A stretch of DNA of 64,000 nucleotides. Source: an uncultured Granulosicoccaceae bacterium (GTDB lineage Bacteria > Pseudomonadota > Gammaproteobacteria > Granulosicoccales > Granulosicoccaceae). The stretch spans positions 248,001-312,000 of the forward strand of contig CALAJN010000010.1 in assembly GCA_937922675.1 (NCBI GenBank), written 5' to 3'. This document shows, in pieces, positions 1 through 64,000 of the stretch. Numbering within the stretch: the stretch's first letter is position 1; each line of letters starts with the position of its first letter. The position numbers were made by a program, and so were the translations under genes. Under the pieces are notes generated by a model. It worked only from the letters and a program-made list of their open reading frames with translations, made no database searches and was not told the DNA's origin.

Positions 1-405
1 GGTCAGATCATCGACCTTGCGGATTTCGGCAACCGAGGCGAGTAGCTCCTTCATCGCCGATGTCGGCTTTTGCGCACGATTGAAGGAGAACACCACATCG
101 TCAGCTGTGAACTCTTGACCACCGTGAAAACTCACACCTTCGCGCAGGTTGAAGCGCCACACAGTCGGGTCATCGGTCACTGCCCAATCGGTCGCGAGCG
201 AGGGGATGATCTCGCCGCTCATGTCCCGTTGCAACAAGCCCTCGTACATCTGGTGCGCGAGCGTGTGGGTCGGCCCTTCGTTTTGCGCATGCGGATCAAG
301 CGTGAGCGAATCTCCAGCTCGTGCCCAGCGCAGGGTTTCAGCGTCGGCGGTACCCGCCACGGCAAGAGCCGTTGCAACGGCCGCTGCGAGAAAAGTACGG
401 TTCAT
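1..405 (-). CDS. Peptide/nickel-type ABC transporter substrate-binding protein (5' part, cut by window edge)
   Basis: Periplasmic binding protein of an ABC importer of the SBP_bac_5 (oligopeptide/nickel) family. Only the first 135 codons are present; the gene runs off the left edge. The ATG at 403-405 opens a Sec signal peptide (basic start, then an Ala/Val-rich core, cleavage about residue 22). After it come family hallmarks: SLTLDPH, YEGLL, a LATDWAV stretch, and FHGGQEFTADDVVFSF, which is the typical FHdGepftAeDVvfS block. The substrate cannot be told from this fragment. The full family length is about 500-540 residues, so roughly three quarters is missing. No partner genes are visible upstream; the neighbour at 644 points away from it. 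Confidence 0.88.
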   Translation of the reverse strand, partial: MNRTFLAAAVATALAVAGTADAETLRWARAGDSLTLDPHAQNEGPTHTLAHQMYEGLLQRDMSGEIIPSLATDWAVTDDPTVWRFNLREGVSFHGGQEFTADDVVFSFNRAQKPTSAMKELLASVAEIRKVDDLT

Positions 406-643
406 TCAGGGTCTCCCGGATCAAATGGCAGGTCGGACGACCTGCTCGCACGCCTTGAGGGTGCCAGCGAGAGCGGAGGCTGGCAAGCCCTGCGGACTAA
501 AGGCCGTTCTGTTGAGCCGCTACAAGCGCCCTGTCAGCCTGATCAGCGGGCCATCTTGCCGCTCGGGTGCAACAAAACCTCATCGTAGCGGTCCTTGTAG
601 TCGTATAGGCTAACGTTATCCCCACTCTTTCACCCCTCCCGAC

Positions 644-1141
644 ATGACCGACTTCATTTTTTCGCGGCGCGCTGCGCTGGCTGCAGGTAGCGCCCTTTTC
701 CTGGCCAGGTATGGCGTTCTTCAAAGCGCGCATGCGGCAGCTGTTTCCGCCACACCGAGCATGCGTGGCGGTGCCAACAACTATCGGCCAGGCGCACCGC
801 TGGTCGAACGCATCGGCGGTGGCGGTTTCTTGATGACCGGTAGCGTGCGCCGCGCCGGTGACGGCGCTCCGCTTGCCGGCCGACGCATCCAGGTGTGGGC
901 TCACACCACAGAGGGTCACGAGCGCGATGAGCGCAGCCATGGCGCGACACTGTCGCGTGAGGACGGCAGCTTTGAGCTGGACATGCCGCAAATTGTTCCC
1001 GCCTTTGGTCAGGCCCACGGGCACCTGGCCTATGATGCCGAATTCGATGAAGGCGGCTTCAAGACGGTATTTCTCCGTCCAATCATGTCCAGCCCCAACG
1101 ACAAGACCTTGCACGTCGAATTCGTGCTTCAACCTGTTTGA
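644..1141 (+). CDS. Tat-exported intradiol dioxygenase-fold protein
   Basis: 165 residues. The N-terminus carries a twin-arginine signal (SRRAALAAGSALFL, Arg8-Arg9) with an AHA cleavage site near residue 31, so the protein is probably exported folded. The mature part has the beta-sandwich pattern of intradiol ring-cleavage dioxygenases: a G-x-V segment, PLAGRRIQVWAH (like PLaGArVEiWqa), REDGSFEL (like TdadGrf) and an AHGHLAY segment where that family has pHiHf. The tyrosine iron ligands are not evident, so catalysis is doubtful; a cofactor-binding or non-enzymatic role is possible. Its stop codon overlaps the start of the following cytochrome-like membrane gene, which implies a joint function. 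No clear Shine-Dalgarno precedes the ATG. Confidence 0.6.
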   Translation: MTDFIFSRRAALAAGSALFLARYGVLQSAHAAAVSATPSMRGGANNYRPGAPLVERIGGGGFLMTGSVRRAGDGAPLAGRRIQVWAHTTEGHERDERSHGATLSREDGSFELDMPQIVPAFGQAHGHLAYDAEFDEGGFKTVFLRPIMSSPNDKTLHVEFVLQPV

Positions 1142-1752
1142 GCCAGACCGCCTTGCAAGGCGCTCGCATCAAGAGCGTACTGATCTGGTGCGGCGTCAGT
1201 GCAGCCCTGCTGGTTCCCATAGGTGTCGCTCTGAACAGCCCGCTACTGCAGTGGCGCCAGCCGATCTACATCATCGCAGGCCTGGCAGGTGTCGCTGGTC
1301 TGTGTCTGTTGCTCATCCAGCCACTACTCGCGGCAGGCGCACTGCCGGGCCTTGGTCCCAAGCGTGCACAGCATTCTCATCGCTGGCTGGGTGCCGCTCT
1401 GGTGATCGCCGTCATCGTGCATGTCGCCGGGCTATGGATTACCAGCCCACCGGATGTTGTAGACGCACTGTTACTACGCTCACCGACCCTGTTTTCCTTG
1501 TGGGGAGTCATTGCCATGTGGGCTGCGTTTCTCGCAGCGGCTTTAGCAGTACTGAGGCATCGTTTTCATCCAGGTACCTGGCGGAAAATACACATGGGCC
1601 TCGCGATTGTTATCGTGCTCGGTACCATCGTTCATGCGCTGCTGATTGATGGCACCATGGGCACCCTGTCCAAGGTCTTTTTATGTGCGACAGTTATTGG
1701 CGCGTCCATCAAGCTCGTGTTCACTCGTCACCGGTGGCGTGGCAAGCCCTGA
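1138..1752 (+). CDS. Ferric reductase-like transmembrane cytochrome
   Basis: 204 residues with about six hydrophobic helices. Two helices carry paired histidines with identical 14-residue spacing (His81/His95 and His152/His166), the arrangement that holds b-type haem in the ferric reductase-like domain (also MsrQ/YedZ). The likely start is the TTG at 1138, forming a TTGA overlap with the stop of the Tat-exported protein before it; no ATG in frame would keep the first helix. The pairing suggests a membrane electron donor for the exported partner, as MsrQ serves MsrP, but the partner is not MsrP. The 3' end overlaps the convergent DUF3135 gene by 72 bp. Confidence 0.72.
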   Translation: MSQTALQGARIKSVLIWCGVSAALLVPIGVALNSPLLQWRQPIYIIAGLAGVAGLCLLLIQPLLAAGALPGLGPKRAQHSHRWLGAALVIAVIVHVAGLWITSPPDVVDALLLRSPTLFSLWGVIAMWAAFLAAALAVLRHRFHPGTWRKIHMGLAIVIVLGTIVHALLIDGTMGTLSKVFLCATVIGASIKLVFTRHRWRGKP

Positions 1753-2055
1753 GGTTATCTTGTCGCGCACATCGGCCAATGCCAAAGCGGCATGATCCAT
1801 TGCGCGGCCCAGATCGCGTAGCGAATTTGCCATGTGTTGCCCGGCGACATTGATTCGCTCAGCACCGCTGCAGCCGGCTATAGCCGCCTCATAACGCACC
1901 AGCGCGTCGCGGCCCCGCTCACGCTGAGAAGGCGTGCCGCGCGCTAGCTCGATACCGAGCAAAGCGATGCGTTGTGCTTCAAATGCCTGAGGATCCTCCT
2001 GCGCCAGACGTGCCCAGGAGTCAAAACAAAAGTCGCTTGTATCCTTGTCAGTCAT
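1681..2055 (-). CDS. DUF3135 domain protein
   Basis: 124 residues, soluble, mostly helical. The N-terminal stretch FDSWARLAQEDPQAFEAQR fits the proteobacterial DUF3135 family (FdeLvxLaqxdPeaFExxR), followed by a helical region with GQHMANSLRDLGRAM. The function of the family is unknown. The start is the ATG at 2053-2055. The last 24 codons lie inside the end of the convergent cytochrome gene; either both genes truly share this segment or one of the stop positions is mis-set by a sequencing error. No partner on its own strand is adjacent. Confidence 0.6.
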   Translation of the reverse strand: MTDKDTSDFCFDSWARLAQEDPQAFEAQRIALLGIELARGTPSQRERGRDALVRYEAAIAGCSGAERINVAGQHMANSLRDLGRAMDHAALALADVRDKITSGLATPPVTSEHELDGRANNCRT

Positions 2056-2161
2056 CCAACACCTCGTTATGGCTCAGTATCGTGAGAGCATCCTACGCAG
2101 CCAGCCAAGCTATGCTGCCAACCACTTCTCAGTACGCTACCTGATGTAACCCAAAGGCACC

Positions 2162-2788
2162 ATGGACTCCAGACAGGACATTCCTCGTGACCGGCCACGT
2201 CGCCACTCGTTTCTAGAAGATACGCAAGGGCTACTGACAGGCACCACACTCGCGGGTACAGGCCTTGTCATTCTGACCCACCTGGGACTGACCACCGGTC
2301 AAACAGCAGGGCTTGCACTACTTCTCTCGTACGCTACAGGCACCTCCTTTGCGGTGCTGTTCTTTCTTGTCAATCTGCCCTTTTACTGGCTTGGCTATCG
2401 CCGACTTGGCCTTCGGTTCTTGATCAAGACAGTGATCTGTGTCGCGCTGATATCACTTTTCTCGACACTCTTCCCGCAGCTGTTGCAGTTCCAGACGGTG
2501 GAGCCCGTATTCGGCGTTGTGCTTTTCGGAGTCATGACAGGCGCGGGCCTTCTGGCCATCTTTCGCCACGGCGCGAGCCTCGGAGGTGTCGGTATCCTGG
2601 CCCTGTACCTTCAAGAGAAGACCGGCTTGCGCGCAGGGCTGACTCAACTGCTGGTAGATGTCTGCATCTTTCTGGCAGCCTTTTTCGTCATCGATGTCAC
2701 GGCCGTGCTCTTGTCACTGGCGGGAGCTGTGATCGTAAACCTGATCATCGCGGTGAACCACCGCAAGGACTGGTATGTGGCGACGTGA
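2162..2788 (+). CDS. YitT family membrane protein
   Basis: 208 residues, about five membrane helices. The segment FGVVLFGVMTGAGLLAIFRH followed by GGVGILALYLQEKTG is the conserved GxGxGliFrxgaSxGGtdIlalyl pattern of YitT (DUF161) proteins. This short form lacks the C-terminal DUF2179 domain of Bacillus members. The substrate is unknown. It is a single gene ending 17 bp before the convergent GIY-YIG gene. Confidence 0.8.
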   Translation: MDSRQDIPRDRPRRHSFLEDTQGLLTGTTLAGTGLVILTHLGLTTGQTAGLALLLSYATGTSFAVLFFLVNLPFYWLGYRRLGLRFLIKTVICVALISLFSTLFPQLLQFQTVEPVFGVVLFGVMTGAGLLAIFRHGASLGGVGILALYLQEKTGLRAGLTQLLVDVCIFLAAFFVIDVTAVLLSLAGAVIVNLIIAVNHRKDWYVAT

Positions 2789-2805
2789 GGCTGCCTGGCC
2801 AACGA

Positions 2806-3330
2806 CTACGTCGGTGACCGCAACGTCTTGACCCCCGACACCAACAGCAACAACGCGAAACAGACAGCAGTCGCAAGCTCGGTCCGATATTCTTCCAGGT
2901 ACCCTGAGCCCGTGAAACCGACGTAAGCCATAACGCCAAGACCACCCAGGCCACACACCGTACAGGCAAGCCCACCCAACACGCTGAACAGACGCCTGAT
3001 GAGGCCAGAACTGCTGCCTCGCCTGACCACTCGCGCATGGTGCGGTCTCGCAGTCTTTGCAGCTCTATTGATGGCCCTGATCGCCTTGCTTCGTTTACAC
3101 CGGAAAAATTCCTTGTCCGGTCGTACGCGACAGTCTTTGAGCAAGTCATGTGCGCACTTCTCGACCCAAGCGGGATCCGAAACCTTGCACACATACTCAG
3201 GTACAAGATCAACCTTGAGACCCGGACCGTTGAGCTCGCGCAAGCGCTTCTCGAAGCTACGACCGGTTCTGCCAATTTTTACCGCTTCATCGCCCGGTAC
3301 GCGGACAGCGTAGACGTAGCCTTTGGCCAT
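2806..3330 (-). CDS. GIY-YIG (T5orf172/MUG113-type) domain protein with C-terminal membrane helices
   Basis: 174 residues from the ATG at 3328-3330; the open frame continues 34 codons upstream but the domain begins right at this Met. Residues 4-80 carry the GIY-YIG core of the T5orf172/MUG113 branch: GYVYAVRV (for GIY), KIGRTGR with KRLRELN (for YIG-x-T plus the Arg), a Glu in WVEKCAHDLL where the metal-binding Glu sits, and EFFRC at the domain end. A basic linker (about 80-110) follows, then two hydrophobic helices (about 113-141 and 151-168). The domain order suggests a nuclease-fold head anchored in the inner membrane. I know of no role for such a fusion; the head may bind rather than cut nucleic acid. 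Confidence 0.7.
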   Translation of the reverse strand: MAKGYVYAVRVPGDEAVKIGRTGRSFEKRLRELNGPGLKVDLVPEYVCKVSDPAWVEKCAHDLLKDCRVRPDKEFFRCKRSKAIRAINRAAKTARPHHARVVRRGSSSGLIRRLFSVLGGLACTVCGLGGLGVMAYVGFTGSGYLEEYRTELATAVCFALLLLVSGVKTLRSPT

Positions 3331-3586
3331 GCGCTCATAAAGACCTGTTTGTTGGCCTCTGGTCGGCATATGGAACGTAATTTGAAGCGTCTTCGAGGCA
3401 GATCGTGAACCTGGTGCAGAATCTGCCCGCACACCGTCACAGAGTGGCCTCGTGGGGCGGGTACCACAGTAGCTCGCATCAAATCACCTATGCACAGATG
3501 CACCGACACCAAACCTACCCGCCTCGCCCAACAGGTGATAGCGTCTTGCGAGGGCACCAACGCTCATCGACTCTGGATTCTCCAAC

Positions 3587-5359
3587 GTGCCAACCGCCAG
3601 CGACCACAACAGCACAGGCTCAGCCATAGCAGCATCGGCTATCCGCGGCCTGCTGGACTCCATCTACCCTGACCACAACAGCGACACACTGGCTGGCTCT
3701 GTAGTCGCAGCCTTCTGGCCTGAGGGCACACGCTGTCGCCCGGCGCCTCGCCAGCCGGACAACTCACTCTGGTCAGAGCGGGATGCGCTCGTCATCACCT
3801 ATGGCAACACGCTGGAGGATGGTGAACACAAGCCACTGGATCTCTTGAACGACTTCCTGCATCGCTATCTGAAACGAGGCATAACCGGAGTCCATGTACT
3901 GCCCTTCTTTCCCTACAGTTCTGATGATGGCTTCGCCGTAGTCGACTTTGAGGTTGTGGATCCGCGCCTCGGCGAATGGGTCGATATCAATCGAATTTCT
4001 GCCGACTTCAGCTTGATGTCCGACCTGGTGCTAAACCACGTGTCGAGCCAAAGTCGCTGGTTCAACGAGTACCTGCAGGGACATCACCCGCATGATCGTT
4101 TTTTCTTCGAGGCCGATCCGGCTGAAGATCTGAGTGAGGTGGTACGCCCACGTACCTCACCACTGCTGCGTGAAGTGGAGACTCGCGACGGCAAGCGCCA
4201 TGTGTGGTGCACCTTCAGCCATGATCAGGTGGATGTCGACTTTCGCAATCCCGAGGTAATGCTCGCCTTTATTCGCATCATCCGTTTGCATATTGACAAC
4301 GGTGTGCGCATCATTCGTCTGGACGCTGTCGCTTTTTTGTGGAAGGAGATAGGCACCAACTGCATACATCTGCGCCAAACCCACGAGATGGTCAAGCTCA
4401 TACGCATGCTGTGCAACTTTGCCGAAGAGCCCGTCGTTGTATTGACAGAGACCAATGTGCCCAAGGCCGAGAACCTTAGCTACTTTGGTGAGCGCGACGA
4501 AGCACACGCGATCTACAACTTCCCGCTACCACCCTTGATTCTGCACGCCATGCTTTCTGGCACTGCGCGACATTTGCTTCAGTGGCAAAAGGCATCACCT
4601 CCAGCACCACTTGGGTGTGCTTATTTGAACTTCACAGCGAGCCACGACGGTATCGGTATGCGACCTGCGGAAGGCCTGTTGTCAAAGGAACAGCAGGCAC
4701 AGGTGTTCGAAACTGTAGAAAAAACGGGAGGCCGTGTGTCATGGCGATCATTGCCTGATGGCGGCAAGGCACCCTATGAGTTGAACACGACCTTCTTCGA
4801 TGCACTTACCGAGACCTTCAACGGCCCTGATGATCTGCATATAGAGCGCTTTATCTGTTCGCAGACGATACCGATGTCACTGGAGGGTATTCCCGCGTTC
4901 TATGTCCATGCGCTGCTCGCCACAGCCAACGATCACGAAGCGGTAGAGAAGCGCCAGATGAATCGTGCTATCAACCGTCACCACTGGCACTACCCCGAAT
5001 TGCGCGAACTACTGGATGACCCTGATACCGTCAATGCGCGCGTGCTACGTGCTTTGCTTGATCGGCTCGATCTACGTGGCCAGCAAGCGGCCTTTCATCC
5101 TAACGCCACGCAGTACACGGTGCCAGTGGTTGACGAACGGGTACTCGCCCTTTGGCGGCAAAGCCTCGATCGTAGCCAATCATTGTTTGCCCTGCACAAC
5201 GTAAGCGCAGAGACTGTATCCGTACCGGTAGTGACCATCAACCTGATTGATGATCGCAGCTGGGTGGATCTGCTATCGTCCGAGCCCATCGAAGCCAATG
5301 ACATCACGCTCGCGCCTTATCAATGTCGTTGGATAAGCAATCTGGGGATCAGTCGATAG
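3587..5359 (+). CDS. GH13 subfamily 18 sugar phosphorylase (likely glucosylglycerate phosphorylase)
   Basis: 590 residues, GTG start. Catalyses reversible phosphorolysis of an alpha-glucoside to glucose 1-phosphate. The TIM-barrel motifs of sucrose phosphorylase-like GH13_18 are intact: DLVLNHVSSQSRWF, the nucleophile Asp246 in VRIIRLDAVAF, acid/base Glu288 in VVVLTETN, and Asp354 in NFTASHDGIG. Sucrose phosphorylases are usually about 480-500 residues; the greater length matches glucosylglycerate and sucrose 6-phosphate phosphorylases. Because it converges on a GpgS-like synthase and an MpgP-like phosphatase, glucosylglycerate is the most likely substrate (inference). It ends 7 bp from the gpgS stop with no hairpin between. 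No good Shine-Dalgarno is seen before the GTG. Confidence 0.85.
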   Translation: MPTASDHNSTGSAIAASAIRGLLDSIYPDHNSDTLAGSVVAAFWPEGTRCRPAPRQPDNSLWSERDALVITYGNTLEDGEHKPLDLLNDFLHRYLKRGITGVHVLPFFPYSSDDGFAVVDFEVVDPRLGEWVDINRISADFSLMSDLVLNHVSSQSRWFNEYLQGHHPHDRFFFEADPAEDLSEVVRPRTSPLLREVETRDGKRHVWCTFSHDQVDVDFRNPEVMLAFIRIIRLHIDNGVRIIRLDAVAFLWKEIGTNCIHLRQTHEMVKLIRMLCNFAEEPVVVLTETNVPKAENLSYFGERDEAHAIYNFPLPPLILHAMLSGTARHLLQWQKASPPAPLGCAYLNFTASHDGIGMRPAEGLLSKEQQAQVFETVEKTGGRVSWRSLPDGGKAPYELNTTFFDALTETFNGPDDLHIERFICSQTIPMSLEGIPAFYVHALLATANDHEAVEKRQMNRAINRHHWHYPELRELLDDPDTVNARVLRALLDRLDLRGQQAAFHPNATQYTVPVVDERVLALWRQSLDRSQSLFALHNVSAETVSVPVVTINLIDDRSWVDLLSSEPIEANDITLAPYQCRWISNLGISR

Positions 5360-5366
5360 CGGCCAC

Positions 5367-6587
5367 TTACGCAAACTCCTGTTGATCTTCGTGCGCTGCT
5401 TCCAACAGATCTCGCGTGAAGTCAGGGTCGGCTGCGTGGATACGGTTCCAGGTCGGGATGAACGGGGTTTCGTGTGGATTGTCAAGAAAGGTTGAACCTG
5501 CGCGCATTAGACTCTCTGCAAACAACTCGATAGCGGCTTCCTCGGCGTGACGGTCAACGGTCAGCCCGTTCATTTGAGCATCGCAATAGTAGGACTCAAG
5601 CAAGTCAAGTGCACAGCGATAGTAAGTAGCCTTGAGTGTGCGGAAGGTGTTGTTGGTGAACACCGTGCCATCGGTAGCCAGCTTTCTGAAAATTGCCTTG
5701 CAGATATCGGTAGACATTCGATTGAGCCCTGAAGCCGCGTCCTCCGGACTCAAGGTCTGGTGCTTGTGGTCATAGTCATCGGCAATCTCTACCTGACAGA
5801 CCGAGCGCGGTGCCAGATTGCGCCAGGCCTCGGACAACACACCGATCTCCAAACCCCAGTCAGACGGAATACGCAGATCGGGCAATATGTTCATGCGCAT
5901 TGCAAACTCACCCGACAGGGGATATCGAAAGCTCCGCAGATAATCCACGTAATCGCGATCACCGATGACACGCTTCAGGGCGATCAACAAGGGACTAACG
6001 AGCAAGCGGGTCACGCGACCATTTAGCTTGTCGGATCCGATACGTGCGTAGTAGCCCTTGGCCACCTCAAAGGGAAAGGTCGGATTGGCAACGGGATATA
6101 TAAGCCTTGCCAGCAGATCGTTGGTGTAGGTCAGTATGTCGCAGTCGTGCACCGCGACCACAGAGCTGTCCTGACAACCGAGCAAATAGCCGATGCAGGA
6201 CCATACATTCTTTCCCTTGCCCTGCTCTGATGGCGCTAGTCCCATCGCATCCAGCCGCTCTCCAAGCGCTTGCATGCGCGGGCTGTCATTCCACAGCACG
6301 GTATGCGTCTGCCCCAGGTCCGCAAAGAACTCACGAGCGTGGCGAAATTCTGCTTCAGTGGCACGATCAAGTCCGATGATCACACGGTGCAGGTAGGTCA
6401 CACTGGACAACTCACGCACGATATTCGGCATCGCATCCGTGCCGATCTCCGAATACAGACACGGCAGGATCAGCGACATCTTGCGCGTGCGCGCAAATGC
6501 CTCAAGCTCTCGTGTCAAATCCTCGGTTGACCGCGTGCGCAGATTGTGAAGGGTCGAGATGTTGCCGTTTTGATGAAAGTCGACCAT
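5367..6587 (-). CDS. gpgS: Glucosyl-3-phosphoglycerate synthase-like glycosyltransferase
   Basis: 406 residues. Transfers glucose from a nucleotide sugar to 3-phosphoglycerate, the first step to the compatible solute glucosylglycerate. It has a GT-A fold: MSLILPCLYSEIG at the nucleotide-binding strand, GKGKNVWSCIGYLL, the metal-binding DxD in AVHDCDILTY (148-150), and the conserved segment AKGYYARIGSDKLNGRVTR. This layout fits family GT81 (GpgS); mannosyl transfer (MpgS) is a less likely alternative. The ATG at 6585-6587 has an AGGA box 8-9 bases upstream. It follows the phosphatase gene in the same operon after 42 bp. Confidence 0.8.
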   Translation of the reverse strand: MVDFHQNGNISTLHNLRTRSTEDLTRELEAFARTRKMSLILPCLYSEIGTDAMPNIVRELSSVTYLHRVIIGLDRATEAEFRHAREFFADLGQTHTVLWNDSPRMQALGERLDAMGLAPSEQGKGKNVWSCIGYLLGCQDSSVVAVHDCDILTYTNDLLARLIYPVANPTFPFEVAKGYYARIGSDKLNGRVTRLLVSPLLIALKRVIGDRDYVDYLRSFRYPLSGEFAMRMNILPDLRIPSDWGLEIGVLSEAWRNLAPRSVCQVEIADDYDHKHQTLSPEDAASGLNRMSTDICKAIFRKLATDGTVFTNNTFRTLKATYYRCALDLLESYYCDAQMNGLTVDRHAEEAAIELFAESLMRAGSTFLDNPHETPFIPTWNRIHAADPDFTRDLLEAAHEDQQEFA

Positions 6588-6629
6588 ACGTTTCCTGAAA
6601 TGTGGTTAGCGGCTGCGGCCGCCGGTTGA

Positions 6630-7496
6630 CTACACGCCGAGTGCATCCAGCTGCTGCAGCATTGCATGATTCCAACCGACAGGTCCTGCATCATGGCTGC
6701 GCAGAATACGCCCTTCTCTCTCGCCATCAAGCACGGGCAACTGAGCGCGGTGCCGATTTACGATGATAATCCCCCTGTCGGCCGCCTCAAGCATCGCTAC
6801 ATCATTGGGCGCATCACCCAAGGCGATCGAAAAGTTGCAGCCAAGCTGGCCCATCACGTCCTGCATGGCATCGGCCTTGGTACTGCCGAACGACAAGGTC
6901 AGAAAGCGCCCGCCTTGCTGGGCGCTCACCCCTTGTTGGTACAACTCTTCCAAAAAAGCATCCAACTGTTGATCACTCCCCGACCACAGCCCGGGCTCGG
7001 TGAACTCTCGCTTGCAGGCTTTTTGAGCAGCCACCAATGATAGCCCCGTGAGATCCGAGACTGCGACCTCACCAAGATCGCCAAAGCCTTCAAAGCACTG
7101 CCTGAGTGGCGCCGACACTCGATTCAGCCGGGCACGCAAATCTCTGTAGACGCTATCGCTTGCGCTACTGCTACTCCCATTGCTGCACACGTCATCTGCA
7201 ATACCACCGGCGGTAGCGCCTTCAGCGCCCGCGAGCGAGCTTGCCCCGGTTCCGTATAGGGTACCGCCGCCGTTTTCGACGATGGCAGGGAACTCAACAA
7301 GACCAAGCTCTTGCTGGAGCTTGCTTATCTCGGCTCCAGTCTTGCTACTGGTCAAAATTAGCGGAACACCCACACGGGCCAGCCGCTCCAGGGCTGGCTT
7401 GGCCGCCTGCCACGAGTAGGTATCGTGATCGAGCAGTGTGCCATCAAGGTCTGTAAAGACACAAAGTTGCCGCGAACTGTTCATGCCGTGCATCAT
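6630..7496 (-). CDS. HAD phosphatase, mannosyl/glucosyl-3-phosphoglycerate phosphatase family
   Basis: 288 residues. Removes the phosphate from glucosyl-3-phosphoglycerate made by the neighbouring synthase. HAD motif I is VFTDLDGTLLD (Asp16, Asp18), motif II LILTSSKTG, and motif IV LGDAPNDVAML (227-232); ENGGG at 74-78 is typical of the MpgP/YedP branch. Several in-frame Met codons (7496, 7493, 7484) can start it, and the last lies only 11 codons before motif I. Between residues about 83 and 114 is a Gly/Ala/Ser-rich insertion not usual in the family. It is first gene of the operon with gpgS. Confidence 0.8.
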   Translation of the reverse strand: MMHGMNSSRQLCVFTDLDGTLLDHDTYSWQAAKPALERLARVGVPLILTSSKTGAEISKLQQELGLVEFPAIVENGGGTLYGTGASSLAGAEGATAGGIADDVCSNGSSSSASDSVYRDLRARLNRVSAPLRQCFEGFGDLGEVAVSDLTGLSLVAAQKACKREFTEPGLWSGSDQQLDAFLEELYQQGVSAQQGGRFLTLSFGSTKADAMQDVMGQLGCNFSIALGDAPNDVAMLEAADRGIIIVNRHRAQLPVLDGEREGRILRSHDAGPVGWNHAMLQQLDALGV

Positions 7497-7789
7497 CGCA
7501 TTGCTGCCAACTCAATGCAGGAAATTGAGTTAGTCGTAGAGGGCGTTGCTCGTCAGCCCGAAGTCATCATGCAAAGTGTCCAAAAAGGGGTAGAACACAC
7601 AAAGCTGCCGTGCAGCAGCGCCGTTTATACCCACTGCGTTCTCGATGGTCCCGTCAGTTGTCAACTGCAGACTCACAGCTTGGCGCTCTACCTGTTGCAG
7701 CGCTTGCCTGATGGCAGAAGCCATTGCAAGATAGTACGCTGGGCGGGTCAAAGAAGTACCAGTCGATAGACGCCGCCACAGGGCACAGT
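7497..7789. other. Gap holding a possible decayed copy of the phosphatase 5' end
   Basis: No convincing gene lies here. On the minus strand, a short open frame (7530-7799) encodes ARQLCVFYPFLDTL near 7569-7610, which resembles SRQLCVFTDLDGTL, the N-terminus of the phosphatase gene next door; at DNA level the first 17 bases of this match (CGGCARCTTTGTGTSTT) agree except two positions and then similarity fades. This may be a worn-out tandem duplication or chance. Confidence 0.25.
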
Positions 7790-7817
7790 CAGTGCGCAAC
7801 TACCAGTGCGCAACTAC
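7790..7817. repeat. Perfect 14-bp tandem duplication
   Basis: The unit CAGTGCGCAACTAC occurs twice without mismatch (7790-7803 and 7804-7817), followed by GCGCAGTG, a partial inverse of the unit. It lies 16 bp before the start of the BtuF-like lipoprotein gene, in its promoter or leader. It may be simple slippage, or a doubled regulator site. Confidence 0.6.
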
Positions 7818-7833
7818 TGCGCAGTGTTCTCCC

Positions 7834-8751
7834 ATGACCCTATTCTCAACGTCATTCTCAACGTCTCGGATCTTTGCGTGGCTACGCTGCATCGTGTCGG
7901 TCGTCGCTCTCGGCCTCACCGCATGCGATCGCCTGAGTGAAAACACCAACGCGAGTCCCGAGAATAGCCCTGGGGCGTCAGCACGTCACCCACAGCGAAT
8001 CGTCAGCCTCGATTTTTGCGCAGATCAATATGCGCTGAAGATGGCCGATCGCGGTCACATATTGGCACTATCACCTGATGCCGAACAACCGCATGCCTAC
8101 CTGCGAAAACAAGCCGCAGGCTTACCCACTGTTCGACCATCCGCCGAACAGATCATTGCATTGGCTCCCGATCTTGTATTGCGCACCTACGGTGGTGGTG
8201 CCGGTATCGAACATCTCTTGCGTAGACTCGATATCCCTGTCGTGAACATTGGCTGGACTAGCGACATCGATAGCATCAAGCGGGTCACTCTTGAGGTCGC
8301 CCATGAACTTGGCGTGCCAGAACGCGGCACCGGGATCGTGGCAGAGCTGGAGTCGAGAATTGCTGCCTTGCCGAAGGCACAAGAACGTCCCAGCGCGCTC
8401 TACATGACGCCCGCAGGTGCGACAACAGGGCCCGGCTCGCTGATTCATGAGCTCCTGGTTACATCCGGCATGAACAACTTTCAACAACGAAACGGTTGGC
8501 ACTCGCTGCCGTTGGAGCGGCTCGCCTACGAGCGCCCGGACAGAATCGTGGCAGCCTTTTTCGATACCAACGGCGAACACGCCAGCCAGTGGAGCGCAAT
8601 GCGTCATCCCGTTGCTCGCAAGCAACTGAGGGATGCGCCTGTCACTTACCTGAGCGGTGCGTGGATGTCATGCGGCGCGTGGTTCATCGCCAATGCTGCG
8701 GAAGTGCTTGCAGCCGATGCTGTTGAGGCGCCACTAAAAACCAACTTCTAG
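7834..8751 (+). CDS. BtuF/FecB-like ABC transporter substrate-binding lipoprotein
   Basis: 305 residues from the ATG at 7834. A lipoprotein signal ends in the lipobox LTAC (residues 28-31), so the mature protein is probably anchored by a lipid. The body follows the class III periplasmic binding fold: HPQRIVSLDFCADQYAL, then SAEQIIALAPDLVL, a long backbone helix, and a second lobe. This pattern is that of cobalamin, haem or siderophore binding proteins. No permease or ATPase gene is adjacent, so it is an orphan, or it serves a transporter elsewhere. I saw no cobalamin riboswitch in the 300 bp upstream. An earlier in-frame Met at 7792 lies inside the tandem repeat and is unlikely. Confidence 0.78.
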   Translation: MTLFSTSFSTSRIFAWLRCIVSVVALGLTACDRLSENTNASPENSPGASARHPQRIVSLDFCADQYALKMADRGHILALSPDAEQPHAYLRKQAAGLPTVRPSAEQIIALAPDLVLRTYGGGAGIEHLLRRLDIPVVNIGWTSDIDSIKRVTLEVAHELGVPERGTGIVAELESRIAALPKAQERPSALYMTPAGATTGPGSLIHELLVTSGMNNFQQRNGWHSLPLERLAYERPDRIVAAFFDTNGEHASQWSAMRHPVARKQLRDAPVTYLSGAWMSCGAWFIANAAEVLAADAVEAPLKTNF

Positions 8752-9012
8752 GCAAGAAGGCCGCATAGGTATGGCGGCCACAGGAGCGACCGATCCACCA
8801 GCGATTCATTTCCTGTGGTGTAAGGTATACCGCTCGATCAGCTTTCACATAAGTTGCCAGGCAACGCAGCACATGCGATTGTCGGCATGGCCAGCCACGA
8901 TAAAGATAAAAACTTTGCTCAGGCCACGCTCTCGGCCTGTTTTACAAGGTCACAAGCTGATTGCGGATTGGTTTGGGGCTGACCTTGCACAACAGCGCAC
9001 AGCTCAGAAACC

Positions 9013-10215
9013 TTGGACCACAAAGCACCTGCGTCAGAACCTGAATTCGCGCCCAGGACCAGGGACAGCACCAACCGCTCGCCCACCTGCCTGCTGACCT
9101 TGGGCCGTATGCCGAAGGGGCTCGATATTGCTCGAGCCCTGCATCATGACGGATGGCGCGTCATTGTGGCTGAGCCTTTCGCCTGGCACCTGTGTCGAGC
9201 ATCCCGGGCGGTAGCCCGCTCGTACACGGTCACCGCACCCAACGACGACCTTGATGCTTACCATCATGAGCTCCTCAAGATCATCGAGCACGAGCACATC
9301 TGCCTGGTCATTCCGATCTCCGAGGAAGCCATGCATCTGGTCACGCTCGAGAAGCAACTGCCGACCGGTGTACGCCTGCTTGCCGTCGCAGCCAAACAGG
9401 TGCGGGATGCTCACGACAAACTCGTTTTTGCCCGCACAGCAGCCGCCGTAGGACTCTGCGTGCCGAAAACCGAGGTGCTTGGCACAGAGGCTGCCACACA
9501 ATTGGCTGCACACCACGATACGGTGCTCAAACCCTCATTGTCTTGCTCCGGGAGCGAGGTGCGCCTGCATTCAGCAGGTGCGCCACTGCCACCTGTCAAC
9601 CCTGAGCGCCAGCTACTGGTACAGCAGCAGTTGACCGGCGCACATCGCAGCACGCTCGCCCTCGCGCGACACGGACGCGTCCTGGGCAATGTGACCTACC
9701 GCGGCACCTTGTTTTCTGGCAGCGTTGCAGCAGCATTTGAACGCATCGATGTACCTGACATTGATACCTGGGTAGATCAGTTTGTTGCCTCGCAGCAGTG
9801 GACGGGGTTTATAGCTTTTGACTTCATCGACGATGAACGCGGCGTCCCGCACGCCATCGAGTGCAACCCACGACTTACCAGTGGTGTGCACTTCATGACC
9901 CGTGAATCGCTTGGCCACGCACTGACCTCGGAAGAGCATACCGAGCCCGTGCAATTCAGAAGCGAAACCCGCTTGCATCAGTTTTACACCAGCCTGACCG
10001 AGACTCAATCATCCCTGTTCAAACCGCATCGAATGCGCACAGGCATCAAGATCATGCGCACGCACACCGACGTGACCTGGCAGTTATCTGATCCCTTGCC
10101 GTTTCTGTTGATGACTCCCCTTTCACTACCGATCATCTGGCGCTCGTTACGAGAAGGGATCAGTCTTGGAGAAGCAGCCACGCGTGATATTGCGCGCACG
10201 CTGCATTCACGTTGA
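9013..10215 (+). CDS. ATP-grasp domain enzyme
   Basis: About 400 residues. Fold of carboxylate-amine ligases: an N-terminal Rossmann-like strand LLTLGRMPKGLDIARAL, a middle region IPISEEAMHLV, the nucleotide-binding subdomain (HDKLVFARTAAAVGLCVPKT, then VLKPSLSCSG), and metal-binding EcNPR in AIECNPRLTSGVHF. It resembles carbamoyl-phosphate-synthase-like ATP-grasp proteins of unknown substrate. The frame opens at 8983 and the first start is the TTG at 9013, so the exact start is unsure; the core begins about residue 27. The last 9 bp overlap the convergent P450 gene. Confidence 0.75.
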   Translation: MDHKAPASEPEFAPRTRDSTNRSPTCLLTLGRMPKGLDIARALHHDGWRVIVAEPFAWHLCRASRAVARSYTVTAPNDDLDAYHHELLKIIEHEHICLVIPISEEAMHLVTLEKQLPTGVRLLAVAAKQVRDAHDKLVFARTAAAVGLCVPKTEVLGTEAATQLAAHHDTVLKPSLSCSGSEVRLHSAGAPLPPVNPERQLLVQQQLTGAHRSTLALARHGRVLGNVTYRGTLFSGSVAAAFERIDVPDIDTWVDQFVASQQWTGFIAFDFIDDERGVPHAIECNPRLTSGVHFMTRESLGHALTSEEHTEPVQFRSETRLHQFYTSLTETQSSLFKPHRMRTGIKIMRTHTDVTWQLSDPLPFLLMTPLSLPIIWRSLREGISLGEAATRDIARTLHSR

Positions 10216-11598
10216 TGCAAAACTGACCTTGGCACTTATCTGGCGCGACGGCCGTGTCGTCAAACGTGCGACCGGTTGCACCGCTTCCGGGTGCTCCACT
10301 GTGAAGTCAAACCGACGCACCAGACGAGCGATACTCAAGGCACCTTCCACTTGCGCAAAGCCTGCGCCCGCACAGACACGGGGGCCAACACCAAACGGCA
10401 GGTAGGCGCCTGTCGTCTGTTCTGCTTCCCGATCAGGGAGGAATCTGTCCGGGTCAAACAACTCAGGGTCTTGCCAATATTTTCGATGCCGATGAATGAT
10501 CCACGGCGACACCATGATCATCGCGCCGCGCCGCGCCGTGAGCTTGCCGAGGCGTGTTTTCTGCATTGCCACGCGCGGCAGAAAAGTAATGGGAGGATAC
10601 AGGCGCAAGGTCTCGCGAAACACATTGCGCACATAGCGAAGCTTTTGTACCTGGTTGATGGTGATTGGCCCATCACCTGCGACCTCCAGCACCTCGGCCC
10701 TGACGCGCGCCGCAATATCGGGGCGCGTCCCCAAAATAAACAATACCCACGTCAACACGCTCGCGGTTGTCTCATGCCCTGCCAGAAAAAACACCCCGAG
10801 CTGGTCGATCAACTCGGTGCGGGTAAACGGCACACCTTGCTCAGAGCGCGCCGCGATGAGCTGGCTTGCGATATCGTTGAAACCATCACCCTCAAGGTGT
10901 GTATCCACCATCTGCCCAAGGTGAGTACGAATACGCTTACAGGCGTCCAACACTGCCTGGTTCTGCGGTACCGCCTTGAACGCTGGAGAGAAGATCAAAC
11001 GCATCAACTCGACCTGAGCCACCGAGCGCTCAAAGGTCTTGAAGTCATCGAATATCGTGCGTGCCATATCGGATTCAAGCGATGTCGTAAACACGGATCG
11101 ACAGATGATGTCCGCGGTCAGATGGCTCATCGCCTGGTCCAGAGACACTGATTTTCCCGTGGCGGCAGCGTGATCAAGCCTTTTCTCGTAGTCGTCGATG
11201 GCTGCGCTCATCGACGCGAACGCTCGATTGACCCTCATCACGGACAAGGCCGGGTCAATCATCGAGCGCTGACGACGCCAGATTTCGCCATCAGACACAA
11301 ACATGGAGTTGCCGACGAGTGGATCGAGCGCGCTCACCATCAGATCATTTTTCGGGAATAGACCGTCTTCGTTGGTCAGGACACGACGTGCAAGCTCGGG
11401 CTCGTTGACCACCAGAATGTCGCGGCGAGAGTAGCCAAGCCGCCCGACGGGTTGCCCATAAGCGCTCTCAGGCACCAGTGCGAGCAAATTGCCCTCGCCT
11501 TCCCGGATAACGCGCAACAACGATATCAGCGGCGAGCGCGGTCGCGGTGCGGGAGGCCTGAACACCCCGATATCCTGCTGATCCTGTACTTCGACCAT
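10207..11598 (-). CDS. Cytochrome P450
   Basis: 463 residues from the ATG at 11596-11598, right before the proline-rich hinge PPAPRPRSP. Haem-thiolate monooxygenase. It shows the I-helix oxygen motif AGHETT (273-278), the K-helix ExxR (Glu329-Arg332), the PERF-like DPDRF, and the haem loop PFGVGPRVCAG with the ligand Cys409. Length and motifs fit the bacterial CYP4/CYP102-like class rather than the shorter CYP101 type. No ferredoxin or reductase gene is adjacent. The neighbour upstream starts only 42 bp away in the opposite direction. The substrate is not predictable. Confidence 0.9.
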   Translation of the reverse strand: MVEVQDQQDIGVFRPPAPRPRSPLISLLRVIREGEGNLLALVPESAYGQPVGRLGYSRRDILVVNEPELARRVLTNEDGLFPKNDLMVSALDPLVGNSMFVSDGEIWRRQRSMIDPALSVMRVNRAFASMSAAIDDYEKRLDHAAATGKSVSLDQAMSHLTADIICRSVFTTSLESDMARTIFDDFKTFERSVAQVELMRLIFSPAFKAVPQNQAVLDACKRIRTHLGQMVDTHLEGDGFNDIASQLIAARSEQGVPFTRTELIDQLGVFFLAGHETTASVLTWVLFILGTRPDIAARVRAEVLEVAGDGPITINQVQKLRYVRNVFRETLRLYPPITFLPRVAMQKTRLGKLTARRGAMIMVSPWIIHRHRKYWQDPELFDPDRFLPDREAEQTTGAYLPFGVGPRVCAGAGFAQVEGALSIARLVRRFDFTVEHPEAVQPVARLTTRPSRQISAKVSFAST

Positions 11599-11640
11599 CA
11601 CTCGCTTCCAACCCCGGCTGACATGCAGGATAATCCTCCC

Positions 11641-12360
11641 ATGAGCAGCCTGCAGCTCTTCCACATACTGGTCGCCGGACACATCGCCACTGGGCTTGTT
11701 GGCCTGCTCTCGTTCTGGGTACCTGTTGCCGCGCAAAAGGGCGGTCAACGCCACCGCTGGTGGGGTCGTATTTTTGTGCGCAGCCTTCTGGCTACGGGCG
11801 TCTTCGCTGTCGGCATCAGCCTGGTGACCTTGTCAGACCCGCTTGGCACCCATCCGAAACTGCTGGAGCACCCACAATTGTCCGATCCTGTCGTCATCAC
11901 AGCGATCTTCGGGTGGATGATGCTCTACCTCGCTGTGTTGACAATCAACCTCGCATGGTACGGCAGCGAGTGCATCACACATCGGCGAGCGCACGCCGGC
12001 CATCGGCGCTGGTACAACCTGCTTTCGCAACTGCTTCTATTGATCGCTGCTGTTCTGGTTGTCTACCACGGGTGGCAAGCCGAACAAGCGCTCATGCTCG
12101 GCATTTCAGTGGTCGGGTTTGCAACGGTCGGTACCAATCTGGTTTTCATGCTCGCGTCGCGCCCGCCGCGCAATGCCTGGCAGTTCGAGCACTTGAAGGG
12201 CTTGATCGGTGCGGGCATCTCCGTCTATACCGCCTTCTTTGCGTTCGGAGCCGTACGCTTCTACCCGGACCTTGCGCTGTACCCTGGATACTGGGCCATA
12301 CCGCTGGTCGTCGGCTTGGCGCTGATCCTGCGATATCGCTTGCAACTCATGCGCCCCTGA
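11641..12360 (+). CDS. Seven-helix membrane protein, DUF2306-like
   Basis: 239 residues with about seven hydrophobic helices. The start pattern FHILVAGHIATGLVGLL, a cytoplasmic HRWWGRIFV, and a later HRRAHAGHRRWY resemble the DUF2306 type of small membrane proteins with conserved His-Arg-Gly motifs; the assignment is tentative. The ATG at 11641 has an AGGA box 10 bases before it and is preferred over the ATG at 11623. It is divergent from the P450 gene, so the two may share a control region of only 42 bp. Its function is unknown. Confidence 0.6.
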   Translation: MSSLQLFHILVAGHIATGLVGLLSFWVPVAAQKGGQRHRWWGRIFVRSLLATGVFAVGISLVTLSDPLGTHPKLLEHPQLSDPVVITAIFGWMMLYLAVLTINLAWYGSECITHRRAHAGHRRWYNLLSQLLLLIAAVLVVYHGWQAEQALMLGISVVGFATVGTNLVFMLASRPPRNAWQFEHLKGLIGAGISVYTAFFAFGAVRFYPDLALYPGYWAIPLVVGLALILRYRLQLMRP

Positions 12361-12362
12361 CT

Positions 12363-12391
12363 GATACGACCCTGACAGATACGACCCTGAC
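12363..12391. repeat. Two-copy 15-bp-period repeat after the membrane protein gene
   Basis: GATACGACCCTGAC occurs at 12363-12376 and again at 12378-12391, separated by one base, directly after the stop of the membrane protein gene and before the convergent secreted-protein gene. No hairpin forms from it. It is probably slippage. Confidence 0.5.
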
Positions 12392-12425
12392 CCGCCGCTG
12401 ACGTGGACACGCATTCAGAACCGCA

Positions 12426-13748
12426 TTAATCGACCTGCCATATCGCGTCCTCGCCGACCCTGCCGTGCTGTAGAGAGCCGTTCCCTGATGCTATGCGCAA
12501 ATACGTGCCATAGAACCGGTTGACAAGATAAAAGCGCCCGGATGCATCCGGGAGCGACTCAACCCTCCATTGAGCAGTAAACGCCGTTGTAGTCGCGCCA
12601 GTCAGTCCAACGACAGCGTTTTCGGTCGCACGCAATGAGCTGCGCGCTGCCGCTGTGTTCCGGGATTTCACCCTGACAAAACCATTGCGCAGATCAACCA
12701 ACTCCCAGCGCACATCGGCTCTGTTGCCTCCTCCGACGATCCCCAACCTCGAACTCAGATAACCTCCCGAGCTGTGCAACAGCCTCAAGCCAGCCGTGTT
12801 GCCGTCGGGTTGACTGTCCGGGTTGGCACCCTCACTCTCAACATCGTTTTTACCGCCTTCGTTGCCAAGAAACGAGAGTGGGCCGGAGACCTCTGTATTC
12901 TGGTCCGGGAAAGAGCTTCTTATTATCCTGAGCTGGCTGTCAGGGGCGGGCGTCCTGTACTTGCCATCGCCCTTGAAAAAATAACCGTAACTGCTGATTT
13001 GACTGAAATAGCGCGGTTTGATGCGTACCTTCACAGTAAAACCATTTTGCAGGTTGCCGTTTCTGTTCTGCTGATCGAGCTCGCGGTATCGGTTTCTCAA
13101 TTGCCGTATTGCCTCGTCCCCGCGGGTTGCATAGTCATACGAGGTTTTACCGATCAACAGTGAAGGGTTCTTGAACCCGTAGGTCTCATCCATCAGCTTG
13201 AGAAGCTGCACCATGCGTTCAGGGCCAAAATTGGCAATGTCGTAGAGTTTATCGGGGTGCGAAGGCGCATAGCTTTGATCAGCGATGTAGAACTCCTTGT
13301 TCGGGTCGCTATGAAATATCTGACCCTCGCCTTCCAGCAGCCCTGCGAGAAAGTTGGGGTGCTTGATCGCCTCTCTCAAAATCTGGGGATCACCCGGGTT
13401 GCCGCCTGGCAAGGAGTTCTCCCAATAATTCCAGGCCCTGACCAGCTTGCGATTTCCACTGGTCGGAAATCCGAGCGCATTGGTTCTTCCATCAAACCTG
13501 ACGTTCGCCAATCTCGACACGACAGCGGTGTAGTTCGGGTTGCCGCCCTTGTACAGAATACCGCGCCCGTCGGCACCGGGCCTGCCATCACCCCACACCC
13601 ACCCGAGGTATCTCGCGAGGTCGGCTTTTTCTTGCAGGCTTAGCTTGTGATACTCGTTTGCGTGCGCGCCGCCGCTTACGGCAAGGCACACGAATACGAC
13701 GACCCATGACAACTTTTGCAGCGAGTTCACTGACCGCACCCATGACAA
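12426..13748 (-). CDS. Secreted protein with two LAGLIDADG-like motifs and a beta-trefoil-like tail
   Basis: 440 residues. A Sec signal peptide ends near residue 30 (GAHA). Residues 33-260 hold two short motifs of LAGLIDADG type, each at the end of a predicted helix: YLGWVWGDG (47-55) and FLAGLLEGEG (133-142), about 87 residues apart, as in a two-repeat LAGLIDADG fold, with the acidic residue conserved in both. Residues about 265-310 form a polar linker. Residues 318-440 show repeated LLHSSGGYLSSR, VRVKSRN and FYGTYLRIASGN segments, like ricin-type or fascin-type beta-trefoil repeats that bind sugars or actin. Export and a lectin-like tail are unexpected for a homing endonuclease fold. It is a lone gene with a 342-bp upstream gap. 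The function is unknown. Confidence 0.6.
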   Translation of the reverse strand: MSWVRSVNSLQKLSWVVVFVCLAVSGGAHANEYHKLSLQEKADLARYLGWVWGDGRPGADGRGILYKGGNPNYTAVVSRLANVRFDGRTNALGFPTSGNRKLVRAWNYWENSLPGGNPGDPQILREAIKHPNFLAGLLEGEGQIFHSDPNKEFYIADQSYAPSHPDKLYDIANFGPERMVQLLKLMDETYGFKNPSLLIGKTSYDYATRGDEAIRQLRNRYRELDQQNRNGNLQNGFTVKVRIKPRYFSQISSYGYFFKGDGKYRTPAPDSQLRIIRSSFPDQNTEVSGPLSFLGNEGGKNDVESEGANPDSQPDGNTAGLRLLHSSGGYLSSRLGIVGGGNRADVRWELVDLRNGFVRVKSRNTAAARSSLRATENAVVGLTGATTTAFTAQWRVESLPDASGRFYLVNRFYGTYLRIASGNGSLQHGRVGEDAIWQVD

Positions 13749-14090
13749 AGACTTGACGCGGCGCAGAGTAGACGAAGCATTGTGGCCAGCGCACGATCAT
13801 GACCTGAAATTACCATGACCTAATGAACGCAACAATTCGCAACATGGCGCGCGCAGAAAACACAAGCGTCCTGAGCCAATGCTACGAAATTGTCATGATC
13901 ATGCTTCGTACAAAGGAACTCGCCATACCAATTGTCACAGACACTGGTCACGACGATGTCAGCCCCGCCGCGGGTTACATTAGAGCGAGGAGTTCACCCT
14001 GAATGCCGCCAACTCCGATGGGCGAATTGAGTAAAACCTTCATGCGCAGAGCCTGTGCTCTTGCGCCCTCCATTGCGTCACGCTCGTATC
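13749..14090. promoter_or_regulatory. Divergent control region with palindrome and direct repeats
   Basis: 342 bp between two divergent genes, with no open frame that looks real. It contains CATGACCT twice in direct orientation, 16 bp apart (13798-13805 and 13814-13821), a perfect 10-bp palindrome CATGATCATG (13894-13903), and around it the inverted pair TACGAA / TTCGTA (13883-13888 and 13905-13910). The spacing is like a set of regulator sites; no regulator gene is adjacent and no family can be named. Confidence 0.35.
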
Positions 14091-15065
14091 ATGAAAATTG
14101 GTTTCATTGGCCTTGGTAACGTCGGCGCCAAACTGGCAGGCTCTCTTCTGCGCAACCGGTTTGACCTGCGCGTACGTGATCTTGACGCCGATCTTGTACA
14201 GGGCTTTATCGACCGTGGTGCGAGCACTGCGGTGAGTCCCAAGGCCCTCGCCGAACAGTGCGATGTAGTGATCACCTGCTTGCCCTCACCTGCCGCCTGC
14301 GCCGAGGTCATGGAAGCCAAAGATGGCGTGCTGGCAGGACTCGGCGCTGGCAAGGTGTGGGCCGAGATGTCCACCACAGACGACAAGGAGATCAAGCGCC
14401 TCGCCAAACGCGTTGAAGCGCTCGGCTCTTCGGTGATTGAATGCCCGGTATCCGGTGGCTGTCACCGTGCAGCGACCGGCAACATTTCCATCTTCGCCGG
14501 CTGCGACCGACCCACCTTTGAACGCATGTTGCCGCTTTTGACCACACTGGGGCGTCGCGTGCTGCACACAGGTGACATTGGTACAGCATCGGTACTCAAG
14601 GTCATGACCAACTATCTCGCTACAGCCAATTTATTAACCCTGTGCGAGGCCATGGTCACGATGAAAGCTGCGGGTGTTGATCTTGCCACTACCTTGCAAG
14701 CCATCACCATCTCATCGGGCAATTCCTTTGTTGCAGAGACAGAAGGTCACGTCATCCTGAACGGCGGTCGCGATATCTCGTTCACGATGGACCTGGTCAA
14801 AAAAGATATCGGCCTGTTTCAGAGGATTGCCAGCGATTGTGAAGTCCCACTTGAAATCAGTCCTTTGATGGTGGATATATTCGACGACGGCATTGCACGC
14901 TACGGTGAGCGAGAGTTGTCGCCCAACATCATCAGACGCCTCGAAGACGCTACCGGCCTCTCTATCGTGGCTGACGGATTTGCAGACGAGTTGATCGATG
15001 AGGAACCTGAAGCCCCAGGCTATGAGGTTGTACCGGCTTCCCGGTGCCAGGACCGAGGTCTCTGA
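14091..15065 (+). CDS. NAD(P)-dependent 3-hydroxyisobutyrate dehydrogenase-family oxidoreductase
   Basis: 324 residues from the ATG at 14091, where the nucleotide-binding strand starts at once (MKIGFIGLGNVGAKLAGSLL). Beta-hydroxyacid dehydrogenase fold: DVVITCLPSP, substrate-binding CPVSGGCHRAATG (like DAPVSGGxxgA), and the catalytic Lys in VLKVMTNYLATANLL. Acts on a 3-hydroxy acid such as a tartronate, glycerate or sugar-acid derivative; the exact substrate is open. It leads a run of four same-strand catabolic enzymes (to 18831) with short gaps, so it is likely the first gene of that operon. Confidence 0.85.
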   Translation: MKIGFIGLGNVGAKLAGSLLRNRFDLRVRDLDADLVQGFIDRGASTAVSPKALAEQCDVVITCLPSPAACAEVMEAKDGVLAGLGAGKVWAEMSTTDDKEIKRLAKRVEALGSSVIECPVSGGCHRAATGNISIFAGCDRPTFERMLPLLTTLGRRVLHTGDIGTASVLKVMTNYLATANLLTLCEAMVTMKAAGVDLATTLQAITISSGNSFVAETEGHVILNGGRDISFTMDLVKKDIGLFQRIASDCEVPLEISPLMVDIFDDGIARYGERELSPNIIRRLEDATGLSIVADGFADELIDEEPEAPGYEVVPASRCQDRGL

Positions 15066-15113
15066 CGACATTTCTGTCGGCGCTCACATGATATCGACAC
15101 AACAAAAAAGCTC

Positions 15114-16733
15114 GTGACTCCTCTACCAGACTCCTGCGACTTCATCATTATTGGAGCTGGCTCGGCTGGCTGTGTGCTCGCCAATCGACTGAGTGCCTGC
15201 GGTCGCTACTCGGTCGTATTGTTAGAGGCAGGCGGTAGTGATCAGAAGTTCTGGATACGCACACCGCTTGGCTACGCAAAAACCTTCAATGACCCTAGAG
15301 TCAATTGGTGCTACACGACCGCGAGTGATCCTGGACTCAACGGCCGCAGCGGTTATTGGCCACGCGGGCGTGTGCTGGGTGGATCAAGCTCAATCAATGC
15401 AATGGCCTGGGTGCGCGGGCTGCCCCATGACTACGAACGATGGGTGAACAGTGGCGCGACGGTGTGGGACCCACATACCGTGAACGATGCATTCGACGCA
15501 CTCGAGTGCGATAAAGGCACAAAACACAGTTCGCGCTCTATTGATTCCCAGGGTCGTGTATTGCTCACAGACCTCGGCGACCACCGACACCCCTTCACAG
15601 ATCATTTCTACACCGCAGCGGCGCAGATGGGGTGGCGCACCGACCATCATATTGACGGTGTGACAACCCTGTCCAGCAACACGATAAACGGGCGTCGCTG
15701 GTCCGCAGCCGATGCCTTTCTACGCCCCGCGCTCACGCGTAAAAACCTGCAGGTGATTACTCAGGCAACGGTTGCTCGAATAGACCTCGAAGACGGCCGG
15801 GCGTCGAACGTTGTTTTTGAGTACCAGGGGCAGCGTCATGAGATGACCGCCAGGCATGAAGTCGTATCAAGCGCCGGTGCCATCAACACGCCGCAGCTTT
15901 TTTTGCTCTCCGGCATAGGACCTGCCAGCGAGTTACGCGAACGCGGCATCGTTGTGAATCACGACCTTCCCATGGTCGGTAAAAATCTGCAAGACCACCT
16001 CGCCATTTCAAACTACTTTTACGCAAGCGAGCCCACTCTTAACAATGTACTCGGCAACTGGCCAGGCAAACTCATGGCGGGTATCCAGTACATTTTGACC
16101 AAGCGCGGCCCCTTGAGTTTGTCTGTCAATCAAATCAGCGGCTTTGTACGCTCCGACAGTGACACCGCAGTGCCAGATTTGCAGCTTTACTGCAACCCGG
16201 TAAGCTATCGCATCAACACACGTAACAGTAGAGACGTGGATCCACAAGCAGGCTTTCTGCTGGGCGCACAACCGTGCCGCCCCAGTAGCCGTGGCGACGT
16301 CACACTGAGCGCGGCTGACCCACAAGCAGCACCTCACATTCAGCCCAATTCGCTATCCACGCCCCATGATCAGCAAATGGCGATCAAGACAGGGCGCCTT
16401 CTCAACGCACTGGCAAAGACTCCAGCCATTCGCGCCGTGACTGTTGAGGCCGTAGCACCAGACACCGCAAAACTGAATGATGCAGAGCTACTGGCCGATT
16501 TTCGCGAGCGAGCAGCCACGGTATTTCACCCAACGAGTACCTGCCGGATGGGCCGAGATGCCAGCGACTCGGTGCTTGATCCCCAGCTTCGGGTACACGG
16601 TATCCGAGGCTTGCGTGTAGTGGATGCATCAGCATTTCCCTGCATCACTTCAGGAAACACGAACGCACCGGTCATGATGCTTGCGACTCGCGCGGCGAAG
16701 ATGATTCTGGACGACGCAAGCGAACTCAGATGA
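15114..16733 (+). CDS. GMC family FAD oxidoreductase (choline dehydrogenase-like)
   Basis: 539 residues, GTG start. Flavoenzyme that oxidises an alcohol. It has the dinucleotide motif DFIIIGAGSAGCVLANRL, GMC signature 1 around GRVLGGSSSINAM, signature 2 SAGAINTPQLFLLSGIGP, and the C-terminal active-site region VFHPTSTCRMG with a later NTNAPVMM, giving the catalytic His and Asn. No signal peptide, so cytoplasmic or membrane-associated. It lies 48 bp after the dehydrogenase gene and 67 bp before the enolase-superfamily gene. It could oxidise a polyol or aldose to feed the acid dehydratase downstream. Confidence 0.88.
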   Translation: MTPLPDSCDFIIIGAGSAGCVLANRLSACGRYSVVLLEAGGSDQKFWIRTPLGYAKTFNDPRVNWCYTTASDPGLNGRSGYWPRGRVLGGSSSINAMAWVRGLPHDYERWVNSGATVWDPHTVNDAFDALECDKGTKHSSRSIDSQGRVLLTDLGDHRHPFTDHFYTAAAQMGWRTDHHIDGVTTLSSNTINGRRWSAADAFLRPALTRKNLQVITQATVARIDLEDGRASNVVFEYQGQRHEMTARHEVVSSAGAINTPQLFLLSGIGPASELRERGIVVNHDLPMVGKNLQDHLAISNYFYASEPTLNNVLGNWPGKLMAGIQYILTKRGPLSLSVNQISGFVRSDSDTAVPDLQLYCNPVSYRINTRNSRDVDPQAGFLLGAQPCRPSSRGDVTLSAADPQAAPHIQPNSLSTPHDQQMAIKTGRLLNALAKTPAIRAVTVEAVAPDTAKLNDAELLADFRERAATVFHPTSTCRMGRDASDSVLDPQLRVHGIRGLRVVDASAFPCITSGNTNAPVMMLATRAAKMILDDASELR

Positions 16734-16800
16734 GTACACGAAAGTACCGACGAGCACACGCACGCAGGTGCCGATACAATTCAGTCAGGGACAGCCCAAC

Positions 16801-18012
16801 ATGAAGCTACACGATATCGAGACCTTCATTGTTGCCAATCCGCCCCCACGTCACGGCGGGCGTTACTTTATCTTCGTCCGGTTGACAACACGTTGTGGTC
16901 TTACCGGGATAGGCGAAATCTACAACGCCACTTTTGGGCCAGAGCTATGTGCGGCAATGGCTTGCGACATGTTCGAGAGGCACTTCGCCAACGAGAACCC
17001 GCACCACATCGAAAAGCTCTGGCGCAGCGCCTTTGGTGCGGGCTACACCATGCGTCCCGACGTCACAGTGATGGGCGTACTTAGCGGTCTTGAGATGGCG
17101 TGCTGGGACATCGTCGGAAAAGCTGCGGATCAGCCTGTCTATCAACTGCTCGGCGGCCGAGTGCATGAACGTCTGCGCAGCTACACCTATCTGTACCCAC
17201 CTGATGGGGACGTCTATCCCGATGATCCCTCGTTGCCGAATGTATACAACGACCCTGACCTGGCGGCTCAGGCCGCTGTCAAAGCGGTCGAACAGGGCTT
17301 TACTGCTATCAAGTTTGACCCGGCTGGCCCTTACACCATTCACGACGGGCATCAACCTACACTTGAGGACCTGGAACGATCCGAAGCCTTCTGTCAGCGT
17401 ATCCGTGAAGCGGTCGGCGCGCGCGCAGACCTGCTGTTCGGCACTCATGGTCAATTCACTGTCTCAGGTGCAAAACGTATGGCACGCCGTATTGAAGCCT
17501 ATGACCCGCTCTGGTTTGAAGAGCCTGTGCCACCCGAGAATGCCGAGGCCATGGCTGAAGTTGCCCGAGCGACAAGCGTGCCGATTGCGACGGGTGAACG
17601 ACTATGTACCAAGCATGAATTTGCTCGCGTGCTCGAAGCAGGTGCAGCCTCAATCTTGCAAATGAACCTGGGACGTGTGGGTGGAGTACTTGAGGCAAAG
17701 AAAATTGCCGGTATGGCAGAAACTCGCCAGGCACAGATTGCACCGCATCTGTACTGCGGCCCTGTTGTGGCCCTGGCCAATATCCATATCGCTAGCTGCA
17801 GCCCTAACTTTCTAATCCTCGAATCCATTGGGCGCTTTGAAAAGTCATACATGCAGTTTCTCACTACACCCATCACATGGGAGGATGGCTATGTACTGCC
17901 GCCAACAACTCCAGGCTTGGGTGCAGAACTCGATGATGCCATCATCGCTGCAAATCCCTGGACGGGCAAAGAGCTACATCTGACAACAGAGACGCGCCAC
18001 GTGCTCCCCTGA
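16801..18012 (+). CDS. Mandelate racemase/muconate lactonizing enzyme family protein, sugar-acid dehydratase-like
   Basis: 403 residues from the ATG at 16801; an earlier start at 16768 adds only a non-conserved leader. Enolase superfamily: capping domain, then barrel with AIKFDPAGPY (Lys171), LLFGTHGQFT (His216), metal ligands Glu240 in WFEEPVPPEN and Glu266 in ATGERL, and the general-base region PHLYCGP (His316). This pattern is that of acid-sugar dehydratases in the MR subgroup. Neighbouring GMC, SDR and HIBADH-type genes fit a route that oxidises a sugar, dehydrates the acid and reduces or oxidises the product. The precise sugar acid is unknown. Confidence 0.82.
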   Translation: MKLHDIETFIVANPPPRHGGRYFIFVRLTTRCGLTGIGEIYNATFGPELCAAMACDMFERHFANENPHHIEKLWRSAFGAGYTMRPDVTVMGVLSGLEMACWDIVGKAADQPVYQLLGGRVHERLRSYTYLYPPDGDVYPDDPSLPNVYNDPDLAAQAAVKAVEQGFTAIKFDPAGPYTIHDGHQPTLEDLERSEAFCQRIREAVGARADLLFGTHGQFTVSGAKRMARRIEAYDPLWFEEPVPPENAEAMAEVARATSVPIATGERLCTKHEFARVLEAGAASILQMNLGRVGGVLEAKKIAGMAETRQAQIAPHLYCGPVVALANIHIASCSPNFLILESIGRFEKSYMQFLTTPITWEDGYVLPPTTPGLGAELDDAIIAANPWTGKELHLTTETRHVLP

Positions 18013-18069
18013 GAAAAGCCTGGTGCACGATTGATGACTATCGGCTGGATCAACAAGCGATCAAGAACC

Positions 18070-18831
18070 ATGATGCAAAACAACACAGCACTCGTCACCG
18101 GAGCAGCGCGAGGCATCGGCCTTGCGACCAGCCAACTTCTCGGTGAAGAAGGCTGGACGGTTGCAATGGTCGACAGAGACGAATCAGCTCTTCGTGAGGC
18201 AGCGGATAGTGTTTCATCAGCAATCCCGGTCTTGTGTGATGTCTCACAGCCTGAAGCAGTAGAGCGCATGGTGCATGCGGTCACCCAGAAGTCAGGCCGC
18301 ATTGATGCCTTGGTTAACAACGCAGGTGTGGCCGACTTTGGCCCCATGGCAGACACTAGCTTTGAGCGATGGCGAGCGGTCATGGCAACCAACCTCGATG
18401 GTGTTTTCCTCTGCTCCCAGGCCTGTCTTGATGCGCTCAAGAAAAGCCGCGGCTGCATAGTCAACATTGCCTCGATATCAGGCTACCGCGCCAGCACGCT
18501 AAGAGTGGCTTATGGAACATCCAAGGCTGCTGTCATGCACCTGACGCGACAACAGGCCATCGAGCTTGGAGAGTTTGGTATTCGTGTCAACTGCATTGCG
18601 CCGGGGCCTGTTAAAACCAAACTTGCCATGGCAGTGCACACACCAGACATCATCGCCGCGTATCACGACGCCATTCCACTGAACCGCTATGGGAGTGAGA
18701 TCGAGATTGCCAATGCGATTGTGTTTCTCTGCTCGGACAAGGCCAGCTATATCAATGGCCAGATACTGGGGGTGGACGGTGGATTTGAAGCGAGCGCCAT
18801 CGGCTTGCCAGCACTGAGAAAATGTAATTGA
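18070..18831 (+). CDS. Short-chain dehydrogenase/reductase
   Basis: 253 residues from the ATG at 18070; a longer form from 18031 would add 13 residues without homology to the fold. Classical SDR: cofactor loop TGAARGIG, DVSQPEAV, structural NNAG, catalytic Ser in SISGY, and the YxxxK pair in YGTSK, with IRVNCIAPGPVKT after it. A C-terminal GQILGVDGGFEA is normal. It is last of the four-gene catabolic run and ends 22 bp before the convergent aglK stop. Its substrate is probably an alcohol or keto intermediate of that route. Confidence 0.87.
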   Translation: MMQNNTALVTGAARGIGLATSQLLGEEGWTVAMVDRDESALREAADSVSSAIPVLCDVSQPEAVERMVHAVTQKSGRIDALVNNAGVADFGPMADTSFERWRAVMATNLDGVFLCSQACLDALKKSRGCIVNIASISGYRASTLRVAYGTSKAAVMHLTRQQAIELGEFGIRVNCIAPGPVKTKLAMAVHTPDIIAAYHDAIPLNRYGSEIEIANAIVFLCSDKASYINGQILGVDGGFEASAIGLPALRKCN

Positions 18832-18853
18832 GCCGACGACAGATCAGCGAGGA

Positions 18854-19945
18854 TCACGACAAATCGCGATACCGAAGTGATCGCCCATTCTGAAACAAGT
18901 GCACTTTCTCAGCGTCGGTACCCAAGCCGATAGTCTGACCACGCAGCTCCTTGCGCATCCCTGGCAGCTTCGCTATCACTGATTGCTCGTCGTCCTGAAA
19001 ATACAATAGCGTTACCTCTCCAAGTGCTTCCACAATACTCACCTTGCCGGTGTACACAGGATCAGCCTCGACCGGCACCAGATCCTCAGGACGAATCCCC
19101 ACATTGACTCGCACACCAATGTCACTGTCGCGTGTCGGCACAGATGACGAAACAACGCCACCGCCGTCAAGAGCAACCGTGGTTTTGACGCCAGTCGCTT
19201 GTATCGTGCCAGCCAGCAGGTTCATCGAAGGAGACCCGATAAACTGAGCCACAAACTCATTCTCGGGGCGCTCATACAATTCCAGTGGCGTGCCCACTTG
19301 CGCGATACGCGTGTCTGCCAACACCACGATACGACTGGCCAGCGTCATCGCCTCGGTCTGGTCATGAGTGACGTAGATCATCGTTGAATCAGGCATCTGC
19401 TCCTTGAGCTGCGCAATTTCTATACGTGTGGCAACACGCAAGGCAGCATCCAGATTTGACAAAGGCTCATCAAACAAATACACCTTGGGGTCGCGCACAA
19501 TGGCTCGTCCGATCGCCACACGTTGACGTTGCCCGCCTGACAGTGCCTTGGGCAGACGGTCGAGGTAGGGTTCAAGCTGGAGAATTCGCGCAGCCTCGCT
19601 GATCGCCGACTCCACTTCTGACTTTGATTTCTTGGCGATCTTGAGCGCAAAAGCCATGTTTTCTCGCACGGTCATGTGCGGATACAAGGCGTAGGATTGA
19701 AACACCATGGCAATACCACGAAGGCTCGGCGGCATGTCGTTTACCCGAACGCCATCAATCTCAAGTATGCCGCCTGTGATCTTTTCAAGCCCCGCGATCA
19801 TTCGCAGCAATGTGGACTTGCCACAGCCTGAAGGGCCAACAAAGACAACGAGTTCGCCTTGCTCAATCTCCAGTTCGATATCCTGAAGAACGGCCAGGTC
19901 TTTGCCATAGACCTTGGAGACATCCTTGAGTTTCAGATGAGCCAT
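18854..19945 (-). CDS. aglK: Alpha-glucoside ABC transporter ATP-binding protein
   Basis: 363 residues, MalK/UgpC type ATPase of a carbohydrate importer. Walker A GPSGCGKST, Q-loop MVFQSYALYPHMTV, signature LSGGQRQRVAIGRA, Walker B VYLFDEPLSNLDA, H-loop YVTHDQTEAM. After residue 235 comes the MalK-type regulatory domain with GIRPEDL. It is the last gene of the minus-strand run E-F-G-A-K, 12 bp after aglA; this exact order is that of the Sinorhizobium alpha-glucoside operon. Confidence 0.9.
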   Translation of the reverse strand: MAHLKLKDVSKVYGKDLAVLQDIELEIEQGELVVFVGPSGCGKSTLLRMIAGLEKITGGILEIDGVRVNDMPPSLRGIAMVFQSYALYPHMTVRENMAFALKIAKKSKSEVESAISEAARILQLEPYLDRLPKALSGGQRQRVAIGRAIVRDPKVYLFDEPLSNLDAALRVATRIEIAQLKEQMPDSTMIYVTHDQTEAMTLASRIVVLADTRIAQVGTPLELYERPENEFVAQFIGSPSMNLLAGTIQATGVKTTVALDGGGVVSSSVPTRDSDIGVRVNVGIRPEDLVPVEADPVYTGKVSIVEALGEVTLLYFQDDEQSVIAKLPGMRKELRGQTIGLGTDAEKVHLFQNGRSLRYRDLS

Positions 19946-19957
19946 ATGTGCTTGCCT

Positions 19958-21595
19958 CTACAGCGTACGCGTCAAGAAGGTGTAGCCCCAGGCTGGCAGT
20001 CGTACTGTGTTGTCGCTGTGATCTTGTGCCGTGGCCTGCACGTCGACATCAAGCAGCGTCCACTGGCCTTCAGGTCGCGCCACCGCGCCATTCGTCCCTG
20101 ACAAATTGAAGGCGCACCAGATGCGCTCTGAGCCAAGATGTCGCTCGAACACAAGGACATCACCGACCGCCTCAAGATTCTGCTTCTCACCTCGCTGCAG
20201 CACAGGCGATGATCTGCGCATGGCTATCACGCGGCGATAGTGATGAAGAATGGAATCGTTTTGCGCTTCTTGAGTCGCGACACTCCTTGCGCGATGCTCC
20301 TCCGGGACGGGCAACCAGGGCTTGCCTTCAGTAAAACCGCCTTGAGGATGATCATCACGCCACACCATGGGCGTTCGACAACCATCACGGCTAGGCATCT
20401 CTGGCCAGAATTCGATCCCGTAAGGGTCACGCAGATCCTCAAAATCCACATGCGCCTCAGGCAGGCCCAGCTCCTCACCTTGGTAGACACAGGCCGAACC
20501 TCGCCAGGCCATTTGCAATGTCGCGTAGCAACGTATCGCATCAATACTCATGGACCAACGCGTCACCGGCCGCACCACATCATGATTGGAGAACGCCCAG
20601 CAAGCCCACCCATCAGCGCTCGCCTCGTCCCAGCGCTTGAAAACCTGGTCAATACGCTCCGCGCTCAGTGTTGACCCGGACAAAAACTCGAAGGCGTAAC
20701 ACATCTGCAGCAGGTCATCTCCAGCTGTGTACTCGCCAACAAGCTCCAGCCCTCTCTGGGCATCACCTACCTCCCCGACTGTGGCGATATTGGGGTATTC
20801 ATCAGCGAGCTTACGGAAACGACGAATGAACTCCAGGTTTTCCGGCTGGTTCTTTGAGTGCACATGGCGCTGATAACCGTAGGGGTTCACATCCGGCGCG
20901 ATACTGAAATCCATTTCCTCAGGAGGTAGTGCGGGATTGTCCCTCAGCGCTTTGTCAGCAAAGTAGAAATTCACCGTATCGAGCCTGAAACCGTCAACGC
21001 CGCGTTCCAGCCAGAAGCGCTCAACATCCAGGAGTGCATCTTGTACGTCCGGGTTGTGAAAGTTCAGATCCGGCTGCGAGTCGAGAAAATTGTGCAGGTA
21101 GTACTGGCGTCGTCTTGTGTCCCACTGCCAGGCAGAACCACCAAAGATAGACAACCAGTTGTTGGGTGGTGAGCCATCCGGCTTGGCATCAGACCACACA
21201 TACCAATCATGCTTGTCGTTATCGCGAGACTGCCTGCTCGCATCAAACCACGGATGTTGATCTGAAGTATGAGACAACACCAGATCGATCATCACACGCA
21301 GGCCCAGCCCGTGAGCCCGTGCGATCAGCGCATCAAAGTCAGCCAGAGTGCCGAACATCGGATCTACATCACAGTAGTCCGATACGTCGTAGCCGTAGTC
21401 CTTCATCGGCGAGGTAAAAAACGGTGATATCCAGACGGCATCAACTCCCAGGGAGGCGATGTAGTCCAGACGTTGGGTGATACCTTGCAAATCTCCACTA
21501 CCGCTACCCGTGGTGTCCTGGTAGCTGCGCGGATAGACCTGATAAATCACACCGCCGCGCCACCAGTCCGGGTCGTCAATAAGCGTGGAAGTCAT
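19958..21595 (-). CDS. aglA: Alpha-glucosidase (GH13)
   Basis: 545 residues from the ATG at 21593-21595. Cytoplasmic GH13 hydrolase of imported alpha-glucosides such as maltose, sucrose or trehalose. Motifs: GVIYQVYPRSYQD, DLVLSHTSDQHPWF, nucleophile Asp in VDGFRLDTVNFYF, acid/base Glu in ATVGEVGDA, and FSNHDVVRP. No signal peptide. The length suits oligo-1,6-glucosidase/AglA types (about 550). It sits between the permeases and the ATPase as in the agl operon. An alternative start 18 bp upstream is possible. Confidence 0.9.
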   Translation of the reverse strand: MTSTLIDDPDWWRGGVIYQVYPRSYQDTTGSGSGDLQGITQRLDYIASLGVDAVWISPFFTSPMKDYGYDVSDYCDVDPMFGTLADFDALIARAHGLGLRVMIDLVLSHTSDQHPWFDASRQSRDNDKHDWYVWSDAKPDGSPPNNWLSIFGGSAWQWDTRRRQYYLHNFLDSQPDLNFHNPDVQDALLDVERFWLERGVDGFRLDTVNFYFADKALRDNPALPPEEMDFSIAPDVNPYGYQRHVHSKNQPENLEFIRRFRKLADEYPNIATVGEVGDAQRGLELVGEYTAGDDLLQMCYAFEFLSGSTLSAERIDQVFKRWDEASADGWACWAFSNHDVVRPVTRWSMSIDAIRCYATLQMAWRGSACVYQGEELGLPEAHVDFEDLRDPYGIEFWPEMPSRDGCRTPMVWRDDHPQGGFTEGKPWLPVPEEHRARSVATQEAQNDSILHHYRRVIAMRRSSPVLQRGEKQNLEAVGDVLVFERHLGSERIWCAFNLSGTNGAVARPEGQWTLLDVDVQATAQDHSDNTVRLPAWGYTFLTRTL

Positions 21596-21624
21596 TGTAT
21601 TTGTGGCAATCAATTTGATCCGAT

Positions 21625-22770
21625 CTATTTCACTGAACCAGCCAACAGGCCACGTATCAGATACTTCTGCATGAAGAAAAACACCGCCAACGGCACCGAG
21701 ATGGAGACAAAGGCTGCAGTGGCCAGAATCTCCCAGTTACCGCCGCGTGTGCCGAGAAGCTCCACCACAAAGTTGGTCATCACCGTGGTTTGGCCCGAAG
21801 AGTCAATCAGAAATACGCGAGCAACCAGCAGATCATTCCAGGTCCACAAAAACTGAAAGATCGCAAAGGAGGCGAGTGCTGGAAAGCTCAAGGGCAGCAC
21901 AATCTTTGTGAAAATCTGAAACTCGGTGGCACCGTCCACCCGAGCATTCTCGATGATATCGCCAGGGAGACCCGCCATGTAGTTGCGTAGTAAATAGATC
22001 GCAAGCGGCAGTCCAAAGCCTGTATGCGCAAGCCAGACGCCCATATACCCCTTGCCAATACCGATAGCGTTATGAAACTTCAAAAGTGGTATGAGCGCGA
22101 GCTGCAAAGGCACGACGAGCAAGGCAACCACGGCGGCAATCAAAATCAACCTGCCTGGAAATTCCATCCAGGCGAGTGCATAGGCGGCAAAGGCTGCGAA
22201 CAGAATCGGGATAATTGTGGCGGGGATTGTGACTGTAAACGTGTTGAGAAAAGCCTTGCCCATCCCACCCGCTGTGCCCGATGAGGACAACATATTGGTG
22301 TAGTTCTCGGTCGTGAATTCCGGCGGTGACGAAGCGGTTGTAAACACGCGCGGCAGGCGCTGCCCTTCGAGCGTAACGGGTGAGCTCAGTCGGTACGAAC
22401 CATCGACTTGCACACTCAGGCTTGCTCCGTCTTCAAGTTCAGCAGTTGCACCGGGCTCAAACTCGGTAGGTCGCCTCGACGAGGTACCCCAGGAACTGAC
22501 CTTGACTTCATCAAGCTCAAACAACGTACCTTCGATCACAAAGGCGCCGCCTTCTTCAAACTCATCGCCTGCGATACGCACCGGCGGTCGCTGACTCTCC
22601 TGCGTACTCAGCGATGACCACCAACCGGAGCTAATGATCTGATCTGCGGTACGGAAGGAAGACACAAACAAACCAACAGTCGGAAACGACCAAAGCAATA
22701 CCAAAAAGACGACCGACAGGTGAACAGCCCAGACCGCACCGGAACGATGCCCCGCAATATTGCTCATCAT
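21625..22770 (-). CDS. aglG: Alpha-glucoside ABC transporter permease 2
   Basis: 381 residues. MalG-type inner-membrane permease. The start is the ATG pair at 22765-22770, overlapping the aglF stop, so translation is coupled; the frame stays open 72 codons further but that part is a shadow of aglF. After the first helix comes a large periplasmic loop of about 120 residues, acidic and beta-rich, as in known AglG proteins (about 380 residues) and unlike the 280-residue MalG. The EAA loop is ENARVDGATEFQIFTKIVLP. Confidence 0.88.
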   Translation of the reverse strand: MMSNIAGHRSGAVWAVHLSVVFLVLLWSFPTVGLFVSSFRTADQIISSGWWSSLSTQESQRPPVRIAGDEFEEGGAFVIEGTLFELDEVKVSSWGTSSRRPTEFEPGATAELEDGASLSVQVDGSYRLSSPVTLEGQRLPRVFTTASSPPEFTTENYTNMLSSSGTAGGMGKAFLNTFTVTIPATIIPILFAAFAAYALAWMEFPGRLILIAAVVALLVVPLQLALIPLLKFHNAIGIGKGYMGVWLAHTGFGLPLAIYLLRNYMAGLPGDIIENARVDGATEFQIFTKIVLPLSFPALASFAIFQFLWTWNDLLVARVFLIDSSGQTTVMTNFVVELLGTRGGNWEILATAAFVSISVPLAVFFFMQKYLIRGLLAGSVK

Positions 22771-23768
22771 CGGTAATCCCGCTTTACACTGATCACGTTC
22801 CAGACAAGTATCGGCGTGACCAACAGCATGATGACCATGGCAGCGGCGGACCCTACACCCCAGTCGTTGGCGCGGAACAGTTTGTCGAACATGTAGTTGG
22901 CGAGCACCTGCGTATTCCATTGACCATTGGTCATGGCAAATACAATATCGAACACCTTGAGCACCGTAATGGTGATGGTGGTCCACACCACGACTATGGT
23001 TGATGTGATCTGAGGCACCTTGATTTTGAAGAAGATCTGAAAAGGGTTAGCACCGTCAACAATGGCGGCTTCTACCGTCTCCTCGGGTATTCCGCGCAAG
23101 GCCGCAGAGAGAATGACCATGGCAAAGCCCGTCTGGATCCAGATCAACACCACCATCAGTAAAAAACTGTTCCAGCCCGGGATGGTCAGCCAGGCAAGCG
23201 GGTTGTTATCCGTGAAAAAAACGTAGAGTGCGTTCAATACCCCGGTTTGTTCTACGGTTGCCGGCCGCGCTTCATACACCAGCTTCCAGATTACCGATGC
23301 GCCTACAAAGCTGATGGCCATCGGCATGAAGATCAGTGATTTTGCAATGCTCCCCCAGGACAATCGATCGGTGAGCTGTGCAATCAACAGCCCAAAGGCT
23401 GTCGATGCCGCTGGTACGATCAACAGCCACAAAAAATTATTGCCTAGCGCCTCGCGAAACTTCGGCTCGGCAATCATCCGTTGATAGTTGTCGAGTCCCA
23501 CAAAGGCATTGCCCTGGCTGCGATCAAACAAGGACAGTCGCAAGGACTCAAAGACGGGATAGGCAAGATAAAGAGCCAGAGCGGCAAAAGCCGGAAACAG
23601 AAACAACCAGGGCCGAATGGCATTGGCGACGTTGATATTGCGACCGGCATTGGGCCCTTTGGCAGGGAACAACACGCGGTCGAGGAGCAGGTTGGACGAA
23701 TAGAAATAGCCCACACACACGGTCACAGCGACGGCAATGGTGAGTAAGCCTTGTACAGCTGGCGACAT
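22767..23768 (-). CDS. aglF: Alpha-glucoside ABC transporter permease 1
   Basis: 333 residues from the ATG at 23766-23768 (MSPAVQGLL). MalF-type permease with about eight helices, GLDNYQRM at the start of the transport domain and the EAA loop EAAIVDGANPFQIFFKIKVP that contacts AglK. Starting 12 codons earlier would add a basic leader with no clear value. It follows aglE after 81 bp containing a strong stem-loop and overlaps aglG by 4 bp. Confidence 0.88.
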   Translation of the reverse strand: MSPAVQGLLTIAVAVTVCVGYFYSSNLLLDRVLFPAKGPNAGRNINVANAIRPWLFLFPAFAALALYLAYPVFESLRLSLFDRSQGNAFVGLDNYQRMIAEPKFREALGNNFLWLLIVPAASTAFGLLIAQLTDRLSWGSIAKSLIFMPMAISFVGASVIWKLVYEARPATVEQTGVLNALYVFFTDNNPLAWLTIPGWNSFLLMVVLIWIQTGFAMVILSAALRGIPEETVEAAIVDGANPFQIFFKIKVPQITSTIVVVWTTITITVLKVFDIVFAMTNGQWNTQVLANYMFDKLFRANDWGVGSAAAMVIMLLVTPILVWNVISVKRDYR

Positions 23769-23798
23769 GTGAGCTTGCCTGCGTGACCTTGTCAGCCT

Positions 23799-23830
23799 GT
23801 GCATCCGGCTGCGACAGCAACCGGATGCAC
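23799..23830 (-). other. aglE-aglF intercistronic stem-loop
   Basis: A perfect 10-bp inverted repeat, GTGCATCCGG (23799-23808) and CCGGATGCAC (23821-23830), with a 12-base loop, lies 20 bases past the aglE stop. There is no U-run on the transcript side, so it is unlikely to be a full terminator. By analogy with the malE-malF element it could protect the aglE message and let binding protein exceed permease. Confidence 0.65.
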
Positions 23831-23849
23831 GGCACTCAAGAGTACAGCC

Positions 23850-25205
23850 TTACTTGATCGCGTCCCAGCTTTTCTGGATGTCGGCGGCAACCTCAGCCGC
23901 ATCCTTACCACCTGAGTAATCGACCATACCAGTCCAGAAACTACCTGCCCCGACGGCACCCGGCATCAAGTCGGATCCGTCAAACCGGAAGGTAGTAGCG
24001 CCGAGCAGCACCTCTCCCAGTGCCCGCAGGGTGTCGTCTTTGTAGGCTTCCAGATTCACCCCGTTGTGTGGTGTCAGAAAGCCGGTTTGCGCCATCATGA
24101 TTTCATGTGCGATGGGTTGCTTGAAAAAGTCCATCAGTGCCGTCGATGCATCAGACGGATTGGTAACGGCCAGCACAGTACCGCCACCGAGTACCGGGTT
24201 GCCGAGGTCCTTGTCTGCATAACTCGGGAAGTAGAAGAAGTTGGTGTCCACACCAAACTCGACATCTTCGGGGAAGAAGGCCGGCACGAAGGACGCCTGA
24301 CGGTGCATATAGCACTGCGGTGGTGAGGTGAACAGACCCTTCGGGCTCTCGCGAAAATCAGTTGAAGCTACGGCACCGGCACCACCGGATACCTTGGCAT
24401 CATCCCGACTGAACCAACCGAACTCTTCGATGGCTTCAATGACACGAGGGTCATCGAATGCTATCTCATTGGTAGTCCAGGCATCGTAGACCTCAGGAGT
24501 CTGCGTACGCAGCATCAGATCCTCTACCCAGTCGGTAGCGGGCCAACCAGTGGCAGGACCTGAACCCAGACCGATACACCAAGGCGTGTCACCGTCAGCA
24601 ACAATCTGCTCGGTCAGCGCCTTCAGGTCCTCCATCGATTCGGGCACTTCGTATCCTGCATCCTCGAAGTTCTCGGGGTTGTACCAAACCAGCGATTTCA
24701 CATTCACGTTGTAGAAAAAGCCGTACATCTGATCGGCGCCATCAGCATCGGGATAGGTGCCAAGGTCTACCCACGACTGCCCGGCCGCGTAGTTGTCGGC
24801 AACCCAGGCTGCCATGTCATCTGCCAGGGGATGCAGCTGCCCGTTGGCCGCCATAACAGCCGCGAGTCCTGGCTGCGGGAATACAGCGATGTTCGGAGCA
24901 GAGCCTGCCTCTGCATCGATGACAATCTGCTGTTCAAATCCGTCTGAGCCGGTGTACACCGCGTCGGCGCCTGTGGCTGCCTCAAAGTATGCCAACGCAT
25001 TGCTGAAGAATTGATCTTCCGGTTCCAGCCATGGGCCGAAGACAGTGACAGTCTGACCGCTCAGGTCGGGAGCAGAGTTCGCCCAGGCCTCATAACCCGC
25101 CCAATCAAAAGGCCCCTCCCCCGGCGGGAAGACCAGCTCGTCCTGCGCATGGGCAAGACCCGATAACGAAAGCGTTACGGCAAACGCTGTCAGTTTGATT
25201 TTCAT
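23850..25205 (-). CDS. aglE: Alpha-glucoside ABC transporter substrate-binding protein
   Basis: 451 residues. Periplasmic binding protein of the alpha-glucoside importer. A Sec signal ends at SGLAHAQ (about residue 20). The mature part has the family-1 binding fold, with GPFDWAGYEAWANSAP near the start, as in AglE-like proteins, then QTVTVFGPWLEPEDQFF. A good Shine-Dalgarno (AAGGA, 6 bases before the ATG) fits high expression. It is first gene of the agl operon; a small GC-rich hairpin (CTCGGG/CCCGAG, 25267-25282) sits in its leader. No AglR-type regulator gene is adjacent. Confidence 0.9.
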   Translation of the reverse strand: MKIKLTAFAVTLSLSGLAHAQDELVFPPGEGPFDWAGYEAWANSAPDLSGQTVTVFGPWLEPEDQFFSNALAYFEAATGADAVYTGSDGFEQQIVIDAEAGSAPNIAVFPQPGLAAVMAANGQLHPLADDMAAWVADNYAAGQSWVDLGTYPDADGADQMYGFFYNVNVKSLVWYNPENFEDAGYEVPESMEDLKALTEQIVADGDTPWCIGLGSGPATGWPATDWVEDLMLRTQTPEVYDAWTTNEIAFDDPRVIEAIEEFGWFSRDDAKVSGGAGAVASTDFRESPKGLFTSPPQCYMHRQASFVPAFFPEDVEFGVDTNFFYFPSYADKDLGNPVLGGGTVLAVTNPSDASTALMDFFKQPIAHEIMMAQTGFLTPHNGVNLEAYKDDTLRALGEVLLGATTFRFDGSDLMPGAVGAGSFWTGMVDYSGGKDAAEVAADIQKSWDAIK

Positions 25206-25437
25206 TGTTGTCCTTCTCCAAGGGTATTCAGTGATGCGTACTTGTCAGACGCTTGTAAGGCCATGCCTCGGGAGGCCCCGAGTTGACCCGTGACCGCCTG
25301 GCGAACCGTTGCGGTCGACACGGCCCTATTGTACGACGCAGAACCGCTGTTGTGAATCTCTGACCACAATACGCACAGAACGAGAACAAGGGCACAATCT
25401 GCGGCAGCGATACACCAAACCTTTGTAAGGCTGCCCC

Positions 25438-26403
25438 ATGAGCGAGTACCCCAAGCTGAAACTGGCTGGCCCGGAAGTGCTATCCAGCGAGCAAACTGAC
25501 AAGGAGCTTGGAAAAAACCTGGATCAGAAACTGCGCTATGCCTATTTCAAGACGGTGGCAAAGGGTGGCAAGTCGCTGATCCAGTCCTGCAAGGACCTGC
25601 ATCTGAATCGGGTGGTTTGCTACAAGTCACTGCTGCCCGAGTACGAGGACGACCCCATCGAACAAATGCGCCTGCTGCGCGAGGCGCGCGTGTCAGCCCT
25701 GTTACAGCATCCCAATACGGTTCCGACCTATGAAATCGGGCGTGACCGCAAGGGCCACCTCTATTTCACCATGAAGCTGGTGCACGGCTACACGTTCAGG
25801 GAGATCCTGGACTATCGCGAGCGATATGACCTCGGGCAGTTGGTCGACACCATCATTCAGGTCGGCTACGCCCTTGAATATGCTCATTCGGTTGGCGTCA
25901 TACACCGGGATCTAAAACCAGAGAACATCCTGATCGGCCCCTATGGCGAGGTGTTGCTGCTGGACTGGGGGCTTGCCAAGGTCTGGGGCGAGAAGGGCTC
26001 ATTGAGCGAGGTCGATCAGGACGGGGGCCACGATGCCCCCGTACGGGAAACCAGCGACAGCTCAATGACAGGTCATCAAAAGCTGCAGGGAACACCCCAT
26101 TACATGGCTCCCGAGCAGATTGAGCGCGATCCGGACATCGACGCGCGTACCGATATCTACAACGCCGGTATCATCCTGTACGAATCACTGACCGGGCGCA
26201 CACCAGCCCGGGGCGAACGCGTGGACGAGGTCATCCACAGCACACTGCACGAAACACCACCTGCGCCATCATCCCTGATGCCCTCTATCCCGCCTCTTCT
26301 GGAGCAGACTGTGATGCGCTGCCTGGAGAAGCGCCCGGAGGATCGGATCGCCAGCGCCGGGGAGTTGGTCCGACTGCTGCAACAAAACTGGGCACTGGTT
26401 TGA
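25438..26403 (+). CDS. Soluble eukaryotic-like Ser/Thr protein kinase
   Basis: 321 residues. Protein kinase with all catalytic landmarks: glycine loop AKGGKSLIQSC, Lys63 in CYKSL, alpha-C Glu82, catalytic loop HRDLKPEN (156-163, Asp158), metal-binding DWG (176-178, in place of DFG), and GTPHYMAPEQ in the P+1 region. About 35 residues precede the domain. It has no transmembrane helix, PASTA or FHA part, unlike many bacterial PknB types, so it acts in the cytoplasm. It is divergent from aglE and upstream of the glutamine synthetase gene (179 bp gap), so control of sugar or nitrogen use is a guess. Targets are unknown. Confidence 0.88.
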   Translation: MSEYPKLKLAGPEVLSSEQTDKELGKNLDQKLRYAYFKTVAKGGKSLIQSCKDLHLNRVVCYKSLLPEYEDDPIEQMRLLREARVSALLQHPNTVPTYEIGRDRKGHLYFTMKLVHGYTFREILDYRERYDLGQLVDTIIQVGYALEYAHSVGVIHRDLKPENILIGPYGEVLLLDWGLAKVWGEKGSLSEVDQDGGHDAPVRETSDSSMTGHQKLQGTPHYMAPEQIERDPDIDARTDIYNAGIILYESLTGRTPARGERVDEVIHSTLHETPPAPSSLMPSIPPLLEQTVMRCLEKRPEDRIASAGELVRLLQQNWALV

Positions 26404-26582
26404 CCGAAAAGACATATTAAATCTATTTTTCAACTACTTATCATCACTTCCCAAGTCATTTTACCGGCAAGAATCTGGTGCGCAATGCATCATTTTGGTG
26501 CTTCATTCCTGTCGCTTGATTCTTTGATTTTCGTGCGTCACAGTACGGCGTTGCACGCTTCCATTCGCACGATGAGATCTCG
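26404..26582 (+). promoter_or_regulatory. Leader/promoter region of the glutamine synthetase gene
   Basis: 179 bp, AT-rich compared with its surroundings, especially 26411-26460. It has an imperfect inverted repeat TGGTGC-N5-GCATCA around 26477-26494, whose half-sites face the opposite way from NtrC boxes. I could not place a sigma-54 promoter with correct spacing. Confidence 0.3.
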
Positions 26583-27593
26583 ATGAAAACCAAGTTGGAA
26601 TATATCTGGCTCGACGGCTACCAGCCGACGCAAAGCCTTCGCAGCAAGACGATGGTCCGCAAGGACTTCAGCGGCAAACTTGAAGACTGTCCGATGTGGT
26701 CCTTTGACGGCAGCTCCACCGAGCAAGCCGAGGGCAACGACTCTGATTGCCTGCTGAAGCCGGTCGCGATCATCCCTGATCCGGATCGCAAGAACAGCTT
26801 CCTCGTGATGACCGAGGTGCTCAATGCCGATGGCACACCGCACGTCTCCAACGGCCGTGCCACCATCGATGAAGACGATGACGATTTCTGGTTCGGTTTT
26901 GAGCAGGAGTACTTCCTGATGAACACTGACACCAACCAGCCGCTCGGCTTCCCCGACAAGGGCTTTCCGGCTCCACAAGGTCCCTACTACTGCTCCGTCG
27001 GCGGCAACAACGCCTACGGTCGCGAGATCGTGGAGGAGCACCTCGACTTGTGCCTCGAGGCCGGCCTGAACGTAGAAGGTATCAACGCAGAAGTCGCCGC
27101 AGGCCAGTGGGAATTTCAGATCTTTGCCAAGGGCGCAAAGCGTGCCGGTGATGAAATCTGGCTCGGTCGTTACCTGATCGAGCGTACCGCTGAAAAGTAC
27201 GGCGTCTCTGTTGACTGGCACCCCAAGCCGCTCGGCGATACGGACTGGAACGGATCCGGCATGCACGCCAATTTCTCCAATGGCGCCATGCGTGATCAAG
27301 GCAACGAAGAGATCTTCACCAAGATTTGCGAAGAATTCGGCAAGAACATCCAGCGCCACATCAGTGTTTACGGTGCCGACAACGACCAGCGTCTGACTGG
27401 CGCACACGAGACCCAATCCATCGATCAGTTCAGCTACGGTGTATCCGATCGGGGTGCGTCCATTCGTATTCCTGTCGGCACGATTGAAGATGGCTGGAAA
27501 GGTCGCCTGGAAGATCGACGCCCGGCCTCAAACGCGGATCCGTACAAGGTCGCAGCGGCTGTCATCAAGACCACGAAAGAAGCGCTCGCTTAA
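26583..27593 (+). CDS. glnII: Glutamine synthetase type II
   Basis: 336 residues. Forms glutamine from glutamate, ammonia and ATP. It is the short, eukaryotic-like GSII, not the 470-residue GSI: KLEYIWLDGYQPTQ start, MWSFDGSSTEQAEG, WNGSGMHANFSNGAMR, and RLTGAHETQSIDQFSYGVSDRGASIRIP-region residues are all typical (the last split over 27390-27470). No GSI adenylylation site is expected in this type, so control would be by expression or by other means. In Proteobacteria GSII is found mainly in rhizobia and related groups, and sporadically elsewhere, usually as a second enzyme next to GSI. A long hairpin follows the stop. Confidence 0.93.
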   Translation: MKTKLEYIWLDGYQPTQSLRSKTMVRKDFSGKLEDCPMWSFDGSSTEQAEGNDSDCLLKPVAIIPDPDRKNSFLVMTEVLNADGTPHVSNGRATIDEDDDDFWFGFEQEYFLMNTDTNQPLGFPDKGFPAPQGPYYCSVGGNNAYGREIVEEHLDLCLEAGLNVEGINAEVAAGQWEFQIFAKGAKRAGDEIWLGRYLIERTAEKYGVSVDWHPKPLGDTDWNGSGMHANFSNGAMRDQGNEEIFTKICEEFGKNIQRHISVYGADNDQRLTGAHETQSIDQFSYGVSDRGASIRIPVGTIEDGWKGRLEDRRPASNADPYKVAAAVIKTTKEALA

Positions 27594-27597
27594 AATC

Positions 27598-27659
27598 TCG
27601 AGCAAGCCTGATAGCAGAGGGCCAGGGCTCTACGCCCTCGTCCTCTGCTCATTGCTCGA
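27598..27659 (+). terminator. Three-tier stem-loop after glnII
   Basis: Nested perfect helices: TCGAGCAA/TTGCTCGA (27598-27605 with 27652-27659), AGCAGAGG/CCTCTGCT (27613-27620 with 27642-27649) and AGGGC/GCCCT (27624-27628 with 27634-27638) around a 5-base loop. In all 21 pairs lie in 62 bases, starting 4 bases after the stop. It lacks a T-run, so it may be a stabilising 3' end or a Rho-independent-like stop of low strength between glnII and the aminotransferase gene. Confidence 0.65.
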
Positions 27660-27698
27660 AACCCTACTCAACCAGAACATGAACCGGGCCCGTCGCGC

Positions 27699-28931
27699 AT
27701 GAGCCTGACGCACGGCAGAGATCATCTTGCCATTCCAGGCCCTTCGGTCATCCCATCGCGCGTGCTGCAAGCCATGCAGCGCCCCGCTCCTGACATCTAC
27801 GCTGGTGAACTGGTCGAGCTGACCGATACCATCCTCGATCAGCTGAATGCCCTCGCAGGCTGCAGCGGCGATGCTGTGCTCTACATCGGCAATGGTCACG
27901 CCGCATGGGAGGCAGCGCTTGTCAACACCCTGGCCCCTGGAGAGCACCTGCTGGCCCTGTCCAGCGGGCGCTTTGGACGCGGATGGGCTGAAATGGGAAC
28001 AGCGCTTGGCATAAACGTTCAAGTAATCGACGCTGAACACGGTCAGGCGATCAATGCCGAGCAGGTGGCAGCCACCCTGAAAGCCGATACCCGCCAGCAG
28101 ATCCGCGCGGTATCAACGGTGCAAAGCGATACCTCAAGTTCGGTACGCAACGATATCGCGGCTATTCGCGCTTCTATCGATTCAAGCGGACACCCGGCAC
28201 TCCTGCTGGTGGACGGTATTTGCTCCTTTGGTTGCGAGCCGTTCAACATGGACTCTCTGGGCGTCGATGTCTACATCAGCGCCTGCCAGAAAGGACTGAT
28301 GACGCCCCCTGGACTGGCGATCGTGTTTGTGGGCGAACGCGCCCGCCTTGCCCGGCAAGACGCCTCGCCCCGAAGCGCCTACTGGGACTGGCGACCGCGA
28401 ATTGCAGCCAGCACGTTGCCAGAGCGCTTTGCGGGCACGCCCCCTACACATCATCTGTTTGGCCTCAAAGAGGCGCTGGACCTCTTGTTCACGGAGACCC
28501 CGGAGGCCGTATGGACGCGACATGAGCAGTTGGCCGGCATGGTGTGGGCAGCGCTTGACGCCTGGGGTCAATCGGGGGAGCAAGGGTGCCTGGAGAGCAG
28601 CCTGTCACTGCATGTAGCGGATGTTGATCAACGATCGCGCGCCGTGACAGCCATACACACCGCCCCCGGTGATGGAGCACGTCTGCGCCAATGGTGCAAA
28701 GAACAGGCAGGGGTAACCCTTGGCATAGGCATGGACCTTGGCATCAGCGCAGGTACTGTCGTTGGCTCATCGACGGATGCGATGTTCCGGATCGGGCACA
28801 TGGGTCATCTCAACCTGCCTATGCTGATGGGCACACTCAGCAGCATTGATGCAGGCTTGAAGGCGTGCAACATCCCGCACGGTGGCGGTGCATTGGAAGC
28901 TGCCAGCACGGTGTGCTCAGGCTATGGATAA
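27699..28931 (+). CDS. Class V PLP aminotransferase (alanine/serine-glyoxylate type)
   Basis: 410 residues. PLP enzyme moving an amino group to glyoxylate or pyruvate. Features: IPGPSVIPSRVLQAM at the start (like GPtpvpprVl.am), YIGNGHAAWEAAL, VDGICSFGCEPFNMD with the PLP-binding Asp, and the Schiff-base Lys198 in SACQKGLMTPPGLA. The alanine-glyoxylate/serine-glyoxylate/purine-catabolism (PucG) branch fits; the precise donor is unknown. It starts 39 bp after the hairpin that follows glnII. Confidence 0.85.
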   Translation: MSLTHGRDHLAIPGPSVIPSRVLQAMQRPAPDIYAGELVELTDTILDQLNALAGCSGDAVLYIGNGHAAWEAALVNTLAPGEHLLALSSGRFGRGWAEMGTALGINVQVIDAEHGQAINAEQVAATLKADTRQQIRAVSTVQSDTSSSVRNDIAAIRASIDSSGHPALLLVDGICSFGCEPFNMDSLGVDVYISACQKGLMTPPGLAIVFVGERARLARQDASPRSAYWDWRPRIAASTLPERFAGTPPTHHLFGLKEALDLLFTETPEAVWTRHEQLAGMVWAALDAWGQSGEQGCLESSLSLHVADVDQRSRAVTAIHTAPGDGARLRQWCKEQAGVTLGIGMDLGISAGTVVGSSTDAMFRIGHMGHLNLPMLMGTLSSIDAGLKACNIPHGGGALEAASTVCSGYG

Positions 28932-29355
28932 TTGGACACGGCCAAGACACTGTCAATAGGCTCGTCTCAGCTGAATGACACACCCATTCTTGCGGCAGCA
29001 TTACTCATCTGAGCACGCAACTCCCGGTTTCTGGCACGCCCTGATGCAACCGTATTGTGCGCACCAGTATCATGCGCACTACTTGCCTCGAGCCGCTGCA
29101 GCCTGGCAACCACTGGCAGCATCAACCTGCGAACTTGCGCCAGCTAACAGTAAGCTCGCGTCGTGATACCTGCGACTACTTGCCTCGTGTCTGACCGCAC
29201 TTTTCGGCGCCTGCACTGCATTCAAACCGGAGTTGTATCGGCACTGCGCGGCTTGATGGTTCGCCGCAGAGACAATTTGCAGGACTGATCCTTGCCCCAC
29301 CCGATGCGTCAAGCATCCGCTTGTACGTCACGAAAGAGCAGGGAAAACTACCGCG
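28932..29355. other. Gap before the chemoreceptor gene, with a 13-bp direct repeat
   Basis: 424 bp without a gene I can support. A small open frame at 28975-29166 has no homology I recognise and no ribosome binding site. ACTACTTGCCTCG occurs at 29078-29090 and 29175-29187, with partial similarity before each copy (ATCATGCGC and ATACCTGCG), suggesting an old local duplication. The promoter of the chemoreceptor gene must lie here. Confidence 0.4.
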
Positions 29356-31767
29356 GTGAGTCTCACCACATCCAGCATCAAAATCCGACTGGCATTCGCG
29401 CTGGGTATCTCTACCCTCGTGTTGCTATCGTTGGCATACGCCGCACTATCGGCCATCGCCCGGATGAGCGACGCCTCCAGCTGGGTGGAGCGTTCGCAGC
29501 AAGTGATCGCAAAGGCCGAGGGCCTGCGCAGCGCTGCCGTTGACATGGAGACGGGTGTGCAAGGCTTTCTACTTGCAGGTGAGGACACATTCCTCGAACC
29601 CTACGAGTATGGTGCGTCGTCGCTATCCAGCGACATAGCCGACCTGAAGAATATGGCCTCGGCCAATCCGTCTCAGCTCGACAAACTCGCTCAGATCGAG
29701 GACATGATCAGCACCTGGCGCCGCGACGTTGCCCAACCCGCCATCGAGCTTCGTCGCAGTATCGGTGACACACCGTCAACAGACGACATGGCCAGACTCA
29801 TGGCAGAGGGTCCAGGGGCACAACAAGCGAACGCCATCAAGGGTTTACTGGACTTGTTTGCATCGCGTGAACGTGCACTACTTGAAGAACGTGAGCAAGC
29901 TGTTGTTGCTGTGCGTGCACAACTCGATACGTCACTCGCCTTGTCATCCAGCACGCAATCCTCAATTGAAAAATCCTACGGATTGATACAACAGGCCGAC
30001 ACGATTGTGCAGTCAGCCACGCGCATCATCTACAACATGGACTCAGCCTCGGAAGACGAGTCGCTTGTCCGCCTGCAGACGCAACTGGGTGAACTCCAGG
30101 CAGCTTTAACGGACAATCTGGAACAGATGGAGGCCTTGATTCGCATTCGCACACGTTTGTCACAGTCAGACCTGACTCCCCCGAACGACGCCAATGGCGC
30201 TACCACGCTGGACTGGATCACGCCAGCGATGCAGACCTTTATCAATCGTGAGCAAACTCAACTGACACGTCAGCAGGCAGAGCTTGAACGCGTCCGAGTA
30301 CGACTGGACTCAGCTGTTGTAGACCTTGAATCAGCCCTTCAGTGGGTCGCCGACACACACAAGGTCTTGCACGCAGCTGCAGAGCTTGAAGAGCTGATAC
30401 TGACTCTCGAAATCCACACGCAGGCGTACTTGATCTCCGGCGACTCGCGCGCTCTGAATGCGCTCGAGCCTGCTCACGCGGACGCTTTACGCAAACTGGA
30501 TGAACTACTGATAGCTTTCTCGGGCGATCCTTCTCGGCTTGCCCTGCTTGATGATCTCAAACGCAGCATGCGTACATGGCAACAAGCGGGCACCGCGTCT
30601 TTGGTGTCGTTACGTTCCAAGATAAATGCCGAGTCAACCATCGACGACGTAGCAAGGCTTGCAAGCGAAGCGGGCGGCAAGAGCCAGCTGGATCGATTTC
30701 GATCTTCGATCGCAGCCTTTGTTGCCACCGAGCAGACATTGATGGCTGACCGACAGACCACGGCTGAAGCAGCCAACGATCAGGCCCGAGTCATTGTCAT
30801 TGCAGGTATTGGCCTTGCACTCCTCGCATTGCTTATCGTTGGACTCACTCTGACTCGCAGCTTGACTCATCCGATGAGCATGATGGTCGAAGCGCTGCGT
30901 CAACTCGGCACAGGAGACTTGTCATCAAGAGTGCATCTGAAGATGCAAGGCGAGATAGGTGAGATGGCACATGCCTACAACGAGGCTACCGAGAAGACGT
31001 CCCGCACGCTGGTGAACTTGTTGCGCGCAACCGGGGAGATCGATATCGGAACCCGCAAGGTCAGCACAACAACCAACGCATTGGCAAGCGGTGTCACTGA
31101 ACAGGTGGAGAACGCCGAGACCGTGAATGAAGCCTTGCAAAATATCTCCGAGTCAACCCGAGAGACCGCAGACACCACCAGTCAGGCGGCCAGCCTTGCC
31201 CGGGAGTCGCGTGAAGCCGCCGAACGCGGACACAAGGAGATGACAGAAATGGTTGATGCCATGAAGGGCATTGAAAGCTCCAGCGCCGACATCTCCAAAA
31301 TTCTGACAGACATTGATGAGATCGCTTTCCAGACCAACCTTCTGTCACTCAATGCAGCAGTTGAGGCGGCCCGAGCGGGCGATGCCGGCCGTGGTTTCGC
31401 AGTTGTGGCAGAGGAAGTTCGTGGCCTGGCGCAGCGCAGTGCGGCGGCCGCACGCAATTCGAGCACCTTGATAGAGCAATCCAATGAGCGATCAAAGCGT
31501 GGCGTAGAACTCGCCGAAAGAGTCGGTGAGGCGCTGGATGAGATCAGCCAGCGCACAGGAGATGTCAGCGTCTTGATGAATCAGGTTGAGTCCTCGAGTG
31601 CCCAGCAGACTCGTAGCATTGAAGATGTTGAGTCTGGGGTACGTTCACTCAACGCAGTCACCAAGAAAAACGCTGACAGCACGCAGCAACTTGCAGCAGC
31701 GGCTGATACAACCTCAGAACAGATTGCGCGCGTGCGCGAGCTGGTTGGACATTTCCAATGCGAATGA
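29356..31767 (+). CDS. Methyl-accepting chemotaxis protein with two CHASE3-like sensor regions
   Basis: 803 residues, GTG start with an AGGGA box before it. Inner-membrane chemoreceptor. TM1 is about 12-34. The long periplasmic part has two CHASE3-like helical modules (about 36-190 with [17 protein letters not shown], and about 330-475 with [17 protein letters not shown]). TM2 is about 478-498, HAMP about 499-550, then a signalling coiled coil with the tip [20 protein letters not shown] (about 654-673) that contacts CheA and CheW. No CheR-binding pentapeptide at the end. No che genes are adjacent, so it is an orphan receptor. The ligand is unknown. Confidence 0.9.
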
Positions 31768-31791
31768 GTATGGCGAGGCTTACACGCACTG

Positions 31792-32406
31792 TTAACTGCG
31801 TAGAAACTCGGCATGTAGCTCAATGCTCACGGTATCGCCCACCAGACCTGGCCAGGCACTGACACCATAGGCGCTTCGGCTAAGCTCGCCCGTTGCCGAG
31901 AAGCCGAGTGTGTAGCGCCCGGTCAGAAGGTTGTCAGCCCCTCCCCCAAAGCGGCCCTCAAGCGTCACAGGCTGAGTTACACCATGCAAGGTGAAGTCAC
32001 CGACCACACGCAGACCGTCATCATCGGTGACGGTGACTTCGGTTGAGCGGAAGATGGCTTGAGGAAAGCGCTCTGCATCCAGCCAGCCATCACCGGCTAT
32101 GCGCTCATCAAGGTCGTCATTCCCAAAGTCGATACTGGCGACATCGACGATGCCTTCCAGGAAGAGAGTCTCAGGATTATCAGGGTCAAAATCAAGTTTC
32201 GCATCCAGCACATTGAAACGACCAACAACGTAGGAAAGCCCAAGATGCTCGATACGAAAATTCAGGTACGCGTGATCCGTATCCAGTGTGTACTCACCGC
32301 CACGCAATGACGACAGCTCGGTTTCAAAATTTGGTGTTACCAGCGATGCGCAGGCACTTGTCAGCAGGCACAGAACGGGGAAACAGATTCGAAGGAGTCT
32401 TGTCAT
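31792..32406 (-). CDS. YceI family lipoprotein
   Basis: 204 residues. Lipoprotein signal with lipobox LTSAC (Cys19), then the YceI lipocalin-like barrel: YTLDTDHAYLNFRIEHLGLSYVVGRF, FDPDNPE, DGWLDAERFPQAIFRST and VVGDFTLHGVTQPVTLE. Such proteins bind isoprenoid-like lipids in the periplasm; their roles vary. It stands alone and converges on the chemoreceptor gene 24 bp away. Confidence 0.9.
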   Translation of the reverse strand: MTRLLRICFPVLCLLTSACASLVTPNFETELSSLRGGEYTLDTDHAYLNFRIEHLGLSYVVGRFNVLDAKLDFDPDNPETLFLEGIVDVASIDFGNDDLDERIAGDGWLDAERFPQAIFRSTEVTVTDDDGLRVVGDFTLHGVTQPVTLEGRFGGGADNLLTGRYTLGFSATGELSRSAYGVSAWPGLVGDTVSIELHAEFLRS

Positions 32407-32506
32407 GCTGATATTTCAAATCTCGGCGTCTGGAGTGAGATAGCATGCGCTTACCATACGCTGCCAGCCTGGTGTAAATTCGTTCTGCAGTCACCCTACT
32501 CGATAA

Positions 32507-33499
32507 ATGACCGGCGACAACAACAAGCAAGCAGCTCGCATCACGGCTGAGTACGACGGCAAGCGCTTCAGCTCGTCGGCAGGGCCAGGACTTGCAACGG
32601 GCCGCGACGTGTTGCGGTGGGTTGTAACTCGCAAGGCGCAACGCTGGCCTCGTTGGATGGACAATCCTCCCCCCTCGCCTCTTGTGCAACGCATCGAAGG
32701 ACAGGAATTGAGGCTGACCTTCATCAATCACGCGACGGTTTTGATACAAGCAGAGGGCATCAATATCCTGACAGATCCGGTGTTTGCCTATCGGGTTAGT
32801 CCGGTTCGTTTCGCGGGCCCACGCCGCCACCGCGCACCGGGGCTCTCCCTCGAAAACCTTCCTGTCATTGATGCCGTGGTAATCAGCCATACCCACTTCG
32901 ACCACCTGGATCTTGTATCTCTACGATCCATTTGTGAACGAGATCAGCCTCAGTTGATCGCTCCTTTGAAAACCGCCAAGCTCGTTGGAGGGCTTACCAG
33001 TCGCCACTACACCGAACTCAACTGGTGGGAGACGACACGCTTGCAGTGCGGCCTCGATCTGACGTTTGTACCTGCCTTGCATTGGACATCACGCAAACTC
33101 GGAGATGAGAACACTAGTCTCTGGGGTGGCTATGTGCTTGCTTATTCCGATGGCCCTGTCTACTTCGCCGGTGACACAGGCTTTGGTGATGGTGCACTGT
33201 TCGAGCAGATCGCGGACGAATTCCCCAACTTGCGTTGCGCTTTGCTGCCGATCGGCGCCTACGAGCCGCGCTGGTTCATGCGTGCTCAACACATGAATCC
33301 GGCTGAAGCGATAGATGCGTTTCAAGCACTTTCAGCGTCCTATGCACTGGGTATTCACCACGGTACATTTCAGCTCACTGACGAGGCTCATGAAGCGCCG
33401 ATCTCGGATCTCACCGCAGCGCTGAGCGATACCGGCATACCGTCAGAACGGTTTCGCACTCTCGACAATGGCCAAGCCTGGGATGTTCCAGCACGCTGA
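32507..33499 (+). CDS. Metallo-beta-lactamase-fold hydrolase, NAPE-PLD/RomA-like
   Basis: 330 residues. Metal-dependent hydrolase: FINHATVLIQAEGINILTDP start, metal motif ISHTHFDHLD, later FAGDTGFGD and GIHHGTF giving the remaining ligands. The segment RWMDNPPPSPLVQR before the fold and AYEPRWFMRAQHMNPAEA are typical of the NAPE-phospholipase D/outer-membrane RomA branch. No signal peptide, so likely cytoplasmic. A phosphodiester substrate is plausible but unproven. The SRPBCC gene follows 50 bp later. Confidence 0.85.
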   Translation: MTGDNNKQAARITAEYDGKRFSSSAGPGLATGRDVLRWVVTRKAQRWPRWMDNPPPSPLVQRIEGQELRLTFINHATVLIQAEGINILTDPVFAYRVSPVRFAGPRRHRAPGLSLENLPVIDAVVISHTHFDHLDLVSLRSICERDQPQLIAPLKTAKLVGGLTSRHYTELNWWETTRLQCGLDLTFVPALHWTSRKLGDENTSLWGGYVLAYSDGPVYFAGDTGFGDGALFEQIADEFPNLRCALLPIGAYEPRWFMRAQHMNPAEAIDAFQALSASYALGIHHGTFQLTDEAHEAPISDLTAALSDTGIPSERFRTLDNGQAWDVPAR

Positions 33500-33549
33500 G
33501 TGCTGCCACACGGTTTTCCTCGAACACCCTGCCCCTTGATCAAGCGCTC

Positions 33550-33978
33550 ATGTCAGACTTTTCCGCATCTATCGACATACATGCCACTCCAGACCATGTG
33601 TTTGCACTGTGGTCCGATCCAGCAGGATGGCCCCATTGGGATCCAGACCTCGAATCAGCCACCCTCAACGGTCCGTTTGAAACCGGCAGCACGGGGGTGG
33701 TCAAGGCGCAGGGCGCACCGCAGAGTCGCATCCGTCTCACAAGCGTGGACCCAGGGTCATCCTTCGTCGCCGAGGCGTCGCTGCCCGGCGCCAGGATGGT
33801 CTTCAGCCACCGTGTGGTGCACTCCTCAGGTGGCTCTACTGCCACTCATTCGGTAACATTTGCCGGTCCACTATCGCGCCTGTATGCCCTGCTGATTGGC
33901 CGGCGGATCCAGCGCACGCTGCCCGCCACCATGGATGGCTTGAAGGTTGCAGCTGAAGCCGCATCCCTGAAAGCCTGA
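33550..33978 (+). CDS. SRPBCC family protein
   Basis: 142 residues. START/Bet v 1-like lipid or polyketide-binding fold: SASIDIHATPDHVFALWSDP followed by WPHWDPDLESA, and a C-terminal long helix. These small proteins bind a hydrophobic ligand in a deep cavity, sometimes with catalysis. It may form an operon with the hydrolase gene before it. The specific ligand is unknown. Confidence 0.75.
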   Translation: MSDFSASIDIHATPDHVFALWSDPAGWPHWDPDLESATLNGPFETGSTGVVKAQGAPQSRIRLTSVDPGSSFVAEASLPGARMVFSHRVVHSSGGSTATHSVTFAGPLSRLYALLIGRRIQRTLPATMDGLKVAAEAASLKA

Positions 33979-34076
33979 CATGCCAGACCCAACGAAGGCC
34001 GCCTCATCGCTTGATTCGCGATACATCAAACACATCGCGGCAGGAGCCGCTATACCACGCAATCAGGAGATGCAAC

Positions 34077-34571
34077 GTGCTCAAGGTAACTCGTCCCAAC
34101 AAGCTTCACCAGACGGGGGCTATCGCAAGTCTGATCGTGTTGACCGCGTGGATGACGACCATTCCCACATCAGCAGTCGCCGCTGACCCTGACCCCACCA
34201 TCACCGCCTGCCTTGAAGCCTTTGGTGAGCACCCCTTCGGAAGCAATCCGGAGTTCAAAACACTGCCCGTTGCAGTCAAGGTCTTCGGTGTTGGCAAAAA
34301 GACCATCGACGATGAAAAAACATCCTCACCTGCGCTGGTATACGTCAAGCAGGGTGTCAACGTCATGGGCGGCACTGTCGTGGAGCTTCGAAACCCACAG
34401 GGCTGGTATTGCATGCGGGCCGCTGTCAATGTCATGGGCGGTTTCACAGTGAAACTGGCCTGTGGAGCACGGTTTGCTGTTCTGGGAGAAGGTGCTAGTG
34501 TCATGAGTAGCTCCGATGAATCCAATGGCACGACAGTCATGGGCTCTACCAATGTAGAACAAGATTGTTGA
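34077..34571 (+). CDS. Secreted VMGG-repeat protein of unknown function
   Basis: 164 residues from a GTG at 34077 that has an AGGAG box 8 bases before it; longer readings of the frame lack one. A Sec signal ends at SAVAA (about residue 36). The mature part has a short recurring beta element: VKVFGVGKK (68-75), VNVMGGTVVEL (94-104), VNVMGGFTVKL (117-127), ASVMSS (140-145), TTVMGSTNV (152-160). This looks like a small bactofilin- or LiaF-like solenoid. Four cysteines (45, 112, 129, 164) could form disulfides in the periplasm. An acyltransferase gene follows 20 bp later. Confidence 0.6.
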   Translation: MLKVTRPNKLHQTGAIASLIVLTAWMTTIPTSAVAADPDPTITACLEAFGEHPFGSNPEFKTLPVAVKVFGVGKKTIDDEKTSSPALVYVKQGVNVMGGTVVELRNPQGWYCMRAAVNVMGGFTVKLACGARFAVLGEGASVMSSSDESNGTTVMGSTNVEQDC

Positions 34572-34591
34572 CGTAACAATCCAGGAAAACC

Positions 34592-35704
34592 ATGAGCGCT
34601 CAGCCTGCAACATTTCTGAGCAGCATTCAGATTGGTCGTGCAATAGCCGCGATGGCGGTTGCCCTGCAGCACACTATCCGAGATGCTGATCGGTACTATC
34701 CGCGCTATACCAGCAATGACCCTGGGCTAGCGAGCAACCCCGCAGGTTGGGTGGAATTGTTGGGTGCAGGTGTTGACATTTTCTTTGTCATATCCGGAGT
34801 TGTCATGGTCATGTCGACCTGGAACGGATACGGGTCTGTAGGTAATTTTCTGTACCGGCGCATCACCCGCATCTACCCCTTGTACTGGATACTGACATTG
34901 GCCTTCATGGCAGTACTCGTCGTGATGCCAGAGCTCTTTTCACAAATGCGTCTCGAGCCCGTCCACGCAACCTGCAGCCTACTGCTGATTCCCTGCACGG
35001 ACCCCAACGGTGTAGCGATTCCCTATATCTACGCGGGCTGGACCCTCACCTACGAACTCGTGTTCTACGGCTTGTTTGCTCTGTCACTACTGGCCGGTAC
35101 GCGATGGTCCCGTCTGTTCGTGTGCATTGGCTTGATACTCGCTTATCACAGCCTCTACTACACCTCGCTACGCGCCATTCCGGCAGTTGAGCACAGTGCT
35201 TCTCCGATCATGCTCGAGTTTATCTTTGGGCTGCTGCTCGGTTATGCCTGGTTTCATGTCCGCTTTGATCGTCGCTGGGCATTGCCATTACTCATCACAG
35301 GCTGCGCTCTGCTGTTATTGAGTCATACCGGGAGTTGGGTGGAGTGGCCACGCTTTCTTCGATGGGGCCTGCCTGCGCTGGTCATAGTGGCCGGACTGAT
35401 GTGCGCAAATCAGGATACATCGAGGCAGGGTGTGGGCTACAAGACCCTCGTATATCTGGGTGCTGCCTCGTATGCTATCTACTTGTTCCACTTCATCTCG
35501 CTCAAGTTGTTCTTTGTCATATCCGGGAAAGTAGGCATCCTCGGCCTATTACCCCCCGTACTCGGCATTCTCTGCGCCATGCTCGTGACGGTTATCGCGT
35601 CAATTGTCCTGCACGAAGTCTGCGAAAAACCCTTGGCACGCCTGTCCAAATGGATTTGGCAGCGGCGTAGTCAGCTCAAGATCACCTTTGAAACCACATC
35701 GTGA
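34592..35704 (+). CDS. Acyltransferase 3 family membrane protein
   Basis: 370 residues, about ten helices. Transfers acyl groups to surface sugars or lipids (OafA/YrhL family). It has the N-terminal IQIGRAIAAMAVALQH with the expected Arg and His, GVDIFFVISGVVMV, and RRITRIYPLYW, all typical. The C-terminus is a short cytoplasmic tail. Its stop overlaps the start of the SGNH lipoprotein gene (GTGA), so the two are coupled; in other proteins these two domains are fused, which supports a joint job in O-acetylation of an envelope glycan. Confidence 0.88.
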   Translation: MSAQPATFLSSIQIGRAIAAMAVALQHTIRDADRYYPRYTSNDPGLASNPAGWVELLGAGVDIFFVISGVVMVMSTWNGYGSVGNFLYRRITRIYPLYWILTLAFMAVLVVMPELFSQMRLEPVHATCSLLLIPCTDPNGVAIPYIYAGWTLTYELVFYGLFALSLLAGTRWSRLFVCIGLILAYHSLYYTSLRAIPAVEHSASPIMLEFIFGLLLGYAWFHVRFDRRWALPLLITGCALLLLSHTGSWVEWPRFLRWGLPALVIVAGLMCANQDTSRQGVGYKTLVYLGAASYAIYLFHFISLKLFFVISGKVGILGLLPPVLGILCAMLVTVIASIVLHEVCEKPLARLSKWIWQRRSQLKITFETTS

Positions 35705-36774
35705 GATCACCCTTCTTAACTGTCTGCACCGCCGTGTTTGTCGCGGCCTTGTCCAGTAGCTGCAACAGCGATTCACCGACGATAACAGCAGACCCGGAAC
35801 CAGGCCCACAACACATGGGGCCAGAGCCCATGGAACCAGAGACGACCGACCCGGAACCTCTGCTCTTTGAGACGTGTACAGCGATAACAAACGATTCAGT
35901 TGCCGGTGCGCTTACCGTCATCCTGCCAGCAAACTTTGAAAGTGGTAGCCAACTACGGCTGGACGTAACACCACAAGCAGACATCACCTTTTTTGATCAA
36001 AGCACCGGCGAGTTGCAACTCGCTGCCAACGGTTCGCGCCTGCCCCAAGTCATACAGTATTCATTACTGGACGGTGAGCAAAACGTCATTGAAAGACGTA
36101 CGCATACTGTGGTCGTATCCGATCTTCGTATCATGCCTCTGGGTGATTCAATCACCCAGGGAATTGACTTTTTTGACGGCGTCAATGACTTGCCCGTCAT
36201 TGAGCAGCGTATCGGCTACCGACTCGCCCTCTACAACGCTCTGACTACCGAGGGAATCTCGTTTGACTTTGTCGGCCAAGCCGGTCAACGGGCGGGAGCT
36301 GGCGCAGGCCTGCCCGATCCAGACAACAACGGATATCCAGGCGTCGGCGTAGATTTCATAGACAACGTACTTGCCGCCATACTCGAAGAAAACCGCCCTG
36401 ATGTCATCCTCATGATGATCGGCACCAATTTCACACCGGCTAGCGCCTCAGATATCACCGCCATTGTCGACCAAGCGCTCACTTGGTCAGAGTCTAACCA
36501 CCCGGTCGCCTTCTTTGTCTCCACCCTGGTGCCCAAGCGAGATCCTGCCCTGCAGCAAATCGTTGATCAATTCAATGCTGACCTCCGCTTACGCGTGCAA
36601 CAGCGTGACAGCGACACTGTGTTTCTTGTCGAGCAGGCGCTTGCTCTGGGAGAGGCAGACATCAGTGCAGAAGATCTCGGCATACACCCCAACCCATCTG
36701 GCTATCAAAAAATGTCTGACACCTGGATGTCGGCACTGCAGACCTCGGGCGTGCTCGCCAGCTGCAGCGGTTGA
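35701..36774 (+). CDS. SGNH/GDSL-hydrolase lipoprotein
   Basis: 357 residues, GTG start. Lipobox SSSC (Cys21), then a Pro/Glu-rich linker, a beta-rich region (60-140) and a SGNH hydrolase domain: nucleophile Ser150 in MPLGDSITQG, the Gly/Asn blocks PGVGVDFID and MMIGTNFTP, and C-terminal IHPNPSGY (His329). Two oddities: the canonical GTND reads GTNF, and the Asp that should sit three residues before His329 is one position further off (DLGIH). It probably de-acylates or acylates an envelope sugar together with the coupled acyltransferase. The stop abuts the next convergent gene with no space. Confidence 0.85.
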   Translation: MRSPFLTVCTAVFVAALSSSCNSDSPTITADPEPGPQHMGPEPMEPETTDPEPLLFETCTAITNDSVAGALTVILPANFESGSQLRLDVTPQADITFFDQSTGELQLAANGSRLPQVIQYSLLDGEQNVIERRTHTVVVSDLRIMPLGDSITQGIDFFDGVNDLPVIEQRIGYRLALYNALTTEGISFDFVGQAGQRAGAGAGLPDPDNNGYPGVGVDFIDNVLAAILEENRPDVILMMIGTNFTPASASDITAIVDQALTWSESNHPVAFFVSTLVPKRDPALQQIVDQFNADLRLRVQQRDSDTVFLVEQALALGEADISAEDLGIHPNPSGYQKMSDTWMSALQTSGVLASCSG

Positions 36775-37332
36775 CTAGGATGCTGGCAAACTGACTACTT
36801 GCGCCCTATGGCCCCAGGCTTCCAATACACGTAACAGATCGGCAGTCTTGATGCAGGTGCTATGGGTATTTCGGCACGGATGCAGATAGATCAAAGACTG
36901 ATCGAGCAGTGATTGCTCGATATAGATGCTCACTTTGCCACCATGATCGTTTATCGCAGCAAGCGGTGAGACCGAACCAGGCACGACGCCAAGGAACTTT
37001 CCAAGGCGCTCGGTGCTGGCGAAGGCCAGCTGCCCCCCAGTGAGTTTGAGTTGATTCCTGAGCGCCTTGAGATCAACACGCAGATCATGCGGCAGCACCA
37101 GCAAGAACATGCGCCCTTTCTTGTTTCTCAAGAACAGATTTTTGGTGTGAGCACCTTCAAGGCCATACTTCACCGTCTGCGCCTCCTCAACGGTGTAGAG
37201 AGGGGCGTGCACTATTGTCTGGTGCTCAACACCAAGCCTGTCAAGCGCGAGAAACACGTCGTCGGGTGTAGCCGCTAGTTGCCCGTTTTCCAGGTGAACG
37301 GACTCAGGGTTCGGACGGTCACTATGGCTCAT
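36775..37332 (-). CDS. YbaK/ProX-type prolyl-tRNA editing domain protein
   Basis: 185 residues from the ATG at 37330-37332. Free-standing trans-editing domain that removes wrongly attached amino acids (Ala or Cys) from tRNA(Pro) or similar. It has the layout of the PrdX/ProXp-ala branch: HAPLYTVEEAQTVKYGLEGAHTKNLFLRNKK-region residues (37190-37130), the conserved Lys in TKNLFLRNKKG, and GSVSPLAAINDHGGKVSI. No ProRS gene is adjacent. It is a single gene convergent with the SGNH gene. Confidence 0.87.
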   Translation of the reverse strand: MSHSDRPNPESVHLENGQLAATPDDVFLALDRLGVEHQTIVHAPLYTVEEAQTVKYGLEGAHTKNLFLRNKKGRMFLLVLPHDLRVDLKALRNQLKLTGGQLAFASTERLGKFLGVVPGSVSPLAAINDHGGKVSIYIEQSLLDQSLIYLHPCRNTHSTCIKTADLLRVLEAWGHRAQVVSLPAS

Positions 37333-37363
37333 CACACATTGTCAGGGGCTGGGTCGCAGGCGA

Positions 37364-38266
37364 TTATTGTCCTGCATCCAGGGGCTGAGCGGGCCTTGCA
37401 GCCTTGCCCAAAAAACGCCCATCAGCAAGCTCATCAGGTGTGAGCCCACGATTGAGGTCAATACCGGTCAGTCGCCAGGTATGCGCCGACAGCTTCGGAA
37501 TGGGCTTGCGGACACGCTCAAAAAAGCGCGTTGGAAAATGCACACCTTGTCGTTCGATGTAATCGAACAAATCTGTCTCGACCACGGCCCCACGAGTAGA
37601 CGCCATACCTCCCAGTGTGAAACGAATTCGCCGCACAAGCCGATCCTCCCGGTCCACATACAGCACATAATCGTCACGCTCAGCTTCACCAAGGCCGGGC
37701 TGTGTCGTGATGCGTAGGCGGTCTGTGAGACGACCGTTGAGTGATACGTTCGCCAGAAGCTCCATCTGGATGTGTTGATCGAGAAAATACAGAGGCGCCA
37801 GAAGGAACATTCGATAGGCATCTGCGACCAAAGCGGCAGCCTGCAACACCTCAGTCTCATCCGATGTCTGATCGCCGTTGTAGATGACCAGAACGTCCCG
37901 TTCGCCCACGCCGCTACCATCGCGCCTTGAACGACGTACAAATTTCTTGCCTGCAGGCCCGGTATGGATTTGTCCCATGAGGCCATCATTGAGAAGCAAG
38001 CGCTCCTCAGAGCTCTTTCGATAGCCAGGGTCTACAAGCACCGGTTGCAATTTTTGTATGAAATCAAACCACTCCCCGTCATAGGCAACACTGATGTCGC
38101 TGACGCTTGCAAAGGCATCTGCCCCATGCGCCCTCGCGCTCGCATCAAACAGCGCTTGAGCCTCGGGACAGGTCTCAGTCAGTGAAGAATCCGGAATGGA
38201 TGCACAGGCGAGCAACTGTGTCAGCAGTAGCGCCACCAGCCACCGACAGGATTTCAGATTTTTCAT
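37364..38266 (-). CDS. Lipoprotein of unknown function
   Basis: 300 residues. Lipobox LLAC (Cys21). The body looks like a large beta barrel-like shell with DYVLYVDREDRLVRRIRFTL and FPTRFFERVRKPIP, a pattern common in LolA-like or periplasmic sensor proteins (outer-membrane lipoprotein-sorting fold), but I cannot name a family with certainty. It lies between the TRAP permease (38 bp upstream) and the tRNA editing gene, on the same strand as both. Confidence 0.7.
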   Translation of the reverse strand: MKNLKSCRWLVALLLTQLLACASIPDSSLTETCPEAQALFDASARAHGADAFASVSDISVAYDGEWFDFIQKLQPVLVDPGYRKSSEERLLLNDGLMGQIHTGPAGKKFVRRSRRDGSGVGERDVLVIYNGDQTSDETEVLQAAALVADAYRMFLLAPLYFLDQHIQMELLANVSLNGRLTDRLRITTQPGLGEAERDDYVLYVDREDRLVRRIRFTLGGMASTRGAVVETDLFDYIERQGVHFPTRFFERVRKPIPKLSAHTWRLTGIDLNRGLTPDELADGRFLGKAARPAQPLDAGQ

Positions 38267-38303
38267 CCAATCCCTTACGCAGTATCAAAGGATCAGGATC
38301 TGA

Positions 38304-40655
38304 TCATGAAGTGACGGTAGTCAAGGACCGTTCACGGAGGTAACCACGAACCAGTAAGCTTGTAGCTACGAGCATGGCTGGCACATACAACCACTCGGGC
38401 TTTGAAATCAGTGTCACTGCCAGTGCGAGTCGGAAAGCGGCACCAAGCCAGGAGAGTGCCTGATGGTCATAAGCTGCCAGTGCACTGGAGAGAAAATACA
38501 AGGCAAGACTCAGGCGTAGTAGCAGTATCAGGAGCAGCTTTATATCCAGAGTGCCGTCGTAACCTGCGAGATAACTCACCGAGCCTGCAGCATCAGCCAC
38601 AGGATCTAGCGTGGCAGCCTCTATCAACAATATCTCTGGGTACAACGCAAACACAAAGGGGATGCAGAAGATCACGATACCGGACTTCACTGCCGAAAAC
38701 CCCGTTGCCATCGGTTCGGCACGAGTGATGGTGGCTGCCGCAAAGGCGGCGATAGCCACCGGTGGTGTGATTGCACTGGCTACCGCAAAATAGAAGATGA
38801 ACATGTGTGCGGTGAAGGTAGCGATGCCAAGCCCTGCCAATACCGGCCCCATCAACAAGGCAACATTGATATACGCCGGTACCGCTGGCATACCCATCCC
38901 CAGCAATATCGCAATTAGCATGGTCAATAGCAGCGCCATCAATTGAAAAGCTGTTGATCCGGTGCCACCCAGATCAAGCGCACGCAACCAGCTCAGCACA
39001 TCCAGTGAGATGAAGTTGGGCAGCCCCGTCAGTTGCAGACAAAAGTCGATGATCGAGACGGCCAGGAACATCAAATAGAGTGACGACACCAACACTCCTG
39101 CATCCGACAGCGCATCCAGAATCAACTTGGGAGCGGCACGCACCTTGGGGTCAATGAACAACAGCGCCAGCAAAAGAATGACAGCCCACCATCCGGCACT
39201 ACCGGCATCGCCGGCCGCGTTTTGTACCAATGATTGAAACCAGGACAGACTCTCGATCTGACAAACACCATTCACGTAACTGCGCTCAGCCCCCATAAGG
39301 GCACCCAAGGGACCGCACCCGATGGATTCCTTTGACAGGATCAACAACACGAGTATCAGCAGAATCGGACCAAAAATCATGATCAGGTTCAGGATGTCCT
39401 GCCTGCCCATGCGCATATCATCGGTCATTTGCCCTATCGCCTCTATACCTTGCTTGCGCGCCTGAAAGACAACCGACAAAAACAGGCAAAAGAAATACGC
39501 GACTGCAGGGATCAATGCAGCGATGATCACTTGCGAGTAAGGCACCACCGTCAATGACGCCAGGACAAAAGCTGCCACACCCATGACCGGCGGCATGATC
39601 GAGCCACCCGATGAGGCTGCCGCCTCTACGCCACCGGCAAAGACCCTGGAAAAGCCTCGCTTGAGCATCATCGGAATAGTCAGCACACCTGTGGACAGGA
39701 CGTTGACGATTGGTCCGCCTGAAATCGTACCAAAGACCGCAGAGGACACGATCGCTGCATGGGCCGGACCACCCCGCAAATGTCGCGTCCAGCGAAACGC
39801 AAGCTTGATCAGGGACTTGCCTCCTGCGGAGGCTCCAAAGAGCGCGCCAAGCACCAGATATGGAAACACCGTGTTGAGCATGATGTCGAGAAAGCGCCCT
39901 AACAAGCCTGCCGAGTTGTTGACCAGGATGTCGTGTATCTGAGGTCGCCCCGAGGCAAAGGTACGAGGTTCCCCACCGAGCTTGGTCATCAGGTACTTGT
40001 TGATGTCATCCGGTCCATGGAAATACCAGACGAGTATCGTGCCCAGCGTGTACAAGGCAATCAGCAAGGCAACCGCGACCAGCGGGAATCCCCATACACG
40101 AATGTTGTACGCCAGAAAAATCAGCACTGCCACACCAATGATCAGGCCAAGCCAGTTGCCAGTGGTTCCGACACACGCCGGATCATCAACAGTTGTCGGT
40201 GGCGGCAGGCCATACAACTCAGCCAGCTCGATCTCTATCTTCATCGCTTCAGCCATGATGCGCGCACGCTCACCACTGACCCGATCAATCAAGCAGATCG
40301 AGTCGATCTCGATCAGGTAAGTCAGTGTGATTAGCAGAGCCGCACCGACCAGCAAGACATCGAGCAAAAGCCCGCAGCGCCGTGCCATAACACCACGAGC
40401 GCGCCAGGCGCGAAAGGCCGAGTGCTTCAGTGCAACACACAACATCATCGCGCTGAACATGAATGGATAAAACCACTCGGTCGGAAACTTGCGGATCGAT
40501 ACAAAATCCAGATTGAATAGAGCACGAACCCTCTCGTCCAGCCCCGGGATGCCAGGCATGGCATTGAGCAGCCCGACGACTACGATCAACAGCGACAACC
40601 CGTATAACAAGGGGTATCGCGACGCGTTGCCGCCGGGCTCGGGCTGGCCCTTCAC
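38304..40655 (-). CDS. TRAP transporter fused permease (DctQM type)
   Basis: 783 residues, GTG start. Fused small and large membrane subunits of a TAXI-type TRAP importer, driven by an ion gradient. The first four helices (about 1-130) are the DctQ-like part; the rest is the DctM-like core with FASGRPQIHDILVN, FGASAGGKSLIKLAFRWT, AAASSGGSIMPPVMGVAAFV and LGMGMPAVPAYINVALL, typical of this fused family (usual length 600-900). It follows the TAXI binding protein after 42 bp. Confidence 0.92.
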   Translation of the reverse strand: MKGQPEPGGNASRYPLLYGLSLLIVVVGLLNAMPGIPGLDERVRALFNLDFVSIRKFPTEWFYPFMFSAMMLCVALKHSAFRAWRARGVMARRCGLLLDVLLVGAALLITLTYLIEIDSICLIDRVSGERARIMAEAMKIEIELAELYGLPPPTTVDDPACVGTTGNWLGLIIGVAVLIFLAYNIRVWGFPLVAVALLIALYTLGTILVWYFHGPDDINKYLMTKLGGEPRTFASGRPQIHDILVNNSAGLLGRFLDIMLNTVFPYLVLGALFGASAGGKSLIKLAFRWTRHLRGGPAHAAIVSSAVFGTISGGPIVNVLSTGVLTIPMMLKRGFSRVFAGGVEAAASSGGSIMPPVMGVAAFVLASLTVVPYSQVIIAALIPAVAYFFCLFLSVVFQARKQGIEAIGQMTDDMRMGRQDILNLIMIFGPILLILVLLILSKESIGCGPLGALMGAERSYVNGVCQIESLSWFQSLVQNAAGDAGSAGWWAVILLLALLFIDPKVRAAPKLILDALSDAGVLVSSLYLMFLAVSIIDFCLQLTGLPNFISLDVLSWLRALDLGGTGSTAFQLMALLLTMLIAILLGMGMPAVPAYINVALLMGPVLAGLGIATFTAHMFIFYFAVASAITPPVAIAAFAAATITRAEPMATGFSAVKSGIVIFCIPFVFALYPEILLIEAATLDPVADAAGSVSYLAGYDGTLDIKLLLILLLRLSLALYFLSSALAAYDHQALSWLGAAFRLALAVTLISKPEWLYVPAMLVATSLLVRGYLRERSLTTVTS

Positions 40656-40697
40656 GCTTAAGATATTAGCCGCGCGGGCAAGATATCCGTCTGCCTG

Positions 40698-41744
40698 TCA
40701 GGGCTTGGCACAGTCCGGCACAGAGAATCCTGCTTCCTCCCATGCGCGCACTGCTCCCGGGTGGTATTTCACCGGATACGGACCGCACATGCCTGTGAAC
40801 TCGGGCTCAATCTCACCCAGCCAGGTGTTGCGCATGTTGGGAGACTTGTTCTTGTAAGTATCAAGGTTGTCAAGAAACACCTTGGTCAGCTGATATGCAA
40901 GCTCCTCGTCCATAGCAACATTGACCACCTCGCCGCCGACATCACCGTAAGCCCGAAAAAACCCATCTTCGGACAAGATCGTGATGTTTTCACCGATGAG
41001 GCCGTCTTCAATAGGTACCACCAGGCCGACATTGCCAGGTGCCGCACCAAACTTCTTACCTGCTTCACTCTCAAAAATATCCTTGGGTACTGACCACACC
41101 GTCATGGCACCCGAGGCTGAGGCTTGCCCAAGCGGGCCGTCAGGAAAACCCATCGGCAACACATGCGCATCTGCACTGCCATCGGTTATGGTCTTGACAC
41201 GCTGCCCCCAATTGACCTGCAAACCCGTGTAGTCCTCACCATCGTCAAGACCGGTTACCAGCTTTATGGTGCCGCGCGCCTTGGTCAGTGCAGCACCGCG
41301 CGGCGGTCCGTTGTAGATCGTTGCCCCCGCTATGCCTTCCCACCCAGGGAAGCGCTTGCTGTCAAAGGCACTCAGGCTATAAACCGAGTATCGATAGGTA
41401 TACAAGGCCGCCACCCTGGAAGCGAGTTCGGCACCCTGCTCGGCACCCAGTGCAGCATACGGACCAGCGCCGCGCGACATCAAAAATGGCAACAAAGCAG
41501 GTGTTGTTGCAATATCAATAGAACCTTCAGCGACACTTTGGAGCGAGTTGGTCAGTGTCTGGTTGGTCTTGACCTGAACATCCGCAATACCCGCCTGGCT
41601 TGCTACCTCGCCCAGCGTGACGACACTGATCCCGGGCACAGTCGTAGGGCCCGCTGTTTCAGCCGACAGATTTGTCTGAGCTATCGCTTGCGATGCAAGC
41701 AGGCTCGTGAACAGCACACAAGCCGCATGGTTTTTTATGTTCAC
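40698..41744 (-). CDS. TAXI family TRAP transporter solute-binding protein
   Basis: 348 residues, GTG start with a GGAG box 6-7 bases before. Sec signal ends near SQAIAQ. The mature part is a TAXI-type binding protein: VKTNQTLTNSLQSVAEGSIDIA, followed by MSRGAGPYAALGAEQG, and a second-lobe LMPMGFPDGPLGQ-like segment at 41125-41160. Characterised TAXI proteins bind dicarboxylates or glutamate-like acids; here the operon partner suggests a sulfated, phosphonylated or similar organic ester or its product. Gap of 69 bp to the hydrolase gene. Confidence 0.88.
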   Translation of the reverse strand: MNIKNHAACVLFTSLLASQAIAQTNLSAETAGPTTVPGISVVTLGEVASQAGIADVQVKTNQTLTNSLQSVAEGSIDIATTPALLPFLMSRGAGPYAALGAEQGAELASRVAALYTYRYSVYSLSAFDSKRFPGWEGIAGATIYNGPPRGAALTKARGTIKLVTGLDDGEDYTGLQVNWGQRVKTITDGSADAHVLPMGFPDGPLGQASASGAMTVWSVPKDIFESEAGKKFGAAPGNVGLVVPIEDGLIGENITILSEDGFFRAYGDVGGEVVNVAMDEELAYQLTKVFLDNLDTYKNKSPNMRNTWLGEIEPEFTGMCGPYPVKYHPGAVRAWEEAGFSVPDCAKP

Positions 41745-41813
41745 ATCATTCTCCTCGGGGGTGTTAGTCGTAGTCTGGAATACCGCTTTGACTACAACAA
41801 TGACGAACGCAAC

Positions 41814-43451
41814 CTAAACATTTTCCTGTCGCTCGGCAGCGCTTTTCTGAAACTGTGCCTCATCGCGAAAGCCGATGAGAATACCAGTCGTATGCTCCGG
41901 GTTCTTGCGTGCTTTGATACCAGCGTGGTCCAGTGTCACCCGATTCTTTCTCGCAAGCAGACGATCAAACAAACGTCTGTGCATATCTTCGCGCACCTCT
42001 TGATGCTGAGGGTCGCTCCCCAGATCATTAAACTCCTCGCTATCTGCATCCAGATCAAACAGTTGAGGCGCGTAACCTGTGAAATGAACGTACTTCCAGC
42101 GCTCTGTACGCAACATGTAGCCGCGCGAGGCATCCAGCGGCGTGCCCAGAATGTCTTGCGCCTGGTAGAAAGCGTAATCAATTTCCGAGAAGACAGAGTC
42201 ACGCCAAGGCTCACCTGTGAGCGGCTGATCAAACAATAGCGCTTGCAATGAGCGCCCTTCCAATCGTTGCCATGCAGGGGTCTCACCAACAGCTTCAACA
42301 AAGGTCGGTACCAGATCAATCGCCTCGACAAGGGCGGTGGACACGCTGCCGCGTGTGCTGTCAGCCTCTGCACGAGGGTCACAAATAATCAAGGGAACAC
42401 GCACGGAGCACTCATGAAAAAGTTCTTTTTCGCCCATCCAGTGATCACCCAGATAGTCACCATGGTCAGAGGTAAAGACAATCATGGTGTCCTGATCACG
42501 CCCGGTGCTCTCCAGCCAATCAAACAAGCGGCCAAGATGATCGTCAATCTGCTTGACCAGACCCATATAGGCAGGCATTACTGCCTCTCTGACGCCTTCT
42601 TGCGCAAACACCTGACTGACACGCATATCAGTGAAGGCCTTGTATACGCCGTTGGCTGACTCGAGCTCGCGCGCATCCCGGTGCACTGGCTTCCAGGTAT
42701 CAGGGCCGTACATATCATGATAGGGCGCCGGCGCTATGTAGGGCCAATGCGGCTTGATGTAGCTCAAATGACACAACCACGGCTCATCACCCTGGGCCTC
42801 GATAAACTCCATCGCGCGATCAGTCATGTAGGCCGTCTCCGAATGCTCCTCGCGTATCCGTGCTGGCAGATTGGAATTTTCCAGATACCAGCCTGACAGT
42901 ATCTTTCCGTCCGGGCCATCAGCTGAGTTGGCGTAGTCATTCCAGGGGTTTTCACCGTCATAGCCCTTCTCGCGCAGCCAGTCGTTGTAGGCCAGTGAAC
43001 CGCCGCGCATTCTCAGGCCGGGCGTCGGGTGCAATCCGTCATCGCGCTCATAGGGGTCAAAGCCTGCCTGACTGACGAGAACGCCAATATCGGTTGCAGG
43101 ATTGAGTCCCAGGCGTGCCATACCTTCAGGATCCGGCGTCATGTGGGTCTTGCCAACAACTGCAGTAGTCACACCTGCTGGACGCAGATAGTCCCCGAGT
43201 GTCCATTCGCCTACCGGCAGGGGCACACCGTTCCAGGTTGAGCCATGACTGAACACAGTGCGCCCGGTATAGGAGGACGCACGACTGGGCCCACACACCG
43301 GCGACTGCACGTAAGCTCGATCAAAACGCACGCCTCTGGCGGCCAGCTTGTCTATGTGCGGCGTATGCAGATGCATGTGACCGTAACAGGACAAATAATC
43401 CCATCGTAGTTGATCCGCCATGATGTACAGGATGTTTTTGACGGTACTCAT
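41814..43451 (-). CDS. Sulfatase-family hydrolase (sulfatase or phosphonate monoester hydrolase)
   Basis: 545 residues, no signal peptide. Alkaline phosphatase superfamily. The formylglycine site is CGPSR (Cys53, core C-x-P-S-R), with metal Asp13 in YIMADQ, FTSDHGDYLGDH, and a C-terminal RTERWKYVHFTGY. A long insertion with THMTPDPEG and the absence of export resemble promiscuous phosphonate monoester hydrolases and cytoplasmic sulfatases. First gene of the operon with the TAXI-TRAP importer, so it likely acts on the imported compound. A Cys-type maturation enzyme would be needed and is not in the window. Confidence 0.87.
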   Translation of the reverse strand: MSTVKNILYIMADQLRWDYLSCYGHMHLHTPHIDKLAARGVRFDRAYVQSPVCGPSRASSYTGRTVFSHGSTWNGVPLPVGEWTLGDYLRPAGVTTAVVGKTHMTPDPEGMARLGLNPATDIGVLVSQAGFDPYERDDGLHPTPGLRMRGGSLAYNDWLREKGYDGENPWNDYANSADGPDGKILSGWYLENSNLPARIREEHSETAYMTDRAMEFIEAQGDEPWLCHLSYIKPHWPYIAPAPYHDMYGPDTWKPVHRDARELESANGVYKAFTDMRVSQVFAQEGVREAVMPAYMGLVKQIDDHLGRLFDWLESTGRDQDTMIVFTSDHGDYLGDHWMGEKELFHECSVRVPLIICDPRAEADSTRGSVSTALVEAIDLVPTFVEAVGETPAWQRLEGRSLQALLFDQPLTGEPWRDSVFSEIDYAFYQAQDILGTPLDASRGYMLRTERWKYVHFTGYAPQLFDLDADSEEFNDLGSDPQHQEVREDMHRRLFDRLLARKNRVTLDHAGIKARKNPEHTTGILIGFRDEAQFQKSAAERQENV

Positions 43452-43524
43452 GTGTACGGCTCCAGCATGGCAGACAGGTAGTTGAGACTGAGCACCGGTG
43501 GCAGACGCGTATGAAGTGGCGAGG

Positions 43525-43785
43525 CTAGAAGTTCACCTTGTCTTGCCCCTTCAAGGCAAGAATTTCACGAGCTTCATCAGGCGTGGCTACCACGTTTCCC
43601 AGATCCTCGATAATGCATCGAATCTGTTTCACCTGTTGCGCATTGGACTCGGCAGGCCTGCCATGTGAGATGAAAAGACTGCCCTCAAGACCGACACGTA
43701 CGCGCCCACCCATCCGACTGGCGGTGGTTGCCATGCAGATTTGCGCCGCTCCTGCCGCCAGAATGGACACGTCTGACTGTGACAC
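43525..43785 (-). pseudogene. BKACE (DUF849) beta-keto acid cleavage enzyme, C-terminal remnant
   Basis: About 86 codons matching only the end of a 3-keto-5-aminohexanoate cleavage (BKACE) enzyme: SRMGGRVRVGLEGSLF, SNAQQVKQI, EDLGNVVATPDEAREIL and the final LKGQDKVNF. About 220 N-terminal residues, with the Zn site and catalytic residues, are missing and are not found upstream. Hence it cannot work. It was probably divergent from the IclR gene whose remnant lies next to it. Confidence 0.75.
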
Positions 43786-43821
43786 TCATTCGCGACACCT
43801 GTGAACGTGGCGTTTCGCCGT

Positions 43822-43839
43822 ATGGTACATCCGTATCAT
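43822..43839. promoter_or_regulatory. Operator-like inverted repeat between BKACE and IclR remnants
   Basis: ATGGTAC (43822-43828), four bases, GTATCAT (43833-43839): arms match in 6 of 7 positions. It lies between two divergent decayed genes where an IclR-type autoregulatory site would be expected. It may be a fossil, or still be bound by a related regulator. Confidence 0.4.
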
Positions 43840-43869
43840 TCATCGGGCAATGCAGGAAACGGATCTGAT

Positions 43870-44273
43870 GTGGGTACTGACGCTGAACGCAGTTCCGGCG
43901 TCCGGTTCATCACACGCGCCGCCGCCCTATTGCGCCTACTGGGCCGTGACACCGGCGGCTTGAGCGTCGGGCCTGAATTCCACAGTCTTGCGCAACCCAC
44001 CAGCCCTGGTATGGCTGAACGCCTGCGCACCGCATCCAGTGTTGATGAACGCGCTTTCCCTTGACCAGTGCGGCCAACGGCAAGGCAGTCCTTGCTTGTC
44101 TGGCACCGGAACAAGCGCTTACACTGATGCAATCCGAACTGGCACAGGTGCCCCCTTGGCCGACTTACGTGCCGCTTTCAGCTCATCGAGACACCACTGG
44201 AAGGCGTTATCAACATGATTCGATCCGAAAATCATCCGTTGTAAGCGCACCTGCCGCGAGAAACCGATCATGA
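43870..44273 (+). pseudogene. IclR family transcription regulator, decayed
   Basis: From a GTG at 43870 (AGGA box upstream) the frame gives the IclR winged-helix start FITRAAALLRLLGRDTGGLSVG, split over 43910-43975, then loses similarity and stops at 44064. In another frame from 44061 the effector domain core appears as TSAANGKAVLACLAPEQALTL, like the usual TAxGKAlLAflpeeel. About 80 residues between, and the whole C-terminal half, are gone. Internal deletion plus frameshift; not functional. A full IclR protein has about 250 residues. Confidence 0.65.
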
Positions 44274-44459
44274 CTTAGCTTTGCCCATGACAGGGTTCAC
44301 ATTCATAGACCTCTGTGTCGGACAATCTGAGGATCATCACACTTGACGCTTGGAGCGGCGCGTACCATCGGCCGCTGATCTAAAACAGCAGCAGATGAGC
44401 TGCAGCATTCACCCACATCGCGACGAAGACGACGATACAGCGAATGAAGATGATTGACT

Positions 44460-46889
44460 ATGACGTTGCCGCGCAATAGCTCACGCTGTTCTACCAAAAG
44501 GCAACTGGCTGGCAAGGCTACCTTGACCGCGTTGCTACTGCTTGCATTAACAGCTTGTGGATCCGACCTCTCCGTAATCGCGGGCGACAATGACGCCGAG
44601 GACAACTTACCTGAGAACACGACGCCGGGTGACACAGACACCACAGACACAGACACCACAGAGAACGACACCACTGACAACGGCACCATAGACAACAACG
44701 CCGTTATTGACCCACCTGTCCCAACCGGTACCGGCTTGCGCCACAACACACTGGTATCCGAGTTTGCCTCATTCAATATGCCAGGCGTTCTCGACGGCCG
44801 CGTGGAAGCGATTGCCATCGATGGGGATACCGTCTATGTCGGAGGCTCCTTTACACAAGTACAAAACCCCTTCAGCAACGAAATCATCAATCAGCCCTAT
44901 TTGTTTGCGTACAGCAAGTTGTCAGGGCAAGTACTTCGTGAGTTTGATCCTGTACTCAACAACGCTGTCTACGCATTGGAAACCACCGGCGAGGGGTCAG
45001 GCATATTTGTTGGAGGGGTCTTCAACGAACTCAATGGAGAAATCAGTCTACGAGGCCTGGTCAAGATCCACGATAACGGGGATCGCATGCTCGGTTTTGA
45101 CGCGCGTCCAGATGCTCTGGTGACCAGTCTGGTACGTCACGGCACCACACTCTATGCTGGCGGAAATTTCGACAGTATCAGCGGTATCGCTGTAGAAAAT
45201 CTCGCCGCCATCAATGTCTCCACAGGCGCTGTTCTACCTGACATTGCTCTGGACTTTGACGGTGTACTTTCCACCGCGAGCACCCGGGGCGTGCAAGGTA
45301 TCGATGACATGGATATCAGCTCTGATGGAAAACTGCTTGTTGTTGCTGGAAATTTCTCGATAGTCGACGGACTTAGTCGGCCTCGCCTGGCGGCTATTGA
45401 ACTCAACGGCCAAGCTCAGGTGTCGAACTGGAACACGAATGTGTTTGACATTCAGTGCCCCAACGAATCCCATCCTCAGTACATTCTGGGATTGGATATT
45501 TCACCCGATGATGGCTACCTGGTTGTCGGTACAACCGGCTTTAGAATCCTGGGAAATCCCGCGTGTGACACCGTGACGCGATACGAGCTCACAAACCTCG
45601 ACAACAACGACGTGCAACCCACGTGGGTCAACTTTACGGGTGGGGACACCATCTATGAAGTTGTGTCAACAGGTCACGCTGTCTATGCCGGTGGGCATTT
45701 CCAGTTTCTCGATAATGACTTCGGTAATGGTAGCGTCGCCGGGCCAGGCTCTACGGCACGTGCCGGACTTGCAGCACTGGATCCGCTCAATGGCCTTACC
45801 GTGCAAAGCTGGAAATCTGATCGCAATCCGCGAGGCCTCGGAACCTTTGCCTTGATCCCGGCTGATGACGGCTTGTATATCGGTGACGATACAGACTTTC
45901 TCAACGGCTCCGAACATCGCAAGCTCAAATTTCTGCCTGTCAGCAATCAGTCGATAGCGCGCCCCACCGCCCCCGCTCTTCCCGCAACCATACTCACCTC
46001 GAGAGATGACGCTCTTGATGGCAGCCTGTTTCGGGCAGACGGTATTGATCCACCGCAGGAGCGTCACGGCACCGGCTGGCAAGACGCACGTGGTGGCATG
46101 GTCATCGGCAACGAGCTGTTTCATGCAGACAATAATGGTCGTCTCTGGAAGAGCCTCTACATCAACAATGCCTTGCAAGCACGCGAGCCTGTAGACCTCT
46201 TCGGTCAGAGCGAAGAGGACTGGGCGCTATCGCGACTCACGGGTATGTTCTTTGACTATGCCGGCGGACAGGTCTACTACACGCTTCAGGGAGACTCACG
46301 GCTACTTAGAAGAGCCTTTTCACCTGACGGCACGTTCTTTGGAAATGACGAGTTCGTTGCTCAACACCAGGCAGACATCGCCTGGGCTGATATCAGTGGC
46401 ATGGATGTCATCAACGATCATTTGTACTTTGCGCGTAATGACGGAACGCTCTACCGTGCGCAAATGCGGGGTGCCAATGTCCTTTCGAATACCACTGTAG
46501 CTCTAAGTGGACCCGGTATCGATGGTCGTAACTGGGCCAACAACCTTCTCGCTTTTCTTGGCGATGGCCAAGCTTTCCAGCCCCCTGTCAAGGCACAGTT
46601 CGAGTTTGAATCTTCTGGGTCCCAGACTATCGGGCGCACTCGCGAGTTTGAATTCCCTGTTGCGGCCAATGAGCCAACGTTGCTGCGTTTACAGTGGCGC
46701 GAAACAAACGCTGCGCTCGATCTTTTTGTACGGGATGCCAATGGTGCAAACCTTGCGCTGGATAATTCAGCGAATGGCTCACCCAAGCAGATCAACTTAC
46801 CTGCAGGTTCAGGCGGGACCTACACAGCCGTGGTCGTCGTTCAACAAGACGCCACGAGCTACACATTGCAAGTCAACCCTGTTGAATAA
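44460..46889 (+). CDS. Large lipoprotein with beta-propeller-like repeats and PPC-like C-terminus
   Basis: 809 residues from the ATG at 44460. Lipobox LTAC (Cys33), then an acidic, Thr/Asp-rich linker about 50 residues long made of DTDTT/DNTTDN-like units. The main part repeats pairs such as DGDTVYVGGSFTQV, GIFVGGVFNELNG, TTLYAGGNFDSISG and HAVYAGGHFQFL, a pattern of delta-60/DUF5122-like propeller blades seen in many marine bacterial surface proteins. Residues from about 710 form a pre-peptidase-like beta sandwich (LRLQWRETNAALDLFVRDANG). A cell-surface binding role is likely; no enzyme motif is seen. The base composition of the linker is repetitive. Confidence 0.7.
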   Translation: MTLPRNSSRCSTKRQLAGKATLTALLLLALTACGSDLSVIAGDNDAEDNLPENTTPGDTDTTDTDTTENDTTDNGTIDNNAVIDPPVPTGTGLRHNTLVSEFASFNMPGVLDGRVEAIAIDGDTVYVGGSFTQVQNPFSNEIINQPYLFAYSKLSGQVLREFDPVLNNAVYALETTGEGSGIFVGGVFNELNGEISLRGLVKIHDNGDRMLGFDARPDALVTSLVRHGTTLYAGGNFDSISGIAVENLAAINVSTGAVLPDIALDFDGVLSTASTRGVQGIDDMDISSDGKLLVVAGNFSIVDGLSRPRLAAIELNGQAQVSNWNTNVFDIQCPNESHPQYILGLDISPDDGYLVVGTTGFRILGNPACDTVTRYELTNLDNNDVQPTWVNFTGGDTIYEVVSTGHAVYAGGHFQFLDNDFGNGSVAGPGSTARAGLAALDPLNGLTVQSWKSDRNPRGLGTFALIPADDGLYIGDDTDFLNGSEHRKLKFLPVSNQSIARPTAPALPATILTSRDDALDGSLFRADGIDPPQERHGTGWQDARGGMVIGNELFHADNNGRLWKSLYINNALQAREPVDLFGQSEEDWALSRLTGMFFDYAGGQVYYTLQGDSRLLRRAFSPDGTFFGNDEFVAQHQADIAWADISGMDVINDHLYFARNDGTLYRAQMRGANVLSNTTVALSGPGIDGRNWANNLLAFLGDGQAFQPPVKAQFEFESSGSQTIGRTREFEFPVAANEPTLLRLQWRETNAALDLFVRDANGANLALDNSANGSPKQINLPAGSGGTYTAVVVVQQDATSYTLQVNPVE

Positions 46890-46907
46890 CTGCGCGGCTG
46901 TGCAAGA

Positions 46908-47285
46908 TTAGTCTGTTATCGCCTCGCTGAGCGTGAAGCCCGTGGTACCGAGCGCGCTTTGCGTCTCGATCAGCGCCACCTCATCGCCTACCAGCAGAGC
47001 GTCATGGTCAGCCCGGGGCACCATTACTCGACTACCGCTGCCCAGCTGAACCTCAATATGAATCGACTGGCTGGACGGAATATGGGTGACCCTGCCAGTG
47101 TGTGCGACTGGATCGCCTACGGTTATCGTCCTCAGGATGCCGAGTGTCGCCAGGGCGAGTGTCAACATCACCAGACCTGCGCCCCATGCAATGACCTGAC
47201 CGTACATCTGGAGTGTCAAACGAGCAAGCTCGAGTCGCCCGGGGGCACGGCGCTTGGTGGTTTGCGTTGAGCGGGCAGTTGACAC
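46908..47285 (-). CDS. Small membrane protein with periplasmic OB-like tail
   Basis: About 125 residues if started at the GTG at 47283-47285, which has GGAG five bases upstream; a TTG at 47307-47309 is the alternative. One hydrophobic helix (VIAWGAGLVMLTLALATLGIL) is followed by an outside part with GDPVAHTGRVTHI, and GDEVALIET, which looks like a small beta barrel. I recognise no family. It is convergent with the large lipoprotein gene, 18 bp away. Confidence 0.45.
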   Translation of the reverse strand: MSTARSTQTTKRRAPGRLELARLTLQMYGQVIAWGAGLVMLTLALATLGILRTITVGDPVAHTGRVTHIPSSQSIHIEVQLGSGSRVMVPRADHDALLVGDEVALIETQSALGTTGFTLSEAITD

Positions 47286-47494
47286 AAGGACTCCAGCAGT
47301 GAGTTGCAATCACCTTCTTGCATCACAAATCATGCCGTCGGATCGGCGACAGTCACCGCGCTTGGAGTACATGTAGCGCGTGCTGAGCAGCCGCGCGGCA
47401 AATGGCATATGCATATTCGAAACTGATATTTGATCCTTGAACCATCGGCGCATATGGTGTCAAAACGCTAAGTCGACCCACCCGAGATACCATC

Positions 47495-48433
47495 ATGAAC
47501 CGCCTCTCAGTTACCCCCGTACTTGCCCCGGCCCTTGCTCTCGCGGGCATCCTTCCCGCCCAGGCAGCAACATTTGGCCCACTGGTCACCCCCCAGGAGC
47601 TGAAAGTCGCTCTGGACTCCACCGACGCGATTATTCTCGACGTGCGTGGTGATGCCTACGCAAACGGCCACATTGAAGGTGCCGTCTCCGCCCCTTACGG
47701 TCTTTTTCGTGGCCCGGCTGAAAACCCCGGCCAGCTGGTTGAGGTCGCAGTCCTCGAAGAACGCTACGAGTCACTGGGACTTGAATTGGAAAAACCCATA
47801 GTCATCGTACCGGAAGGCAAGACAGACACCGATTTTGGCGCTGCTGCACGTGTCTACTGGACCTTGAAATCTTCTGGCTTCGAGGACCTGTCGATTCTCA
47901 ATGGCGGCATCCTGGCATGGGAAGCAGCAGGCTACACCATTGAAGATCAACCGACCGTTTTGGACACGACCGAGCTGGACATCGAATTCTCCTACCAGTG
48001 GACTGCCGATTCCAACGATGTGTTGGCTGTCACCCGCGGCGAAGTCGATGCGCTGTTGCTGGACTCACGCACGCCGGAGTTCTACGAGGGCAAGAAGAGT
48101 CACCCTGCGGCTGCAAAACCGGGTACCTTGCCCGGTGCCGATAACCTGAGCTACACAGGCTTTTTCGATCAGGGGTCTCCGGTTCTGCAAAATGAAATTG
48201 AATCAAGCTCCTTGCTCGATCAGCTCGGCGTCAACGATGGAGAAGATATTGTTGCCTTCTGCAACACCGGCCACTGGGCGGCAACCAACTGGTTCGCGCT
48301 ATCCGAGGTAGCCGGTGTGGAGAACGTCAAGCTCTATCCCGGGTCACTGGTCGAATACACCAATGCGGGCCACGATGTTGTAAACGCGCCCGGACTGATT
48401 GGCAATTTCGTCAACAAGGTCACAGGTGGCTAA
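47495..48433 (+). CDS. Periplasmic two-domain rhodanese (thiosulfate sulfurtransferase)
   Basis: 312 residues. Sec signal ends near PAQAA (residue 25). Two rhodanese domains: the first (about 40-160) with DVRGDAYANGHIEGAVSAPY but no catalytic Cys, the second (about 165-300) with LLDSRTPEFYEGKKSHPAA and active-site Cys256 in FCNTGHWAA. It moves sulfane sulfur from thiosulfate to an acceptor. The YeeE gene lies 106 bp downstream on the same strand, so the pair probably handles thiosulfate together, one in the periplasm and one in the membrane. Confidence 0.88.
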   Translation: MNRLSVTPVLAPALALAGILPAQAATFGPLVTPQELKVALDSTDAIILDVRGDAYANGHIEGAVSAPYGLFRGPAENPGQLVEVAVLEERYESLGLELEKPIVIVPEGKTDTDFGAAARVYWTLKSSGFEDLSILNGGILAWEAAGYTIEDQPTVLDTTELDIEFSYQWTADSNDVLAVTRGEVDALLLDSRTPEFYEGKKSHPAAAKPGTLPGADNLSYTGFFDQGSPVLQNEIESSSLLDQLGVNDGEDIVAFCNTGHWAATNWFALSEVAGVENVKLYPGSLVEYTNAGHDVVNAPGLIGNFVNKVTGG

Positions 48434-48539
48434 CTAAGGCAGTTGCAGCTCTTGGCTCAATCTGTCGGTTGGCCAAGAGCTCCTGATTGCATCGCGTTAT
48501 CATCTGCCTGAAGGTCATGACGCGAGAGAACGGTAGTTG

Positions 48540-49667
48540 ATGACGGCAGGAGCACTGACTACTCAAATGGGTCTTGCATGGCCTCGCCGGACAGCGCTTG
48601 TGCTGGCAGCAACGGCTGCGGTGCTCGCAGTCATGATCCTGGTGGGTGTGCGCTACGGACTGCTATTGGCGGTCGGACTTGGGTTCGGCCTCGTGCTCGA
48701 GGGTCTTCGCTTTGGCTTTGCCGGACCATGGAGAGCCATGATCCTCAGACGCGAGCCTTCGGGCATGTTCGCCCACCTGTTAGCTATCGGTCTGGTAGCC
48801 ATAGTGGCCTTGCCACTGATTGCTGCACGTAACGGCGAGCTGACCGGAGCACTGGCCCCGGTAGGTTGGGCAATGGTAGGTGGTGCTTTCGTATTCGGGA
48901 TCGCGATGCAGGTGGTCCTGGGCTGCGGCTCGGGAACCCTGATCAATGCAGGCTCCGGCAACCCGATATCACTGCTGGCACTCCCTTTTTTTGCGATTGG
49001 CAGCTTTGGTGGTGCGTATCACCTGTTCTGGTGGACTGATCTTGGCTCGCTCCCAGCCATCGGCGTGTCGAGTTGGAGTGGCGTAGCCATCACCCTCATA
49101 GCTCTCGTACTGATCGCAATCATCCTTTTTCGTATGGGGGCGCCCGGACAACGCCGATTTCTCGGTCGCCACATCCTTGCTGCCTGCCTTGTTGCGGCGC
49201 TGGCTCTGGCAAACCTTGCTGTCGCAGGGCAACCCTGGGGCGTCGTGTATGGCTTGGGCCTATGGGCTGCCAAAGGCGCTACGACACTGGGCATGGACCT
49301 CTCAGGCTCTGCATTCTGGTCAGCTGGCGAGAGTACTGCACGAGTCAACGAAAGCGTCTTGCTGGACGTGACCTCTCTGACGAACATCGGCATCATGCTT
49401 GGCGCCTTTCTGGTGGCCTCCTGGCGCCGTGGCGGATTATCCGATCGCATCCCCAGATTGCCATTCAAAGCCTGGATAGCGACGATAGTGGCTGGCCTGC
49501 TGCTGGGCTATTCATCGCGACTGGCCTTTGGGTGCAATGTTGGTGCGTTCTTTTCAGGCATCTCCACTGGCAGCCTGCACGGTTGGGTGTGGTTTGCGGC
49601 AGCCTTTGCAGGTTCGATAGTCGGCGTTCGAATCCGTCCACATCTAGGCCTGGAGCCGCGTCGATGA
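48540..49667 (+). CDS. YeeE/YedE (TsuA-like) thiosulfate/sulfur transporter
   Basis: 375 residues, about ten helices. It has the two Cys-containing signatures of the sulfur-transport (DUF395) family: LGCGSGTLINAGSGN and FGCNVGAFFSGISTGSLHGW. In the characterised TsuA proteins such cysteines relay thiosulfate through the membrane. An ATG at 48540 follows a TTG in the same frame. The stop overlaps a 54-codon gene (ATGA). The rhodanese gene upstream supports a sulfur role. No TusA gene is present nearby. Confidence 0.88.
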   Translation: MTAGALTTQMGLAWPRRTALVLAATAAVLAVMILVGVRYGLLLAVGLGFGLVLEGLRFGFAGPWRAMILRREPSGMFAHLLAIGLVAIVALPLIAARNGELTGALAPVGWAMVGGAFVFGIAMQVVLGCGSGTLINAGSGNPISLLALPFFAIGSFGGAYHLFWWTDLGSLPAIGVSSWSGVAITLIALVLIAIILFRMGAPGQRRFLGRHILAACLVAALALANLAVAGQPWGVVYGLGLWAAKGATTLGMDLSGSAFWSAGESTARVNESVLLDVTSLTNIGIMLGAFLVASWRRGGLSDRIPRLPFKAWIATIVAGLLLGYSSRLAFGCNVGAFFSGISTGSLHGWVWFAAAFAGSIVGVRIRPHLGLEPRR

Positions 49668-49828
49668 CTCGCCAGGTACCCGCCACAATTGCGGTGATCC
49701 TAGTGGTGAGCCTCGCTATTGCTGACTACATGGTCAACCCTGCCAATCCCTTCCAACAACCTGCCATTGTGGCCCTGGGCTCTGGAGCCAGTAGCGCCGG
49801 TGGGTTTTGCGGTTCCTTGCCTGAGTAG
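49664..49828 (+). CDS. 54-residue membrane-anchored protein coupled to YeeE
   Basis: The ATG at 49664 overlaps the YeeE stop by 4 bp, so translation is coupled. The product has one N-terminal hydrophobic helix (ATIAVILVVSLAIADYMV), a short linker NPANPFQQPA, and a Gly/Ser-rich end with a lone Cys (GSGASSAGGFCGSLPE). This could be a signal anchor holding a reactive Cys outside the membrane near the sulfur transporter. I know of no named family. Coding support rests on coupling and composition only. Confidence 0.5.
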   Translation: MTRQVPATIAVILVVSLAIADYMVNPANPFQQPAIVALGSGASSAGGFCGSLPE

Positions 49829-49917
49829 CCCATTCGGTGGTACCGCCACACTATCAGCGGGACACCGCTTCGCTGGATTACTATCCGCGTTAGCAATCTC
49901 ATCCACGGAGTACCGGC

Positions 49918-50379
49918 ATGGCCCAGCAACAAACGCCGGCAGGCGCGACAAAAACCCACTCGTCCATCACTCTCTACCACTCGCCAGGCGCGTGTTCGAT
50001 GGCGGCTGGTATATCGCTCTTTGAGGCAGGGTTGGACTTTGAGGTAAAGATCGTCAACTTGAAAAACAACGAGCAAACCCTCCCTGACTTTGCCGCACTC
50101 AATCCAAAGAAAAAGGTCCCGTTTCTGGTTGTCGATAGCGCGGGACTCAGCGAGAACGTAGCCATCCAATCCTGGATAGCTGAGTCCTGGCCAGACACGC
50201 AACTCTTACCATCAGATCCTTGGAACAAGCACCGCGCCTTGTCTTACATGGGTTGGTTTGGCTCAGGTATACATCCCCACATCACACGTCACTTCAAGCC
50301 CACAACGAACGGATGCACGCACGCGAGAGCGTCAAAAAGACGATCGCTCTACGCTGAGATCAAAGCGCTCCACAGATAG
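49918..50379 (+). pseudogene. Glutathione S-transferase, truncated and frameshifted
   Basis: ATG with a GGAG box. Residues 17-120 are a normal GST start: TLYHSPGACSMAAGISLFEA, LNPKKKVPFLVVD, SENVAIQSWIAE, and FGSGIHPHITRHFKP at the beginning of the C-domain. Beyond that the frame reads THARASKRRS, while the +1 frame over the same bases gives MHARESVKKTIAL, the expected continuation; it then returns to LYAEIKAL and stops. About 80 C-terminal residues are missing, where the convergent creatininase gene begins. Two small indels and a 3' loss indicate a dead gene, unless the truncated form folds. Confidence 0.65.
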
Positions 50380-50383
50380 CGAG

Positions 50384-51166
50384 CTAAAGTGTCGCGGGGG
50401 CTGTAGGTACAGGCATGTCAACCACTTTATGCAACAATTCAATAAAGCCGCCAATCTGATGCTCGGTTGTCTGAACGCCCTTGCTCGCGGTTGCCAGTGA
50501 GGCATCACCCACGGTGCCTTCGGTATTGAGATCTGCAGCAATCCATCCACGGCTTATCGATCCAATAGGAGGAACCAGATCGGCCTCTGCACTTGATCTG
50601 AAGTTGGCAGCCTGGCTCATGTCGACGGTGTCGGGCCGAAAGTTGAGCATCATCGAGGTCTCTACATCACCACCGTGAATCCCGAATTGGCGCTCATTCT
50701 CTGTGTACAAACCCTCAGGGTAACCGAAGCTGCCCCACTGGCATTTCACGGCCAGCATTCCTGCCTGCACTCGTAGCTCACGACTCAGTATCGAGTTGAG
50801 ATCCAGATTGCCACCATGGCTGTTGACAATCACAATTTTCTTGAAGCCCGCTCGGGCTACTGACAATCCGATCTCGGTCCAGGCCGACAAGGCAGTTGCC
50901 GCGCACAAGGTCAGTGTGCCAGGCGCCCACAGATGTTCGTTGGATTTACCCACTGACTGTATCGGCAGTATCCAGGGATCCAGCGACTCCGGACAGACTG
51001 ACTTGAACGCATCGAGCATGCCTCGCATGATCATCGTATCGGTACCGCAGGGCAGGTGCGGACCGTGCTGCTCGACGGCAGCGGTCGGAAGAATGGCAAT
51101 CGCCGTGTTCGGGTCGATACCCTTGAAGTCCGGCGCGCGCCGATCAGCCCAGTCCAGACGTCTCAT
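50384..51166 (-). CDS. Creatininase family amidohydrolase
   Basis: 260 residues from the ATG at 51164-51166. Metal-dependent amidohydrolase fold: PTAAVEQHGPHLPCGTDTM (Glu, His, Asp ligands), VNSHGGNLDL and GIHGGDVETSMML. The family includes creatininase, formamidopyrimidine deformylases and others that open cyclic or formyl amides. It is the last gene of the minus-strand operon 57307-50384, with the NMT1-type importer and CodA-like deaminase, suggesting it opens the ring made by the deaminase or hydrolyses a related amide. Confidence 0.87.
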   Translation of the reverse strand: MRRLDWADRRAPDFKGIDPNTAIAILPTAAVEQHGPHLPCGTDTMIMRGMLDAFKSVCPESLDPWILPIQSVGKSNEHLWAPGTLTLCAATALSAWTEIGLSVARAGFKKIVIVNSHGGNLDLNSILSRELRVQAGMLAVKCQWGSFGYPEGLYTENERQFGIHGGDVETSMMLNFRPDTVDMSQAANFRSSAEADLVPPIGSISRGWIAADLNTEGTVGDASLATASKGVQTTEHQIGGFIELLHKVVDMPVPTAPATL

Positions 51167-51202
51167 ACAGTTTGCTCTGATGTACGGTGCAAGGCTCAAC
51201 TG

Positions 51203-51781
51203 CTACAGCTTGAGCATCTCAGCTTTAACTCGAGCCAAGTGCGCCTTGAGTTGATCCGGGCCATTGTTATTCATATCGTACAAGGCTACATAACGCGTGG
51301 GTGGCATGCCGCAGGCATAGCGCGTTGCTCGCGTGAAATTCTTGCGCGGAGGATCCCCAGTCATCATCGCTCGCCAGCGTGTCCCGCCGTATGTCGTACA
51401 GGCGGCCAGCCTTTTGATGTTGGTCATTCCTGGGGCAACACCGCCACCTTGCAGCTTGAAGCTGACATCCGGCAAGAATACGCGATCCATAAAACCCTTC
51501 AGTATCGCTGGCGGACCGAAGTTCCAGACCGGAAAAACCATCACCATAGCCTCAGCAGCACGCAGGCGATCAACATAGTCACGCACAGGCTCAATGTTCT
51601 CGGGTATGTCGTGATAGCCCTGTCTCTCAGCGTCGGTCAATACAGGCTGAAAACCTTCCGCATTGAGATCACAGTCATCGACTTCCCAGCCTCTATCCAG
51701 AAGCGTTGTGGTGACCACCTCATGCACCGCAGCATTGAAGCTGTCAGCACACGGATGGGCGTAGAGCACCAAGGTACGCAT
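51203..51781 (-). CDS. NAD(P)H dehydrogenase (quinone)-like flavodoxin-fold protein
   Basis: 192 residues. Flavodoxin-like fold of the KefF/NQO1 family: MRTLVLYAHPCADSFNAAVH, VMVFPVWNFGPPAILKGFMDRVF, and ACTTYGGTRWRAMM. It binds FMN or FAD and reduces quinones or other acceptors with NAD(P)H. It lies 1 bp after the FAD oxidase gene and 36 bp before creatininase, so it is part of the same operon; it may recycle flavin or detoxify a quinone-like product. Confidence 0.85.
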   Translation of the reverse strand: MRTLVLYAHPCADSFNAAVHEVVTTTLLDRGWEVDDCDLNAEGFQPVLTDAERQGYHDIPENIEPVRDYVDRLRAAEAMVMVFPVWNFGPPAILKGFMDRVFLPDVSFKLQGGGVAPGMTNIKRLAACTTYGGTRWRAMMTGDPPRKNFTRATRYACGMPPTRYVALYDMNNNGPDQLKAHLARVKAEMLKL

Positions 51782-51782
51782 A

Positions 51783-53201
51783 TCAGGCGTTCTCTGGAAC
51801 GGGGGTCATCTCGGGATAGCTATACATGGAGGAGTAATCCCAGTCCGGATCATCCCAGGCGATCATCTTGCCGGGGTTCAGCAAACCCTTCGGATCCGCT
51901 TCCTTCTTGAACAATAGTTGCCGTGGATCGCTATGCTGTCGCCCACCCTCTTCAAGCGTGTAGCGATGCGGATTGAACACCAAGGCGCCAGCATCCTCGT
52001 GCGCCTTGACGATTTCATCGAGCCGCTCCTCTGTCGTGAACTTGACAAGCGTCAAACCAGCGAAGCCGACCTTGCCTCCCTCCATTCGAATAGCCTCCAA
52101 GTGCTGAATGAGCTCATCGGGAAAGGCCGCGCGCATCTGGTTCACCAGACGGAAGTGATCCGGATAGCCATAACGCACCTGCAAGTAGGTGATGCTCGGA
52201 TCCACTCGAATTGCACGAAGCGTGGTGTGATTCCAGCCATACTCGAAGACATGGCCAGGCAAGGGATCCCAATTGTGGTCATCTGAACGATAGATCAGCT
52301 TCAGATCCGGGTTTCTGTTCAGCCACGTCAACAGGCCATCGACACTGTGTGGCGCCACCATCAAACCAACCAGATGGTCGTCATCTTCAACATGCGCCTG
52401 AACACGTGGAAAGTACGCCTTGGCTGTAGGCGCTTCGTAAACTGACGCGATCTTCAGCAGTATGCCGTTCTCCTCAGCCAGCTCTGCTGCACAGGCCATG
52501 GCACGATCAAAATCCTTGCTACTGACAAAACAATCCACCCAGTCATAGGCAGGTGCGAGGGGTAGTTCGAGCTCAGTGATGATGCCGTTGGTACCGTAGG
52601 CATGGCTGACACGCGCAAGGTCCTCACCCGAAAACTCCAACACTCTGGGCTCTGCCTCCATGGTGACTACGCGCAAGCGAATGATGTTGCCGAGTTCGCG
52701 CAAGGAACCCCAAGTCACCGACCCGACGCCACCGGAACCTCCAGCGATAAAGCCTCCTACCGTTGCCGTTGCCCAGGTTGACGAAAACATACGCAACTCG
52801 TGTCCGCAGGCGTCAATGCAGTACGCATCAACGTGCTTCAACAGGCAGCCTGGCTGGACCACTACTCGCCCTGGCTCGCAGAACGTGACCTTGTTCATTC
52901 TGCGCAACGCCATAACGCAACCACCGCGCATGGGCATGGCTTGACCGTAGTTACCGGTGCCCGCACCGCGTGTTGTTACTGGAACATCGTGCTCATAACA
53001 GACCCTGAGCACTTCAATCACTTCGGCCTCGGAATGTGGTTTGACCACAAAGTCCGCAACAAGATGATCCATACGCGCCTTCAGTACCGGCGAATACCAA
53101 AAGAAATCTCTGGAGGCCTTCACAATCGAGGCCTCTTTGTGCTCCATCTCCAGATGAGACAAGGCTTCTTTGGCAGCGGCAACGTTAGCAGGCAGTGTCA
53201 T
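51783..53201 (-). CDS. FAD-linked oxidase (GlcD/D-lactate dehydrogenase-like)
   Basis: 472 residues. FAD-binding type 4 (VAO/PCMH) flavoenzyme: VTTRGAGTGNYGQAM, TVGGFIAGGSGGVGS and the C-terminal LLNPGKMIAWD. It oxidises a hydroxy acid or a similar substrate. It overlaps the amidohydrolase stop by 4 bp. In this operon it may oxidise the compound released after ring opening. It lacks a signal peptide and the iron-sulfur partner GlcF. Confidence 0.85.
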   Translation of the reverse strand: MTLPANVAAAKEALSHLEMEHKEASIVKASRDFFWYSPVLKARMDHLVADFVVKPHSEAEVIEVLRVCYEHDVPVTTRGAGTGNYGQAMPMRGGCVMALRRMNKVTFCEPGRVVVQPGCLLKHVDAYCIDACGHELRMFSSTWATATVGGFIAGGSGGVGSVTWGSLRELGNIIRLRVVTMEAEPRVLEFSGEDLARVSHAYGTNGIITELELPLAPAYDWVDCFVSSKDFDRAMACAAELAEENGILLKIASVYEAPTAKAYFPRVQAHVEDDDHLVGLMVAPHSVDGLLTWLNRNPDLKLIYRSDDHNWDPLPGHVFEYGWNHTTLRAIRVDPSITYLQVRYGYPDHFRLVNQMRAAFPDELIQHLEAIRMEGGKVGFAGLTLVKFTTEERLDEIVKAHEDAGALVFNPHRYTLEEGGRQHSDPRQLLFKKEADPKGLLNPGKMIAWDDPDWDYSSMYSYPEMTPVPENA

Positions 53202-54466
53202 GGACTGTGTTCGAATAGATGATCGAGTTCAGCGTAGTCGGGCAGAGTACGGTCAATGACCTTGCCGTCTCGGATAACAACGCGATTGGATTGAGGGCGC
53301 GCGAGCAACTCGGGCCAGTTGCGCGCTGAGAAAAGAACAAGGTCAGCACACGCCCCCTCCTCGAGCCCCGCAGAGGAAAAACCACACACCTGCGCTGCTA
53401 CATCAGAGAACGCACTCGACCAATCAGCCACTGAATGATCCAGATGTGCGATACGCGTGGCCTCACGTATTACCTCGACCATATCCAGATCCCCGTAGGC
53501 GTAGAAGGGGTCCCGAGTATTGTCGGACGCAAAGCTGACCTTGATGCCGCGAGCCTTCATCTCATGCACCAGCGTCACACCACGACTACGCGGCGTGCGA
53601 GCCGCCACTCTATCCTGCAAGTACATATTGCACATCGGCAGACTGACAACATTCAACCCCGCCTTGGCAACCAGATCGATCGTATCCAGAGCGCGCGAGG
53701 TCTCCTGCATTGACAACGAACAGCAATGACCCACGAGCACCGGCTGATCAAAACCTGTCTCAAGCACGCACTCGGCAATCAGACGCAGTGTTTCACTGCT
53801 CGGGTCCATGGTCTCGTCGGTGTGGAAGTCGATAGCCAGTCCACGCGCCCCAGCGGCCTCCAGATGACCTAGCAACAACCGCTTGATATCGGGCACCGGG
53901 TAGGAAACCATCCCCAGCACACCTTTATGCTGTGCAACCAGATCTGCAACACGCTGGTAGCCAGAATCATCGTAATAGTCACAAGGCACCAGGCTTGCCA
54001 TTTGAAGCTCTACCCGACCCGCCCAGCAGCTACGCAGGTCAGCCAATGCAGACCAGCTCTGCTCGACCTGATCATGTATCGAGTCCACGTGTGTGCGGAT
54101 AGCACGCGTTCCATGTGCAAAGGCACCACGGATGGAGAAGTCCGCTCGCGCACGCACATCCTCGGTTGTCCAGTTGGCGTGATCAGCACGTACCGTGTTG
54201 AGAGCAGCGTCAAAGGTGCCATTCGGATTGGCTGCCCTCGGCAGAATATGGCCCTTGTCGAGGTGCGTATGGCTGTCTACAAAAGCAGGCAGCACCATGG
54301 CCCCTGCCATATCGACATACTCGCCTTGAGGTTGCGCAAGCTTCCCATCAGCAATGCCGAGATCTACGCGCACAAGATCAGAGCTATGTGACTCGGCCTG
54401 CGTCCAGGCCGGGACCGTGACGTTACCCAAGGTAAAAGGCGCCTGCGGTAACGTGATGAAATCCAC
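53198..54466 (-). CDS. Cytosine deaminase-like amidohydrolase
   Basis: 422 residues, GTG start overlapping the permease stop by 1 bp. CodA-type metal hydrolase: SHTHLDKG, IDFHTDET, LVGHCCSLS and FASDNTRDPFYAYGDLDM match the zinc/iron site and proton relay of cytosine deaminase and its relatives (creatinine deaminase, triazine and pterin deaminases). The transporter genes in the same operon argue for an imported N-heterocycle. Exact substrate open. Confidence 0.87.
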   Translation of the reverse strand: MDFITLPQAPFTLGNVTVPAWTQAESHSSDLVRVDLGIADGKLAQPQGEYVDMAGAMVLPAFVDSHTHLDKGHILPRAANPNGTFDAALNTVRADHANWTTEDVRARADFSIRGAFAHGTRAIRTHVDSIHDQVEQSWSALADLRSCWAGRVELQMASLVPCDYYDDSGYQRVADLVAQHKGVLGMVSYPVPDIKRLLLGHLEAAGARGLAIDFHTDETMDPSSETLRLIAECVLETGFDQPVLVGHCCSLSMQETSRALDTIDLVAKAGLNVVSLPMCNMYLQDRVAARTPRSRGVTLVHEMKARGIKVSFASDNTRDPFYAYGDLDMVEVIREATRIAHLDHSVADWSSAFSDVAAQVCGFSSAGLEEGACADLVLFSARNWPELLARPQSNRVVIRDGKVIDRTLPDYAELDHLFEHSP

Positions 54467-55443
54467 TAAGACTCTCTCTTCAAGGCACTTTCATGCCACC
54501 GAAAGAGCAACAAGTAACTGATAAGACTCATCAACCCGAATATGGCAACTCCCATCAGCGAGATCAGGATAAGCGCTGCATAAAGCCGCCCGAAGTTGAA
54601 TCGATACGAGGCCTCGAGCAGAGTGGAGGCAAGCCCGAGGCCAGTGCCCGCTCTGCCGATCACAAACTCAGCTACTACCGCACCAATCAGGGCCAATCCG
54701 CCGGCGATCTTCAATCCCCCAAGGAAAAAGGGCAAGGCACTTGGGCCTGTCAAAAGACGCAAGGTTTGCCACCGAGAAGCACCATATATTCTGAACAGGT
54801 CCCGCAGGTTATGGTCAGCAGATTTCAGTCCTATGGTCGTGTTGGCCAGGATAGGAAAAAACGCGACCAGCCACGCGCACAACAAGGCAGCAACAAAGGC
54901 ACTGTCGACATAAATCTGCAGAAGTGGCGCAATAGCCACAACGGGGGTGACTTGCAGGATAACAGCGTAGGGAAACATCGCCAGCTCCGCCCACTTGGAC
55001 TGAGTAAAGGCAACGGCAAGTAGTAGCCCTCCTATTATTGCAAACAGCAAAGCCAGGAAAGTCAGGCGTGCCGTTGCCAACAATGCGGGCCACAGGATGC
55101 CCCAGTCTTGCACCAGGGTCTGAGCAATGCGCACGGGTGACGGCAAAATGTAGTGAGGCACTTCAGCCAGCGTGACATACGCCTGCCAACTACCGACAAG
55201 TATCACAAGCAACAAAGAAGGCAGTGCCCAACGTGCAATGGACACAATCCTTGCCTGACGAGCACGGCGTTCTTCCTCAACATCAAGTCCGTTGGTCTTT
55301 TCGGCATCCTGACTGCTGATTTGGTCGTACATTTGGCCGCCGATGTGCCCGGGCACAGGGTCTGCCAAGGGGTCAACCGGTTGATCAATCCGGGATTGAG
55401 TCAACTGCCCAGAACCCTGCTCGGGAGTGATCGGCGAGCTCAA
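54466..55443 (-). CDS. NMT1/Tau-type ABC transporter permease
   Basis: 325 residues, TTG start in a TTGA overlap with the ATPase gene. SsuC/TauC/ThiX-type permease with six helices and the EAA-like loop DLFRIYGASRWQTLRLLTGPSA. About 65 polar N-terminal residues precede the first helix, longer than usual; the true start may be inside. Works with the adjacent ATPase and binding protein. Confidence 0.87.
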   Translation of the reverse strand: MSSPITPEQGSGQLTQSRIDQPVDPLADPVPGHIGGQMYDQISSQDAEKTNGLDVEEERRARQARIVSIARWALPSLLLVILVGSWQAYVTLAEVPHYILPSPVRIAQTLVQDWGILWPALLATARLTFLALLFAIIGGLLLAVAFTQSKWAELAMFPYAVILQVTPVVAIAPLLQIYVDSAFVAALLCAWLVAFFPILANTTIGLKSADHNLRDLFRIYGASRWQTLRLLTGPSALPFFLGGLKIAGGLALIGAVVAEFVIGRAGTGLGLASTLLEASYRFNFGRLYAALILISLMGVAIFGLMSLISYLLLFRWHESALKRES

Positions 55444-56228
55444 GCGGCATGCTCCATAGCGCGCACGAGCATTGCCGATGCCTCACTGGCCGAGGCCGCG
55501 TACTCAGCCGACGTTCGAAAGGCATCTGATCGCGGATAAGGAGCATCAACAGTCAATTCACCGACCACTCTGCCCGGGCTGGCAGCCATGACGACAATAC
55601 GATCGGACAAAAAAACGGATTCAAACACAGAGTGCGTAACAAAAATCACGGTGCACCCTATCGACTCACGCAGGGACAACAGATCGTTGTTCAGCTTGTG
55701 GCGCGTTATTTCGTCAAGGGCTGCGAAGGGCTCATCCATCAGTATCAGGCGAGGCCGAGTAACCAGTGCGCGAGCAATGGAGACGCGCATCTTCATACCA
55801 CCAGAAAGTTCGCGCGGAAAAGCATCCTTGAAATCCTGAAGCCCAACAAGAGACAAGGCCCGCTCGATTTTGTCTGCAACGCTTGAGTAGCTCTGGCCAC
55901 GTAAGCGAAACGGTAACCAGACGTTGTCCTTGACCCGAGCCCAAGGCATCAGGGTAGGCTCCTGAAAGACAACACCCAGGTCACCCTCGCCCTGCCCCCC
56001 CTGCCACTCGATAGAACCCGCGGTGGGCTGTATCAGGTTGGCGATCAGCCGAAGCGCTGTTGACTTGCCGCAGCCTGACGGGCCCAGCAAGGAAATGAAA
56101 TCCCCCTGCTGGACGCTCAGGCTCAGATCATTCAAGGCAACCACTTGACCACCAAAGGTCTTGCCGATACGTGACATGCGCAGCAACTCAGGCCGCTGAC
56201 CCAGCGGCTCGCGCGCGGAGGAAGTCAT
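55440..56228 (-). CDS. NMT1/Tau-type ABC transporter ATP-binding protein
   Basis: 262 residues. Walker A GPSGCGKST, Q-loop VVFQEPTLMPWARV, signature LSGGMKMRVSIARAL, Walker B LILMDEPFAALDE, H-loop FVTHSVFESVFL. This is the SsuB/TauB/ThiZ type for nitrate, sulfonate, pyrimidine precursors and similar small anions or heterocycles. The gene overlaps the permease and follows the binding protein after 77 bp. Confidence 0.9.
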   Translation of the reverse strand: MTSSAREPLGQRPELLRMSRIGKTFGGQVVALNDLSLSVQQGDFISLLGPSGCGKSTALRLIANLIQPTAGSIEWQGGQGEGDLGVVFQEPTLMPWARVKDNVWLPFRLRGQSYSSVADKIERALSLVGLQDFKDAFPRELSGGMKMRVSIARALVTRPRLILMDEPFAALDEITRHKLNNDLLSLRESIGCTVIFVTHSVFESVFLSDRIVVMAASPGRVVGELTVDAPYPRSDAFRTSAEYAASASEASAMLVRAMEHAA

Positions 56229-56305
56229 GAGAGTTTCATTCAGCCCGTACCCGACTCAAGCCCGGTAAGTCCCACGCCGGCAGGAGCTGGCAAATTCGTT
56301 AAGAG

Positions 56306-57307
56306 TTACTGCACCAGATTCTTGCCCAATCCTTTGCCAACAAACTCGGTGGTGTACGCCGTGGTGTAGTCAAGACCTGCCTCTACGACTCCGGCCTCCA
56401 CCATCTTGGTGTAAAAGTCCTCAACCTTGGCATCGGTGATAACACCAACTCCCAATTCCTCAGCATCGCCAGAGACCACAATGCCGTTCTCTATCATTTT
56501 CTCGATGGCGTAATCGATCTTGTCGTTGCTCATCTCGGGATTGTCAGCAATGATGAGCTCACGAGCTGCCACATTCTCACCGTACAGAAAGTTATACCAA
56601 CCAAGAATGGAGCCATTTACAAAACACTCCACTTCTTCAGGCTTGTCGGCGATCGTGTCGGCCATGGTTTCTATTGTGGTGGCGTAGGTCGAGTAACCTG
56701 CGTCAGCAATCAAGAAGACATCCGGTGTAAAGCCACCTTCCTTCTCAACCAGATAGGGCTCAGACGACAAGTATCCCTGCATGGCGACATCGGTGTTTGC
56801 CAAAAACGGCGCCGGGTTGAAGGTGTAAGGCTTGCGCTGTTCTTCAGTGAAGCCATAGGCACCGATCATCCACTGATAGAAGGACTGATGACCATTGTCA
56901 CCGATGAGTAGCTCAAGGTCCTTGAGATCCTCGAAACTTGACGCTTTTCCGGGATGTGCGAGGATAACTTGAGGGTGTTTCTGGAACGCGGCTGCCACGG
57001 CTACCACAGGCACACCCTCCTTTGCTGCATTGAAGGCCTGCAGCAGATCTCCACCCATGTGGTAATCAACACGACCGGCCAGCATCAAGGCACGATTGTT
57101 TACCTGGGGGCCGCCCGGCACGATCGTGACATTGAGGCCACACTCTTCGTAGGTGCCATCAGCAACGGCTTGGTAGAAGCCACCGTGCTCCGCTTGCGCC
57201 AGCCAGTTGGTGCCAAAAGACACATCGGATGCGGCCTGAGCCGTGCCGAGGGCAACCAATGAAATCGCGCCAAGCGCGGCGATGAAGATACGTTGTGAGA
57301 AGTTCAT
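56306..57307 (-). CDS. NMT1/THI5-like ABC transporter substrate-binding protein
   Basis: 333 residues from the ATG at 57305-57307; the frame is open for 65 more codons upstream but they show no signal peptide. Sec signal ends near GTAQA (about residue 25). The mature part begins VSFGTNWLAQAEHGGFYQA, as in hydroxymethylpyrimidine or pyrimidine-type NMT1 proteins, and has IGDNGHQSFYQWM. First gene of the seven-gene operon. The related RutC/pyrimidine and hydantoin systems are plausible models; the ligand is unknown. Confidence 0.87.
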   Translation of the reverse strand: MNFSQRIFIAALGAISLVALGTAQAASDVSFGTNWLAQAEHGGFYQAVADGTYEECGLNVTIVPGGPQVNNRALMLAGRVDYHMGGDLLQAFNAAKEGVPVVAVAAAFQKHPQVILAHPGKASSFEDLKDLELLIGDNGHQSFYQWMIGAYGFTEEQRKPYTFNPAPFLANTDVAMQGYLSSEPYLVEKEGGFTPDVFLIADAGYSTYATTIETMADTIADKPEEVECFVNGSILGWYNFLYGENVAARELIIADNPEMSNDKIDYAIEKMIENGIVVSGDAEELGVGVITDAKVEDFYTKMVEAGVVEAGLDYTTAYTTEFVGKGLGKNLVQ

Positions 57308-57588
57308 GACTGCGTTTGCGACCTGTTTATCCGAAGTAAATGCGAGCCTTGAATCAGCGCCCCGTGAGCTGCTCAAGCAACCTGCAACTGCCACGAACTT
57401 ATCGGCATCGCCGACGCTTGTAAAGCGTCGGCAGCGTAGTGTCATTGTTATACCGTAAAAGCCTGCCTTTGGTGCGCGACGCACTACGACAGTGCCAGGC
57501 ATTTACAAACCACACTCGAGCCAAAGTGGGCGCTGGCTCCGGGTAACATCCGAAGCCGACTCTATACCTGTATCTAGTGACAATCAGC

Positions 57589-57978
57589 ATGATCACAAGT
57601 CTGACTCCACCCCAGCTACCACCACCTCTTGCACGTTACGCGCATGGCGTGTGTGACAAAACCTCAGGGCTGGTACTCACATCCGGCCAACTGGCCATAG
57701 CTCGCAACGGCAGTACGCCTGAAGGTGCCGAAGCTCAGGCTCAACTTATCTTCAGCAATATCGAGCACATTCTCGAACAGGGGGGGAGCAACAAATGCGG
57801 CGTCTTGCGCATCAACGCTTATGTAACCAGCCGCGATCACATGACGGGCTACATGTCGGCAAGAGATCAATGGCTCGAGGGGCTGGATCACTTACCCGCA
57901 TCAACTCTCGTGATCGTCTCAGGTTTCACGCAAGCGGAGTTTCTCGTCGAGATAGAAGTGACAGCGCGATGTACCTAG
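57589..57978 (+). CDS. RidA family deaminase
   Basis: 129 residues from the ATG at 57589. Small trimer-forming protein that hydrolyses reactive enamine/imine intermediates released by PLP enzymes. LVLTSGQLAIARNG, AEAQAQLIFSNIEHIL, RINAYVTSRDHMTGY and LVEIEVTARC follow the family; the catalytic Arg (usually in CvxRvxxyl) is present in VLRINAYV. It is divergent from the binding-protein gene and ends 5 bp from the convergent ureohydrolase. Confidence 0.8.
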   Translation: MITSLTPPQLPPPLARYAHGVCDKTSGLVLTSGQLAIARNGSTPEGAEAQAQLIFSNIEHILEQGGSNKCGVLRINAYVTSRDHMTGYMSARDQWLEGLDHLPASTLVIVSGFTQAEFLVEIEVTARCT

Positions 57979-57983
57979 CGTGC

Positions 57984-58952
57984 TTATACGCACCTACCCA
58001 CCATCACGCATAACAACTCAAACATGATTGATGCGCCAAGCCATGCAGTACCACCTGCGGTATCCAACGGCGGCGATACTTCTACAAGATCTGCTCCAAT
58101 GATGTTTACACCCTCGAGCCCTCGCACTACCTGTAACGCTTGAAACGAGTTAGGTCCACCGACTTCTGGTGTACCCGTGCCAGGAGCAAATGTGGGATCT
58201 ACAAAGTCGATGTCGTAGGACACATACGTTGACCGGTCACCGACAATGTCACGTGCCTCGCTCAACACATCGTCAACGCCTCGAGCAAAAAACTCTTCGA
58301 TCGGAATGACTCGTATACCCACAGCCTTGGCAAAATCTCTGTCTTCACCATCGTAAGCGGTACCACGAATGCCAATCTGTACGACGCGTTTCGGATCCAA
58401 CAGCTCCTCTTCAACGGCACGACGAAAAGGCGTACCGTGCGTATATCGGGCACCACCAAAATAGCTGTCGAACAGATCTGTGTGACTGTCGAAGTGAATC
58501 ATCCCAACAGGAGAGAGCGCACCCAGCACCCGCAGGATCGGCAAGGAACACAAGTGATCCCCGCCTGCGGTCAGGGGTTTGATATCAGCATCTTTCACTC
58601 TTTTATAAAACGCCTGCATGCGCTGCAGACTGTCCTGCAGGTCCGCAGGATTGGGTGCGACATCACCAAGATCTGCACAGTTGGCGGCCTCGAAGGGCCT
58701 GACACCACTGACTCCATGTTGCGCCCGAATCATCGTCGAGAGATCACGTAGCTGCCTTGGCCCGTGACGCGGCCCTGGACGATTGGTGGTGCCACCATCC
58801 CAAGGCGCCCCGATGAGCCCGATATCGACCTCGGCGATGCACGCATCATCGAGCGGAACATGAGGCAAGCGCATGAAGGTTGGCACGCCGGCAAAGCGCG
58901 GCAACTCCAAACCTGAAACTGGCAGAAAGCTCACGTCATCCCACCTTGGCAA
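57984..58952 (-). CDS. Ureohydrolase (agmatinase/guanidinobutyrase type)
   Basis: 322 residues. Manganese enzyme that releases urea from a guanidino compound. Metal motifs are intact: TAGGDH, HFDSHTD, and SYDIDFVDP, with GAPWDGGTTNRPG. The pattern is of the agmatinase/guanidinobutyrase/proclavaminate amidinohydrolase group. The start appears to be a TTG at 58950-58952, only 9 bp after the DmdA-like stop; no better start keeps the N-terminus. The guanidino substrate may be linked to the neighbouring creatininase operon. Confidence 0.87.
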   Translation of the reverse strand: MPRWDDVSFLPVSGLELPRFAGVPTFMRLPHVPLDDACIAEVDIGLIGAPWDGGTTNRPGPRHGPRQLRDLSTMIRAQHGVSGVRPFEAANCADLGDVAPNPADLQDSLQRMQAFYKRVKDADIKPLTAGGDHLCSLPILRVLGALSPVGMIHFDSHTDLFDSYFGGARYTHGTPFRRAVEEELLDPKRVVQIGIRGTAYDGEDRDFAKAVGIRVIPIEEFFARGVDDVLSEARDIVGDRSTYVSYDIDFVDPTFAPGTGTPEVGGPNSFQALQVVRGLEGVNIIGADLVEVSPPLDTAGGTAWLGASIMFELLCVMVGRCV

Positions 58953-58961
58953 GGCGTCTGA

Positions 58962-60116
58962 TTACAAATTGCTGACGCGATCCTGCAACCCCATCTGATC
59001 CAGCTTGAAGGGCAACTCACTGAACACGGCCTCGTAAAATTCGTTATTGCACAGTAGTTGCAAGGTGACAGACTTGCTTTTCAATTGCTCGATGAGCTCT
59101 GATTCAAAGTACACAAACCCCATCCATGCGTCATACCGGCCGGACAGTGACTGCGAGGTGATATCGCCCACAGGTTCCCCATCTGCCAATAGCTGACAGT
59201 ACCTGGAAGCGACCGGCACACGGGGTGCAATAACGCCCACTAGCCGGGTTGGAACCCCGTGCTCGCGCTGCAGGCGTAATGCAGCATGGCTCATGCTTGG
59301 CAGATCCACATCCAACTGACAGTACTTGTCAAGACCACACTGCAGAGGCGTATGGCTGTAGTCCATGTCACTACCGAAGGACAACAAACCACTCTCCATT
59401 CGCTCGATGTTATTCGGACACCCGTGCCCGACATTGAGGTCTGCGCCGACGACAAACAGCTCATCCCATAAGGTCTGGCCCAACTCAGCATCATCGATAT
59501 AGATTTCAAATCCACCCTGACCCGACCATCCCGACCTTGCGACGATGAAGGGATGACCTCTGTAACTCAATCGTTTGTATCGAAAGAAACGTATCGACTT
59601 GACTTCATCGCCAAATACTCTTGCCATCAGCGTTTCTGCCTTGGGCCCTTGCACGGCAACAGGCCACACATCCGGCCGTGCTATTTCCACGTCCAGACCT
59701 CGACCGTGAGCCAGACCGGCTGCCCACAAGTAGATGTCCGAGTCGGACAGGCTTAGCCACCAGGTGTCATCGCTCACCTTGATCGCTATCGGGTCATTGA
59801 GAATCCGCCCCTGCTCATCACACAAAGGAACGTAGAAGCACTGATCGTGCTGAGCCTTTGACAAGTCGCGAGGCGTCATCAATTGCACCAGGCTTTCAGC
59901 ATCAGAGCCTTTGAGTTGCACCTGCCGCTCGCACGACACATCCCACACCTGAACATGTTCCAAAAGATGCCAGTAGTCCCCCTCCAGCGATCGGAACCAA
60001 CTGGGCAACAAGGTATGGTTATAAACCGTGAACGACTGCGCACCACCAGCGAGAATCCGATCGGTAAAGGGGGTCTCCCGCAAGCGCCGGGAGAAGGTGA
60101 TAAGCGGATGCGTCAT
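58962..60116 (-). CDS. DmdA-like aminomethyltransferase-fold demethylase
   Basis: 384 residues. GcvT-fold tetrahydrofolate enzyme. Closest in pattern to dimethylsulfoniopropionate demethylase DmdA: TVYNHTLLPSWF, LLEHVQVWDVSCERQV, DLSKAQHDQCFYVP, GPKAETLMARVFGDE, FFRYKRL, ARSGWSGQGGFEIY and CPNNIERMESGLLS. The C-terminal third is more divergent. It may demethylate DMSP or another methylated compound, passing the methyl group to THF. No dmdB/C/D genes are near; it forms a pair with the ureohydrolase, so another substrate is possible. Confidence 0.8.
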   Translation of the reverse strand: MTHPLITFSRRLRETPFTDRILAGGAQSFTVYNHTLLPSWFRSLEGDYWHLLEHVQVWDVSCERQVQLKGSDAESLVQLMTPRDLSKAQHDQCFYVPLCDEQGRILNDPIAIKVSDDTWWLSLSDSDIYLWAAGLAHGRGLDVEIARPDVWPVAVQGPKAETLMARVFGDEVKSIRFFRYKRLSYRGHPFIVARSGWSGQGGFEIYIDDAELGQTLWDELFVVGADLNVGHGCPNNIERMESGLLSFGSDMDYSHTPLQCGLDKYCQLDVDLPSMSHAALRLQREHGVPTRLVGVIAPRVPVASRYCQLLADGEPVGDITSQSLSGRYDAWMGFVYFESELIEQLKSKSVTLQLLCNNEFYEAVFSELPFKLDQMGLQDRVSNL

Positions 60117-60223
60117 GGCCGTACCAAAAATGAGATGGTCAACGTGCAGCGATTCTGCACCTTGCCGAGCCGCGACGCAATCAAATTGACATCAGCTTAT
60201 GTTCCGCAAGCGACCCGCGACGT

Positions 60224-60244
60224 TAAAGGCTGCCGGGTAGCCTT
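60224..60244 (-). terminator. Weak intrinsic terminator after the MacAB-like operon
   Basis: Perfect 6-bp stem AAGGCT/AGCCTT (60226-60231 with 60239-60244), 7-base loop, followed on the transcript by UUUAA. It lies about 30 bases after the permease stop. The stem is short, so termination is likely partial. Confidence 0.35.
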
Positions 60245-60274
60245 GTGACAAGCTCAAAAGACTCTCAAGCAGGT

Positions 60275-61513
60275 TCAGTCCGTGCGCAGCGCCTCCACTG
60301 GCTTGAGCTGCGCCGCGCGTCGCGCCGGCAACAGTCCAGACAACAAGCCCACAGCGACAGAGACACACAACGCGCCCACAATACTCAGCATCGATGGCAA
60401 CAGCGGAAATCCTGTCAGCCATACCACCACGACACTGATTCCCGCGCCTGCCAGAAGCCCGATAACACCACCGACCAGGCTGATCAGGGCTGCCTCGATA
60501 AGGAATTGCCACAAGATGTCTTGCTGTCTTGCGCCCACCGCCATACGCAATCCGATTTCGCGTGTGCGCTCCAGCACTGCCGTGCCCATCATATTCATGA
60601 TGCCCATACCACCCACCAGCAGGGAGATCGACGCCGCGATGGTGCCGACAATCGCTACTCCTCCCAGAATCGTATCGGTCGTTGCAATGTAACTCGCCAT
60701 GGTTTCACTGCTGTAGTTGAAGTTACCGGCATGACGCCTGCCCAGCAGCCCCACGACATCGTCAGCGACGAGTGCAGCACTATCGAAGTCGTTTACAGCA
60801 ATGTGCAGATGGTCAACTTCTGTATCTCCGCGTACGCGTTGTAAAAACGTCCAGGGAACGATCATACGGTCGTTCGCGTTTTCACCTCCAGCCGAGCCGA
60901 TACTGGATAGAAAATCGCGGCTCTTGGCTGCAAGCAGACCAATGACGGTGATTCTCCGTTCGCCGATGTTGATCACTTTACCAATAGGATCTTCGTTTCT
61001 ATCAAAGAGCTTTTCTATGACATCGGGCGCGACCAAGGCAACAGCCAGGCGTTGCTGCTCGTCGTGCCGCATCAACGGCCGGCCTGCAATGACACGATCA
61101 TTGACGATATCGAGATAGTCAACATTTGCACCTATCAACTGAATATTTGCAAAGCGTGAACCCCTACGTGCAGGTGTGTTGCGATTGGTACGCACGATCG
61201 GTGAAATGTCCCTGATACCCAGCGCATCTCGCTGCTCACTGATCGCCTCAACATCGCTGGAATCGATACCGCTTCCGCTACGTTGTCGCTCTAGCGGCGA
61301 ATCATTCGCCCAATCTCTATAAGCCCAGACAGAGTTGAGCCCGAAGGTTTCAAGCTCGCTGAACACCAGATGATTACCGCCTCGGCTGATTGTACTAACG
61401 ATCATTACAGCCGCTATGCCGATGGCGATTCCCAACACACTCAGAGCAGTACGCAATCGGTTATCGCGCAGCGCCGCCACTGATTCTGCAACCCGATCAG
61501 ACCAGCTGATCAT
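60275..61513 (-). CDS. MacB-like ABC transporter permease (FtsX family)
   Basis: 412 residues. Inner-membrane permease with an N-terminal helix (about 20-42), a large periplasmic MacB-PCD domain (about 45-280) and three C-terminal helices; VGGMGIMNMM and LRMAVGARQQDILWQFL are FtsX hallmarks. Unlike E. coli MacB the ATPase is a separate gene, overlapping by 4 bp. It belongs to an export or mechanotransmission tripartite system. Confidence 0.9.
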   Translation of the reverse strand: MISWSDRVAESVAALRDNRLRTALSVLGIAIGIAAVMIVSTISRGGNHLVFSELETFGLNSVWAYRDWANDSPLERQRSGSGIDSSDVEAISEQRDALGIRDISPIVRTNRNTPARRGSRFANIQLIGANVDYLDIVNDRVIAGRPLMRHDEQQRLAVALVAPDVIEKLFDRNEDPIGKVINIGERRITVIGLLAAKSRDFLSSIGSAGGENANDRMIVPWTFLQRVRGDTEVDHLHIAVNDFDSAALVADDVVGLLGRRHAGNFNYSSETMASYIATTDTILGGVAIVGTIAASISLLVGGMGIMNMMGTAVLERTREIGLRMAVGARQQDILWQFLIEAALISLVGGVIGLLAGAGISVVVVWLTGFPLLPSMLSIVGALCVSVAVGLLSGLLPARRAAQLKPVEALRTD

Positions 61514-62205
61514 GAATCAAAGCCCTGTGTTGCCGTGTTTCTATTGTCATCAATGATGCGCCCATCACGCAAGGTCACAATGCGTGAAGCACGCGCCGCG
61601 ATGTCGTTCTCATGGGTGACCATCACAATAGTACGACCGCTCGCATGCAACTCGTCAAAGAGCGTCATGATCTCGTGGCCTGTTCTCGTATCAAGACTAC
61701 CTGTGGGCTCATCGGCGACCAATACCGAAGGATCATTGACCAGGGCTCGCGCAATTGCCACACGCTGCTGCTGGCCACCGGATAGCCTGCTGGGCAAGTG
61801 ATCCGCCCTGTCCTCAAGGCCGACACGCGCCAGCAGCTCTTGTGCGCGACCGTATCGCTGCTTCGCATTCGCACCGGTATACAGCATCGGCAAGGCGACA
61901 TTACGCCAGGCACTGCTACGTGAAATCAGATTGAAGCCCTGGAAGACGAAGCCAATACTCGTTGCACGCACGGCGGCCAGAGCATCAGCGTTCAAGGATG
62001 AGATCACTTGACCATCAAGCTCGTACATGCCGCGATCAAACGTATCCAGACAAGCGATGATGTTGAGTAGCGTGCTCTTGCCAGAGCCTGATGGCCCCAT
62101 GATTGCGACAAACTCTCCAGCATCAATGCCAAGATCAAGTTCATGCAGCACTGGCACTGGTACCGCACCTGGATAGGTTTTCGCGATACCGTTCAGGGCG
62201 ATCAT
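61510..62205 (-). CDS. MacB/LolD-like ABC transporter ATP-binding protein
   Basis: 231 residues. Walker A GPSGSGKST, Q-loop FVFQGFNLISRSSAW, signature LSGGQQQRVAIARAL, Walker B VLVADEPTGSLD, H-loop MVTHENDIAARA. Type VII ABC ATPase. Overlaps both neighbours by 4 bp, so the three genes are translated in step. Confidence 0.92.
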   Translation of the reverse strand: MIALNGIAKTYPGAVPVPVLHELDLGIDAGEFVAIMGPSGSGKSTLLNIIACLDTFDRGMYELDGQVISSLNADALAAVRATSIGFVFQGFNLISRSSAWRNVALPMLYTGANAKQRYGRAQELLARVGLEDRADHLPSRLSGGQQQRVAIARALVNDPSVLVADEPTGSLDTRTGHEIMTLFDELHASGRTIVMVTHENDIAARASRIVTLRDGRIIDDNRNTATQGFDS

Positions 62206-63302
62206 GGCTGGCGCTGCATGTCCGAGGATTGCACCACTACCGAGACACCCTCCGAAAGAGTGCCAGCGTCGCCAATCAATACTTTATCCCCCGCAGCCAG
62301 GCCATCGGTCACCTCGGCGTGGTTGATTGTGCGCAAGCCAAGAGTGACAGCCCGCTCGCGCGCCAGCCCCTGCTCCTCAATCCACACATGCGTGTTGCCA
62401 TCAGCGCTCTCCTGTACTGCCTCTAGCGGCACACGCAGAACACCCACTCGACCAGCGGTAGATACATCCACATCCAACTGCTGACCAAGCAACAGCTGCG
62501 GCGCCTGTTCACCGAGCGCGATACGCACCGTAAAGGTATTTCCAGCAACCCCCTGGCCCGTAGTCACACTGTCAGCGATACGCACTATCTGGCTAGGCCA
62601 ACGCTCCTGTGGAGATTCAGCAAGCGACAGGCTAACCAACTGCTCTACCGCAAGTCGAGAAAAATCACCCGCATCGGCCTCGGCTTCTACAACACGGCCG
62701 TCCTCGGCAACCAGGGTGAACAGACGCGTACCCGCCTCGACCCATTGACCCGTTTCTGTCGCCTGCAGCGTGACGATACCGGCGAAAGGCGCTCTGACCG
62801 AGGCATTCTTGAGCCGCAAAGCGGCCAACACCTGGTCAGCCTCGGCAAGCTGCAATGCCGCTTCCGCACGCTGCTTTTCAAGCAAACTGTTCTCAAGCGC
62901 CTGAGCGGATTCATCGCCAGCGCGTGACATCTGCAAGACACGCGCATGTCGCCGGTTGGCAAGATCCAGTTCATGTTGCCTTAGTGCACGCTCAGCCTCT
63001 GCCTTGTCGAGCAGGGCACGGGCTGGCTCATCATCCAGTGTGGCGAGCACGGCCGACTTGTCCACGGTGTCGCCTTCTCGGGCCTCTATTGATGTGATCT
63101 CGCCGTCGAGAAGTGCTGTCAGCTGTACCGTATAGTCATTGACCACAGATCCGGTTAAAGCGAGGGTGGTCTCGATATCGCCGCGCGACACTGCCACGGA
63201 CCGAACAGACACGCTACTACCGGCCGCGGGCAACCACCAGTGCCAGGCCACTACCGAGGCCAGAAAAACGGTGACAAACAGCAGTACAAGCGCTCGGCGC
63301 AT
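62202..63302 (-). CDS. MacA-like periplasmic adaptor protein
   Basis: 366 residues. One N-terminal membrane anchor (about 5-24), then lipoyl/barrel-sandwich halves around a helical hairpin (about 85-165), with a C-terminal membrane-proximal domain. Begins VAVSRGDIETTLALTGSVV, has SIEAREGDTVDKSAVLATLD and VRAPFAGIVTLQATETGQWV, as in MacA/HlyD adaptors. First gene of the adaptor-ATPase-permease operon. No TolC is near. The exported substance is unknown. Confidence 0.9.
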   Translation of the reverse strand: MRRALVLLFVTVFLASVVAWHWWLPAAGSSVSVRSVAVSRGDIETTLALTGSVVNDYTVQLTALLDGEITSIEAREGDTVDKSAVLATLDDEPARALLDKAEAERALRQHELDLANRRHARVLQMSRAGDESAQALENSLLEKQRAEAALQLAEADQVLAALRLKNASVRAPFAGIVTLQATETGQWVEAGTRLFTLVAEDGRVVEAEADAGDFSRLAVEQLVSLSLAESPQERWPSQIVRIADSVTTGQGVAGNTFTVRIALGEQAPQLLLGQQLDVDVSTAGRVGVLRVPLEAVQESADGNTHVWIEEQGLARERAVTLGLRTINHAEVTDGLAAGDKVLIGDAGTLSEGVSVVVQSSDMQRQP

Positions 63303-63436
63303 AGTGGAAACAGAGCTCGGTCAGGTGCGTTGCAGCGGCAGCCTATCCTCACTACCCGGCCGAAAGAAAACTGTGACCGCAGGCACATCTGCAGGCCTGC
63401 AATCACCTGGATTCCCGCTACATCAATGTGGAGAGT

Positions 63437-64000
63437 TCAAAGCTTGAGTGCAGGGATGATCTGCTTCTTACGACTCATGACGCCAGGCAATACCACTTGA
63501 TCACCTGATACGCTTACATCAAAACTCTTTTCGGCAACGGTCTTGGTCAGATCATTCGGGATGAGCAGAGTAGCCTCTTCGTTGAGGATATCGACAACGA
63601 ACAAGAGCACCTGATCAACCTTGTCTTCGCTTGCAACCGCCGACATGCTTTGCATGATTGACGCCTTTCGCTCAAGGACAATTGAAGGTACCGTTGTTTC
63701 CAGAACCGAGACCCGAAAATTTGTGCCGTCCACAGCGTATTCCTTGCTGTCCATGCGTAACAACTCAGCATCAGAGAAGCGCGAGACATCCGATTTGGCA
63801 GCAAACATCTCACCGGCATATTCCGGGATTGACAGCTCCAATTCACCGGCGAGTTTCTCAGCCAATGCGCGATCCGTGTCGGTGGTTGTGGGCGAGCGGA
63901 ATTCAAGCGTGTCGGACAATATGCAACTCAGTACAAGTCCCTTGATGTTGTCTGGCATATCCGTCACTGACGAGCCCATCAGCTGGTACATGATCGTGGC
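63437..64000 (-). CDS. ppaC: Manganese-dependent inorganic pyrophosphatase (3' part, cut by window edge)
   Basis: The C-terminal 187 residues are present; the gene enters from the right edge in an open frame (TIMYQLMGS). Family II pyrophosphatase, which splits pyrophosphate to phosphate. DNIKGLVLSCILSDTLEF and the following SPTTTDTDRALAEKLA belong to the end of the DHH domain; the rest is the DHHA2 domain with the substrate-binding LERKAS and a closing SRKKQIIPAL, which holds the Arg-Lys-Lys residues of the active site. This family is uncommon in Gammaproteobacteria, where family I enzymes prevail. Confidence 0.88.
   Translation of the reverse strand, partial: ATIMYQLMGSSVTDMPDNIKGLVLSCILSDTLEFRSPTTTDTDRALAEKLAGELELSIPEYAGEMFAAKSDVSRFSDAELLRMDSKEYAVDGTNFRVSVLETTVPSIVLERKASIMQSMSAVASEDKVDQVLLFVVDILNEEATLLIPNDLTKTVAEKSFDVSVSGDQVVLPGVMSRKKQIIPALKL

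Follow-up and report, generated by a model that had tools for sequence, protein, structure and literature searches.

A conserved seven-gene operon with a proposed role in pterin uptake and ring opening in a Granulosicoccaceae bacterium

Biochemical descriptions of how bacteria degrade folate and pterins go back decades, and the kind of system considered here is probably not new. Two enzymes of such breakdown are the pterin deaminases of Variovorax sp. F1 and of Agrobacterium radiobacter K84 (Arad3529, EC 3.5.4.11). They are deaminating hydrolases, like the candidate described below, and we take them to belong to the same amidohydrolase superfamily. The gene name "endoribonuclease" is an old name of RidA. 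A study of 2022 cloned a carboxypeptidase that removes glutamate, together with a pterin deaminase, and left open the steps that follow in its strain (PMC9513972). According to the same study, the Variovorax F1 deaminase was assayed on folic acid and pteroic acid, and in V. paradoxus a conserved "endoribonuclease" gene lies directly downstream of the predicted pterin deaminase.

A further relative is known as a structure. PDB entry 6V42 bears the title "Crystal structure of the flavin oxygenase with cofactor bound involved in folate catabolism". A literature search on the entry codes 6V42 and 6V43 found no paper. Likewise, a search found no paper on the whole gene set described here, so that an earlier note on this DNA had fairly remarked that the exact set matched no pathway known to its author.

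The window, a stretch of 64,000 nucleotides from an uncultured member of the Granulosicoccaceae, contains seven adjacent open reading frames, all on the minus strand, and a divergent gene beside them. Scores below are Pfam bit scores unless named otherwise, and the domains of all seven genes exceed their curated cut-offs.

57577..57978, plus strand: divergent RidA-family enamine/imine deaminase (PF01042, 69.7 bits)
57308..57576, no strand: intergenic region between RidA and the binding protein, presumed control region (from reading the sequence)
56306..57307, minus strand: NMT1/ThiY-type periplasmic substrate-binding protein, SBP (PF09084, 65.2 bits; cut-off 20.5)
55440..56228, minus strand: ABC importer ATPase (PF00005, ABC_tran, 114.7 bits)
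54466..55443, minus strand: ABC importer permease (PF00528, BPD_transp_1, 80.7 bits)
53198..54466, minus strand: cytosine-deaminase-like amidohydrolase, candidate pterin deaminase (Amidohydro_3, 97.9 bits; PRK07583, 568.8 bits)
51783..53201, minus strand: FAD enzyme, relative of 6V42 (FAD_binding_4, 89.7 bits; E 2.6e-158 to 6V42)
51203..51781, minus strand: flavodoxin-fold NAD(P)H oxidoreductase, presumed electron donor (PF02525, Flavodoxin_2, 104.2 bits)
50384..51199, minus strand: creatininase-family hydrolase, presumed to open a cyclic amide or ring (PF02633, Creatininase, 210.5 bits)

The seven genes thus lie at the coordinates, and belong to the families, that the earlier note had assigned to them. 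Its description of the junctions as overlaps of 1-4 bp holds for ATPase/permease (4 bp), permease/amidohydrolase (1 bp) and amidohydrolase/FAD enzyme (4 bp). The other three are gaps, of 77 bp between SBP and ATPase, 1 bp between FAD enzyme and reductase, and 3 bp between reductase and creatininase. The longest reading frame of the SBP starts at 57502; the ATG at 57307 is internal to it and precedes a stretch resembling a signal peptide. No sigma-70-like site was found in 57308..57576.

The grouping is not due to chance. Relatives were considered eligible if their loci extended at least 5.3 kb to the left and at least 4.5 kb to the right of the FAD gene, which removed 21 of 80. The 59 left were drawn from the 80 best among at least 565 relatives, which biases them towards close ones. 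Among these 59, all seven genes occur together in 48; importer and amidohydrolase genes lie within 9 kb of the FAD gene in every one, and the creatininase in 52. RidA, which the earlier note had not counted, lies within the same distance in 47 and is part of the unit. In each of the 11 other loci one of the seven genes is missing under the identity thresholds used: the creatininase near the FAD gene in seven, the reductase in four. Those four still hold a related reductase, so that a reductase of any kind is present in 59 of 59.

Similar clusters occur further afield. Across 29 wider regions, chosen from search matches, the amidohydrolase was found in 26, the SBP and ATPase in 24 each, the permease and creatininase in 23 each, a reductase in 22 and RidA in 21. 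Ten further regions (L170-L179) all contain amidohydrolase, creatininase and a reductase, with the SBP in nine and RidA in seven. In 14 plasmid regions, creatininase and RidA are present in all, amidohydrolase and SBP in 13 each and a reductase in 12. Some of the absences are due to contig ends (L138).

Three other candidate components were rejected. A shared regulator is not apparent: LysR occurs in Rhizobium clusters and TetR on a Comamonadaceae plasmid, and LysR matches number zero in the 59 eligible loci. DmdA-like matches appear in two loci of L009-L088, at 24-34% identity, and no ureohydrolase match was found in L009-L088.

The FAD enzyme gives an indication of the substrate. Its homology with 6V42 spans the entire protein (54% identity over about 450 residues, residues 6-458 aligned, E 2.6e-158), and its predicted structure agrees with that entry, with a Foldseek TM of 0.89 and Z 42.6 over 441 residues, the next best structure reaching Z 28.5; the model has weak stretches and a mean pLDDT of 76.8. 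Assignment to GlcD-type glycolate oxidases was rejected (TIGR00387, 73.7 bits; cut-off 567.9). Enzymes 84-89% identical to 6V42 lie in the same kind of cluster: all four regions fetched (L170-L173) carry importer, amidohydrolase, FAD enzyme, RidA and creatininase, each with two flavodoxin-fold reductases as well. Since 6V42 is labelled as a flavin oxygenase of folate catabolism, this relationship points to pterins. The label is the depositor's title, and a shared identity of 54% leaves room for a different substrate.

A different amino- or oxo-heterocycle, such as a modified or cytokinin-like purine or another pteridine-like compound, could be handled by an enzyme that has diverged within the 6V42 family. 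At about 34-45% identity, members of the wider family lie in clusters that are rearranged and in some cases hold other importers and oxygenases, so that substrates may differ between branches. This alternative is rather unlikely for the window, whose branch shares with that of 6V42 the core cluster and 54% identity.

The amidohydrolase scores 568.8 bits against the NCBIfam model PRK07583 (cut-off 403), whose name, "cytosine deaminase", is only a label. Against the CodA-type cytosine deaminase PRK09230 it reaches 121.7 bits and misses the cut-off of 483. It has the catalytic residues HxH, H, E, H, D of cytosine-deaminase-like amidohydrolases, with Asn at the place of CodA Asp314. Residues H66, H68, Q155, H215, E218, H247 and D315 are kept in all 133 homologous stretches compared at 40% identity or more, some of them from overlapping loci. 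The pattern HxH, H, E, H, D-N is invariant in all eight amidohydrolases compared, of which one comes from pADP-1 and each of the other seven from a different cluster.

In the creatininase-family protein, residues E43, H45, D54, the motif NSHGGN, H175, G177 and E180-S182 are kept in 92 of 92 stretches, G176 in 91 and D178 in 85. Against the creatininase model TIGR04448 (EC 3.5.2.10), it scores 66.5 bits and misses the cut-off of 235. The presence of both enzyme families in the operon would fit the degradation of creatinine or N-methylhydantoin, in which a CodA-like creatinine deiminase is combined with ring opening of creatininase type. The shortfalls against TIGR04448 and PRK09230 make this reading very improbable, and it was rejected on the NCBIfam cut-offs; creatinine routes are also not known to require an FAD enzyme of VAO type or a flavodoxin-fold reductase. 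The earlier note's proposal is supported in part, namely that a nitrogen heterocycle is imported and opened, probably with a deamination, an oxidation and the cleavage of an amide, by genes that stay together. Its named candidates, creatinine, methylhydantoin and an oxidised pyrimidine, are not supported, given the missed creatininase model, an SBP nearest in structure to thiamin- and aminopyrimidine-binding proteins, and an FAD enzyme that points to pterins.

In the importer, the AlphaFold model of the SBP (pLDDT 93.9) is nearest in fold to the thiamin-binding 4nmy (Z 28.4) and the FAMP-binding ThiY, 3ix1 (Z 26.9), above SsuA (Z 21.2) and PqqT (Z 21.1). ThiY and 4nmy are also its best profile matches to solved structures. 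As modelled, the SBP resembles binders of thiamin or FAMP, of aminopyrimidine type, and not a known pterin binder; the first point counts for pterin uptake, the second against it. It could also be argued that the substrate is the pyrimidine half of thiamin (HMP, FAMP or similar), taken up by a ThiY-like importer and broken down by a 4-aminopyrimidine deaminase, an FAD alcohol or amine oxidase and a creatininase-family deformylase. The creatininase family does include ArfB, the deformylase of formylaminopyrimidines, whose model matches the window protein weakly (19.6 bits). This is nevertheless unlikely: the SBP is only 16% identical to the thiamin and FAMP binders, and 6V42, the solved structure most closely related to the FAD enzyme, carries a folate label and not a thiamin one. 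Of the ten genes between 50384 and 60116, none was recognised by Pfam or NCBIfam as a thiamin gene. At gathering thresholds no Rfam model matched anywhere in the window, hence no TPP riboswitch either. A riboswitch link was dropped; five sources were scanned, and only L013 gave matches, both to tmRNA models.

The import of a pterin, either an oxidised one such as pterin-6-carboxylate or folate, and the dismantling of its pteridine ring for nitrogen and carbon is the preferred reading, at moderate confidence. By homology, the process would start with uptake of the pteridine by the ThiY-like ABC importer. Next, the amidohydrolase would strip the 2-amino group, turning pterin into lumazine. The FAD enzyme would then oxidise the pteridine with NAD(P)H electrons delivered by the flavodoxin-fold reductase, a donor role that fits the exchange of reductase types between clusters, as in Pantoea, where a VanB-type reductase takes its place. 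Finally, the creatininase-family enzyme would hydrolyse a cyclic amide of the oxidised ring, and RidA the enamine or imine released. The incomplete presence of the creatininase (missing near the FAD gene in seven of 59 relatives) and of a reductase (22 of 29 wider regions, 12 of 14 plasmid regions) counts against this scheme.

Intact folate may not be the substrate, since carboxypeptidase G was not seen. No M20 peptidase was found in 10 reading frames from six of the ten regions L170-L179, which is a weak test. Six M20 proteins were found in the bacterium's own genome, of which five match other NCBIfam families and one matches none; none is named carboxypeptidase G.

In a tree, copies from the Granulosicoccaceae are nested within the Rhodobacteraceae, which makes a horizontal origin of the operon probable. 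Base composition gives no signal of recent transfer (GC 55.5% in the operon, 56.1% in the window). The FAD enzyme is common: it was found in 102 of 297 genomes of one family grouping with Rhizobium (E<=1e-150), and a phylum-wide sample of 398 genomes has it in 32 (E<=1e-60, distant homologues included). More tentatively, the operon may represent a complete route of pterin uptake and ring opening that supplies the still unnamed steps after deamination. Such a route would be a widespread means of nitrogen scavenging in marine Rhodobacteraceae and plant-associated rhizobia, passed horizontally to gammaproteobacteria, with free oxidised pterins from algae, plants and bacteria as natural substrate rather than intact folate. 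If the pterin reading is right, genes of such clusters that now go by the names "cytosine deaminase" and "creatininase" are misnamed.

Compared with described proteins, the closest folds to the SBP, ThiY and 4nmy, are distant in sequence. Creatininase, MftE, ArfB and IolN share the Pfam family PF02633 and its metal-site motifs with the window protein, which falls below the cut-offs of the four NCBIfam equivalogs matched. The amidohydrolase, at 422 residues, scores as PRK07583; the Variovorax pterin deaminase has 399 residues, and in V. paradoxus a RidA-type gene directly follows the predicted pterin deaminase gene (PMC9513972). Candidates for the steps left open in that study can be taken from the operon: an importer, an oxygenase, a reductase and a hydrolase for ring opening. 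The same module is found on a plasmid of the Comamonadaceae, the family of Variovorax. The entries 6V42/6V43 have the same fold as the FAD enzyme, and their close relatives share the window's gene set. The clusters of these relatives (L170-L173) differ from the window's in that they contain a second flavodoxin-fold reductase and have the creatininase with RidA on the divergent side.

Seven adjacent genes on the minus strand and a divergent RidA gene form a cluster that probably serves in the breakdown of pterins or folate. Each of the seven operon proteins matches its Pfam family above the cut-off. In gene order, the features are:

56306-57307, minus strand: NMT1-type binding protein, first gene (Pfam)
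second gene, minus strand: ABC ATPase (Pfam)
third gene, minus strand: permease (Pfam)
53198-54466, minus strand: amidohydrolase, fourth gene (Pfam)
51783-53201, minus strand: FAD enzyme, fifth gene (Pfam)
51203-51781, minus strand: flavodoxin-fold reductase, sixth gene (Pfam)
50384-51199, minus strand: creatininase-family hydrolase, last gene (Pfam)
57577-57978, plus strand: RidA, divergent from the operon, with 269 bp between

The binding protein gene is followed by a gap of 77 bp. At the next three junctions the genes overlap, by 4, 1 and 4 bp in turn, and the last two junctions are gaps of 1 and 3 bp. No further gene lies within the stretch from the FAD enzyme to the creatininase.

Beyond RidA, the next two genes encode a ureohydrolase and the DMSP demethylase DmdA; in the relatives that were searched, neither belongs to the cluster. 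The ureohydrolase (57984-58952, minus strand) is agmatinase-like and falls just under the agmatinase cut-offs (167.8 against 174.3 and 255.5 against 302). The DmdA gene (58962-60116, minus strand; PRK12486, 444.7 bits, cut-off 410) lies 9 bp upstream of it. DmdA is unusual in gammaproteobacteria. On the other side, sequences judged by eye include a rhodanese-like protein followed by a YeeE/YedE-like membrane protein (47495-49667, plus strand), possibly a sulfur import pair. A glutathione-transferase-like ORF, apparently truncated (49918-50379, plus strand; also judged by eye), stops 4 bp from the operon end.

A scan of species-level genomes for the FAD enzyme family returned at least 565 relatives, and the best 80 loci were kept. 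Their records are mostly labelled Rhodobacteraceae, Roseobacteraceae or genera of these, with a minority such as Rhizobiaceae, Hyphomicrobiales and Sphingomonadales. The 59 of these 80 loci with enough flanking sequence (at least 5.3 kb left and 4.5 kb right of the FAD gene) all contain the binding protein, ATPase, permease and amidohydrolase. The reductase orthologue is found in 55, the creatininase in 52 and RidA in 47; all seven genes occur together in 48 and all eight in 37. Counted by identity threshold to Paroceanicella proteins, a match to its second reductase (48% or more) is present in 59/59 loci and a match to its 2OG-Fe(II) oxygenase (38% or more), itself checked by Pfam, in 33/59. 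The nearest relatives of the operon (regions L135-L138) have a single reductase, as in the window; in L135 an oxygenase-like ORF lies only beside the cluster, on the opposite strand. Seven of the 59 relatives show no creatininase near the FAD gene, so the creatininase step may be dispensable or provided from another place.

More distant clusters, in Rhizobium, Agrobacterium, Pantoea, Klebsiella, Ruegeria and on a Comamonadaceae plasmid, retain most of the set in different gene orders, with some exceptions. No amidohydrolase was seen in the cluster of Agrobacterium tumefaciens F2 (L099). In Ruegeria TM1040 (L092), a peptide-type binding protein and a TauD-type dioxygenase replace the NMT1 importer and the reductase. 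Peptide-type binding proteins also lie near clusters L174 and L175, where they are additional to the NMT1 protein. The earlier note, which had proposed a seven-gene operon for import and opening of a nitrogen heterocycle, named free separation of the genes in other genomes as a finding that would refute it. Close clusters and, for most of the set, distant ones keep the genes together, so they do not separate freely.

At E<=1e-60 the FAD enzyme occurs in 2 of 369 genomes at class level, its own genome counted, in 5/48 at family level and in 4/27 at genus level. A maximum-likelihood tree (132 rows; built by a quick method, with long-branch warnings that concern mainly distant rows) unites the five Granulosicoccaceae sequences in a single group with support 96, placed inside Rhodobacteraceae. 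This group sits with Mameliella, Pseudooceanicola algae and Allosediminivita in a ten-row set with support 99. On this tree, horizontal acquisition of the operon is probable. The base composition of the operon does not differ from its surroundings.

The single strong solved relative of the FAD enzyme in a phmmer search is chain A of 6V42 (E 2.6e-158, 54% identity). The AlphaFold model of the enzyme (mean pLDDT 76.8, with weak stretches) has the same entry as its top Foldseek match (TM 0.89), with a Z score of 42.6 in VIA and 28.5 for the next entry. The depositors' title is "Crystal structure of the flavin oxygenase with cofactor bound involved in folate catabolism"; no paper turned up in a literature search for the entry codes. 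The folate label is that of the title, and at 54% identity the window's enzyme could act on a different substrate. With the 6V42 sequence as query, 102 of 297 genomes of one family contain a match at E<=1e-150; the top match is 89% identical. From the grouping of its sequences with Rhizobium plasmid sequences, this family would be the Rhizobiaceae. Four regions around enzymes 84-89% identical to 6V42 (L170-L173) each hold the FAD enzyme, amidohydrolase, permease, ATPase, binding protein and two flavodoxin-fold reductases, with RidA and creatininase divergent. Because such close relatives sit in the same gene set, the 6V42 enzyme very probably comes from an operon of this kind.

The binding protein model (pLDDT 93.9) is closest to thiamin-bound 4nmy (Z 28.4) and FAMP-binding 3ix1 (Z 26.9), then to Thi5 (24.8); SsuA, CmpA and PqqT are further away (Z about 21). 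A profile search against solved structures gives the same top two. These structural neighbours fit a six-membered amino-heterocycle as predicted ligand and are neutral between a pterin and the thiamin pyrimidine.

From these parts we infer a pathway and its order. A pterin would be imported and deaminated to lumazine. The flavin oxygenase would then oxidise the product with electrons from the NAD(P)H reductase, the creatininase-family enzyme would hydrolyse a ring amide, and RidA would remove the enamine produced. The reductase is the proposed electron donor because reductase types are exchanged between clusters: most have the flavodoxin-fold type, while Pantoea and Klebsiella have a VanB type (with a 2Fe-2S domain in Pantoea). 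Mameliella has a flavodoxin-fold enzyme, a small 2Fe-2S protein and a ferredoxin-reductase-type protein towards both cluster ends, and in some of the clusters examined no reductase was found. No tail-removing carboxypeptidase G was found in the neighbouring ORFs checked or among the genome's six M20 proteins.

The amidohydrolase would be the deaminase. It matches PRK07583 (568.8 bits, cut-off 403), and assignment to the CodA type failed (PRK09230, 121.7 against 483). By alignment, it retains H66, H68, Q155, H215, E218, H247 and D315, which we take to be the catalytic set of CodA, but has Asn where CodA has Asp314. Among 133 homologous stretches (identity 40% or more; some come from overlapping loci), none departs from these seven residues. 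Seven amidohydrolases, each from a different cluster, were also aligned with one from pADP-1. All eight share the D-N pair as well as the metal and acid-base residues, and Q155 is variable. The pADP-1 protein, from the atrazine plasmid of Pseudomonas sp. ADP (L182 7941-9272; record 92490-93821), is 45% identical to the Pantoea cluster amidohydrolase, adjoins a BMP-type importer and lies near atzD.

Known pterin deaminases offer a comparison. Arad3529 was reportedly assigned as one by Fan et al. in 2013. RidA was formerly called endoribonuclease L-PSP, a name that the Pfam RidA model still carries. The pterin deaminase of Variovorax sp. F1 has 399 residues and is 37% identical to Arad3529 (PMC9513972, 2022). 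In that paper, the terms "creatinin" and "ABC transporter" are absent, "flavin" appears in one reference title only, and the origin of lumazine-6-carboxylate in the strain is called elusive. The paper also describes a conserved "endoribonuclease" gene downstream of the pterin deaminase gene in V. paradoxus (PMC9513972). The Pantoea cluster has a like order: the amidohydrolase is followed by RidA, as the V. paradoxus pterin deaminase is by the "endoribonuclease".
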